Shown one piece after another: positions 1 to 30,144 of a stretch of DNA of 30,144 bases; the first letter of the stretch is position 1, and the number at the start of each line of letters is the position of its first letter. The notes under the pieces are model-generated. The model had not been told where the DNA came from. It saw only the letters and a program-made list of their open reading frames with translations, and made no database searches. Position numbers and translations under genes: made by a program. This stretch comes from a virus. The stretch spans positions 1 through 30,144 of IMG/VR virus record IMGVR_UViG_3300030090_003857. One strand, given 5' to 3'.

Positions 1-36
1 ATTTTTTATTCTCTGGGCTTCATTAATATTAACATC

Positions 37-297
37 ATGAATGAACCAGTAAAATATATAATGATGCGTAATATAGATGCATTTTGGATAGAGGATAACG
101 ATATAATCTTTGAGGGTATAACATACAGCGATAATGAATTAACTAGCGTATCTATACCCTTAAATGAAATAACTGATTCTTTAGATTTTATAATTAAAAA
201 AAGGATTCAGTATATTACAGATAAGAAAAAAACATTAAATGCAGAACAAAAACAATTAAAAGAAAAAATAAAATTATGGAAATCTCTGAATATATAA
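37..297 (+). CDS. Hypothetical protein, possibly 5'-truncated
   Basis: Function not recognised. The 86-residue reading has a mixed acidic N-terminal half (FWIEDNDIIFEGITYSD) and a lysine-rich, probably helical C-terminal half (about residues 52-84) that could form a coiled coil. The frame stays open upstream to the first base of the window, so the true start may lie outside; ATG 37 is simply the first start codon seen. It overlaps the next gene by 22 bases, as expected for a small phage operon that ends at the terminator near 869-894. No homologue can be named. Confidence 0.6.
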   Translation: MNEPVKYIMMRNIDAFWIEDNDIIFEGITYSDNELTSVSIPLNEITDSLDFIIKKRIQYITDKKKTLNAEQKQLKEKIKLWKSLNI

Positions 298-485
298 AGC
301 AACACTTTTTGGATAGTTGTTCTAATAATATGCATGATTTGAATCATCGTAGAGATTTAATAAATATTTACAAAGAACAATTAAAAAAGGTAAAAGAATT
401 TATTAAAATTGAAGATGAAAGTTTAAAAAAACTTGAAGATGACAGATTTAGTAAATTATCCAAAAAGAATAAAGCAATCAGTTAA
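276..485 (+). CDS. Hypothetical 69-aa charged protein
   Basis: Not recognised. The protein is short and almost wholly charged and helical (lysine/glutamate heptads over about residues 25-65), compatible with a coiled-coil or small DNA/protein-binding factor. Its start overlaps the end of the upstream gene and its end overlaps the nuclease-like gene by 47 bases in another frame. The overlap is long for a phage operon and lowers confidence slightly, but the next gene needs its early start to keep its N-terminus. Confidence 0.5.
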   Translation: MEISEYIKQHFLDSCSNNMHDLNHRRDLINIYKEQLKKVKEFIKIEDESLKKLEDDRFSKLSKKNKAIS

Positions 486-834
486 TTTTACTGGTGTTCA
501 AAATAAAAAAATATACCCATCTGATATTGATGCTGTACTTGAATTTGATTCTAAATATCTTTTATTATTTGAATTAAAATATAAGGGTGCAAAGGTACCC
601 ATTGGTCAAAGATTAATGCTAGAAAGAATCATTGATGCTTGGGAAGATAGTGGAAAAATAGGCAGTATTGTATATTGTGAACATACCTTTCCACCAGAGC
701 AAGATATAATGTTAAAAGATTGTATTGTGGTTGGTCTATATAATAAATCAGAATCTAAGGCGTTTAGATGCGATTTAAGGGAATTTCTTTTTATGTATGG
801 GGAAAAATATGATATAGATAAAATAATCGCTTAA
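439..834 (+). CDS. PD-(D/E)XK nuclease-like protein
   Basis: Probable small endonuclease of the PD-(D/E)XK fold. Counting from ATG 439 (131 aa), a conserved acidic pair sits at about D29/D31 (YPSDIDAVLEF), followed by a strand with the E-x-K signature at about E45-L-K47 (LLLFELKYKG) and a GQR segment at about 56-58. This order (D, ExK, Q) is that of Holliday-junction-resolvase or VRR-NUC-like nucleases. The frame can be extended six bases to TTG 433, but ATG 439 is preferred. It is the last gene of a short plus-strand operon and is followed by a rho-independent terminator. The fold call is inferred from motifs; substrate and role are unknown. It may act in recombination or in restriction of competing DNA. 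Confidence 0.6.
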   Translation: MTDLVNYPKRIKQSVNFTGVQNKKIYPSDIDAVLEFDSKYLLLFELKYKGAKVPIGQRLMLERIIDAWEDSGKIGSIVYCEHTFPPEQDIMLKDCIVVGLYNKSESKAFRCDLREFLFMYGEKYDIDKIIA

Positions 835-868
835 AAGCTGTATATTTGATTTATAATTTTTCATTTTT

Positions 869-894
869 AGGCTGTCTTCGGGCAGCCTTTTTTT
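869..894 (+). terminator. Rho-independent terminator with UUCG tetraloop
   Basis: The stem AGGCTGTC/GGCAGCCT (8 pairs, one G-U) closes an exceptionally stable TTCG loop and is followed by T7. It sits 35 bases after the plus-strand nuclease-like gene. The T-run overlaps the last codon of the convergent minus-strand tail gene. Read from the minus strand there is no T-tract after the hairpin, so it is judged to terminate plus-strand transcription only. Confidence 0.9.
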
Positions 895-3040
895 AATCAC
901 TAGGCTTTTCTTCGTAGAATGACCTATTATTACTCACATCAGTTGTTACAGTAAGTTTTGTTTGTTGAGGTGTATGTGTATTTATTTTAATCCTATTTTT
1001 TGCCAAATTAAAATTTATATTATCTATTGCAAGATGATTGGTTGCAGATTGGAATGTTGTAAAATTTAATTTAGGTAATGTCAATAAATCTACTGGCTTC
1101 AAAAATCCACTACTTTCTTTTATTTTTCTAAACGTACCAGTATATCTATCATTGTTAATTGCCAAATCATTTAATCTTAACATGCATGTAAGATTTTCTA
1201 GTGAGGTTTCTGATGTTATAGTGTCAAAATATTTAAAGGCAGATAAAGGAACATTACTAGAATTTGTCAAACAATTACTATATCTATCATCTCCCAACTG
1301 ACCAAATATTACATCTGCTTTTTTAATTACAGAACTATTAGAATTAATACTGCTTTCTATAATTGTTGTAGTGTTTACAAAGTATTTTAAATCAGTCGAA
1401 CTTTTAAAAACAAAATCATCAAAATACATTCTAAAGGTAGAATTATTATGTAACGCTTCATGTGACCTATATAATTTTACAGTTAATGTACCTGTAACTG
1501 GTGGTGCTGTAGGTTCAAATTCATTCAATACCCATTGTGCTGATAATGTATTAGCTATTGTATTTTGCCCTTGTGTAGATGATGTTACCCATTCATTTGT
1601 ACTTGCTTTCCAATAATAGAGTGTACCAGAGCCATCATTTAATTCTAATTGATACCTGATTGTATAACTTATAGAAGCTTGTGCAGGGTCTAATGCATAA
1701 TGTGCAAAACTAAAAGATAAACGACCAGAAGTTGTACCTATAAAACCTGTATTATTAGATGCAACTAAAGTATTAAATGATGTAGGTTCAGAACCCATTG
1801 TTAGTAAACTTTTTGTACCACCATATGGTTCAATACCAACTTGTGTTGTCTGTGCGCTATTAAAGGTAGATGCACTTACAATAATATTGGTATTACTTAA
1901 ACTTGTGCCTGATGAATCCTGTAATGTCCAATTCCCTGATGTTGGTAAAAAACCAACACCTGCAGAGTTTATAATTGTATCCTCAAAATTAAAATTCCTA
2001 AATGCACTTTTAAGTTTTAAATCTATTATTGTTTTATTTCTAATGGCAGGACTTTTAATAACTCTTTCCAAAGTCATACCTAATGGCTGTAATGTTCCTG
2101 ATGCACTTGTATCTTCAATATTGGTTATTGGTGTTGCTATTGAAAAATTTGAAAGTGCAGAACCTGTTTTATCATATGCCTTAAATTCTTTAGAATATGA
2201 GCCACCACCATCACTAAATGTAGTTAATGATAAAGCAGCATTATCTATAATTGTCCAACTACCCTCATGTTGGAATATTCTAGCATTAAAAATTTTAAGT
2301 AATGATTTTAAAATTTCTTTACAATTCAATGCATTACCATTTTCATCTTGAAATGCTGTAACATGATTTATAAAAATTGTTTCAAAAGGATTACCATTTG
2401 ATGTTAAAGAGCCAGTTGCTATTTTTGAATTATATCTACATAAAATTTTATATCCAAAATCTAAAGACTTACCGCTATCTCCAGCACCATTTTGGATATT
2501 TATATTTTTTAATGTTTCTCTGATTGCTTGAAAAACTGACTGTGTTTCTGTTGTAAGTTGGTAAGTATAACCATCTATTGTACCTATTAAATCAGATGCA
2601 TTTATTTCAACTAAAAACGGATATGACTGCATAGGTATTGTGAATTGGTCTTGTACAATAAATCCTGACCAATAATTTGTAAATACACCTGAACTACTTT
2701 CATAAGATATAACAACTTTAAATTCTCTATCGAATGTAGGTATAAGAAATTCAAGTCCTGACTCTTCCCATTTCCAAAAAGCAGACTCCCAGTTTGTTTC
2801 TTCATCTTCCCACTCATCACCACCAGTTGAATCATCAATATAAAATTGTAATTTACAATTACTACCGATTATTGGATTGAAATAATCCTCTGATTGTTTC
2901 CATGATATTTGTACAGGATTTGGCCCTAATGTTAAATTACTTGATGAAGTTCCAGTATATCCATCTTTAAATATTTGTATTCTAAATTTATTTTCGTCTA
3001 CATCGAAAAAATCAACTTCAAATCTTTTTCCGTAAGCCAT
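893..3040 (-). CDS. Tail-tip / baseplate hub protein (putative)
   Basis: Last gene of the leftward late operon and directly downstream of the tape measure, the usual place for distal tail and hub proteins that close the tail tube and carry host-contact parts. The 715-aa protein is beta-rich and has no signal peptide. Its N-terminal third (about 1-150) has a Dit/hub-like aromatic, acidic character. Around residues 240-270 the segment LLKIFNARIFQHEGSWTI resembles the hub segment common to tail proteins of Bacteroidetes phages. Residues after about 340 are Ser/Thr/Asn-rich and could be carbohydrate-binding-like jelly-roll domains. Its ATG overlaps the tape measure stop as TAATG, implying translational coupling. 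The family assignment is inference from position and composition; it could also be a receptor-binding tail protein. Confidence 0.65.
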   Translation of the reverse strand: MAYGKRFEVDFFDVDENKFRIQIFKDGYTGTSSSNLTLGPNPVQISWKQSEDYFNPIIGSNCKLQFYIDDSTGGDEWEDEETNWESAFWKWEESGLEFLIPTFDREFKVVISYESSSGVFTNYWSGFIVQDQFTIPMQSYPFLVEINASDLIGTIDGYTYQLTTETQSVFQAIRETLKNINIQNGAGDSGKSLDFGYKILCRYNSKIATGSLTSNGNPFETIFINHVTAFQDENGNALNCKEILKSLLKIFNARIFQHEGSWTIIDNAALSLTTFSDGGGSYSKEFKAYDKTGSALSNFSIATPITNIEDTSASGTLQPLGMTLERVIKSPAIRNKTIIDLKLKSAFRNFNFEDTIINSAGVGFLPTSGNWTLQDSSGTSLSNTNIIVSASTFNSAQTTQVGIEPYGGTKSLLTMGSEPTSFNTLVASNNTGFIGTTSGRLSFSFAHYALDPAQASISYTIRYQLELNDGSGTLYYWKASTNEWVTSSTQGQNTIANTLSAQWVLNEFEPTAPPVTGTLTVKLYRSHEALHNNSTFRMYFDDFVFKSSTDLKYFVNTTTIIESSINSNSSVIKKADVIFGQLGDDRYSNCLTNSSNVPLSAFKYFDTITSETSLENLTCMLRLNDLAINNDRYTGTFRKIKESSGFLKPVDLLTLPKLNFTTFQSATNHLAIDNINFNLAKNRIKINTHTPQQTKLTVTTDVSNNRSFYEEKPSD

Positions 3041-5139
3041 TATCCTGTAATTCTAGTTCTGAAATCGTCAGCCCTTTCAAGTGCTAAGACTAAATCTTGA
3101 CCTCGTAATACAAACTCTCCTTTAGTTCTACCACCCATCATGCCATCTAATTTATTCAAAGGTATGATAGCTTCTGCACCTGCCTCACCGACAAGACCGA
3201 TTGTTGGACCTGTAACAATACCACCTTTTGCAAATTTTGGAATTGATGCAAATGCCGCTAAAACACCACCGACCAATGTAGCTATAAATGCAGGTGTGGT
3301 AAAAATTGCTGCTGGTCCTGTTCCTGCACCACTTTCTGCACCACCTTTAATTGCAGAACCAGTTGCAGAAGCCGAATCCATTGCAAGTTTGCTTTTTAGA
3401 GCTGCTGCTTGTTTTGTTAATCCAGCCATTTGTAAACCTACTATTGTTGCTATAGTTTTAGCCTCATCTGCAAGTTTTTGTTTATTGGTCATTTTTCTAA
3501 TGATTGCATCTTGTATTACCATCTGTATTAATTTAATCATCATACTTACAATCTGATTAAAAAATTGGTTTGCACCCTCGTTTGCTAATTCAAAGCTACC
3601 AACAACATTTGTGGCAAATTGATTGAATGCACTTCCAACAACATTTGCCATTTCTTGACCCTTCTCTTGTATTTGTACCATTTTATTATTTAGTTTGGTC
3701 AATGGACTTTCTTCATCATCTGATACCAATGTTCCTAGACCTTCCGAAACTCCAATACTTGTATTTGTTCCAATACTTAATCCAAGTTCTTTTGCTTTTG
3801 TTATAATAAAATCCTTGACTGCATCTAAACCACTAGAAACACCATTTTGTAATGTTTCTTTTGTTACGTTTTTAAGTTGTCCATTTATTACATTTTCATA
3901 TCCATTTAAAAAGTCATTTGCAACATCTTCACCAAATCCTTGAACATCTTCACCAATATTGGTAAATGTTTCAGAAAAAATTGTTTGTATACCTTTTAAA
4001 TCACCTTTTAAAGCAGATACCACAATTCTGCCAAAACCACTGAATAACTCTACAATACTTTCGATACCAGTTTTTATTGCATTAAAAATTGTTTTAAATA
4101 CAAAAAATAAAGATTGTATACCTGCTCGAACTATCAGGCTTTGATTATAAATATTTATAAAATTATTTGCTATTGCCACCAGATTTTCAATAACAGTATC
4201 GCTGTTATCGTAAATTACCTTAACAAAACCCAAAAATCCAGCTACAGCCAAACCAATTGGTGATATTAACATTCCTAATGCTGTCATTATTGGTCCTAGT
4301 GCAAGTGCAATACCTCCTAATGCAACAACAAGTATTTTGGTTTCACCACTTAAACCCCTGAATCTTGTAATAAGATTTCCAAAAAATGTAATTATTTTTT
4401 GTATAACTGGCATTATTATATTTCCTAATTCTACAGCCAACTCTTCAAAAACACCTTGCAATCTTCTTGTTTGATTTGCAAAACTACCTGCTGTTCTTTC
4501 TGCATCTCCTTGTGCATCTGCAGTTCCTGCCATTATAATATTTAACCTTGCTTGTGCTTTTTGTGCCTCTGTTGCATTTTTAATGCCATCTTTGACACCC
4601 ATATTTAAAAGTTCTTGATTTAAGTTTGTTTGGTTTATTATAACACCAAACTTTCTCATTGTTTCATGATTACCTACAATGGCGGATTGTAATCCTTGCA
4701 TAACCTCTGCCTCTGCCATGTTGTTAAATGAAGCTAAATCTAAAGTTAGTTGTGTTAATGCTTTAGAAAACTCTAGACCCTCTTCACGTGCAAATCCTAA
4801 AGGAACAAATGTATCCTGTAGTGTACCCATGAACTTACGTAGGTCATTTGTAGAACGACCAATACGCTGTGCAGTAGCTTGAACAAAATCTTCTGCATCT
4901 CCTGTCAGTTCTTTGAATACAGCACTAAATTTTGCTTGTGTTTCTTCTGCATCACTAGCAGTCTTAACAAATTCACGACCAAGAAGTGCCAATGGTGCTG
5001 TAACACCTAACGTCAATGCCTGTCCTGTACTTTTAAGGCCACTTGAAAGTTTTTGGAATTGATTAGATACACCTCTAAGTCCTTTAGCAACTTGAGACGT
5101 ATCAACCTTTACTGGAATAACAAAATTACTGAGAGCCAT
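3040..5139 (-). CDS. Tail tape measure protein
   Basis: Sets tail length by lying inside the tube during assembly and is ejected with the DNA. The protein has 699 residues. The N-terminus (VIPVKVDTSQVAKGLRGV) and the following helical region (about 50-235, with SALTQL/ELANLG-type repeats and NQTRRLQG) match TP901-type tape measures. A strongly hydrophobic stretch lies at about 265-310. The C-terminal part carries a second hydrophobic segment and the conserved tail KGGIVTGPTIGLVGEAGAE. At roughly 1.5 Angstrom per residue the tail would be around 100 nm long (estimate from the family rule). It lies directly after the G/GT chaperone genes, as in lambda-like tails, and a TATATTTG promoter-like box lies 15 bases upstream of its ATG. 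Confidence 0.95.
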   Translation of the reverse strand: MALSNFVIPVKVDTSQVAKGLRGVSNQFQKLSSGLKSTGQALTLGVTAPLALLGREFVKTASDAEETQAKFSAVFKELTGDAEDFVQATAQRIGRSTNDLRKFMGTLQDTFVPLGFAREEGLEFSKALTQLTLDLASFNNMAEAEVMQGLQSAIVGNHETMRKFGVIINQTNLNQELLNMGVKDGIKNATEAQKAQARLNIIMAGTADAQGDAERTAGSFANQTRRLQGVFEELAVELGNIIMPVIQKIITFFGNLITRFRGLSGETKILVVALGGIALALGPIMTALGMLISPIGLAVAGFLGFVKVIYDNSDTVIENLVAIANNFINIYNQSLIVRAGIQSLFFVFKTIFNAIKTGIESIVELFSGFGRIVVSALKGDLKGIQTIFSETFTNIGEDVQGFGEDVANDFLNGYENVINGQLKNVTKETLQNGVSSGLDAVKDFIITKAKELGLSIGTNTSIGVSEGLGTLVSDDEESPLTKLNNKMVQIQEKGQEMANVVGSAFNQFATNVVGSFELANEGANQFFNQIVSMMIKLIQMVIQDAIIRKMTNKQKLADEAKTIATIVGLQMAGLTKQAAALKSKLAMDSASATGSAIKGGAESGAGTGPAAIFTTPAFIATLVGGVLAAFASIPKFAKGGIVTGPTIGLVGEAGAEAIIPLNKLDGMMGGRTKGEFVLRGQDLVLALERADDFRTRITG

Positions 5140-5154
5140 AATTAATATTTAAGA

Positions 5155-5162
5155 CAAATATA
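5155..5162 (-). promoter_or_regulatory. Bacteroidetes-type -7 element TATATTTG
   Basis: Minus-strand TATATTTG fits the Bacteroidetes -7 consensus TAnnTTTG exactly. It lies 15 bases upstream of the tape measure ATG, just after the GT frame ends. No clear -33 TTG was seen, so this is a candidate only. Confidence 0.45.
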
Positions 5163-5166
5163 AGAA

Positions 5167-5870
5167 TTATTTAGTTTTGCCATTTTTCTCTTTTTCTTCA
5201 ATTTTTTTCAGGAACGTTTCATATTCTTTCCTTGTAGATTTTGGTCCTGATTCTCTTGTAATATTATCCTGTGGTAATTTAAAAAGTTGATGTGGTTTTT
5301 TTGCTTGATTGCTTTTAGAAATATTTGTATTGTAAATCATACAAGATACATATCTAAATTTTTCCCAATCTAAATTATTATTTATGTGAAAGTGTTCTGC
5401 AACAAGATAACATTCTTTAAATGTATATTTCCAAAAATCGTTTGGTGATATACCAACTTGACCTATGTAGTAGTCTAAGATGCTATTCCAGTCACTTATC
5501 TCGTTGGCTGTTGATTTTTTTTTTGTGTCCTTTCTATACCTGCATTGATTTCGTTTCCAAGTATCTTTGTTTCTGTCATAGCCTGCATGACATTTTGAAA
5601 CTCCTCTTGATTCAAATCATCTAACCAAGAACCAACCTTATAAATATTATAATCAATATCGTTACCCTCCTCTTGGTCATAAGCTAATAAGCCACAGTAT
5701 ATAATTGCCCTTATAGACGATAACTGTGACTTATCTGAAAAAACTTTTTCTAAATCTTGTAATCCAACATCTAAAACTTCTGTTAATGATGCCCAAAAAT
5801 TCATGCTGAAATGCATGGTTCTGTTTTTACCCCCTATTTTAAGAGAATAATAACCTCTTTGTTTATTCAT
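5167..5870 (-). CDS. Tail assembly chaperone GT, made by -1 frameshift
   Basis: Predicted 234-aa fusion of the G-like chaperone with a downstream T domain. Upstream translation runs in frame from ATG 5870. At the A10 run (5515-5524) a -1 slip moves ribosomes from the frame that stops at 5496 into one that stays open to TAA 5167-5169. The T part continues ...STANEISDWNSILDYYIGQVG and contains NDFWKYTFKECYLVAEHF, the Asp-Phe-Trp...Thr...Glu pattern seen in T domains of siphovirus chaperones, and ends in a lysine-rich helix. The T region has no start codon near its beginning; its first ATG is in the middle. This fits the lambda G/GT arrangement, in which GT binds the tape measure and recruits tube subunits. 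The adjacent tape measure supports this. The T frame is seen directly; the frameshift is inferred. Confidence 0.85.
5496..5870 (-). CDS. Tail assembly chaperone G-like protein
   Basis: The unshifted product is 124 aa. It follows the tail tube gene and precedes the tape measure, the conserved place of lambda gpG-like chaperones. The start reads MNKQRGYYSLKIGGKNRTMH. A helical middle has MNFWASLTEVLDVGLQDLE and an Asp/Glu-rich loop near 65-75. The C-terminal tail after the slippery run is only QKKNQQPTR, as expected for a short zero-frame end. Most ribosomes would make this form and a minority the GT fusion. It is found only during assembly in known systems, not in the virion. Confidence 0.85.
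   Translation of the reverse strand: MNKQRGYYSLKIGGKNRTMHFSMNFWASLTEVLDVGLQDLEKVFSDKSQLSSIRAIIYCGLLAYDQEEGNDIDYNIYKVGSWLDDLNQEEFQNVMQAMTETKILGNEINAGIERTQKKNQQPTR
5515..5524 (-). promoter_or_regulatory. A10 slippery sequence for -1 frameshift
   Basis: Ten consecutive A on the minus strand, read CAA AAA AAA AAT in the G frame. Slipping one base back gives AAA TCA ACA and enters the long T frame. The run contains the efficient A AAA AAA heptamer. Transcriptional slippage on A10 could give the same product. No convincing downstream pseudoknot was seen. Confidence 0.8.
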
Positions 5871-5901
5871 AAACCAAATCTAAATAAAGATATTGGAATA
5901 A

Positions 5902-5909
5902 CAAAATTA
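5902..5909 (-). promoter_or_regulatory. -7 element TAATTTTG upstream of chaperone gene
   Basis: Minus-strand TAATTTTG matches TAnnTTTG exactly and lies 31 bases before the G-like start, overlapping the stop of the tail tube gene. It could give the chaperones their own transcript. No -33 element was identified. Confidence 0.4.
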
Positions 5910-6329
5910 GCTTGTAATAGTAACTGCACCTGTAGCAATGAAAGTTCCTGAATAACTTGCAGGGCTTTCCATTTCACTACTTACTTCCATTGAAGATATA
6001 AAACCTTCAACTGTATATACAGGGTCTCCTGTTGAAGCAGTACCAAATTTAGCTTGTATTTTAGTTCTGTTATTTAATATGTTAACAATAGATTCTGCAC
6101 CAAAACTATCATCGTAAGCCACTAAACCATCAAAACTAATTTCTATACTTCTTGTACCTGCAATAACTTCTCTATAACCACCGCTGTCTTTTGATGTACT
6201 TTCAGGTGTATCTAAAGTAAATGAAATTGAGGAACTCGTAGTATGTCCTAAATTAGTAAATGTAGAACCGCCATCTGACGATAATTTAAGCAATAAATTT
6301 GTTGCGTTAAAAACTCCACTTGTTGCCAT
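5907..6329 (-). CDS. Major tail tube protein
   Basis: The 140-aa, beta-rich protein has the length and pattern of TP901-1/lambda gpV-type tube subunits. Features are an N-terminal GVFNATNLLLKLSSDGG strand pair, a central REVIAGTRSIEISFDGLVAYDD segment typical of tube proteins (an 'insulin-like' GTRSIEISF strand then an acidic loop) and a C-terminal SMEVSSEMESPASYSGTF strand resembling the conserved end in which a fused strand completes the sandwich. It polymerises as hexameric rings around the tape measure. It precedes the G/GT chaperones. A TATCTTTG promoter-like box lies 28 bases upstream of the ATG, consistent with high independent expression. Confidence 0.9.
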   Translation of the reverse strand: MATSGVFNATNLLLKLSSDGGSTFTNLGHTTSSSISFTLDTPESTSKDSGGYREVIAGTRSIEISFDGLVAYDDSFGAESIVNILNNRTKIQAKFGTASTGDPVYTVEGFISSMEVSSEMESPASYSGTFIATGAVTITS

Positions 6330-6357
6330 GTTATTTATATTTTATTTTAAACATGAC

Positions 6358-6365
6358 CAAAGATA
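6358..6365 (-). promoter_or_regulatory. -7 element TATCTTTG upstream of tail tube gene
   Basis: Minus-strand TATCTTTG, an exact TAnnTTTG match, ends 28 bases before the tail tube ATG in a 59-base intergenic gap. The tube is one of the most abundant virion proteins, so a dedicated promoter is plausible. Confidence 0.5.
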
Positions 6366-6388
6366 GCTAGAATAAATTATAATTTTTT

Positions 6389-6742
6389 TTATTCCGATAC
6401 TGATAATGTAACAGATGTGGGATTTATCTTCTCTGCAATCTGTGCATCTAAGCTAGATTTCATCTCGTCAACTTTTTCTGAACCTATAGCTGACTCACAC
6501 CATTCTGTGACTTTTGCGTTTGTCAAATCAGCAAAAGGTATGAAGTCTGTAATATCATCTGTAGATATAACCTGTGTTCCAATAATTGTTGCAGTATATG
6601 GGTTGCTCTCTGCATCTACTTTATCAGAAGTACAAGTGTATCTCCAATGTATATTATAAACTACATCTGTGTTATCGTCTTTAGATGTGTAACAATCTAC
6701 TGTCTTGCAGTCCCACGAATAAGTATTTTTTGCTTTTGCCAT
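6389..6742 (-). CDS. DUF7936-like phage protein
   Basis: The 117-aa protein resembles a small family common in marine phages (DUF7936; recognised from memory of its pattern). An aromatic opening YSWDCKTVDCYTSKDDNTDV is followed by VYNIHWRYTC, then a variable loop, a GTQVIS strand, FIPFADLTNAKVTEWCESAIG and an ending predicted helical (DAQIAEKI). The pairing 'DVVxxIHWRY ... PFADLT.A.V..W' is the diagnostic part. The role is unknown; members usually lie among structural genes, here between tail fibre and tail tube. A TATATTTG box lies 22 bases upstream. Low cysteine conservation makes a metal site uncertain. Confidence 0.6.
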   Translation of the reverse strand: MAKAKNTYSWDCKTVDCYTSKDDNTDVVYNIHWRYTCTSDKVDAESNPYTATIIGTQVISTDDITDFIPFADLTNAKVTEWCESAIGSEKVDEMKSSLDAQIAEKINPTSVTLSVSE

Positions 6743-6764
6743 AATTTTGTATTTAATATTTTAA

Positions 6765-6772
6765 CAAATATA
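6765..6772 (-). promoter_or_regulatory. -7 element TATATTTG upstream of DUF7936-like gene
   Basis: Exact TAnnTTTG on the minus strand, 22 bases before the ATG at 6742, in the short gap after the tail fibre stop at 6781. The same octamer precedes the tail fibre and tape measure genes. Confidence 0.5.
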
Positions 6773-6780
6773 GTAATTTT

Positions 6781-9700
6781 TTAAATCTCTTTTTCTAGTT
6801 CTTTAACTCTAGCTTCAAGTTCTTGTATCGACTTTAGTAATATAGGTACTAACTTACTGTAATCTACTTGTTGCATATCTTCAGCATCTTTATCACCACT
6901 AACTGCTTGTGGCACTACTTCTTGAAGTTCGTGTGCCATAACACCGTAGCTTCTCGTATCATCTGCTTTCCATTTAAAGTCATACATCTTTATCTTCGAT
7001 GCAATATCTAAAGCATTGAAGTCTTTTAAATCTTCTTTTAATCTGTAATCAGAAGAAGTGTTGTATGACGTTGCAGAATCTAAAGTTTGTATTGTTCCAA
7101 CAGTACCGTTAGGGTTTTTAAAAGAAATACAAGAAGATGAGTTTGTTCTTTCTGCCTCTATTCTTGCACCAACGTTTATAGTACCACCTGCGGCATCATT
7201 AAACTTTATGTGAAGTCTACCATCAGGGCTAGTCTGATTTATTCCAACTGTACCAACACTTGTGAAACGTAGACGTTCAGAACCCGCAGTTGAAAATGCA
7301 ATAGTATCTGCACTTCCTGATGGTTGGTACATTCCAGTATTTACGTCATTATTAAAAGTATAGCCCGGACTTCCTGCCGTTCTACCACTATTTACAAGTT
7401 GTATATATGGTGTATGACTATTTGAGCTTGTTCTAATATCACCATCACTTGTGATACGTAGACGTTCTGATGAATTATATTCATCTGTAATTGCTAAAAA
7501 ACCATTAGCACCATTAGAAGTAATACTAAAGGCATTTGTCGTGTTTTCTGTTAAATAATAACCACCTGATGTTTGTGCTTGTATTTTTTGAGAAGAGTCG
7601 ATTCTGATTGCCTCACTTCCATTGACTGAAAAAAGCATAGAATTTAGGTTATGCTTATAAGAAATAACACCAATAGTTGAACCTGCGTCTGCGGCATCAT
7701 TTGAATCAGCAAAAGTTAAATCACAAGATTTATCATCACCTGAAGTAAGTGCTAATCTTGTATGACCAGTTGTTGTACCAACTTGTAAAATATTATCATA
7801 AGCACCACTAAATGGGTTAGGTATAGATGTAGTTCCAACTCCCACATAACCTAGAAAAGTTGCATTTTGTGATGTGTCTATTTCTAAAGCGGTTGTTTCA
7901 GCGTTACTTGCATTTTTAGTTGCAAAAGTTAATTTATCATTTGAGTTATTCGCATAAATACTTGCGGCAAAATTTGGTGTTGAATCAGTCCAAGCTATTT
8001 TATTATTTACGCCTGAGCCTTGTGCTAAAGTTAAACCATAAGCAGCAGTTTTACCACCTACACCTACTTTTCCTGCAAAAGTTGCATCACTAGAACTTGA
8101 TACAGATAATGGTGTAGTAGAATTTGTGGTATCAAATATCTCAAATGCACCATTATTATTTCTTAATCTAAAATCACTATTGCTATTTGTATCTACAAAA
8201 TCTATTGAAGGTACATCTTTACTTATAGCTATATCACCTGTAAAGGTAGCATCGCCACTTGTCGATATAGTTAATCTTGTTGCACTACCAGTTTGTACTA
8301 AAAAAGCACCACTAGAGCTACCAAGAACTGCTGTACCACTACTATCAGTTAATTCTATTTGTGAATCAGCAGATGATGATGTAAACCTTGCAGAAATTTG
8401 AGTTGAATTTACTGATAAAGGTCTCGCAGGGCTAGTCGTGCCTATGCCGATATTCGATGTACTTCTGTCAATAGTTAAAACTGTAGAGGCTACGCTTGAA
8501 AATGTTTTATCTAAATGTAAATCAGCACTTGCATCTAATCTAAAGCTATAATAATTTGTAGAACCTGCACCAAAGATAAGTGTACCATCAGACATTGCTG
8601 TACTGCCACCAAGAGAACTTTTAAGTATTGAAACAGAACCTGCAAAAGTTGAAGCACTTGAAGCACCATCCATACTTAAAATCGCAGTTGTATTATATCT
8701 TAAATTCATTACAGCACCATCATTGGTTATTGCCATTGGGTGCGTATCTCTAGTATCGTTTAATATTAAGCCTACTGGGTTTGCAGAAGTAATTTCTATT
8801 TTTCTTGCAAGGCTATTATTATCTTCAAATGATGTACCACCAAAGATTGCATCACCTGCAAAAGTTGCATTGTTAGAAGCTAAAACTATAGTGTTATTTC
8901 CAGAGCCATCTCTTATAGTTACATTACCAACATTACCATCAATACCACCCATAAACATATCGCCATTGTTATCAATGCCAATCATTCTCAATGCTGTAGA
9001 ACCATTGCTATGAGTTCCTTCAAAATATTTGTTATTAGCTACTCTTGCACTATCATTAAATATTCCTTTACCTGCAAACGTAGCACCTGATGAATTTAAT
9101 TTTAATTGATTGACTTCTGAATTATTTACAAGGGTAGTAAGCAATAATTGACCATCCTCTGCACCTGCTGTACTATCTTCTATTTGACCAAATATACTTG
9201 CATATCTTGTATTATTACCTGAAGCGTCATTGCCATCAAAATTAATAAATGAAAATGTGTTTCCATTACCATTATCATCTGAACGTAGAGTTAATCCTGC
9301 ATCACCAGTACCATCATTTTCAAATAATATTTCATTTGAACTAGAAGAATCTGCAAAAACGTGAAGCAAACTAGATGGACTAGTTGTTGAAATTCCTACC
9401 GAACCTCCAGCAGTTATTGTAACTGCATTATTAAGTTTCATATCTAAAAAGCTAGATGTTCCTCTGTTATATCCTTGTGCAAAAACTACACCTCCACCAG
9501 CAGAATAACCAGCTTCAAAACCTTGATTTGCATCATCACCTACTCTAAAATCTCCACCTTGTACATCTAATTTCATCCCAGTTGTTATAGATGCCGTACC
9601 AATACCTACGTTAGTATCAAATCTTATAGCACCTGCACTATCATTATCAGAAAACCTTAAATCTGCACCACTACCATAAATATCCCATTTACCAGTACCA

Positions 9701-10878
9701 CTACTTGCATATAATCTTACATAATCGCCACTAGATGAACTTGTTGATATAAACTTTTTAGAAGTTGCAGTAACATCACCTGCAAACGTTGCATTTTGTG
9801 ATGAATCAAGTGTAAGTGCAGTTGTCGAACCAGTTGTGAAACCTAAACTATCGGCACCTACTCGATACATACCAGTATTATCATCACCATAGAAAGTGAA
9901 ATCAGGCGCACCTGCATTACCATTATTACTTGCGCCTATTTGACCATTAACTGATAATTGTACTGCTGAATCAGGTACAAGACCAACACCCAATAAACCT
10001 TGAATTTGAATGTTACCACTTGATTCACTTATGACAGAATCAGTAATCGTATCTGTGTCAGACCACTTTACAATCTTACCCGCAGTCCCGCTACCATCCA
10101 CAGCACCTGCACCAATAGGTATCTCGACAACTTGACCAGAAGATGTTACACCTAATCTTTGTGTTACTGTGCCAGTAATACTGCCACTACCATATTGATG
10201 TAATCTTACTCCTGTTGTCTGTGCAAAAGTAAATTGTGTTGAACCACCAACACCAAGCTGTATGTTATCAGCAGATGTAGTTCCTGCAATATAAACATCA
10301 CTTGTATTGCCCCATAAAAGCTTATTAGAATTATCAAGAAGAATATCTCCACCTGATATTGTTAATTTAGAAGATGGACTTGTAGTGTTTATACCTACAT
10401 TTTTTGAAGATTCTTTGGCAAATAAAATAGTATTACCGCCATCATCTGTTATATTTATTCCTGCATTACTAGCACCTGTTTCATAACTCTTTAAGAATAA
10501 AATACCAGTACTATCATCAAAACCTATTTGGCCGCCATCTGATGTGGCATTACCTGTGTTGTTAGTTTTAAATCTTAAATCAACTGATGTGTTAGAACCA
10601 CCATCTAAGGTTAATGTAGAACCACTCGTTGCTACGCCATTGGAACCACCGATTAATAATTGGTCCTTAACCCAAGTGTCATTTTCAACTGTTAAACTAA
10701 AAGAAGTATTTGGCGTAACACCTATACCTAGACCTCCTGTAGATAAGTATAATGGAGAATCAGTTCCACCACCATCAGTAAGTCTTTTACCACTCGAGCC
10801 AATAATTGCATTATCAGTTGTTTTTAAAAGTCCTAAATACGAGGATGCTATAGTATTACCAGTAAGTGATGTACCCAT
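6781..10878 (-). CDS. Tail fibre with S74 intramolecular chaperone
   Basis: Long (1365 aa) host-recognition fibre. The N-terminus (GTSLTGNTIASSYLGLLK) resembles the attachment module of many marine phage fibres. The middle is a Gly/Ser/Thr/Asn-rich beta repeat region with seven TFAG-type units and several VGIxTTSP units, expected to form a trimeric beta-shaft. Two NTGMY segments resemble each other. The C-terminus is a Peptidase_S74 / endosialidase chaperone domain: SSDYRLKEDL gives Ser1276 and Lys1281, the spacing of the known Ser-Lys dyad that cuts the chaperone off after trimerisation. It is followed by MYDFKWK, YGVMAHELQEVVP and a C-terminal coiled coil (about 1336-1365). A TATATTTG box lies 16 bases upstream. 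Receptor unknown. Confidence 0.92.
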   Translation of the reverse strand: MGTSLTGNTIASSYLGLLKTTDNAIIGSSGKRLTDGGGTDSPLYLSTGGLGIGVTPNTSFSLTVENDTWVKDQLLIGGSNGVATSGSTLTLDGGSNTSVDLRFKTNNTGNATSDGGQIGFDDSTGILFLKSYETGASNAGINITDDGGNTILFAKESSKNVGINTTSPSSKLTISGGDILLDNSNKLLWGNTSDVYIAGTTSADNIQLGVGGSTQFTFAQTTGVRLHQYGSGSITGTVTQRLGVTSSGQVVEIPIGAGAVDGSGTAGKIVKWSDTDTITDSVISESSGNIQIQGLLGVGLVPDSAVQLSVNGQIGASNNGNAGAPDFTFYGDDNTGMYRVGADSLGFTTGSTTALTLDSSQNATFAGDVTATSKKFISTSSSSGDYVRLYASSGTGKWDIYGSGADLRFSDNDSAGAIRFDTNVGIGTASITTGMKLDVQGGDFRVGDDANQGFEAGYSAGGGVVFAQGYNRGTSSFLDMKLNNAVTITAGGSVGISTTSPSSLLHVFADSSSSNEILFENDGTGDAGLTLRSDDNGNGNTFSFINFDGNDASGNNTRYASIFGQIEDSTAGAEDGQLLLTTLVNNSEVNQLKLNSSGATFAGKGIFNDSARVANNKYFEGTHSNGSTALRMIGIDNNGDMFMGGIDGNVGNVTIRDGSGNNTIVLASNNATFAGDAIFGGTSFEDNNSLARKIEITSANPVGLILNDTRDTHPMAITNDGAVMNLRYNTTAILSMDGASSASTFAGSVSILKSSLGGSTAMSDGTLIFGAGSTNYYSFRLDASADLHLDKTFSSVASTVLTIDRSTSNIGIGTTSPARPLSVNSTQISARFTSSSADSQIELTDSSGTAVLGSSSGAFLVQTGSATRLTISTSGDATFTGDIAISKDVPSIDFVDTNSNSDFRLRNNNGAFEIFDTTNSTTPLSVSSSSDATFAGKVGVGGKTAAYGLTLAQGSGVNNKIAWTDSTPNFAASIYANNSNDKLTFATKNASNAETTALEIDTSQNATFLGYVGVGTTSIPNPFSGAYDNILQVGTTTGHTRLALTSGDDKSCDLTFADSNDAADAGSTIGVISYKHNLNSMLFSVNGSEAIRIDSSQKIQAQTSGGYYLTENTTNAFSITSNGANGFLAITDEYNSSERLRITSDGDIRTSSNSHTPYIQLVNSGRTAGSPGYTFNNDVNTGMYQPSGSADTIAFSTAGSERLRFTSVGTVGINQTSPDGRLHIKFNDAAGGTINVGARIEAERTNSSSCISFKNPNGTVGTIQTLDSATSYNTSSDYRLKEDLKDFNALDIASKIKMYDFKWKADDTRSYGVMAHELQEVVPQAVSGDKDAEDMQQVDYSKLVPILLKSIQELEARVKELEKEI
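7841..9805 (-). repeat. Seven TFAG-type protein repeats in the fibre shaft
   Basis: Within the fibre gene seven degenerate units of the form (D/N)ATF(A/T/L)G recur, each at the end of a Ser/Gly/Asn-rich block. At DNA level the plus strand shows related words such as CTGCAAAAGTTGCAT. They alternate with VGIGTTSP-like units. The pattern fits repeated beta-strand turns and probably grew by duplication; spacing is irregular, so this is not a tandem satellite. Confidence 0.75.
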
Positions 10879-10894
10879 AAGATTATTTTATTTA

Positions 10895-10902
10895 CAAATA
10901 TA
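10895..10902 (-). promoter_or_regulatory. -7 element TATATTTG upstream of tail fibre gene
   Basis: Exact TAnnTTTG on the minus strand, 16 bases before the fibre ATG, in the 24-base gap after the HNH gene. Confidence 0.5.
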
Positions 10903-11328
10903 CTATTTTTTCATTTTCATTATATGCTTGTTGTGATGCTCTCTGTGACAGTTAGCACACAAGACTTCACACTTTGCCATTATCTCTGTAAGTATAGCAT
11001 CAACTTTACCATCATGAAAACTTTTTTTAGATAAATTTCTAATTGCCCTTGCAATAGCAAATTTTTTTCTTTTTGTATGATGGAAGTCTAATGCACTAAA
11101 ATTTTTATCATAACCACATCTTACACATTTAATATCTATATACGTAGAAAGTTTATAAATAAATTCTTGTTTCCAATGCCTATGATTTTTTTCTCTTTGT
11201 TTATTTCTACAATCTCTGCAATGTATCTCTGCTTTTTTATTTGACCTTTTATAATATCTAGATAAAGGTTTTATCTTTTTACATGTTGCACAAATTTTAC
11301 CTTCCTTGTCCCCTGTATTTTCTGCCAC
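10903..11328 (-). CDS. HNH endonuclease
   Basis: The 141-aa protein has an N-terminal zinc-ribbon-like pair CATC (about 13-16) and CRDC (about 38-41). It then has a CVRCG knuckle, the H of LDFHHTKRK and a terminal LCANCHREHHNKH, which give the His and Asn/His metal site of HNH nucleases. Such genes are often free-standing homing endonucleases in phages; some HNH proteins assist terminase, but here it sits far from terL, between the lysis genes and the fibre. The start is GTG (with AAAGGAAA upstream) and overlaps the 46-aa gene by 32 bases. The next ATG lies after the zinc pair, so GTG is kept. Confidence 0.85.
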   Translation of the reverse strand: MAENTGDKEGKICATCKKIKPLSRYYKRSNKKAEIHCRDCRNKQREKNHRHWKQEFIYKLSTYIDIKCVRCGYDKNFSALDFHHTKRKKFAIARAIRNLSKKSFHDGKVDAILTEIMAKCEVLCANCHREHHNKHIMKMKK

Positions 11329-11437
11329 TATAATATTTTCCTTTTTTATTGTTTGTGTTTTTATTTTTAGAATGTATGCCTTTTCTTTTCTTCTTGGGTT
11401 TTGCTTCGTATGCTTTTGGAAAAAACCTTTTGGCCAT
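11297..11437 (-). CDS. Small very basic 46-aa protein
   Basis: Read from the gap between holin and HNH genes. The ATG at 11437 overlaps the holin stop as TAATG, the same coupling seen at other true genes here. About half the residues are Lys/Arg/His/Asn, with a run PKKKRKGIHSKNKN and the ending KYRGQGR. Small basic phage proteins ending in a YRGQG(K/R) motif are common in marine phages (recalled pattern), role unknown; nucleic-acid binding or virion packing is possible. The 3' end overlaps the HNH start in another frame. Confidence 0.7.
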   Translation of the reverse strand: MAKRFFPKAYEAKPKKKRKGIHSKNKNTNNKKGKYYSGRKYRGQGR

Positions 11438-11823
11438 TATTTCTTAGAATACTTTTCTAAACCACGTGAACCAAAATATGCACCGATAACTGTAATTAAT
11501 ACTATTTGTAACAGGTCAACCCAACTTTCTTTGACCTCAAAAGATATTTTACCTGCATCTATAAAAACAAGCAAGATTGTACTGATAACTAAAATAAGTA
11601 AAACCAATGGCCTAATGTTTTTAGAAAGCCAACTATCAGAAGTACTGTCATACTTCCACCTCTCTGTGGTATTCTTTTGCATCTCAATCTCAAAAGATTG
11701 AAAAAGTTGCTGTATCTCTTTATTTGCCTGATGTTTTTCTTCTTTGGTTTGTACAAAACGGTCTACGATATTAGCAATCCCTGTGGCAGTTTCGCCAAAG
11801 ATTTTTTGAAATATTTTATTCAT
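11437..11823 (-). CDS. Holin (GTA_holin_3TM-like)
   Basis: The 128-aa membrane protein has an amphipathic, charged N-terminal half (1-55), then RWKYDSTSDSWLSKNIRP followed by a hydrophobic helix (about 71-89), a short loop and a second helix (about 101-118) ending ...GSRGLEKYSKK. The DSWLSKNIRP-hydrophobic-loop-IVLITVIGAYFGSR pattern is that of the 'holin of 3TMs' family first described from gene transfer agents. It would form the inner-membrane lesion at lysis. It is coupled by ATGA to a tiny membrane gene upstream and lies downstream of the lysin candidate. The first predicted TM of the family is not obvious here. Confidence 0.8.
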   Translation of the reverse strand: MNKIFQKIFGETATGIANIVDRFVQTKEEKHQANKEIQQLFQSFEIEMQKNTTERWKYDSTSDSWLSKNIRPLVLLILVISTILLVFIDAGKISFEVKESWVDLLQIVLITVIGAYFGSRGLEKYSKK

Positions 11824-11933
11824 CTATCATTATCTGTTAGCCAAACATATATAATTAGACCTCCAACAAGCAAGGCACCAGCAAGTGTCACAGCCACCAC
11901 AGCAAAATCTACGTTTTCTAAATGTATTTGCAT
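11820..11933 (-). CDS. Tiny single-TM protein (37 aa)
   Basis: Read from the gap upstream of the holin. It starts at ATG 11933, which overlaps the previous stop as TAATG, and ends in TGA overlapping the holin ATG as ATGA; two tight couplings in a row support a real gene. The sequence is a short N-terminal segment (MQIHLENVDFA), one hydrophobic helix (about 10-31, VVAVTLAGALLVGGLIIYVWL) and a polar end. It could be an antiholin, a pinholin-like partner or a spanin-like piece; no lipobox is present. The role is inferred from location only. Confidence 0.7.
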   Translation of the reverse strand: MQIHLENVDFAVVAVTLAGALLVGGLIIYVWLTDNDR

Positions 11934-12124
11934 TATAATTCATCTATTAAATCCATTAATTTATGTTCTATTCTAAGAAATATTTCTATTCTTTGTACAC
12001 CTTCCCATTCCTTTAAACCCTCTGCTACGTCCATAAGTGTATTAATTTTTGATAATGTCTGTGTAGTTTTTAATTGTTCATTTACATCTTTCTCCGTAAG
12101 ACTTATGTCGCTTAATAATTTCAT
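11933..12124 (-). CDS. Hypothetical 63-aa helical protein
   Basis: Not recognised. The protein is short, charged and probably helical throughout (TEKDVNEQLKTTQTLSKIN...), with no membrane segment. It is coupled by ATGA to the upstream membrane gene and by TAATG to the tiny TM gene downstream, so it belongs to the lysis operon. It may be a soluble partner of the coiled-coil membrane protein, but nothing specific can be seen. Confidence 0.65.
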   Translation of the reverse strand: MKLLSDISLTEKDVNEQLKTTQTLSKINTLMDVAEGLKEWEGVQRIEIFLRIEHKLMDLIDEL

Positions 12125-12423
12125 TTTTTATAAACTTTATCTTCTAAAGAATTTAATCTTCTGTTTGTTTGTTCTTCGTATTTTTCTAATTCTTTAATTA
12201 AATAATCTATTTTTTGATTAATAACTTTTGTATCGTCTTGCTCTATTTTATACTCTGGTAATGTTTTTGCTACCTCTATTTCTGATGTTAATTGTGAATA
12301 TGTCATGGTAAGTGAAATAATTCCACCAACCAATAATCCTAAAAATTTAATATCTATTTTGATGTCGCTTTTGCCATCACCATCAACGTCAAGTGCAACC
12401 TTTTTGTTTGTTATATCATCCAT
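12121..12423 (-). CDS. Membrane protein with coiled-coil domain
   Basis: The 100-aa protein begins MDDITNKKVALDVDGDGKSD. A hydrophobic helix lies at about 23-40 (IKFLGLLVGGIISLTMTYSQL), and after a polar hinge the C-terminal part (about 62-100) is a coiled coil of IDYLIKELEKYEEQTNRRL type. A TTG at 12453 would add ten lysine-rich residues and overlap the previous stop; ATG 12423 with AAAGAAAGG before it is preferred. The topology resembles spanin inner-membrane subunits or holin accessory proteins. It lies between the DUF5675-like gene and the holin. Function inferred from context. Confidence 0.7.
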   Translation of the reverse strand: MDDITNKKVALDVDGDGKSDIKIDIKFLGLLVGGIISLTMTYSQLTSEIEVAKTLPEYKIEQDDTKVINQKIDYLIKELEKYEEQTNRRLNSLEDKVYKK

Positions 12424-12439
12424 ACCTTTCTTTTTGATT

Positions 12440-12928
12440 TTAGCTTTCCTCAAAATTAGTAATTTTAATTGATAGATGTTTTTGTGAATCTAGTATATCC
12501 GCAATAATTGGGTAAATTCTTTTGTAACATTCTGTTGATTGTCCTAAAAACCCATCTTTTGTAATATTTTGCGATATAACGTTTCCAACAAGTAAACACC
12601 CAGCTGTATCGTTATCAGTATTACCACAATGAATAAGAATATACTCAAAATTAGGAACATCAATAAGCTGTAACATACCTCTCGTATCATTGTGAAGATT
12701 GGGAAAACGCTTTTTATATTTAGTGTAATAACCTCCTTGCGTTCTGTATTTAATCTGATAAGTGCCTGCAGGTATGCGAGTTTCTGCATAAACCTTGACT
12801 TCCCTTTTTTCATCTTCAAGTACAAAGCATAAAAAATCTTTTTGGTTTGTTTCATCATTTTTAAGAAATAATATGCCTAAGGTACTATCTTTTTGTGAAC
12901 TATATCTGTACAATTCTAATGTTATCAT
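12440..12928 (-). CDS. DUF5675-like protein, candidate lysin
   Basis: The 162-aa protein has TLGILFLKND, FLCFVLEDEKREVKVYAET and RIPAGTYQIKYR, then ILIHCGNTDNDTAGCLLVG, the conserved order of DUF5675. H100 and G110-C111 make a His-x(n)-T-x-G-C pattern reminiscent of YkuD-type L,D-transpeptidases, so a cysteine-based peptidoglycan activity is a reasonable guess; this is inference. It takes the place of an endolysin in the lysis cassette, and no other muralytic gene was found in the window. Its ATG is coupled as ATGA to the tail terminator gene. No signal peptide, so it would need the holin. Confidence 0.7.
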   Translation of the reverse strand: MITLELYRYSSQKDSTLGILFLKNDETNQKDFLCFVLEDEKREVKVYAETRIPAGTYQIKYRTQGGYYTKYKKRFPNLHNDTRGMLQLIDVPNFEYILIHCGNTDNDTAGCLLVGNVISQNITKDGFLGQSTECYKRIYPIIADILDSQKHLSIKITNFEES

Positions 12929-13359
12929 ATTTGTTCTAATTTAACAGATAAAGATATGATACCTCTGTAATACGTATGGTCAGGTGCATCTTCTGTTAAA
13001 TATGTGATACCCTCATTTACTTGTGAATAAACATTAAAGCCGTCAGAGTTTAAATTCATGAGACCACTTTTTAGAATTACAAGCTGTGAAATAGAATTAA
13101 TGATTTGATTTGCCTGTAATTGTCCACCATCTCCATCTGCAAATCTTGTTACAACCTCAATTCTTGTAGAAACATCTGCAATATAATTGCTTATATTATC
13201 TTCAATCTGATTTGTACTGACAGAATAAATAATAATGTAAGGATATGTTGCATTGTTTGGAACAGCATTATATACAGGAACATTGCTACCATCGTATGAT
13301 ATATTACCATTTAACACATTAAATAATCCTCTTCTAACAAAATGTGCAGGTTCTTTCAT
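12925..13359 (-). CDS. Tail terminator / tail completion protein
   Basis: The 144-aa protein matches the DUF3168/gp17-type pattern: an N-terminal helix (FVRRGLFNVLN), then YPYIIIYSVSTNQIEDN and ISNYIADVSTRIEVVTRFADGD, a helix, and a final beta pair HTYYRGIISLSVKLEQI. Such proteins cap the tail tube as a hexamer at the head-facing end. It lies after the HK97-gp10-like gene with ATGA overlaps on both sides, in the conserved connector order. Start and end are therefore firm. Confidence 0.8.
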   Translation of the reverse strand: MKEPAHFVRRGLFNVLNGNISYDGSNVPVYNAVPNNATYPYIIIYSVSTNQIEDNISNYIADVSTRIEVVTRFADGDGGQLQANQIINSISQLVILKSGLMNLNSDGFNVYSQVNEGITYLTEDAPDHTYYRGIISLSVKLEQI

Positions 13360-13895
13360 TTGGTTGTATTTTTAATTTCACTTTTTATAAATCTATATAA
13401 ATCTTTTATAGAATCTTTAAATGCAGGATACATAAAAGGCTGTGGTCTTGTACCAACTTTTAATATTTTCATCATTATTGGAAATGATATTTGTTTTGCC
13501 TCTTCTTCTGTTTTACCAAGTTTTTTAACAATCCAATTTTCTATTGCATCCTTAAATGAAACACCACTTTTTACTTTTATACCTTTAAATTGATTTGCAA
13601 TACTTTTAAATTCACTTGGTACTTTAACAAGACTTCTTGTACCAAATTCAAGAAAAGCAGCGTATGTTTCATCTACCTGTGCACCACCCTCTAAATTTCT
13701 TTTTGATAGATATGGTTTTATTTTACCTGTAAGGCTAAAATTTTTCTTACCAAGGTTTGCATTTGCTAATCCTGAAAAAACCAAACTGAATTGATTCAGC
13801 GCATCAAATAGATTTTCGTCTAATAATTCTGATTTATTATTGAGTTCTTTACGTAATTTTTGTACTTGTGAAGATGTATTGCCTATTGTTATCAT
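13356..13895 (-). CDS. HK97 gp10-like neck protein
   Basis: The 179-aa protein contains YAAFLEFGTRSLVKVP and later VGTRPQPFMYPAFKDSIKDL, the two signature segments (E-F-G-T and P-Q-P-F-x-x-P-A-F) of the HK97 gp10 / tail-component family. These proteins act at the head-tail junction. Its C-terminus is basic and helical. It sits between the head-closure and tail-terminator genes with ATGA overlaps, matching order in many siphophages. Confidence 0.85.
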   Translation of the reverse strand: MITIGNTSSQVQKLRKELNNKSELLDENLFDALNQFSLVFSGLANANLGKKNFSLTGKIKPYLSKRNLEGGAQVDETYAAFLEFGTRSLVKVPSEFKSIANQFKGIKVKSGVSFKDAIENWIVKKLGKTEEEAKQISFPIMMKILKVGTRPQPFMYPAFKDSIKDLYRFIKSEIKNTTK

Positions 13896-14218
13896 GCTGT
13901 TCGATTACCTTTGACGCTAAAATAATATAAATCAAGCTCTAGAATCGTATTGATTCTATATTGATTGTTATCCCTTTCAGGAAAAAGAACGTCGCCTACT
14001 TGAATATTAGCTGTGGCAGTATTCTTTCTTATTATCAATTCTATTCCTTTATTTAATTGTCTTTTATCATTTGCAAAAGACATATCTCCATCTGTAAATT
14101 TCAATTTTGCCCAAATGGTTGCAACAGTTGATTGTGAAGATGTGAAACCTCCGAAACCATCTGCAGATTTTGTTAATCTTTTTATTGCAACTCTGTCTCT
14201 AAATTCACCAATATTCAT
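13892..14218 (-). CDS. Head closure protein (phage head-tail joining)
   Basis: The 108-aa beta-barrel-like protein reads MNIGEFRDRVAIKRLTKSADGFGGF, then TIWAKLKF, GIELIIRKN and GDVLFPERDNNQYRINTI. This is the Phage_H_T_join / SPP1 gp16-like pattern (RDRV.I......DG.GG......ATIWAK). It would plug the connector after packaging. Start ATG 14218 follows the adaptor stop by one base. Confidence 0.85.
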   Translation of the reverse strand: MNIGEFRDRVAIKRLTKSADGFGGFTSSQSTVATIWAKLKFTDGDMSFANDKRQLNKGIELIIRKNTATANIQVGDVLFPERDNNQYRINTILELDLYYFSVKGNRTA

Positions 14219-14219
14219 T

Positions 14220-14783
14220 TTAAATATCGCTTATAAATTTAAAAGGGTCTAAAATTTTCTTTACGCTTGATGGTATTTCTGTTATATTACCAGCTACAAA
14301 ATCTGTTCTGTTATCATAATATGTTGTTGCCAATTGTAATATTGCCAATTTTAAGGCACTATCTGTCATACCAGTTGTTGTATAAACAATCTTAATATCT
14401 TCATTTGGTAAACCAGTTAAGATAATATATTTATCATCAAAACCATATGAATCAAAACTTGCTGTTTTCAAAGAGCCATCACTTTCTTGTGTCTGCACAC
14501 TTGTTATTGCATTGATTGGTGCATATGGTAAAACAATTTTGTATCTATCTGCATAAAGACCATCGTAATTACCACCTTTCTCTGGTACATGACTTCTAAA
14601 ATATGTTCTTGTTTTTGCTACAATATCTCTATTGATATAATCCTCACATGATGACCTTGCCGCAGTATTTAAAATACCAATCAATGTATCATCACTAGAT
14701 GTCTCTATTCTAGCATAACTCTTTATTTCAGAAGCAGAAACTAATTCACTTCCTGTTGTTGAATCAATTTGTACACTTACCAT
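14220..14783 (-). CDS. Head-tail connector adaptor (gp6/gp15-like)
   Basis: The 187-aa protein has an N-terminal helix set (SASEIKSYARIETSSDDTLIGILNTAARSSCEDYINRD), the gp6-like DUF3199/SPP1 gp15 pattern, then LPYAPINAITSVQT and a C-terminal helix ALKLAILQLATTYYDNR. The protein forms a 12-subunit ring under the portal. The conserved order portal-MuF-protease-capsid-adaptor-closure-gp10-terminator supports the call. Its ATG overlaps the upstream 58-aa gene stop as TAATG. Confidence 0.85.
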   Translation of the reverse strand: MVSVQIDSTTGSELVSASEIKSYARIETSSDDTLIGILNTAARSSCEDYINRDIVAKTRTYFRSHVPEKGGNYDGLYADRYKIVLPYAPINAITSVQTQESDGSLKTASFDSYGFDDKYIILTGLPNEDIKIVYTTTGMTDSALKLAILQLATTYYDNRTDFVAGNITEIPSSVKKILDPFKFISDI

Positions 14784-14959
14784 TATTTCGTTTCTTTATC
14801 TTGCTTTAATTCTTTGGTTTCCTTTTTTCCTTTTTCTTCTTTAGATGCCCAACCTTTTGCAATCCAAACTTCTGCATTTTCTTTGGAAACATCCATCACA
14901 CAACCTTTATCGTAAGTCACACCGTCTTTTAATAATTCTGTTTTTAATATTACTTTCAT
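14783..14959 (-). CDS. Small hypothetical 58-aa protein
   Basis: Read from the gap upstream of the connector gene. It reads MKVILKTELLKDGVTYDKG, then VMDVSKENAEVWIAKGWA and a Lys/Glu-rich tail. The 'K..L....Y..G.....V....A..WI.KG.A' pattern is common to small phage proteins next to the connector genes; function unknown. Its stop overlaps the adaptor start as TAATG, which supports it strongly. It begins 30 bases after a rho-independent terminator, and a near-consensus TATCTTTA lies at 14982-14989 for its transcription. Confidence 0.75.
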   Translation of the reverse strand: MKVILKTELLKDGVTYDKGCVMDVSKENAEVWIAKGWASKEEKGKKETKELKQDKETK

Positions 14960-14988
14960 GATAATTAAATTTTGTTTGCTGTAAAGAT

Positions 14989-15017
14989 AAAAAAAAAGAG
15001 CAACTTATTTGTTGCCC
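14989..15017 (-). terminator. Rho-independent terminator after 109-aa gene
   Basis: On the minus strand GGGCAAC-AAATAA-GTTGCTC (7 pairs, one G-U) is followed by nine T. It lies 28 bases past the stop of the 109-aa gene. The near-promoter TATCTTTA (14982-14989) directly follows, so transcription may restart for the connector genes. Confidence 0.85.
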
Positions 15018-15045
15018 TTAAAACACCGTAGTATTTTTTATTTAT

Positions 15046-15375
15046 TTAATAACTTCCCTCACCATTTTTAACTCCAGTATTGTATTTACTATAATTACCA
15101 GCAGTCTCACCTTCTTCTAAATTATCTGTATATGCCATGCCCTTGTAAAAGATTCCTCTTTTATCAAGTTCTTTTGCATACTCATTTTTTAACTCCCTAT
15201 TACATTCAGCTTTATGATGCCCTAATGCTTCAGTATAAGTCACATAAGCATTATAATACCATTGCAAAACATCTGAATCAGATGCATTTTTGAATTTATT
15301 ACTTAAATCAGGTGTCTTGTCAAAACCATATTTATATTCAACACCTTCATGTTTTAAAATTCTCATAATTTTCAT
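15046..15375 (-). CDS. Hypothetical 109-aa protein bracketed by terminators
   Basis: Not recognised. It has an N-terminal MKIMRILKHEGVEYKYGF, a helical aromatic middle (DVLQWYYNAYVTYTEALGHHKAECNRELKNEYAKEL) and a Gly/Asn/Tyr-rich end (NYSKYNTGVKNGEGSY). It lies between the capsid and connector genes, where many phages encode head decoration or other virion proteins, but no homology is claimed. Terminators lie on both sides (15464-15492 upstream, 14989-15017 downstream) and a near-consensus CAATTTTG at 15394-15401, so it is probably transcribed alone. A second in-frame ATG at 15366 is possible. Confidence 0.65.
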   Translation of the reverse strand: MKIMRILKHEGVEYKYGFDKTPDLSNKFKNASDSDVLQWYYNAYVTYTEALGHHKAECNRELKNEYAKELDKRGIFYKGMAYTDNLEEGETAGNYSKYNTGVKNGEGSY

Positions 15376-15463
15376 TTTTAATTATTTAATCTGCAAAATT
15401 GCATTAGTGTAATTTAAAATTTTTTTTAATAAAATCAAAATATTTTTAAAATTTTTTTAATGC

Positions 15464-15492
15464 AAAAAAAAAGAGGGTTATAAAAACCCCCT
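15464..15492 (-). terminator. Rho-independent terminator after capsid gene
   Basis: On the minus strand AGGGGGTT-TTTAT-AACCCTCT (8 pairs, one G-U) is followed by eight T, 26 bases past the capsid stop. Its strength suggests it boosts or insulates capsid transcripts. Confidence 0.85.
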
Positions 15493-15517
15493 TTTCAAAC
15501 TAATCAATTAAACTATA

Positions 15518-16756
15518 TTAAGATGTTTCTAATGCAGTTTTAGCAGTTGAGAATGCACCTTTTACAATACCAGTTGGTAAGTAAATTGAATGTGCAATTC
15601 TAGCTATTCCTCTAACAGAAACTAAATATTTGCTAAAGTTGTCGCTATCCTCGTAACCAAAGTCTACACGTAAACCTTCTCTTTGCCATACTTGTGATGC
15701 TTGAGAAAAATCAGCTACAACAAAATTGCCTGCCGCCATTTTATTATTCATGTAAACAGGAACGCCATTGATTCTAAAGAAACCATCAGCAGATACAAGA
15801 GAATTACCTCTCAAGTACTCATTTGTGGTGTCTTTTAGTAATGCGATTTTATGGAAGTCAGTAGGATTCAACACGATACCATTAGCGGCGTAGTTAGATA
15901 ATGCTAACTGATTCATTGCCACATATAATACGTCTAATTCCTGTGCTGATTCTATTGCATTTGCAAATCCACCTGCCGCAAAAGTTGTTCCACCATTCAT
16001 CAATCCTAATAAATTAGGTGAGCTACCTGAACCACCAATTAATTGGTCATCAATAACTGTATTGATTTTTGCAGGTAATCTCTGCGATAAATAAGAAGAA
16101 AGACCTGGAGTGTCATCAAGCATCTCTTGTGAAATTGTCATCACAGCAGATGTTTTTTGAACTACAGCATCTTCTGCTGTTAATTGGAACTCACTATCAG
16201 TTGGTGCAGAACCCTCTGCAACATTAGCAGCGTTATCTGTGTATGCTGATTCTTTGACGTATCTAATTACGTTTGAATCAGTATTTCCAACTGGAATAAT
16301 ACCCATCATATTTGTTACATTAGATGGGTCTCTTTTAATGCCATCTACTCTTAAAACACCTGTTGCATCTCTACTTGAACTTGCACCTGCAAAATCACTA
16401 GAAATTAAAACATCTGCTTTCATTTCAATAGAAGCGTTTCCTCTAGAGCCTTCTTTCATGGCTTTTAAAGATTCACTTTTACCGATAGCGTCATTAAACG
16501 CCTCTTTTTTGCTCACAAAAGTATTGTTGAAGTTATTTTTTTTGTTTTCAACTTCAAATGTATCAATACGTTTATTTAGAGCTTCTGTCTCCTCGTTAAA
16601 TTTACTAACGAGATTTTCTACTTCACCCTTAATCACCTCATCTACTTTGCCTTCTAAGTTATCCTTAGATGCTTTACCTGCTTTCTCAATTTTTTCATCA
16701 ATTAAGTCAGCAAGTTTATTGAGATGCTCCTGAGTGTTGTCATCTATATTACTCAT
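15518..16756 (-). CDS. Major capsid protein, HK97 fold
   Basis: The 412-aa protein has a highly charged helical N-terminal part (about 1-75, coiled coil, like the HK97 delta scaffold domain that the protease removes) and then the HK97 core. Recognisable core pieces are DATGVLRVDGIKRDPSNVTN, KTSAVMTISQEMLDDTPGLSSYL (the P-domain/E-loop region pattern 'KisaekliSeEll.D'), VIDDQLIGGSGS followed by LLGLMN, and the C-terminal GIARIAHSIYLPTGIVKG. Directly downstream of the protease and followed by a strong terminator. It assembles the icosahedral shell. Cleavage near residue 100 is inferred, not seen. Confidence 0.95.
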   Translation of the reverse strand: MSNIDDNTQEHLNKLADLIDEKIEKAGKASKDNLEGKVDEVIKGEVENLVSKFNEETEALNKRIDTFEVENKKNNFNNTFVSKKEAFNDAIGKSESLKAMKEGSRGNASIEMKADVLISSDFAGASSSRDATGVLRVDGIKRDPSNVTNMMGIIPVGNTDSNVIRYVKESAYTDNAANVAEGSAPTDSEFQLTAEDAVVQKTSAVMTISQEMLDDTPGLSSYLSQRLPAKINTVIDDQLIGGSGSSPNLLGLMNGGTTFAAGGFANAIESAQELDVLYVAMNQLALSNYAANGIVLNPTDFHKIALLKDTTNEYLRGNSLVSADGFFRINGVPVYMNNKMAAGNFVVADFSQASQVWQREGLRVDFGYEDSDNFSKYLVSVRGIARIAHSIYLPTGIVKGAFSTAKTALETS

Positions 16757-16758
16757 GT

Positions 16759-17433
16759 TTATTTATTTAAACGGTTATACAAAAAATTAAACACTTCGTC
16801 GCTTGTACTCTCTTTTTTCGGCAAAGTGACTTCTGTAGTCGGCTTTGTGAAACTTATATCAGATTTCAAACATTGAAGTTGGTATTCAATAGCATACCCT
16901 AAATCATCAGAGATGTTACCATCTTTTAATAATTTATTTAATGCATCAAATTTCTTATTAATATCTTCTTGTCTTTTTTCTTTACCTTTGACATCATTAA
17001 TCATTGCTTGGTCATTTGCGGCCATTGTAACGGCAGATACCTCATAAAGTTTTACCTCTTTTATATATCTTGTTTTTTCTTCATCATTATAATCTTTAAC
17101 GATTGGCATGATACCTACACTATTTTCTGTTATAACACCGTATTTGATTAATTCAATTACATCTTTTCCTAATGTTGTTTTTGGAACCTCTGCAGTAAAT
17201 GCAAGACCTTTTTCATCTTCATATAATTCTGACATCTTACCTATTGGTTTTGTGATATCATGCTGATAAAGATATCTTACCCTTTCACCATTTTCTTGAA
17301 TTGTTTTTGTGTATGCCCCTCTCATTATTACATCATCATCACTATCCCTATTTCCAAAAACAGAACCGTAGCCCTTGACCACGCCTGCTTTTTCGTCTAA
17401 ATCACCTATCGGTGCCTGTTTGTATAAAATCAT
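16759..17433 (-). CDS. Prohead protease (HK97 S78 family)
   Basis: The 224-aa protein has the HK97 prohead protease pattern: GVVKGYGSVFGNRDSDDDVIMRGAY, then LYQHDITKPIGKMSEL with catalytic His58, then LIKYGVITENSVGIMP with nucleophile Ser105, and EVKLYEVSAVTMAAND, which holds the third catalytic acid (about Glu131). The C-terminal tail (about 150-224) is variable and lysine-rich and probably removed. Adjacent to the capsid gene, whose N-terminal delta-like domain is the expected substrate. A TATTTTTG box lies 17 bases upstream. Confidence 0.92.
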   Translation of the reverse strand: MILYKQAPIGDLDEKAGVVKGYGSVFGNRDSDDDVIMRGAYTKTIQENGERVRYLYQHDITKPIGKMSELYEDEKGLAFTAEVPKTTLGKDVIELIKYGVITENSVGIMPIVKDYNDEEKTRYIKEVKLYEVSAVTMAANDQAMINDVKGKEKRQEDINKKFDALNKLLKDGNISDDLGYAIEYQLQCLKSDISFTKPTTEVTLPKKESTSDEVFNFLYNRLNK

Positions 17434-17450
17434 AACGTTATTTTTAAATT

Positions 17451-17458
17451 CAAAAATA
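17451..17458 (-). promoter_or_regulatory. -7 element TATTTTTG upstream of prohead protease
   Basis: Exact TAnnTTTG on the minus strand, 17 bases before the protease ATG, in a 48-base gap. It would give the protease-capsid pair its own transcript. Confidence 0.45.
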
Positions 17459-17481
17459 GTATATTTTTTTAATATTTTTTT

Positions 17482-18315
17482 TTAATTACCATTGAAGAGA
17501 TATTCAGAACGTTTTGGTATCGGTGCAACATAACAAGAGCAGTTTATAACTTCACTTGCTGGGCCTTGTCCAGCGTATGGTAAAATATTACCTGTTACAG
17601 GATTTACAAAAGAATCTGTAAATGGAATTGGTTCTTCTCTATCTAATGCAACATGTCCTGCCCTATGGTCTACACTACCACCTAAAATCCATTTTTTAAC
17701 CATCTGCTCTGGTTTCATAACAGATAAAGCACCTTGGTTAACACCAAGATTAGATGCAAGTGTTGTTTCTGTTTTTACAATACGTCTTGCCTCCCAAATG
17801 GCTCTTTTATCGAGCTGTTTATGTAGTCTCCTAGATTTACCTTCAAATGAATCTTTTATAAAATCTTCATCTTGTAACATCTTAGAAAAAATTTTTTCTA
17901 CTGATTTTATTGATGTTGCCTGTACAGATGTTTGTTTATTGAATGTACTATTTATTGCATAATTTCTAAAAAAGCTATCAACAATATTATCTGTATCCTC
18001 TTGCTTACCAATAAATGTTTCGTAATTTTTTTTATACCAATTATAAAATGTTAATCCTGTCTTAGTATAAATATCAATATATAATTGCTGTATTGCATTT
18101 TTTTGAAAAAAGATTTCATATGCTTCTTTATCTTTTAATCCATTCTTTAAAAAATCATCAATACAGGCATCGTAACCTTTCCTGTAATATTTCTTTGATA
18201 TTGTGAAATTTTTTCTTTGTGATTGTCTATATAATTTTGTATATCCTTTTTTAAAAGCTACAATAAATTTTCTCAAAGAAAAATTATATTCTTTGTGCAA
18301 ATTTTTAGAAGGCAT
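17482..18315 (-). CDS. MuF-like minor head protein
   Basis: The 277-aa protein is basic and helical at the N-terminus. From about residue 170 it carries RAIWEARRIVKTETTLASNLGVNQGAL, KKWILGGSVDHRAGH and LPYAGQGPASEVINCSCYVAPI. This is the Phage_Mu_F / SPP1 gp7 head morphogenesis signature (RT-E-T.....N.G, K.W....D..R..H, and a Cys pair in INC.C). It is made with the portal and acts inside the head, near the portal. The ATG overlaps the portal stop as TAATG. Confidence 0.85.
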   Translation of the reverse strand: MPSKNLHKEYNFSLRKFIVAFKKGYTKLYRQSQRKNFTISKKYYRKGYDACIDDFLKNGLKDKEAYEIFFQKNAIQQLYIDIYTKTGLTFYNWYKKNYETFIGKQEDTDNIVDSFFRNYAINSTFNKQTSVQATSIKSVEKIFSKMLQDEDFIKDSFEGKSRRLHKQLDKRAIWEARRIVKTETTLASNLGVNQGALSVMKPEQMVKKWILGGSVDHRAGHVALDREEPIPFTDSFVNPVTGNILPYAGQGPASEVINCSCYVAPIPKRSEYLFNGN

Positions 18316-20501
18316 TATTCCTCTATTTGTTTCAGCTTTCTATCAGACCAATTCAACATTGCATCACCGCCCCAAAGATTATAACTTATTGTACCACATA
18401 CAGGCTTGTCATCTTTTTCATAACTACCTGTATCATATGCCTTTGCACGTGATAGATAACTATAAACTCTTTTTAAAACAGATAAAGAAAATGGCCTATT
18501 TGCAACAATATCTTGTGCTCTCTGTTTTCCAACAGCTGTTGCACATGCATTATTATGCTTATTATTTATTTTAATTGCCCTTTCAGCATTTGCTATTGCT
18601 TTTTTTGGATAACCACCATATGTTTCTTGTTTTTCAGAACCAAGTGCATCTTCAAGTTCATTCATATCTCTACAAGGCATATAAATAGTACCATCTTCTG
18701 TATTATGACTATGAGTGAGTGTACAACCAATTTCTCTTGCTCTATCCATGGCCTCGTCAGGCGTATCGTATACTTCATCTTGTGCCTGTTTAGAATATCT
18801 TCTTTCATCTTCCTCGTCATGATAGGATTTGCCTTTAGAACTTAACGGATGACCTTCAGGAAATAAATCTGTATCATGTTTACCACTTCTAAATTTACCA
18901 TTTTTTAAAGCATAAAGGTAAGAATTTACGCGCGCCATTGCCCATTGCTGTTCGCTTGATACTGTTGGTCTTACTGATTGTGGATTTGTTCTGTATGCAC
19001 CAATACCTCTTTTATATACAGCAAATAAAGTTCTTACGTTGGTTTTCTTTGTCTTGCTTCTTACACTTTCATTATGGTCATCTGCTTTTTTCTTTAATGC
19101 TTTTCTTAATCTTTCATTTATTTCTTGTTTTTCTTCTACTGCACTTTCAAAAAAGTTTTTTTCAGAACCAAGGTCTAAATCAGATATTGGTATAAATGCA
19201 CTTGGTACTAAATAATCGTTCATTATATCTAAATCTTCGTCAAGACCATAACCCATTGCCATTCTTTTTTCGTTGCTTGACAACCAATATGACTGACTAA
19301 GTTGTGCTACAATCTTTTCTTGTTCTTGTTGTAGTTCTGAAATAGAAGAGTAATCAAAATCTAAAAATAAATTTTCGCCATATAGAGGTACCAACCACCT
19401 ATTTAATTCGTCTCTTAATTTATCAAGTTCAGGAATTACACAATTTTGATACAATGCCTTTTTTGCTTCACGCATATTGTTATATGTAGAAGATTCTGTA
19501 TTATTTAATAATTGTACAGGTACACTAAATATGTTACAAAGGTCTTTAATACTTGCGTTATATGTTTCTATTAATTGTAAATCACCTGCACTTAATCCAA
19601 AATTTGTCCATGATAATTTTTTAGGTGTTACAATCACATCTCCTGCATTATGTGACCCTTGGTAATTTCTTCTAAATGCATCTTTTAATTGTTGTGCCTG
19701 TGTTGGTGTAAGTGATTCATCTTCACTTGTTAATATTCCTCTTGCTGTTTGATTTTGTAGATATTTTAGTCCTGTTTCCACAGCTTCGTTATTACTTGTC
19801 ATAGAACGTAAACCACTTAAAAGTGGTGATTGTCCGTATAAATGTGAACCACTTCCATCATAATCAGGATTAAAATCTGCGATATGTAATACATCAGATG
19901 CATCAATGTCGTATTGATTTCTACCATAATTCATACAATATTTTGCCACAGGTTCAAATATGCCATTACTCTTTATATCAACTAAATGACTTGGAAGCGC
20001 ATATAATTCATTAAAGACTTTATTTTCTCTACTTTCAGGACCAATACCATAAATAAATCTATTCCCAGTTAATTTACCAAATGCAATAACTTCTGTCATC
20101 CAAGTTGCATAACTCTGTGCAGGATTGGGTCTGTCTAATAAATCATGTAAAGGTGTATGTTCTGTTTTAATCAACGCATGTTTTTTAATCATATTTGCCT
20201 TTATCAAAGAATCATCATTGACAATACCAGATGTTAATGCCTTGTATTGTTTAAGAGTATCTTCATCCTTTTTTTCGTATATAATATAAGGTACTGCAAC
20301 TGCTGTTTTTGTAATTAGATTTACTATTGAGTAAATCGTTGGGTTTTTTTGATAACCTTTTCTTATATAATTATCATCATTCTCGTTATTAGAAATATTA
20401 CCATTGCCCATGTAAGAATATATTGCTCTATTGTATTCAGGGTTTGTATTCTGCGAAAATGCTTTTATTGCAGATTGTATTCTTTGATAAAATGTAGGCA
20501 T
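18315..20501 (-). CDS. Portal protein with unusual C-terminal extension
   Basis: The 728-aa protein is much longer than typical HK97-type portals (400-480 aa). Residues about 30-460 carry the portal pattern: NPTIYSIVNLITKTAVAVPYIIY, RPNPAQSYATWMTEVIAFGKLTGN, ADVLHIADFNPDYDG, and TYNNMREAKKALYQNCVIPELDKL followed by RWLVPLYG. A linker of Lys/Glu helices follows. From about 490 a module begins YKRGIGAYRT...WAMARVNSYL..DTDLFPEGHP, then a region with LTHSHNTEDGTIYMPC (about 597-620), and a last module (about 640-728) with GKQRAQDIVANRPFSLSVLKRV and YNLWGGDAMLNW. Similar modules are seen as separate or fused domains in other phage head proteins; here they are fused to the portal. Confidence 0.88.
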   Translation of the reverse strand: MPTFYQRIQSAIKAFSQNTNPEYNRAIYSYMGNGNISNNENDDNYIRKGYQKNPTIYSIVNLITKTAVAVPYIIYEKKDEDTLKQYKALTSGIVNDDSLIKANMIKKHALIKTEHTPLHDLLDRPNPAQSYATWMTEVIAFGKLTGNRFIYGIGPESRENKVFNELYALPSHLVDIKSNGIFEPVAKYCMNYGRNQYDIDASDVLHIADFNPDYDGSGSHLYGQSPLLSGLRSMTSNNEAVETGLKYLQNQTARGILTSEDESLTPTQAQQLKDAFRRNYQGSHNAGDVIVTPKKLSWTNFGLSAGDLQLIETYNASIKDLCNIFSVPVQLLNNTESSTYNNMREAKKALYQNCVIPELDKLRDELNRWLVPLYGENLFLDFDYSSISELQQEQEKIVAQLSQSYWLSSNEKRMAMGYGLDEDLDIMNDYLVPSAFIPISDLDLGSEKNFFESAVEEKQEINERLRKALKKKADDHNESVRSKTKKTNVRTLFAVYKRGIGAYRTNPQSVRPTVSSEQQWAMARVNSYLYALKNGKFRSGKHDTDLFPEGHPLSSKGKSYHDEEDERRYSKQAQDEVYDTPDEAMDRAREIGCTLTHSHNTEDGTIYMPCRDMNELEDALGSEKQETYGGYPKKAIANAERAIKINNKHNNACATAVGKQRAQDIVANRPFSLSVLKRVYSYLSRAKAYDTGSYEKDDKPVCGTISYNLWGGDAMLNWSDRKLKQIEE

Positions 20502-20541
20502 ATATTTTTTTTTGTAAAGTTATATAAAATAAATAATTTTT

Positions 20542-21711
20542 TTAATACACAAAAAATTCAGTCTTGTTGCTGTATCTTGTATAGATACCATAACGTAAAG
20601 CATCCATCGTGTGATTGTATTTATCTCTCGGTTTATTTGTTTTAGTTCCGTCTTTTAACTCTTCCCAAATATAAAATTGATATTCGTGTTTTATATTTTT
20701 AGAACAATTAGAAACAAATATATCAAATTCTTTTATCAGAGAAATACCAGCACTTACACTTCCTTGCCCTTTTATACTTGGTTTTGCTAATATTCCTGAT
20801 TGTCTTAGTTCATCTATTGACTTTGGTTCTGCTGAATCACAATAAAAAATACAATCTTGATAATTATTTTTTTTAATAAAATCTGCAATGTCTTGATTTG
20901 TCATACCAGTTTTATAACATACTTCCTTAATATATATTTTATTATTTATTTTTCTTATTTCAACAATAGCTGTAGGGTCATTAGAATAACCCCAATCTAA
21001 ACCCATAAATATATCATCATTGTCAGGAAATTCAGAATAATCAATAAACGACCAATTATTAAAAATCATACCTTCAGAAAATGTTGCTTTTTCACCAAGA
21101 CCATAAACACGCCAATATTGTTCATCTCTGTTTTTTAGTCTTTCTATTTCATCAATGATTTCTTTTTCTAGAAATGCATTGTCTTTATATGTTGAAATAA
21201 ATGTTTCTGCATCTTCTCTCTCCATAAGTTCGTCATAAATCCAATGTATAGGGTCAGACGGATTGAAATCAAGTATAACCTCTCCTGTCGTTCTCATTAT
21301 GAGCTGTCTAAAATCTTCGTATGTTAATTCATTTGCTTCGTTAATAAATAATATATTTCTTTTTCTACCTCTAATTTTTTGCGGTTCATCAACACTTATA
21401 AACTCGACCTTATGCTGTTGGAAATAATAAATCATTTCACTTTTATTCAGATAACCATTATAAAGAATACCTACACTTTCAAGTATACCCATAAAATCTC
21501 TAAATACAGATGCTCTAACTGCAGGTAATGTCTTTCTTGCTATTGTTATTGTTTGTGGTTTCTTCATGTCTAACATTAAGTGTATGAGATACTGACAAAT
21601 TGCATACGTCTTACCTGACCTTGTACCTCCTTGAAATATTTTAATTCTTTTTTTGCTGTTAAGACATTGATAGAATTGTACGTTACATTCTATTTTTTTG
21701 ACGGTTGCCAT
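20542..21711 (-). CDS. terL: Terminase large subunit
   Basis: Packaging ATPase-nuclease of 389 aa. The Walker A box is GGTRSGKT (28-35), followed by an adenine-binding-type ITIARKT strand; Walker B is ILFINEA (about 120-126, catalytic Glu125). The RNase H-like nuclease has acidic residues D239 (GLDWGYSNDP), D292 (YCDSAEP) and D370 (HTMDALRYG). Short for the family but all motifs are present. It overlaps terS by 22 bases and is followed by the portal after 40 bases. TerL drives DNA into the prohead and cuts concatemers. Confidence 0.95.
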   Translation of the reverse strand: MATVKKIECNVQFYQCLNSKKRIKIFQGGTRSGKTYAICQYLIHLMLDMKKPQTITIARKTLPAVRASVFRDFMGILESVGILYNGYLNKSEMIYYFQQHKVEFISVDEPQKIRGRKRNILFINEANELTYEDFRQLIMRTTGEVILDFNPSDPIHWIYDELMEREDAETFISTYKDNAFLEKEIIDEIERLKNRDEQYWRVYGLGEKATFSEGMIFNNWSFIDYSEFPDNDDIFMGLDWGYSNDPTAIVEIRKINNKIYIKEVCYKTGMTNQDIADFIKKNNYQDCIFYCDSAEPKSIDELRQSGILAKPSIKGQGSVSAGISLIKEFDIFVSNCSKNIKHEYQFYIWEELKDGTKTNKPRDKYNHTMDALRYGIYTRYSNKTEFFVY

Positions 21712-22040
21712 TGTATGATTTCAGTTTTTACATCGCCTTTATGTGATATTTCTTGCCTTTCTACATACCCTCTGTCTTTCGCTTTTGTCTTTAAGTAAAA
21801 TATTGTTGCTGTAGGATTACCATCTTGTATCTGTTTAAATAATTGACTTTCTGCAAAATCTTTTGCTACATTACTTAAATCATCAACTTGTTTTTTAAAT
21901 TCTTTGTCCTCTTTATAATATCTATAAAATGTAGTTCTATCTATACCTACTTGCTTACATGCAGTTGTAACCACACCAAGTGATTTTTCTAAAGATTCCA
22001 ATAATGCTTTTTTAGTATGTTGTATTTTGTTGTTTTTCAT
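21690..22040 (-). CDS. terS: Terminase small subunit
   Basis: The 116-aa protein has an N-terminal helix-turn-helix (LLESLEKSLGVVTTACKQVGIDRTTFYRYYKED, about 13-45) followed by helices and a C-terminal tail ending in DVKTEIIQWQPSKK. The pattern, with 'ATIFYLKTKAKDRGY' after the oligomerisation helices, is typical of small terminases with an HTH plus a GY.E motif. It recognises viral DNA and delivers it to TerL. The TAATTTTG at 22045-22052 lies only four bases upstream of the start. Confidence 0.9.
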   Translation of the reverse strand: MKNNKIQHTKKALLESLEKSLGVVTTACKQVGIDRTTFYRYYKEDKEFKKQVDDLSNVAKDFAESQLFKQIQDGNPTATIFYLKTKAKDRGYVERQEISHKGDVKTEIIQWQPSKK

Positions 22041-22044
22041 ACAT

Positions 22045-22052
22045 CAAAATTA
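22045..22052 (-). promoter_or_regulatory. -7 element TAATTTTG next to terS start
   Basis: Exact TAnnTTTG match on the minus strand but only four bases before the ATG, so any transcript would be leaderless. It could be chance in this AT-rich region. Confidence 0.25.
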
Positions 22053-22055
22053 AAA

Positions 22056-22913
22056 TTATTTTTTATATGTCTCCTGTATTATACGAGGAACTGTGTTGTT
22101 CCAGTTGATTCTATGGTGTAATCTTGGATGTATTGTACCAACTAATGATACCTTAACGCTAGATGGATTAAATATTAAAGTGTAAAAAGATTTTACGTAT
22201 GTACCACCATCAAGATAAAATTCTGTAAGACCACCAGTATTTTGTTGTGTTTGTAATTGATTCAATCTTAATTCACATATCGTAAGAAATAAATCGCCTT
22301 TTGAACCAAAATGTACATACGTATTTACATCTTCGTTTATTCTACCTATAAATTGAAATCTTCTTTCTGTAGAACACACAAAAAAATTCATTGCTTTTCT
22401 AGATAATTTTTTTTGAAAAACACTACACCCTGCACCACCAATAAAGTCACCATCTTGTGCAATACACAATGTTTTTGCTTTTATAGATTTATAATATTTA
22501 AGAAGTACATTGAATTGAAAATCTAAATCTTTGCATAATCTTTGTTTTGTGAGATAATTATAATTATTATCAACTGTATATCTAAAAGTCTTGTAATCGT
22601 CGTCTAAGACAATAAAATATTTATAACCCAATTCCTTTGCAATATCAAATACTGCGTTTCTAGCATAAACTACGACACGCTTATCATCAAAATTATCAGC
22701 AATGTCAAATGTATTTACATAATCATCTTTAGAAAAGACATAAACATTTTTAAATTGTTTTTTATAGTCATTTAGATTTTTATCATCATCTGAACATATT
22801 AGATATATTTCACCTGTATAACCTTGTTTTATCAGCGTTTGATAAGTGTAAACTTTGTCTGCCCTTCCATATGAAAGAATAAAAACGACATATTCTTTTT
22901 TATTCATATTCAT
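22056..22913 (-). CDS. TAGT-like glycosyltransferase
   Basis: The 285-aa protein resembles the TET-associated glycosyltransferase (TAGT) family described in phage base-modification systems. Seen: an opening beta strand with VVFILSYGRADKVYTYQTL (SYGR at 14-17), then EIYLICSDDD, a VVVYARN motif (81-86), and IVLDDDY (103-107), a DxD-like metal/sugar-nucleotide site. The C-terminal half has VHFGSKGDLFLTICELRL and GGTYVKSFYTLI. Members would glycosylate hydroxymethylated bases in DNA, but no hydroxylase or nucleotide hydroxymethylase is in this window. It overlaps the ParB-like gene by 14 bases (starts at 22913 or 22907), directly upstream of the terminases. Function is inferred from family memory and motifs. 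Confidence 0.7.
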   Translation of the reverse strand: MNMNKKEYVVFILSYGRADKVYTYQTLIKQGYTGEIYLICSDDDKNLNDYKKQFKNVYVFSKDDYVNTFDIADNFDDKRVVVYARNAVFDIAKELGYKYFIVLDDDYKTFRYTVDNNYNYLTKQRLCKDLDFQFNVLLKYYKSIKAKTLCIAQDGDFIGGAGCSVFQKKLSRKAMNFFVCSTERRFQFIGRINEDVNTYVHFGSKGDLFLTICELRLNQLQTQQNTGGLTEFYLDGGTYVKSFYTLIFNPSSVKVSLVGTIHPRLHHRINWNNTVPRIIQETYKK

Positions 22914-23643
22914 CTAAATATTTATCAAGTATTTCATTTCTTAATTGTATGTATCCAAGTTTAATTGCTTTATCAAAATCAATAATTATTAATGCACTTT
23001 CTTCCATTAATTCTTGTATTTCTTTTGATGAATGTGCATAAAAATCTGCAATTTTTGTATAATCAAAAACCATGTGCCTTGTTGCACAATCCATAAGAAA
23101 ATTTTTTTCATTTACCGTCAGATTTGTTTTTTTTATTTTATCTAATAACTGTTTGTATTTATTCTTATCAATTAGTTCTTTAATGTCAGGTTTATTATCA
23201 GATGGTTCATAAATTGGTGCATTGATTTTAGATGTATATGGTATTTCATCTCTATCAAATTCCATTTGTTCATCAATATTGACTGATGGTATTTCTAAAC
23301 CCCAGTTATCTAAACTTTGAGACAACCATTCATTTCCAAGTGAATCCCAATCCCAATCACCAAAAGAAATATTATCCTTAATGATAAATTCTTGTTTTTG
23401 TTCCTCTGTCCAATTTTGTGCAATATCTACTGTAATTTTATCAAATCCAGCCTTTTGTAATGCCTTTAATCTCATATTACCACCAAGAACAACCATATTT
23501 TCGTCAACAACCAAAGGTCTTTTATCCAACATTTCAGGAAAATCAATTATTGATTTTACCAATTTATTAAATTTTTTCTTTGATATAGTTCTTGGGTTTT
23601 GTGTGTTTGGTTTTATATCTTTTATTTTAACTTTTTTTCTCAT
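22900..23643 (-). CDS. ParB-like nuclease-domain protein
   Basis: The 247-aa protein has the ParB/Srx N-terminal fold: KIKDIKPNTQNPRTISKKKFNKL, VVDENMVVLGGNMRLKALQKAG (GGNMR at 54-58 in place of GHRR) and a following helix. Residues about 150-247 form a second helical domain (APIYEPSDNKPDIKELI..., CATRHMVFDYTKIADFYAH, LIIIDFDKAIKLGY) found with phage ParB-like proteins. Such phage proteins are often neighbours of base-modification or terminase genes. Role unknown; possible nicking, CTP/ATP-dependent DNA binding or guiding modification. Overlaps the glycosyltransferase, so the two are probably coupled. Confidence 0.75.
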   Translation of the reverse strand: MRKKVKIKDIKPNTQNPRTISKKKFNKLVKSIIDFPEMLDKRPLVVDENMVVLGGNMRLKALQKAGFDKITVDIAQNWTEEQKQEFIIKDNISFGDWDWDSLGNEWLSQSLDNWGLEIPSVNIDEQMEFDRDEIPYTSKINAPIYEPSDNKPDIKELIDKNKYKQLLDKIKKTNLTVNEKNFLMDCATRHMVFDYTKIADFYAHSSKEIQELMEESALIIIDFDKAIKLGYIQLRNEILDKYLDEYE

Positions 23644-23925
23644 CTAACAATATTTTGTAACAATATTAGAATATTTTATTTTTTTTCCAGCAATGTTTTC
23701 TTTAAAAAAAAAATACAAATACCATAACTCTTTTAAAAATTTTTCTACCTCTGGCTCGTTTCTATAATAATTATCATTTACAGGAAAAAGTTCTGCCAAT
23801 GCATAAATCATCTTATATGTTAATATATCATCATTTTCATCAAATAATCCTGCCTTTGCTTTTTTTCTATTGTGTTCTATATAATCACTAAAAATCAAAA
23901 ATAATTCAGTTTTATTTTTCCTCAC
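23644..23925 (-). CDS. Hypothetical 93-aa protein
   Basis: Not recognised. It starts at GTG (no ATG is available near the N-terminus) and overlaps the previous gene by 14 bases, then ends directly against the ParB-like start. It has LFLIFSDYIEHNRKKAKAGLF and a middle with YALAELFPVNDNYYRNEPEVEKFLKELWYLYFFF, so it is aromatic and helical. The position next to the ParB-like protein suggests a linked function, but this is only context. Confidence 0.6.
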   Translation of the reverse strand: MRKNKTELFLIFSDYIEHNRKKAKAGLFDENDDILTYKMIYALAELFPVNDNYYRNEPEVEKFLKELWYLYFFFKENIAGKKIKYSNIVTKYC

Positions 23926-24220
23926 AGCCTAAAAGTAGAATAAAATCTTCTCTTTTTATAGTTCTGTTTTGATATTTATATTTTTTTTTATTTTTTGATT
24001 CTATTAAAGAAAGAGACATTTCTTTATCAAAATAAATTTTTTTACTTCTGTCAATATCAAAAAAAACCTTTCTACCGTAATTTTTTTTGAATACAGTAAA
24101 AAGGTTTATTATGCTTCGACAACAATTATCTGTTGTTCCATATATTTCATTTTGATTATCTACATAATAGTATCTAGTCTTTAATTTTTTTTGTTTCTGA
24201 TACCTCTTCTTTTTTATCAT
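23912..24220 (-). CDS. Hypothetical 102-aa basic protein
   Basis: Not recognised. It is strongly basic (MIKKKRYQKQKKLKTRYYYVDNQNEIYGT...), with alternating strands and NRTIKREDFILLLG at the end. Small basic proteins of this kind can bind nucleic acid. The overlap with the upstream gene (47 bases) is long; the start could not be moved without losing the basic N-terminus. Part of the leftward operon. Confidence 0.55.
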   Translation of the reverse strand: MIKKKRYQKQKKLKTRYYYVDNQNEIYGTTDNCCRSIINLFTVFKKNYGRKVFFDIDRSKKIYFDKEMSLSLIESKNKKKYKYQNRTIKREDFILLLGCEEK

Positions 24221-24371
24221 CTTGCTCTAGTTCTTCAACTTTTGGTGGTTGTACACCAAATTGTTCTAAAGCTTGTAAAACTAATGATGATTCTGATAAA
24301 GTAAAAAGTCCGCTTTTATTTCCTTTCTCACAGACCTGTACAATCAGTTGTAATGCTTGTTCTTTTGTCAT
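24174..24371 (-). CDS. Hypothetical 65-aa acidic protein
   Basis: Not recognised. The helical N-terminal half (MTKEQALQLIVQVCEKG, then ESSLVLQALEQFG) is followed by a Lys/Glu/Asp-rich tail. It lies after the helicase-like gene by seven bases, so it is likely translated from the same message. The size and pattern are typical of small phage accessory proteins; no function can be assigned. Confidence 0.6.
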   Translation of the reverse strand: MTKEQALQLIVQVCEKGNKSGLFTLSESSLVLQALEQFGVQPPKVEELEQDDKKEEVSETKKIKD

Positions 24372-24378
24372 AATTTAT

Positions 24379-25326
24379 TTATTTATATCTACCTGTTTTT
24401 AAATCGTATTGTATGAAACAGCTTCCTAAAGTACCATTTAATCTTTGAGACTTCATTTTAACAGTTTCAAACTCAACAAATTTAATATGTTTTTCCTGAT
24501 TTAAAAGTAAACCCTCAACTAAATCTCTACCCTTAACTCTTTCCTCAACCTCATCGTCTGCGATTCTATGCATCACAACCATGCAGTCTACTTTATTAAA
24601 ATGCATAGTGCCACCAGCCAAAGAAAAAGCAGTTGCCTTTGGAATGACACCTCTGATAGGTGATGGTGTTTTTGGATGTTCTACATATGTCATAATACTG
24701 TCTGTTTTTTTTGCAAATTGTTTTAATATTGTTAATGTAAGTTTTAAATATTGATACATATTACTTTCTCCGGCATTGGATTCTACAACCCAATTCAAAG
24801 GGTCAATAATAAAATTATTATATCCCTTTTTTGTGTACTCTTCAAATTTATCTACCAAAGAATTAATTGTAGGCATCTCGTCATTATTTTCTAAAAAGGC
24901 AAAATGATTACCAATAAAATCTAATGCTGTGTTCATCTCTTGCTCTGTGCATTTATCTGCATAATTAGGATTAACATTTTTCCCAAGATATGCCTGACAA
25001 AGATTTAAAACTAATTCTGCTGTATTTGTTTCTGGTGAATACATCATGACTTTATCTTTGTAATGATATGCCCTTAATATGCTTAAATAATTTAGTATCT
25101 CGGATTTACCACTTTGAGGATAACCACTAAAACAATAAAGAAATCCTTTACGCCATCTAAAATTTTCATCTAATCCTTTTATGTAAGATGTTTCACCCAT
25201 AGGGTATCCCTCTTCATAATATGTAAATAATTTATCTTTTATATCAGATACAAAAACTTCTTTACAGGCATTTTTATTATAATCTTTTTTTAATATATCA
25301 TCAAAATCCTTAACCTTTATGCCCAT
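24379..25326 (-). CDS. DnaB/Twinkle-like replicative helicase
   Basis: The 315-aa protein is a RecA-fold helicase without a primase domain. Walker A is SGYPQSGKS (67-75), catalytic Glu99 in MMYSPET, Walker B FIIDPLNW (172-179, Asp175), then a sensor-like AFSLAGGTMHFNKVD and VVMHR (about 249-253). The C-terminus (KMKSQRLNGTLGSCFIQYDLKTGRYK) resembles the end of T7 gp4/Twinkle-type helicases (..K.R.NG..G.....YD..TGRY). It would unwind phage DNA at the fork. It is on the late-gene strand, coupled by a 17-base overlap to the upstream 101-aa gene. The phage primase and polymerase are not in the window. Confidence 0.85.
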   Translation of the reverse strand: MGIKVKDFDDILKKDYNKNACKEVFVSDIKDKLFTYYEEGYPMGETSYIKGLDENFRWRKGFLYCFSGYPQSGKSEILNYLSILRAYHYKDKVMMYSPETNTAELVLNLCQAYLGKNVNPNYADKCTEQEMNTALDFIGNHFAFLENNDEMPTINSLVDKFEEYTKKGYNNFIIDPLNWVVESNAGESNMYQYLKLTLTILKQFAKKTDSIMTYVEHPKTPSPIRGVIPKATAFSLAGGTMHFNKVDCMVVMHRIADDEVEERVKGRDLVEGLLLNQEKHIKFVEFETVKMKSQRLNGTLGSCFIQYDLKTGRYK

Positions 25327-25615
25327 TTTGTAATTTTATTAATTGTTTTTCTAAATCATCTACTATTTCAAGATATTTTTCTTGCTGTATTACAATACTA
25401 TCTGTGACCTTTTCAACACTTCCGTAAATTGTATTCATGAAAACAATTAAATCAACTAATTGGTTAATAGTTGTTTTTGATAATTTAAAAAAATCTTTAT
25501 CTAATTCTCTTTGATATTTACCTCTATTTTCTACAGCTTCAACCCACTTTTTTGTTATTGCGTGATTTTCATAATCTTCAATAAATGTTTTTAATTTTTC
25601 TTTCGTTAATTCCAT
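25310..25615 (-). CDS. Hypothetical 101-aa helical protein
   Basis: First gene of the leftward operon, beginning 16 bases after the nearest operator dyad. It is helical and charged (MELTKEKLKTFIEDYENHAITKKWVEAVENRG..., ending in a coiled coil EKYLEIVDDLEKQLIKLQNG). Function unknown; because it directly follows the control region and precedes the helicase it may be a helicase loader or early regulator, but nothing in the sequence proves this. Confidence 0.65.
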   Translation of the reverse strand: MELTKEKLKTFIEDYENHAITKKWVEAVENRGKYQRELDKDFFKLSKTTINQLVDLIVFMNTIYGSVEKVTDSIVIQQEKYLEIVDDLEKQLIKLQNGHKG

Positions 25616-25630
25616 TTTTTATTTATTTTA

Positions 25631-25647
25631 TAATTACATAGTAATTA
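25631..25647. promoter_or_regulatory. Operator-like dyad O1
   Basis: TAATTAC-ATA-GTAATTA, perfect 7-bp arms around a 3-base centre. It shares two bases with the next dyad, so the two are spaced by 15 bp. It lies 16-32 bases upstream of the leftward gene start, where a promoter would be. Confidence 0.7.
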
Positions 25648-25662
25648 ATTACATTGTAATTA
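25646..25662. promoter_or_regulatory. Operator-like dyad O2
   Basis: TAATTAC-ATT-GTAATTA, the same arms as O1 with one centre change. It abuts the 28-bp palindrome on its right. Confidence 0.7.
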
Positions 25663-25688
25663 TTATTTTTTATATATAAAAAATAATA
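25661..25688. repeat. Perfect 28-bp palindrome in control region
   Basis: TATTATTTTTTATA is followed at once by its exact reverse complement, with no spacer. It lies between operators O2 and O3. As a zero-loop inverted repeat it could extrude a cruciform, bind a dimeric protein, or hold back-to-back AT-rich promoters around the TATATA centre. Confidence 0.8.
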
Positions 25689-25689
25689 G

Positions 25690-25706
25690 TAATTACATTG
25701 TAATAT
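25690..25706. promoter_or_regulatory. Operator-like dyad O3
   Basis: Core ATTACATTGTAAT (25692-25704) is identical to the core of O2, with slightly weaker outer bases. It lies upstream of the rightward regulator gene, on the other side of the palindrome. Confidence 0.65.
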
Positions 25707-25762
25707 AATCATCATTATAAAAATAAATTTAAAAAATTATTTTAATAATCAAAAATTTTTTA

Positions 25763-25770
25763 TAAATTTG
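25763..25770 (+). promoter_or_regulatory. -7 element TAAATTTG at regulator start
   Basis: Exact TAnnTTTG only four bases upstream of the regulator ATG, so a transcript from it would be leaderless. No clear -33 TTG is visible. Confidence 0.35.
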
Positions 25771-25774
25771 TTTC

Positions 25775-25966
25775 ATGTTAACTAAAGAATTACTAGAGAA
25801 TCGTCTCAAGGAGATGAAACTTGATAAACAAAAATTAGCTAACAAGGTTGATGTTACATTAATGACAATGTATAACAAATTCAACAATCCTGATAGCTTT
25901 AAAATATCAGAATTAAAAAAACTTGCAAAGGCTGGATTTATTAAAAGTTTTATAATTGATTTATGA
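25775..25966 (+). CDS. Cro/Xre-like small HTH regulator
   Basis: The 63-aa protein fits a minimal helix-turn-helix fold: helix 1 (LLENRLKEMKLD), HTH (QKLANKVDVTLMTMYNKFNNPD, about 19-40) and a final helix (SELKKLAKAGF). The pattern is that of the lambda Cro/XRE family, without a dimerisation or protease domain. It is the first rightward gene after three operator-like dyads, so it probably binds them and represses leftward or its own transcription (inference). The ATGA overlap couples it to the next gene. Confidence 0.75.
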   Translation: MLTKELLENRLKEMKLDKQKLANKVDVTLMTMYNKFNNPDSFKISELKKLAKAGFIKSFIIDL

Positions 25967-26154
25967 TGGAAGATGTACAAAAAAGTATAATTAGACAGAG
26001 TTCCATAAAGGCATCAATAGACTTTTGGCGAATCAAATCGGAGCAAGGTAATGAAGATATTACTGTGGATGGCATAATTGATACTGCTAGTGAAATAGCA
26101 TATTACTGTGCTACAGGTAAGAAGTATAACAATAATAATAAACTTTTAAAATAA
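25963..26154 (+). CDS. Hypothetical 63-aa protein, early operon
   Basis: Not firmly recognised. It begins MMEDVQKSIIRQSSIKASIDFW and then DGIIDTASEIAYYCATGKKY; the 'IRQ..IKA....(10-20).A......TGKK' pattern recurs in small phage proteins encoded beside ssDNA-binding genes, and here the next gene is SSB-like. The start overlaps the regulator stop by 4 bases, and a second ATG follows directly. Confidence 0.65.
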   Translation: MMEDVQKSIIRQSSIKASIDFWRIKSEQGNEDITVDGIIDTASEIAYYCATGKKYNNNNKLLK

Positions 26155-26411
26155 TGAGCAATAAATTATATTTAGGTAGTGGATGGACAAAGAGTGGTAA
26201 ATATGGAGATTTTTCTAATGTGCAAATTGATTTAAACAAACTTGCAGAGAATCCTAACTGTATTCAAAAAGTTGGCGATAGAAAATTTTTAAATTTGACC
26301 ATTGGTAAACTTAGAAATAAATTAAAAGCAGGACAAGACTTATATGTCGCTTGGAATGATTTCAGTCCTGCAAAGACAGTAGAAGATAAGGCAAGTGATA
26401 TGCCTTTCTAA
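26154..26411 (+). CDS. SSB-like protein with acidic PF tip
   Basis: The 85-aa protein has alternating strands (KLYLGSGWTKSGKYGDFSNVQIDL, KFLNLTIGKLRNKLKAGQDLYVAW) that could be a small OB-like fold, and ends TVEDKASDMPF. An acidic tail ending D-x-P-F is the protein-docking tip of bacterial and phage single-stranded DNA-binding proteins. It therefore may coat ssDNA and recruit recombination enzymes encoded downstream. Coupled by TAATG to the previous gene, followed by a hairpin terminator. The OB fold is an inference. Confidence 0.55.
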   Translation: MSNKLYLGSGWTKSGKYGDFSNVQIDLNKLAENPNCIQKVGDRKFLNLTIGKLRNKLKAGQDLYVAWNDFSPAKTVEDKASDMPF

Positions 26412-26439
26412 AATATCACATTTTATAGGTTAGTTAATG

Positions 26440-26496
26440 AAAGTGCCTGATAATAATAGGTTGTTTGGAAGCACCTTATTTGATGGCACTTTTTTT
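26440..26496 (+). terminator. Long-hairpin terminator after SSB-like gene
   Basis: The outer stem AAAGTGCC/GGCACTTT is a perfect 8-pair helix followed by T7. The 37 bases it encloses can form an inner helix from AGGT/ACCT and flanking A/T pairs with a bulge. The element lies 29 bases after the SSB-like stop; it probably ends or attenuates the regulator-SSB transcript, or is a small structured RNA. Confidence 0.7.
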
Positions 26497-26507
26497 ATAT
26501 TTGATAT

Positions 26508-26657
26508 ATGATTGAATTTTCTAAACATGTTATTGGTATTTGTGGAGAACATTGGCACCCTAACATATGGACAATCTTTGGTGCATCGCCATTTATTTTA
26601 TATGCAGTTTATTATTTTAAATATCATATTAAAAAATATTTAAAAAAAATTATATAA
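26508..26657 (+). CDS. Small membrane protein, 49 aa
   Basis: Read from the gap between the SSB-like and ParB-like genes. It starts MIEFSKHVIGICGEHWHPN, then one hydrophobic helix (about 21-38, WTIFGASPFILYAVYYF) and a Lys-rich end. The CGE..HPN-TM pattern is common among tiny phage proteins with unknown role. It starts just after the terminator, so its transcription depends on read-through or a nearby promoter. Confidence 0.6.
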   Translation: MIEFSKHVIGICGEHWHPNIWTIFGASPFILYAVYYFKYHIKKYLKKII

Positions 26658-26682
26658 AATATTTTTTATTCTTAAAAAAAAT

Positions 26683-26693
26683 TATAATATTTG
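26683..26693 (+). promoter_or_regulatory. Candidate promoter (TATAAT...TTTG)
   Basis: TATAATATTTG, a near-match to TAnnTTTG (three bases instead of two) that also holds a TATAAT. It lies 29 bases before the ParB-like ATG in a strongly AT-rich gap. Candidate only. Confidence 0.35.
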
Positions 26694-26722
26694 TATTATG
26701 TATAAATTAAAAAATAAAAAAA

Positions 26723-27421
26723 ATGGAAGTATATATTACAGACTCATATTCTATTTTCAATAAAATTATAGGAAATAGAAGTATAGATAAAAAAAATCTA
26801 AATAGATTAAAAAAATCTATACATAAAATCGGATTACAACAACCAATTTTGGTTAATGAAAATTTATCAATAGTTGATGGCCAACATAGATTACAAGCTG
26901 TCAAGGAATTAAATATTCCTGTACAATATTTTATTTCAAACAAAACATCTGAAAATGATATTGACGAATTACAAGTTAGCAAACCATGGAATGCTTTTGA
27001 CTATTGTGACAGAAATGCTAAAAGAGGAAATCAAGATTGTATAAAAGCAATAGATATAGCAAATGAAATGAATGATGAAAGTAATAATAAGTTTAGTGTA
27101 ATAAATGCTATTACATTATTATCAGAAAGCATGTCAACTAGTATAATGCAATCATTAAAAAATGAATCTTACAAAATTAATATAGAAAGGGCAAAAAATA
27201 TTTTTAAATGTTTACAAATATTAAGCACAAATAATAGTACAAGATTTAATCCATATTCTGCAGTAAATAGTAGGGTTTTAAAAAGAGTTGATAAAGCTGT
27301 GGGAGGTTTAAACGTAAAAATAATTGAAAAAATAACAAATAAAAATTATCTAATGTGTTATAATAATCAAATGGAACAATATAATTATTTTTATGATTTA
27401 TATAAAAAATATAATAAATGA
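26723..27421 (+). CDS. ParB-like nuclease-domain protein (second copy)
   Basis: The 232-aa protein carries the ParB/Srx N-terminal domain: RSIDKKNLNRLKKSIHKIGLQQPILVNE, then IVDGQHRLQAVKELN with the classic GQHR motif (53-56). It is followed by a helical region (WNAFDYCDRNAKRGNQDCIKAID) and an end with no known domain. It differs from the first ParB-like protein, so these are not recent duplicates. In phages such proteins are DNA-binding or nicking factors; the neighbour downstream is a RecB-like exonuclease coupled by ATGA. Confidence 0.75.
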   Translation: MEVYITDSYSIFNKIIGNRSIDKKNLNRLKKSIHKIGLQQPILVNENLSIVDGQHRLQAVKELNIPVQYFISNKTSENDIDELQVSKPWNAFDYCDRNAKRGNQDCIKAIDIANEMNDESNNKFSVINAITLLSESMSTSIMQSLKNESYKINIERAKNIFKCLQILSTNNSTRFNPYSAVNSRVLKRVDKAVGGLNVKIIEKITNKNYLMCYNNQMEQYNYFYDLYKKYNK

Positions 27422-28173
27422 AAAAAATTAAAGATACAAATGACAAATACCATTCGCACAAATCAATAAGTGCGAGTGGTCTTAAAACCATATTTAAGAA
27501 GTCTGTATATCATCATCTCAATTCTACTTTTAAAATGACAGATGCAATGAATTTTGGAAGTGCAGTACACTCTGCAATTCTTGAAGATGGAACAGACATT
27601 GCAGTTATGCCTGAAATAAATCTTAGAACAAATAAAGGTAAAGAGATAAAAGAGAATTTCATAAATGAAAACAAAGGAAAGATTATAATAAAAAAAGAAG
27701 AAGAATATGCTATAAATACAATCAAATGGAATTTCAATAAACATAGTTTGGCAAAGAATCTAATACAACGATTAACAGAAACAGAGGTTTCTTATTATGG
27801 TAAAATAGATAATGTAGATGTAAGAGTAAGACCAGATGGCATAAAAGAAAATGATTACATAATTGACATCAAAACAACAGCAGATGCTAGTCCTAGATAT
27901 TTTAAAAATTCTATCTATAATTTTGCTTATCATTTACAGGCATGTTTTTATTGTGAGGCACTTGGATATGACCCTGCAAGATTTAGATTTATAGGCATAG
28001 AAAATAAACACCCATATTCCGTAGAAGTATTTGCAATGAGTGATGATATGATTGAATTTGGTAAAGATGCATGGCGTATTGCATTTGATTGTTGGAAAGA
28101 ATATTTAGAAACAAATGATACAAATGGTTTTTGGTGGAAATATTTTAATGATGATGGTAGTTTAATATTATGA
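27418..28173 (+). CDS. RecB-like PD-(D/E)XK exonuclease
   Basis: The 251-aa protein matches phage exonuclease VIII / PDDEXK_12 proteins: FGSAVHSAILE (His51), a Glu in TETEVSYYG (E123), VRPDGI (Asp140), IIDIKTTADASP (Asp150-x-Lys152) and YHLQACFYCEALG (Gln174), the RecB nuclease motif order H, E, D, DxK, YxxQ. It would resect double-stranded ends for phage recombination together with the SSB-like protein. The ParB-like stop overlaps its ATG as ATGA. A separate RecT-like annealing protein was not seen in the window. Confidence 0.85.
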   Translation: MKKIKDTNDKYHSHKSISASGLKTIFKKSVYHHLNSTFKMTDAMNFGSAVHSAILEDGTDIAVMPEINLRTNKGKEIKENFINENKGKIIIKKEEEYAINTIKWNFNKHSLAKNLIQRLTETEVSYYGKIDNVDVRVRPDGIKENDYIIDIKTTADASPRYFKNSIYNFAYHLQACFYCEALGYDPARFRFIGIENKHPYSVEVFAMSDDMIEFGKDAWRIAFDCWKEYLETNDTNGFWWKYFNDDGSLIL

Positions 28174-28415
28174 CAACAACAGAAGATTTAAGTACACATG
28201 AGAAAAGACAGTTGTTTGGTGCATATCAAACAAATAAAGCAGTTAGATTAAAGATTGATGCATTGATGCATAAATGCCAAATAATAGAATGCAATCTAGG
28301 GATTGACAGTACAGATGAAGAAAGAGAAATTGCAAAGGGACAACAGTTAGTTTATTTAAGTAAAATAAAAGAACTTGACCCATTAAAATATGATATCTTA
28401 AAAAAAGTGATATGA
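28170..28415 (+). CDS. Hypothetical 81-aa protein
   Basis: Not recognised. It is charged and helical (THEKRQLFGAYQTNKAVRLKIDALMHKCQIIECN...), without a clear motif. It is coupled by ATGA to both neighbours (exonuclease upstream, Nmad1-like downstream), so it is a genuine member of the operon. It may assist the exonuclease or bind DNA; this is context only. Confidence 0.7.
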   Translation: MTTTEDLSTHEKRQLFGAYQTNKAVRLKIDALMHKCQIIECNLGIDSTDEEREIAKGQQLVYLSKIKELDPLKYDILKKVI

Positions 28416-28738
28416 CACAAAAAGAATTTGACAAACTAGTAAAACAATTAAATGACTACAGTTTTGACATTATGCAAAATAAAAGACCTGAGTATACCAA
28501 TGAAGATGAAGATGTATTGAATAATTTTAAATCTACAGCAGAAAGACTAAATACATCAGAATTAAAAGTTTGGGCAACGTTTTTTGAAAAGCAAATACAA
28601 AGCATCTATGCACATTTGAAAAATGCAAATCTAAAAAAATCTGAACCTATACACTCTAGATTTTCCGATATTATAAACTATTGTTATTTAGGTTATGCTT
28701 TATTTATTGAAAGAGATGGTAAAAAAAAGAATAATTAA
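28412..28738 (+). CDS. Nmad1/DUF1599-like protein
   Basis: The 108-aa all-helical protein fits the pattern of 'nucleotide modification associated domain 1' (DUF1599): KRPEYTNEDEDVLNNFKSTAERL, then KVWATFFEKQIQSIYAHL and RFSDIINYCYLGYALFIERDG, i.e. N-F..A......W....K....I followed by R..D..NY..L..ALI.E. Nmad1 proteins are found with phage base-modification genes, and the glycosyltransferase of this phage makes this notable. The match is from memory of the pattern and is moderate; a MazG-like nucleotide hydrolase relative is the alternative. Confidence 0.55.
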   Translation: MTQKEFDKLVKQLNDYSFDIMQNKRPEYTNEDEDVLNNFKSTAERLNTSELKVWATFFEKQIQSIYAHLKNANLKKSEPIHSRFSDIINYCYLGYALFIERDGKKKNN

Positions 28739-28844
28739 AATAGTTGCTATTGTCTTAGTAGGTATATTATCTTTATTGTATGTCAGGAATGAAATCAAGA
28801 CGAAAGGGTCACGATTACGAGAGAGCCATACGAAAGGAATTTAG
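28716..28844 (+). CDS. Possible tiny membrane ORF, nested
   Basis: The ATG at 28716 opens a 42-aa frame reading MVKKRIIKIVAIVLVGILSLLYV followed by basic residues, a clear signal-anchor pattern. It overlaps the Nmad1-like gene by 23 bases and the resolvase-like gene by 65. The hydrophobicity and the fit across the 41-base gap are suggestive, but the large overlap argues against it. Confidence 0.3.
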   Translation: MVKKRIIKIVAIVLVGILSLLYVRNEIKTKGSRLRESHTKGI

Positions 28845-29130
28845 GGACTTTGGTTGGAAATATTGCGAGACATCGCGTTATGCGTCTAAAATGATTGATA
28901 ATGCAAAGATTGACCTTGTAGGTACACATCCTTTTGCAATACAATGTAAAGCAACAACAAACAATCCAAGTTATCACAAAATACTTGACCAAATGAGACC
29001 TAATAAACCTCAATATAAATTAATCTATCATAAAAGAAAAGGTGGTAGAGAATACGTTATAATGGAAAAAAATGACTGGCTTGAGATTCTAGAAATGTTA
29101 GTTGAAAATAAAATCTTAAAAACTTTTTAA
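28780..29130 (+). CDS. Hjc-like resolvase / small PD-(D/E)XK nuclease
   Basis: The 116-aa protein has the Holliday-junction resolvase layout: KGHDYERAIRKEFRDFGWKY (Glu14 helix), then IDLVGTHPFAIQCKATT, which holds Asp45 and the Q-x-K active-site residue (Q55, K57), and HKILDQMRPNKPQYKLIYHKR. It is typical in size for archaeal-Hjc-type and phage resolvases. It would cut branched intermediates before packaging. ATG 28789 is a possible alternative start. Promoter-like box downstream at 29172. Confidence 0.8.
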   Translation: MSGMKSRRKGHDYERAIRKEFRDFGWKYCETSRYASKMIDNAKIDLVGTHPFAIQCKATTNNPSYHKILDQMRPNKPQYKLIYHKRKGGREYVIMEKNDWLEILEMLVENKILKTF

Positions 29131-29171
29131 AAAAATTTATTAAAATATTTTTTAATTATTAGAAATCTTTG

Positions 29172-29179
29172 TATATTTG
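29172..29179 (+). promoter_or_regulatory. -7 element TATATTTG before 52-aa gene
   Basis: Exact TAnnTTTG, 28 bases before the ATG at 29208, in a 77-base gap that is otherwise AT-rich without other features. It is the same octamer as seen on the minus strand upstream of the fibre and tape measure. Confidence 0.5.
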
Positions 29180-29207
29180 AATATATAAATAATTAAATAA
29201 TTAGAAA

Positions 29208-29366
29208 ATGAAAAAGAAAGAACCATCAATAGAATTAATTGATAATTTATTACAAGAGGGTACCAAATATCTTAAAAAAGAATTTGGTGGATACCATCCT
29301 TTTTATCTAAAGGTATGGGTAAACAAAAAGCTTAAAGAACAGGGTTATAATATAATAGAATTATGA
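29208..29366 (+). CDS. Hypothetical 52-aa protein
   Basis: Read from the region after the resolvase. MKKKEPSIELIDNLLQEGTKYL then GGYHPFYLKVWVNKKLKEQG: charged, helical, no known motif. Its stop overlaps the next ATG as ATGA, and a TATATTTG box precedes it, so this looks like a separate transcription unit. Confidence 0.65.
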   Translation: MKKKEPSIELIDNLLQEGTKYLKKEFGGYHPFYLKVWVNKKLKEQGYNIIEL

Positions 29367-29677
29367 AAATATATAATTACGAAAAAATGGGTATTCTTGA
29401 CAAGAAAAGTTTAGAATTAGTAATAAAGGCTCATAATGATAATAGAGATAATTCTAGATATTGGTTATTAGATGGCCAAGAAGATGTATTTGAAATGGGA
29501 TTTAATCTTGATTCTGGTTATGTATATATAGCATTGGAAAATGGTATTAGTATTGCATCTTGTTTTGGTCAATCTGTTGATTTTATTGTAACAGATTATG
29601 AAAATGGAGATGAATTTTTTTTTGATACCTATGATGAGGCTTATAATAAATTAGAAAAATTAAATGAAAAAGTATAA
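29363..29677 (+). CDS. Hypothetical 104-aa acidic protein
   Basis: Not recognised. It is acidic, with strands DVFEMGFNLDSGYVYIALENG and DFIVTDYENGDEFFFDTYDEA. Acidic small phage proteins sometimes mimic DNA (anti-restriction), and the Asp/Glu-rich, aromatic-rich surface here would allow that, but there is no further support. Coupled by ATGA to the upstream gene and overlapping the next by 14 bases. Confidence 0.7.
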   Translation: MKIYNYEKMGILDKKSLELVIKAHNDNRDNSRYWLLDGQEDVFEMGFNLDSGYVYIALENGISIASCFGQSVDFIVTDYENGDEFFFDTYDEAYNKLEKLNEKV

Positions 29678-29831
29678 AAATTTTATGAGTCAATTACACG
29701 ATTTACAGAAAATCGAAGGTACATGTATCAGATATACAGAATGGTCTAGAACTGAATTAGAAGCTGATATGTGGGTTGCAGTTAGAAAGAAAATTAATAA
29801 CCTAATTAAATATTATGAAACAGATAAATGA
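29664..29831 (+). CDS. Hypothetical 55-aa protein
   Basis: Read from the gap between its neighbours. MKKYKNFMSQLHDLQKIEGTC, then YTEWSRTELEADMWVAVRKKI and a Tyr-rich end. Helical with no known motif. It overlaps the previous gene end by 14 bases and the next gene start by up to 17; if the next gene starts at 29836 there is no overlap on that side. Confidence 0.6.
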   Translation: MKKYKNFMSQLHDLQKIEGTCIRYTEWSRTELEADMWVAVRKKINNLIKYYETDK

Positions 29832-30108
29832 AATAATGAAACACACAGATGCATACAAGCAACTGAAAAAAAGAGAAACATCTATAAAAGAAGATGTAAA
29901 AACAATCAAAGAATTGGCAGACGATATATACGAAAAAAATGCCACTGTATATAACGAACCACTTTGGTATGAAATACAAAAAGACGATAACCCTGAAATA
30001 TGGGATTCACATTTGCATTATTTAGATATTGATGCAAACGAGGATGAAGATACCGTAATATTAAAGGTTGTCGCATATGTAAAACACAAAAGCAATGTAA
30101 AATGGTAA
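29815..30108 (+). CDS. Hypothetical 97-aa protein
   Basis: Not recognised. A charged helical N-terminal half (MKHTDAYKQLKKRETSIKEDVKT...) precedes a strand-rich end (ATVYNEPLWYEIQKDDNPEIWDSHLHYLDI, ...TVILKVVAYVKHK). ATG 29836 (MKHTDAYKQL) avoids overlap with the 55-aa gene and may be the real start. Its stop overlaps the start of the next gene, which runs off the window. Confidence 0.65.
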   Translation: MKQINEIMKHTDAYKQLKKRETSIKEDVKTIKELADDIYEKNATVYNEPLWYEIQKDDNPEIWDSHLHYLDIDANEDEDTVILKVVAYVKHKSNVKW

Positions 30109-30144
30109 AGAGAATTACAGAATTTTTATTTGTATTTATTTTAT
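30102..30144 (+). CDS. Start of another gene, cut by window end
   Basis: ATG 30102 overlaps the previous stop by 7 bases and opens MVKRITEFLFVFIL..., basic then hydrophobic, a likely membrane or signal-anchor protein. The frame is open at the last base; nothing more can be said. Confidence 0.45.
   Translation, partial: MVKRITEFLFVFIL

Follow-up and report, generated by a model that had tools for sequence, protein, structure and literature searches.

How is the second reading frame between the tail tube and tape measure genes of this virus expressed, and which machine makes the change of frame? All features of the locus lie on the minus strand of the window (the whole 30,144-nucleotide stretch analyzed here, a 30-kb virus contig), in the order tail tube, G, T, tape measure:

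5907..6329, minus strand: major tail tube protein, upstream of G (PF06199, E 1.8e-14; phrog_1407, E 1.7e-24)
5496..5870, minus strand: gene G, predicted tail assembly chaperone; zero-frame product of 124 aa, TAA stop at 5498-5496
5515..5524, minus strand: candidate recoding run of ten A's (A10); zero frame CAA AAA AAA AAT, with an in-phase A_AAA_AAA at 5523-5517
5452..5508, minus strand: weak candidate stem; 5' arm GCCAAC at 5508-5503, 3' arm GUUGGU at 5457-5452
5170..5517, minus strand: T extension; -1 frame, 116 codons, without a start of its own, completing a predicted 234-aa GT fusion
3040..5139, minus strand: tape measure protein, downstream of T (phrog_991, E 2.4e-26)

The final codons of G read ACA CAA AAA AAA AAT CAA CAG CCA ACG AGA TAA. 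Measured from stop to stop (5616 to 5170), the -1 frame is open for 149 codons, 116 of which are counted from the slip site; 118 open codons arose by chance in 1 of 20,000 draws under a dinucleotide model. No ATG, GTG or TTG occurs in the T frame of the window from -60 to +33 nt around the G stop. The first-pass annotation had described the G frame as running through A10 to a stop at 5496, and the -1 frame as open for about 115 codons up to the tape measure with no start near its beginning; this description is borne out, its coordinates being right to within a few bases.

Searches with G and T in IMG/VR, wider profile scans and three genome loci yielded 423 loci with a match to G, 419 of which contain both parts; in the other four, the contig stops at the G stop. 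Relative to G, T is read in the -1 frame at each of the 419 loci, corresponding to 242 distinct sequences, among which neither a fused G-T gene nor a T in any other frame was found. A start codon near the junction is absent from 213 of the 242 distinct relatives, and 237 carry an in-phase GGGAAAN or A_AAA_AAN heptamer within the G-T overlap. In the first set of relatives (131 loci), such a heptamer occurred in 0.7% of control windows inside G, and GGGAAA sites were in the correct phase in 67 of 67 cases. Pairwise dN/dS in the T frame between the window and members of its clade, counting the comparisons in which saturation did not prevent an estimate, ranges from 0.03 to 0.13, which indicates strong purifying selection on T. 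The conserved -1 frame, the phase-exact heptamers and the low dN/dS together indicate that T is a real coding extension of G, and we are highly confident that the two are joined into a GT fusion by a -1 change of frame.

Two other explanations of the overlap can be weighed against these data. An assembly or sequencing indel might have split a single gene, and homopolymers are indeed error-prone. All 242 distinct sequences, drawn from many separate metagenomes, nevertheless show the split, and over half of them lack a long run at this position; GGGAAAG at the same site already refutes the idea, whose probability we consider negligible. Alternatively, T might be a separate gene or an untranslated relic, its overlap with G being an accident of compact packing, as might be thought from the T relative of Cellulophaga phage phi18:2, which has its own ATG upstream of the run. 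In 213 of 242 relatives no start codon lies close to the junction, the T frame is under purifying selection, and 237 of 242 relatives have phase-exact heptamers; all of this speaks against a separate gene or relic, which we regard as very improbable. Homologues with an independent T, which the first-pass annotation had named as the observation that would contradict a fusion, were looked for, and all 242 distinct relatives have T in the -1 frame, overlapping G.

As to the identity of the two proteins, G of the window matches phrog_2115 ('tail protein', E 7e-10), as do all 14 G relatives scanned, and T matches phrog_16333 ('unknown function', E 1.6e-8), as do all 17 T relatives scanned. Foldseek comparison of the AlphaFold model of G (pLDDT 76; 84 for the T model) with viral models returned many phage proteins whose annotation is tail assembly chaperone (E 7e-4 at best); the GT protein of phage N15 was a weak match (E 0.048). 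Unnamed phage proteins make up most of the T matches and several of the better ones for G, and the fold matches of both include proteins of Cellulophaga phage phi18:2. No Pfam chaperone family scored above cut-off for G or T, PF11836 reaching only E 0.049, in four relatives. A search of the PDB by VIA-align gave weak, unrelated matches for G (Z ≤3.1) and none for T. Searching cultured phages by tblastn with G, T and the tail tube protein of the window produced no match; the T of a relative reached Cellulophaga phages at E 0.5, a result upheld by a T profile (phi18:2, 37.5 bits; phi39:1, 20.4 bits). No related G or T was seen in the gene tables of Bacteroides and Flavobacterium phage genomes, inspected by eye.

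The -1 frameshift at GGGAAAG that produces GT alongside G in phage lambda is well known, as is its wide conservation. The locus resembles that of lambda in gene order, in its small G, in a startless T in the -1 frame and in a slip site at the 3' end of G, and its relatives have GGGAAAG in the same phase; it differs in its A10, in having no Pfam chaperone match and in showing only the weak N15 fold match. On the evidence of sequence and gene order, G and T are a lambda-type G/GT tail-assembly-chaperone pair. The frames, the gene order and the relatives thereby agree with the first-pass proposal of such a pair, joined by -1 recoding at an A-run. Very probably, then, phrog_16333 is the family of T domains and phrog_2115 that of the partner protein G.

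The slip sites of the family fall into several classes. Among the 242 distinct relatives, GGGAAAG is found in 123, GGGAAAC in 1, A9 in 62, A10 in 31, A6 in 18 and A7 in 2, so that more than half use either GGGAAAG or an A_AAA_AAG with six A's; the remaining 5 have another heptamer or none at the overlap. In these five (L128, L201, L253, L263 and L272), T is in the -1 frame without a clear GGGAAAN or A-run heptamer, four of them reading GCA AAG followed by CCG or AAT and one reading GCA AAG TAG. On a tree of 150 representatives, every member of the window's clade has A9 or A10, at least 16 changes are required over all slip-site classes, and at least 11 between long-A and other sites; midpoint rooting gives 12 separate long-A clades. 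A loose Shine-Dalgarno-like motif lies upstream of 22 of 59 long-A sites; a role as stimulator was set aside for it, because Shine-Dalgarno sites are lacking from the genes of the window.

These classes correspond to two styles of signal: GGGAAAG and A_AAA_AAG are usually accompanied by a downstream hairpin, and A9 and A10 mostly are not. In the usual stem-loop of GGGAAAG relatives, the 5' arm begins 6 nt past the heptamer and the 3' arm lies in the codons of a conserved T motif, IGQVG. Median arm pairing energy is -17.1 kcal/mol at GGGAAAG sites (z -3.45; 74% below -12), -12.2 kcal/mol at A_AAA_AAG sites (50% below -12) and -6.1 kcal/mol at A9/A10 sites (z -0.22; 3% below -12), so that a cut-off of -12 kcal/mol in duplex energy leaves 97% of A9/A10 sites without the hairpin. 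The difference between GGG and long-A arms is significant by a Mann-Whitney test that ignores shared ancestry (p = 6e-14), and independent pairs contrasting run class with stem on well-supported branches number only three, too few for a phylogenetic test. Among 38 aligned GGGAAAG sequences the stem covaries, its outermost pair being G-C in 21 and C-G in 13; cells with a double change number 21, versus 8 in shuffles, and 85.5% of cells are paired, falling to less than 50% when the stem is slid by a column. RNAalifold returned no consensus structure for the same 38 sequences, at least five of which have a different first arm. With 72-nt windows, which span both arms, a peak of folding coincides with the slip site in the GGGAAAG and short-A classes alone; z-scores from 50-nt windows reveal neither a clear nor a localized difference between classes.

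The window's own candidate stem consists of 6 bp (GCCAAC/GUUGGU) and begins 6 nt past A10. Its duplex energy is -12.9 kcal/mol, against -4.4, -5.5 and -6.3 kcal/mol in the near relatives L037, L038 and L008, in which it is not kept, and at z -0.6 it folds no better than shuffled sequences. The first-pass remark that no obvious pseudoknot follows the run was a fair one.

Ribosomal slipping requires six or seven in-phase A's, and every A9 or A10 run also holds an in-phase A_AAA_AAA. Of 95 slip-site runs of seven or more A's, 93 consist of nine or ten, and none consists of eight, or of eleven and more. The other coding sequence of the same loci (220 kb) contains 40 A7, 24 A8, a single A9 and no longer run; elsewhere in coding sequence, only 1 of 48 in-phase runs of seven or more attains nine. 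A homopolymer of at least nine A or T inside coding sequence, one criterion for a transcriptional slippage site, is present in the window (A10) and in its A9/A10 relatives. The commonest A9 arrangement, with two A's before the first codon boundary, occurs in 24 of 40 A9 representatives; there a ninth A creates no additional slip heptamer, and tandem slipping by the ribosome therefore does not explain it. Nine is a published threshold for RNA polymerase slippage: in many bacteria, selection against A or T runs is evident from that length (PMC1088944). Sliding by E. coli ribosomes is slight on A9 and A10 but robust on A11 (PMC4363877). In a reporter, the longer the run the higher the efficiency, from 10% for A7 to 40% for A9 and 63% for A11, in a system that does not identify the machine (PMC3711429). 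Run length appears, from these distributions, to have been selected at the polymerase threshold and not at the heptamer minimum; the distributions could equally have arisen through selection on slip rate, for which longer runs may have been favored whatever the machine.

The run-length pattern, the missing hairpin and the published thresholds together suggest polymerase slippage at A9 and A10. This case is not decisive, because efficiency rises with length, the contrasts number only three and every A10 contains the in-phase heptamer. Also counting against it are the 50-nt windows without a clear class difference, the weak stem of the window, the possible ATG start of T in phi18:2 and two further coding runs of 9-10 in small early genes of the window. 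We nevertheless consider it fairly probable that a lambda-type GT fusion is produced via A10 mainly by RNA polymerase slippage. We infer the production of GT, its ratio to G, the slipping machine and the roles of the proteins as follows. Usual expression would yield the 124-aa G, and in a fraction of expression a shift of -1 at A10 would append the 116 codons of T to give the 234-aa GT fusion. RNA polymerase stuttering on A10, adding one A or dropping two in a share of transcripts, would be the main route to this shift, and a ribosomal slip on A_AAA_AAA might help. By analogy with lambda, G may form a coat on the tape measure, and T may serve to recruit the tail-tube protein.

The same fusion might be made by the ribosome alone, through a tandem -1 slip of two lysine tRNAs on A_AAA_AAA, as at the GGGAAAG of relatives, longer runs being simply better sites that have no need of a hairpin. 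Ribosomal slipping is the rule in this family, because GGGAAAG and the six-A A_AAA_AAG, sites too short for polymerase slippage, together account for over half of the relatives, most of them with a hairpin 6 nt downstream; A10 itself includes the in-phase heptamer, and the window has a weak stem at the expected place. Were the ribosome the only machine, however, A7 and A8 should be equally good, yet they are found at 2 and 0 slip sites as against 62 for A9 and 31 for A10, while being the common long runs in other genes; the absence of the hairpin from 97% of A9/A10 sites counts against it as well. We hold a purely ribosomal mechanism to be possible, and on the doubtful side. The first-pass annotation had left the choice between ribosomal and transcriptional slippage open, a caution that is supported here, as A10 fits both. 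A broader proposal, on which we are evenly divided, is that several exchanges have taken place, within one family of environmental phages, between a ribosomal mode (GGGAAAG or A_AAA_AAG plus hairpin) and a polymerase mode (A9 or A10 without hairpin), the window being in polymerase mode.

Parallels exist for parts of this proposal. In E. coli, dnaX employs ribosomal frameshifting (A_AAA_AAG plus a stem), and in Thermus thermophilus it employs transcriptional slippage at A9 (PMC3711429, PMC1088944). Here, too, two machines may effect one frame change, with a nine-A run as the transcriptional form; dnaX, however, is a cellular gene, and the present case is a family of phage tail genes whose tree requires 11 or more changes between long-A and other sites. 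The accessible text of two further reports describes variable slip heptamers in the g-t genes of the haloarchaeal viruses HCTV-1, -2 and -5 (PMC5009743) and A7 slip sites in Paenibacillus larvae phages (PMC6256562). The heptamer thus varies among these phages also, A-type sites included; as far as that text goes, it describes neither a run of nine or ten nor a switch between hairpin-aided and hairpin-free sites within one gene family.

Among cultured viruses, Cellulophaga phages phi18:2 and phi39:1 carry a related T domain and have A9 and A8, respectively, at the G-T overlap; they differ from the window in that T is in the +1 (-2) frame, not the -1 frame, and in that the T of phi18:2 has a possible start of its own. 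Such a frame at A9 or A8 can be reached by stuttering of the polymerase but not by a simple -1 slip, which speaks for transcriptional slippage. In phi18:2 (KC821627; L428, 2095-2806), G ends in A9 and the ATG of T lies upstream of the run, and T could be made by reinitiation or by slippage. In phi39:1 (KC821626; L429, 1157-1883), the annotated start of the T relative is an ATG inside the conserved domain, and the annotated gene is probably truncated. The archaeal Methanoculleus virus L4768 (L430, 1820-2433) has a tape measure protein 40% identical to that of the window over 290 aa, and its G ends in GAA AAA AAC CGG TGA, followed by a 94-codon -1 frame, which suggests a G/GT pair in a methanogen virus.

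A Bacteroidota host is plausible for the window, because 30 of its 31 genes lack a Shine-Dalgarno sequence, its nearest terminase is from Bacteroides phages (41%), its capsid matches include Flavobacterium phages and its T has Cellulophaga relatives. Three metagenome bins with related loci have discordant taxa and are uninformative on the host. The first-pass annotation had viewed A10 as an adaptation to an AT-rich Bacteroidetes host; the host part of that suggestion is plausible, and AT-richness as the cause of A10 is not supported, GC content being equal across slip classes (medians of 0.340 in GGGAAAG relatives and 0.341 in A-run relatives, p = 0.72).

Elsewhere in the window, a 1365-aa repetitive protein with a C-terminal intramolecular chaperone (Peptidase_S74, E 1e-12) is encoded at 6781-10878, just upstream of the tail tube module, and is probably a tail fibre. 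At 22056-22913, adjoining a ParB-N-like gene (22900-23643), lies a TET-associated type glycosyltransferase (PF20691, E 1e-28), whose possible function is the modification of bases in the phage DNA. Two other homopolymers, an A9 (23981-23989) in the mRNA of a small ORF (23912-24220) and a U10 (23704-23713) in the mRNA of the ORF at 23644-23925, are possible slippage sites or mark possibly misannotated small genes.

A-type slip sites in tail chaperone genes are already known, and the G/GT pair itself is ordinary, as long-tailed phages can be expected to have one; what is not ordinary is that signal types have been exchanged repeatedly within one family. A literature search, covering few subscription journals, turned up no description of transcriptional slippage in a tail chaperone gene, nor was repeated slip-site switching within one family found in the literature searched. 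The comparison gives probable names to two protein families, T for phrog_16333 and G for phrog_2115. Searches with G and T did not lead to any close relative in culture, and phages that have the pair are therefore probably annotated with T missing or truncated. With one gene and one frame change served by two signal styles, it becomes possible to test if tail assembly tolerates polymerase slippage in place of ribosomal frameshifting, and if the length of the run has been adjusted to RNA polymerase. If the proposed switching is true, ribosome and polymerase would be interchangeable ways of setting the ratio of one structural protein.

Follow-up and report, generated by a model that had tools for sequence, protein, structure and literature searches.

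The TAGT glycosyltransferase of phages T2 and T6 places a second glucose on glucosylated hmC, that is, it acts on DNA (PMC13216743; PMC13390438). Solitary TAGTs have been described as well, in 288 of the 753 phage genomes with such transferases, and their function was called undefined (PMC13216743); ParB is mentioned neither in that paper nor in PMC13390438. In T6, the TAGT gene overlaps gp42. TAGT is also present in 5 of 16 TET records, from actinophage ParB-TET cassettes. The gene order in Zemanar is ParB, TET, ADDT-like, P-loop kinase and terminase, with a 14-nt overlap between ParB and the modification enzyme, and in Streptococcus phage Javan447 a ParB-methylase is located ahead of the terminase. 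A protein matching Tet_JBP (L104:785–1759) has as its best PHROG phrog_6059, which is named queuine tRNA-ribosyltransferase and may be misannotated.

We analysed a 30,144-nt record classed as viral (the window), which is possibly a fragment. On its minus strand, the window carries a ParB-like gene (22900–23643), a TAGT gene (22056–22913), a gene for the terminase small subunit directly downstream of TAGT (TerS; 21690–22040; phrog_309, 1.8e-13) and a gene for the terminase large subunit (TerL; 20542–21711; PF03237, 5.5e-13), in this order. The ParB-like and TAGT frames overlap by 14 nt and the terminase lies 19 nt downstream of TAGT, which bears out the first-pass annotation of this DNA, where a glycosyltransferase gene was said to overlap a ParB-like gene just upstream of the terminase. 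The nearest relatives of the window TerL were found in Bacteroides phages (41%). The promoter scan around the TAGT/ParB-like pair returned 45 sites against 48.7 expected.

The glycosyltransferase and its ParB-like partner

The 285-residue product of the TAGT gene (22056–22913(-)) was assigned to the TAGT family (PF20691; E 1.1e-28, 101.1 bits against a curated cut-off of 27.5) and matched phrog_842 at 1.5e-63, so that the earlier description of this protein as TAGT-like was upheld by profile search. The three motifs listed in that description are all present, with SYGR at residues 14–17, VVYARN at residues 81–86 and LDDDY at residues 103–107. The TET/JBP association named in the TAGT family is not seen at the window locus; the Pfam definition does not demand it, and T6 is also without it. 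The AlphaFold2 model of the window TAGT (pLDDT 77.5, pTM 0.77) resembles GT-A enzymes, including SpsA, LH3 and ColGalT1, with E-values down to 6.7e-5 and modest TM-scores of ~0.4, and sequence searches gave no meaningful homologue among solved structures. We predict that the window TAGT adopts a GT-A fold with a DxD-type motif. Within the catalytic core (residues 1–225; 22239–22913(-)), delineated by conserved residues in 139 sequences, R17, D44, D70, R85, D104–D106, N193 and D195 are at least 97% conserved. The DDD stretch at residues 104–106 (22596–22604(-)), which corresponds to a DxD-type metal/nucleotide-sugar motif, is at least 99% conserved in the same set. The core is followed by a C-terminal extension (residues 226–279, GGLTEFYLDGGTYVKSFY...RLHH; 22077–22238(-)), defined by profile and conservation, in which K241, R264 and H267 are invariant across 132 sequences; on its own, the extension has a pLDDT that is low in part. 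A search for TAGT on plasmids returned no match.

The partner is a 247-residue ParB-like protein (22900–23643(-)), characterised by profiles and locus comparison. Its Pfam ParB_N score of 21.7 bits falls under the cut-off of 26.3. Its ParB-like identity is drawn from PHROG families matching at up to 2.6e-32, from a profile match at 1e-8 to solved ParB/Noc chains and from a predicted fold matching CDP/CTP-bound ParB; the alignment for structure prediction was built from viral-contig loci only. The ParB_N domain, delineated by profile and predicted fold, spans residues 1–118 and contains a GGNMRLKA motif (23290–23643(-)); comparison of the partner structure with viral models gave matches mostly to this part. 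No Pfam HTH family corresponding to the central DNA-binding domain of ParB was matched in the partner, and its C-terminal half is represented by a separate domain, which we refer to as CTD (residues 134–240; 22924–23244(-)). This helical TAGT-partner domain of ~107 residues has no Pfam match and was identified by co-occurrence and conservation, with Y136, P143, Y145, R189, A199, Y202 and D222 invariant across 130 sequences. No ParA ATPase was seen among the neighbouring genes scanned.

The divergent right arm of the window contains a second ParB-like gene (26723–27421(+); phrog_12305, 5e-25), as had been noted in the first pass, and its product combines ParB_N with weak DndB-like similarity. 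The same arm carries a DUF3799 PDDEXK-like gene (27418–28173(+)) and a frame with a weak match to the PDDEXK_15 endonucleases (28780–29130(+)). An Nmad1-like gene had also been reported there. The sole candidate, 28412–28738(+), was rejected, as its DUF1599/Nmad1 match (E = 0.05) covers 22 residues and reaches 14.4 bits against a cut-off of 25; this frame belongs to phrog_6802, annotated as unknown, and has two phage relatives only, both in huge-phage genomes. On the other strand, the 6781–10878(-) frame encodes a 1365-residue repetitive tail-fibre-like protein with what appears by eye to be an S74-type chaperone-like C-terminus, and a small Cys/His-rich frame adjoining it (10903–11328(-)) is HNH-like, also by eye.

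The pair across phages and prophages

Besides the window, we identified 86 viral loci, two of which could not be tested because their contigs begin at or inside TAGT. In all of the remaining 84, including one (L049) with a 5'-shortened TAGT frame, the partner lies directly upstream of TAGT. Among contigs from bacterial genomes, which were retrieved by TAGT alone, CTD was found at all 42 loci, which span many phyla and include a few with shortened frames. Because the partner is present at every testable viral locus and its domain at every bacterial-genome locus, the pairing is far beyond chance. CTD and TAGT are separated by a gene in 6 of the 42 bacterial-genome loci: five carry a diverged second TAGT in tandem between the ParB/CTD gene and TAGT (L144, L148, L152, L164 and L166), and one carries a methyltransferase-like gene (L155:4168–5001), judged by eye to be of the SAM-methyltransferase type. 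With CTD as the query, 28 of 50,697 phage records matched, all of them from TAGT-carrying groups. CTD also occurs without ParB_N, as a separate protein of 132–143 residues directly upstream of TAGT, in several viral contigs as well as in the Vibrio 191-kb phages, and on this basis we regard CTD as the constant partner and ParB_N as optional. The pair of Porphyromonas phage 005b is divergent, as is its CTD (3e-13). The exception is Vibrio phage 1.124.O, whose divergent TAGT (L131:4677–5840) has an additional region at its N-terminus and lacks a neighbouring ParB/CTD gene; a search of this phage for CTD gave no match.

The CTD-linked TAGTs form one clade in the tree, with support of 100/99 and a long branch. 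The C-terminal extension is present in TAGT of all 42 bacterial-genome loci, and its profile gave no significant match to the T6 and TET-linked TAGTs; CTD likewise had no significant match in TET-linked and T6 loci. TAGT distances correlate more with those of CTD than with those of ParB_N (Spearman 0.63 versus 0.43), and mean identity is 0.54 for CTD versus 0.45 for ParB_N. In Nocardia phage NTR1, the ParB is closest to TET-cassette ParBs (7e-44), yet CTD and a TAGT of the CTD-linked clade are present, a combination that would fit an exchange of ParB_N.

At least 80% of the pair is carried by 887 of 5426 complete E. coli genomes, in Rac-like prophages. In one of the E. coli records, ECCHD184, the ParB frame (L107:20001–20792) is labelled incomplete in RefSeq and is open throughout, encoding 263 residues. 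In the Rac prophage of K-12, ynaK corresponds to an 87-residue truncated ParB remnant (L106:15378–15641); ydaY comes next, and there is no CTD, TAGT or terminase. Lactobacillus phage Ld25A (L132:90–515) carries a deletion that joins ParB_N to the TAGT tail, and most of the pair has therefore been deleted. Based on these two losses, the cassette is dispensable.

Acceptor-making enzymes and the role of the module

The first-pass annotation suggested that the DNA of this phage may carry a sugar on a hydroxymethylated base, and pointed to TET/JBP or hydroxymethyltransferase genes beyond the window as its possible source. Complete module-carrying relatives were available from unrelated hosts, namely Lactobacillus phages c5 and phi jlb1, Haloarcula HHTV-2, Nocardia NTR1 and Vibrio pv27, with genomes of 32 to 191 kb. 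PF00303, the family of thymidylate synthase and the pyrimidine hydroxymethylases, had no match in c5, phi jlb1, HHTV-2, NTR1, the E. coli Rac-like record or the window, nor in another 60 viral contigs, of which many are fragments; the positive control, gp42 of T6, was detected. The only match among the complete relatives, in pv27, was rejected as a hydroxymethylase, being a thymidylate synthase (ThyA) beside dihydrofolate reductase. PF12851 (TET) was found neither in the window nor in the relatives searched and was detected in the controls Nigel and Zemanar. The T4 alpha-GT (PF11440) had no match in the window or the complete relatives and was detected in T6, and the beta-GT (PF09198) gave no match in a search run without a positive control. 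A Pfam scan of 19 c5 proteins, mostly hypothetical, showed no hydroxylase domain. As judged by these profiles, the known acceptor-making pathway is absent from the complete relatives. The earlier suggestion survives as far as a DNA-modification role is concerned, given TAGT, ParB and the terminase slot; its TET/JBP or hydroxymethylase route does not, and the genes sought beyond the window did not appear in the complete relatives. Literature on DNA modification in HHTV-2 and in L. delbrueckii phages contained nothing on the TAGT-partner module, and no nucleoside analysis of module-carrying phages was found in the literature searched.

DNA modification is the best reading of the locus because the same slot before the terminase holds ParB-TET cassettes, some with TAGT, and ParB-methylases. 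DNA is likely the shared substrate of the enzymes in this slot and the likely target of the window TAGT. With a probability of about one half, we propose a two-protein module for post-replicative DNA glycosylation, whose substrate and sugar we infer and whose acceptor would not be the classical hydroxymethyl base. TAGT, as a GT-A glycosyltransferase, would take a sugar from a nucleotide-sugar donor and may use its C-terminal extension to dock onto the partner's CTD. ParB_N, fused to CTD here and absent in some relatives, would hold or load the complex on phage DNA, a role suggested by the ParB clamps that bind CTP and by the fusions of ParB domains with DNA methyltransferases, to both of which it is homologous. 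Phage DNA would receive the sugar once replicated but not yet packaged, a late action to which gene position points, and the benefit would probably be concealment from restriction in the next host. The acceptor may be either an ordinary base used by the CTD-TAGT pair or one made by the pair itself. As a tentative and more specific proposal, CTD might replace the hydroxylase, such that CTD-TAGT sugars an unmodified base directly and ParB_N serves as an exchangeable loading clamp. Against the module as proposed, we know of no glycosyltransferase whose acceptor in DNA is an unmodified base, and the cassette is dispensable in Ld25A and K-12 Rac. Also, since genomes of this group were sequenced routinely, the DNA modification may be sparse or absent.

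A conceivable but doubtful alternative is that the base receiving the sugar from TAGT is a hydroxylated or hydroxymethylated one, and that the enzyme making it lies outside the window, is too divergent to be recognised or possibly belongs to the host. Wherever the role of a TAGT is known or predicted, in T6 and in the TET phages, the enzyme works downstream of hydroxylation, the 30-kb window record may be a fragment, and phage SAP (Krischvirus) has glucosylated cytosines without an identifiable synthase (PMC13390438). What weakens this alternative are the complete genomes of 32 to 191 kb without TET or hydroxymethylase, in searches that detected their controls, and the 19 scanned c5 proteins without a hydroxylase domain. 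We consider it unlikely that the target is a protein, such as terminase, a virion protein or the ParB partner itself, rather than DNA. The nearest solved folds do include the protein glycosyltransferases LH3 and ColGalT1, and the TAGT gene adjoins terminase. However, the neighbouring terminases vary: the TerS profile matched none in many loci, and E. coli has an unrelated, long protein as the small subunit. The module of the Vibrio 191-kb phages sits among replication genes, and the TAGT family member of described function is DNA-acting. A counter-defence or superinfection device acting on other targets, such as nucleotides or incoming DNA, would agree with a dispensable pair found in many prophages but is highly improbable, as it has no specific support and the packaging-region position indicates the phage's own DNA.

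Of the new findings on the proposed DNA-glycosylation module, three are the strongest: CTD itself, how tightly it is associated with a TAGT subclade, and that known acceptor enzymes are absent from complete genomes. For the solitary TAGTs of undefined function (PMC13216743), a partner domain and a clade are now defined, and complete phages and prophages that carry them without known acceptor-making enzymes can be listed, the prophages of the 887 E. coli genomes among them. If their DNA is sugared, there must be a hydroxylation route that is new, or a normal base must be glycosylated directly. In that case, many temperate phages that seem unmodified would carry modified DNA, with effects on restriction, CRISPR and type IV defence.

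Comparison with described systems

The solitary TAGTs of PMC13216743 are similar to the window TAGT in occurring without alpha-GT or beta-GT, and beyond that work we add the partner domain, the C-terminal extension and the absence of TET and hydroxymethylase. The beta-glucosyl-HMC-alpha-glucosyltransferase of T2/T6 shares PF20691, the same PHROG and the GT-A fold with the window TAGT, at 16% identity between the T6 and window proteins. T6 possesses gp42 and alpha-GT and has no match to CTD or the C-terminal extension, whereas the window TAGT locus is the reverse. The T-even pathway of hmC glucosylation, comprising dCMP hydroxymethylase and alpha-GT, was found neither in the window nor in the complete relatives, and the TET/JBP hypermodification cassette, with a TET oxygenase next to ParB, was likewise not found. 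The actinophage ParB-TET cassettes (Coopervirus-like) are arranged like the window locus, with a ParB-like gene first and terminase downstream, but contain a TET oxygenase; TET-linked TAGTs (244–248 residues where read) and ParBs, in contrast to those of the window, show no match to the C-terminal extension or CTD. The ParB-DNA methyltransferase fusions next to terminase feature the same kind of ParB_N (phrog_498, 1.4e-23) and occupy the same genome slot, and carry a methylase where the window carries a glycosyltransferase. Compared with the ParB partition protein, the window partner has the ParB_N fold without a matched HTH. Phage Mu Mom takes an unmodified base as its substrate and modifies phage DNA late, as a guard against restriction; the window module would follow a similar logic with an unrelated enzyme and chemistry, so the two are related by analogy only.

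Follow-up and report, generated by a model that had tools for sequence, protein, structure and literature searches.

A perfect A/T palindrome upstream of a Cro-like gene: a candidate replication origin of uncultured phages, probably of marine flavobacteria

The window analysed here is the complete IMG/VR record IMGVR_UViG_3300030090_003857, 30,144 bases in length. Its genes are organised in two operons, which diverge at a 159-bp gap and converge at 834/893, where a GC-hairpin terminator (GGCTGTCTTCGGGCAGCCTTTTTTT) was recognised at 868–892. The contigs of related phages begin at varying positions, the left end of the window is a continuation of the early operons of these relatives, and the ends of one related contig (L048/L065) overlap by 391 bp with 95.9% identity, so that the map behaves as circular with a size of about 31 kb. 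Judged by its sequence, the contig with overlapping ends is a circularly permuted genome, the ends coming from slightly different strains or from noisy reads. The terminase is nearest to those of Bacteroides phages (41% identity), the window helicase is nearest to those of Flavobacterium and Tenacibaculum phages (26–27% identity), and the flavobacterial sigma-A box TAnnTTTG is present upstream of several window genes. We infer that the source is a phage of marine Bacteroidota, probably of flavobacteria. No relative of the HTH protein described below or of the exonuclease was found in 84,980 bacterial and archaeal genomes, and for this reason neither a prophage nor a host could be assigned from them. 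Beside the terminase genes, a glucosyltransferase-like protein (22056–22913, minus strand; PHROG 842, E 1.5e-63) overlaps a ParB-like/nuclease-like protein (22900–23643, minus strand), and the two may form a DNA-modification pair. The features at and around the gap are as follows.

25615 down to 893, minus strand: leftward operon, helicase/late module
24379–25326, minus strand: helicase of 315 aa, DnaB-like/RecA-fold, second leftward gene
25310–25615, minus strand: 101-aa gene, predicted helical/coiled-coil product, overlapping the helicase gene
25631–25647, no strand: dyad O1, TAATTACATAGTAATTA, candidate HTH site with the core TTACATWGTAA
25646–25662, no strand: dyad O2, TAATTACATTGTAATTA, candidate HTH site, overlapping O1 by 2 bp at 15-bp spacing
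25661–25688, no strand: perfect spacerless A/T palindrome of 28 bp, with the halves TATTATTTTTTATA and TATAAAAAATAATA, between O2 and O3
25690–25706, no strand: dyad O3, TAATTACATTGTAATAT, candidate HTH site, 44 bp further right
25763–25770, plus strand: sigma-A −7 box TAAATTTG, predicted transcription start at 25775
25775–25966, plus strand: Cro/C1-type HTH protein of 63 aa, first gene of the rightward early operon
25963–26154, plus strand: second early-operon gene, 63 aa, conserved, no family match
25775 to the record end and on to 834, plus strand: rightward early operon, with the map treated as circular

The first rightward gene had been annotated initially as a Cro-like HTH protein, and profile and fold comparisons bear this out. 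The 63-aa protein matches Pfam HTH_26 with an E value of 0.0019, just below the curated cut-off of the family, and a PHROG transcriptional repressor with an E value of 3e-4. Its AlphaFold model has a mean pLDDT of 88, with XRE proteins, P22 c2, and C.Esp1396I as fold neighbours. On both profile and modelled fold, it is a member of the Cro/C1-type (XRE) HTH proteins. The protein consists of a single domain without a helicase domain, the helicase being encoded by a separate gene.

The positions, overlap, and spacing of the three dyads were confirmed. The gap contains only 8.5% GC, and of 1000 first-order shuffles none yielded three dyads with a common G/C-containing half-site. All three dyads are present and beyond chance; O3 is a weaker dyad than first described, its symmetry being limited to the inner 13 of 17 bp (ATTACATTGTAAT, ATTAC-N3-GTAAT). 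Exact TTACATNGTAA dyads are confined to the gap and absent from the rest of the 30,144-base record, in which one-mismatch matches are at background (8 observed versus 7.2 expected). The palindrome was found to be exact, as first described, and it is the sole perfect stem of at least 10 bp (loop up to 8) in the record. Among 1000 first-order shuffles of the gap, none contained a spacerless 14-bp arm and six contained any stem of at least 14 bp. As RNA, both strands fold better than shuffles; no terminator match was obtained at 25661–25688, and Rfam gave no match.

In Flavobacterium psychrophilum, the TAnnTTTG box is located at −12 to −5, and leaderless mRNAs account for just 5.5% (PMC9723704). 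Applied to the rightward box, this offset puts the predicted start at the A of the HTH start codon, and the promoter apparently gives a leaderless mRNA. The box is found 3–5 nt before the HTH ATG in most relatives. Boxes ending exactly 4 nt before start codons occur in the window as TAGATTTG (5870), TAATTTTG (22040), TAAATTTG (25775), and TATATTTG (26508), which suggests that several phage mRNAs are leaderless. The last of these follows a probable terminator inside the early operon (26440–26496, AAAGTGCC...GGCACTTTTTTT, a GC hairpin with a T-run) and precedes an unlisted ORF that starts at 26508, encodes 49 aa, and includes a hydrophobic stretch, all within 26440–26657.

The locus had been interpreted as a compact divergent switch that sets leftward structural transcription against rightward transcription, a reading from which the promoter map departs. 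The rightward box lies 57 bp from the end of O3 (25706) and overlaps none of the dyads. On the other side, the starts of leftward genes have nine leftward TAnnTTTG boxes within 40 nt, against a mean of 1.8 at random (nine or more in 0 of 2000 trials). Minus-strand boxes that precede leftward genes, most of them structural, by 15–28 nt (5155, 6358, 6765, 10895, 11842, 17451) are likely individual late promoters. Because of this enrichment, the structural genes probably have their own promoters, and the gap is unlikely to be their sole source of transcription. Nor was a partner for a lambda-type decision recognised: the gene on the left encodes a predicted coiled coil rather than a second repressor, with no HTH, no family match, and no meaningful PDB fold match for the 101-aa window protein, and no tyrosine integrase (PF00589) was found in 11 records of 28–32 kb.

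For the 101-aa gene, no conserved sigma-A box was found in the window group; by eye, an A/T-rich TAATAAAATAAT-like stretch recurs beside the leftward gene. Ordinary transcription control is the main alternative, a realistic possibility although not the one that we prefer: the Cro-like HTH protein, bound to O1/O2 (and O3) over a leftward promoter, would delay or activate the 101-aa/helicase operon, with the palindrome as an accessory spacer or insulator. O1/O2 lie at most 48 bp from the leftward start codon, so a leftward promoter near the 101-aa gene would overlap them, and the missing sigma-A box is what would be expected of a promoter needing help. The HTH family is transcriptional, and tandem sites adjoin the leftward gene in several clades. 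A Cro-type mechanism, however, needs no perfect hairpin between its sites; the sites are clear of the rightward promoter, and three contigs described below keep the palindrome without the leftward gene at the gap.

We compared the gap with its counterparts in related phages. Of 50 loci, 49 have their longest perfect stem within the 320 bp that precede the HTH gene, the right edge of the stem lying 84–148 bp before the HTH start codon. Close relatives keep the palindrome arms with a variable centre (TATATATA, TATTAATA, TATAAATA), and the hairpins across relatives range from 9 to 25 bp with different stem sequences, the arm identity between clades going down to 24–40%. The 16 stems compared consist almost entirely of Watson-Crick pairs and contain no G.T pair. 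The loops are of 3–8 nt and often asymmetric, several asymmetric ones being of 5–8 nt. The stems contain 0–4 GC pairs, almost all have a T-rich 5' arm, and the hairpin is not followed by a T-run. Stems as long as the observed one were absent from the shuffles of most clade C gaps and appeared in 0–7% of shuffles for the window and L040 groups; the 9-bp stem of clade B (L044/L045) is within chance. The DNA-folding z-scores of L096 and L097 were set aside, because the L096 stretch holds a weak hairpin and the L097 stretch cuts through its own. What the phage group retains throughout is the ability to form a hairpin, despite the turnover of the stem sequence.

It should be noted that template switching perfects inverted repeats (PMC3820800) and could maintain the palindrome without selection, so that perfection alone is no proof of function; it is the constant presence and the constant place that argue for one. 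If template-switch (quasipalindrome) mutation maintained the A/T inverted repeat as a perfect but functionless by-product, and only the flanking operators mattered, near-perfect complementarity without G.T pairs would be predicted, as is seen. We consider this quite improbable, since it leaves unexplained the constant presence of the stem, its position at 84–148 bp, its status as the longest stem, and its persistence after module rearrangement.

The same comparison led us to reject an intrinsic terminator, since the stems are almost without GC pairs, the 5' arm is T-rich, and no T-run lies downstream. A broader RNA-level role, in which the transcribed hairpin would serve as terminator, attenuator, or leader structure, could draw on the better-than-shuffled folding of both strands and on the asymmetric loops of 5–8 nt. 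In one relative (L088), an exact sigma-A box pointing leftward lies to the right of the hairpin, and in co-directional genomes the hairpin comes after a tail gene. These points are outweighed by the missing T-run on either side, the 0–4 GC pairs, and the T-rich 5' arm, and also by the window group, which has no exact promoter box reading into the hairpin, and by the use of ordinary GC-hairpin and T-run terminators elsewhere in the window (868–892 and 26440–26496), making an RNA-level element unlikely in our view.

The dyads follow a different course. Close relatives, taken as IMG/VR contigs with helicase identity of 92–96%, have in common the gene order of 101-aa gene, gap, HTH gene, and 63-aa gene, and most of them retain the TTACATWGTAA cores with the 15-bp and 44-bp spacing; the L030/L031-type and L039 gaps have one site without symmetry. 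Once HTH identity has fallen to 83% (L040/L041/L048) or below, these dyads are absent and other repeats are found instead, TATTATATATAATA in L044/L045 and TATCTATTAG-type repeats in clade C. The recognition helix reads VTLMTMYNKF in the window group versus VTTMTVYNKF, VTTMTLYNKF, and VTPMT[LI]HNKF in other relatives. Loss of the dyads with retention of the flanking genes, which the initial annotation had named as refuting its reading, is literally the case beyond the close relatives, but the HTH protein has diverged there too. Dyad replacement and helix change in the same genomes resemble co-divergence of a protein and its sites, a tentative pattern drawn from few independent lineages. With core and spacing kept among close relatives and changed together with the recognition helix, the dyads look like binding sites, and their proposed role as HTH operators remains likely, as predicted sites.

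Similar sites flank the stem both left and right in the window group (p ≤ 0.03 for most members), in L097, and in L135–L137 (p ≤ 0.007). The gaps contain hardly anything but A and T, and so most A/T-only repeats beyond the window group are individually non-significant. To the left of its hairpin, L097, which is the same contig as L047, has five tandem TATCTATTAG-type copies repeating every 17 bp, and to the right a single copy. This array, approximately 140–260 bp upstream of the HTH gene, is the best candidate of the group for iteron-like sites.

The arrangement of the gap itself is not constant, which provided the main reason for not accepting a divergent switch. In G006 (31,176 bp; loci L092, L131, L133, L134, and L135), nearly all long ORFs run in one direction. 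A tail gene stops directly before the HTH gap, whereas its window counterpart is the last gene of the leftward operon, at the far junction, and the 101-aa and helicase genes are co-directional about 5 kb downstream of the gap. Here too, the palindrome precedes the HTH gene (18799–18840, a 17-bp stem, the longest in that genome), and none was found upstream of the 101-aa gene at the 101-aa/helicase junction in this one whole genome. L136 and L137 have the same tail-gene/HTH junction, with stems of 15 and 17 bp. Consequently, in three contigs (G006/L135, L136, and L137) a co-directional tail gene takes the place of the leftward operon, the gap is non-divergent, and the palindrome is retained, indicating that the element belongs to the HTH side and that divergent promoters are dispensable. 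In the L135–L137 gaps, the outer arms around the hairpin are inverted repeats (p 0.000–0.007), and they differ in sequence, ACTGA/TCAGT in L135 versus ATGAGA/TCTCAT in L137. The two genome types differ by an inversion of the late/helicase module with respect to the early one, G006 being co-directional and the window and most relatives divergent/convergent.

Among known systems, the window type resembles the lambdoid Cro/CI operator region OR in having a Cro/C1-type HTH protein as first early gene, three similar 17-bp dyads, and divergent genes. Unlike OR, it has no CI-type gene opposite, the leftward neighbour being the predicted coiled-coil protein, and its operators do not cover both promoters, the rightward one being free of dyads. 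With these two defining features failing, a lambda-type switch is not supported; in addition, no tyrosine integrase was found, a perfect hairpin stands between the sites, and the arrangement survives without divergence. C.Esp1396I is among the closest solved folds of the HTH model (TM 0.74), and restriction-modification controller proteins use tandem paired operators; however, sequence identity is about 14%, and no restriction-modification genes were recognised next to the HTH gene. In iteron-type origins and in lambda ori, repeated initiator sites lie beside A/T-rich DNA. The gaps likewise have repeated initiator-type sites beside A/T-rich DNA and near early genes, but most clades have two or three sites per side at 13–17 bp spacing, five tandem 17-bp copies occur in L047/L097, no known initiator is present, and a hairpin is central. 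In herpes simplex OriS, three origin-binding-protein boxes surround an AT-rich spacer (PMC12543377). Here, too, three sites, two and one, flank an A/T palindromic spacer, a likeness of layout only that implies no relatedness; the OriS initiator is of helicase type and its hairpin comes from Box 3/Box 1, whereas here the protein is a 63-aa HTH and the hairpin is the spacer. No described phage system with such a layout was found in a small literature search. The cultured comparators were not usable: in Tenacibaculum phage JQ and Flavobacterium phage tooticki6-1, the helicase relatives are fusions inside co-directional operons, and BC669P3, a terminase relative, is entirely one-directional, none of them having the gap.

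Taken together, we tentatively favour the gap as a cis-acting, HTH-bound palindrome element that operates at the DNA level where the early operon begins, and most likely serves as a replication origin. HTH dimers, an early product of the apparently leaderless sigma-A promoter, would bind the flanking sites and bend or melt the palindrome, or stabilise its extrusion. The resulting single-stranded or cruciform DNA would load the phage DnaB-like helicase. In window-type genomes, the bound HTH protein may also cover the leftward start region of the 101-aa/helicase genes, tuning their transcription. An origin is ranked above a purely transcriptional role because the palindrome is kept without the leftward operon, no other replication initiator was recognised among the genes and proteins scanned, and the phage has its own DnaB-like helicase. 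The gap also combines repeated protein-binding-like sites with A/T-rich, palindromic DNA. The 63-aa HTH protein, however, is far smaller than known phage initiators, and the short clade B stem and the mostly non-significant repeats outside the window group also speak against an origin. The cumulative GC skew minimum of the window falls at the gap, and the skew of G006 is positive throughout; since skew follows the coding strand and transcription in this pair, it was dropped as origin evidence. A more specific and rather doubtful version is that the palindrome is kept by structure alone while the sites and the tiny Cro-like protein co-diversify, giving an OriS-like origin of a tailed phage in which this protein, the first to be made and translated from a leaderless mRNA, would occupy the flanking sites and drive extrusion of the palindrome for helicase loading.

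The co-directional genomes imply that promoter divergence is not the point of the element. The gaps and their HTH proteins would offer a natural series of jointly diverged protein/site pairs. If the palindrome is a DNA-level element tied to the HTH gene, it would be a compact candidate origin or control site, easy to clone, from a group of uncultured marine phages of about 31 kb, whose hosts are probably flavobacteria.
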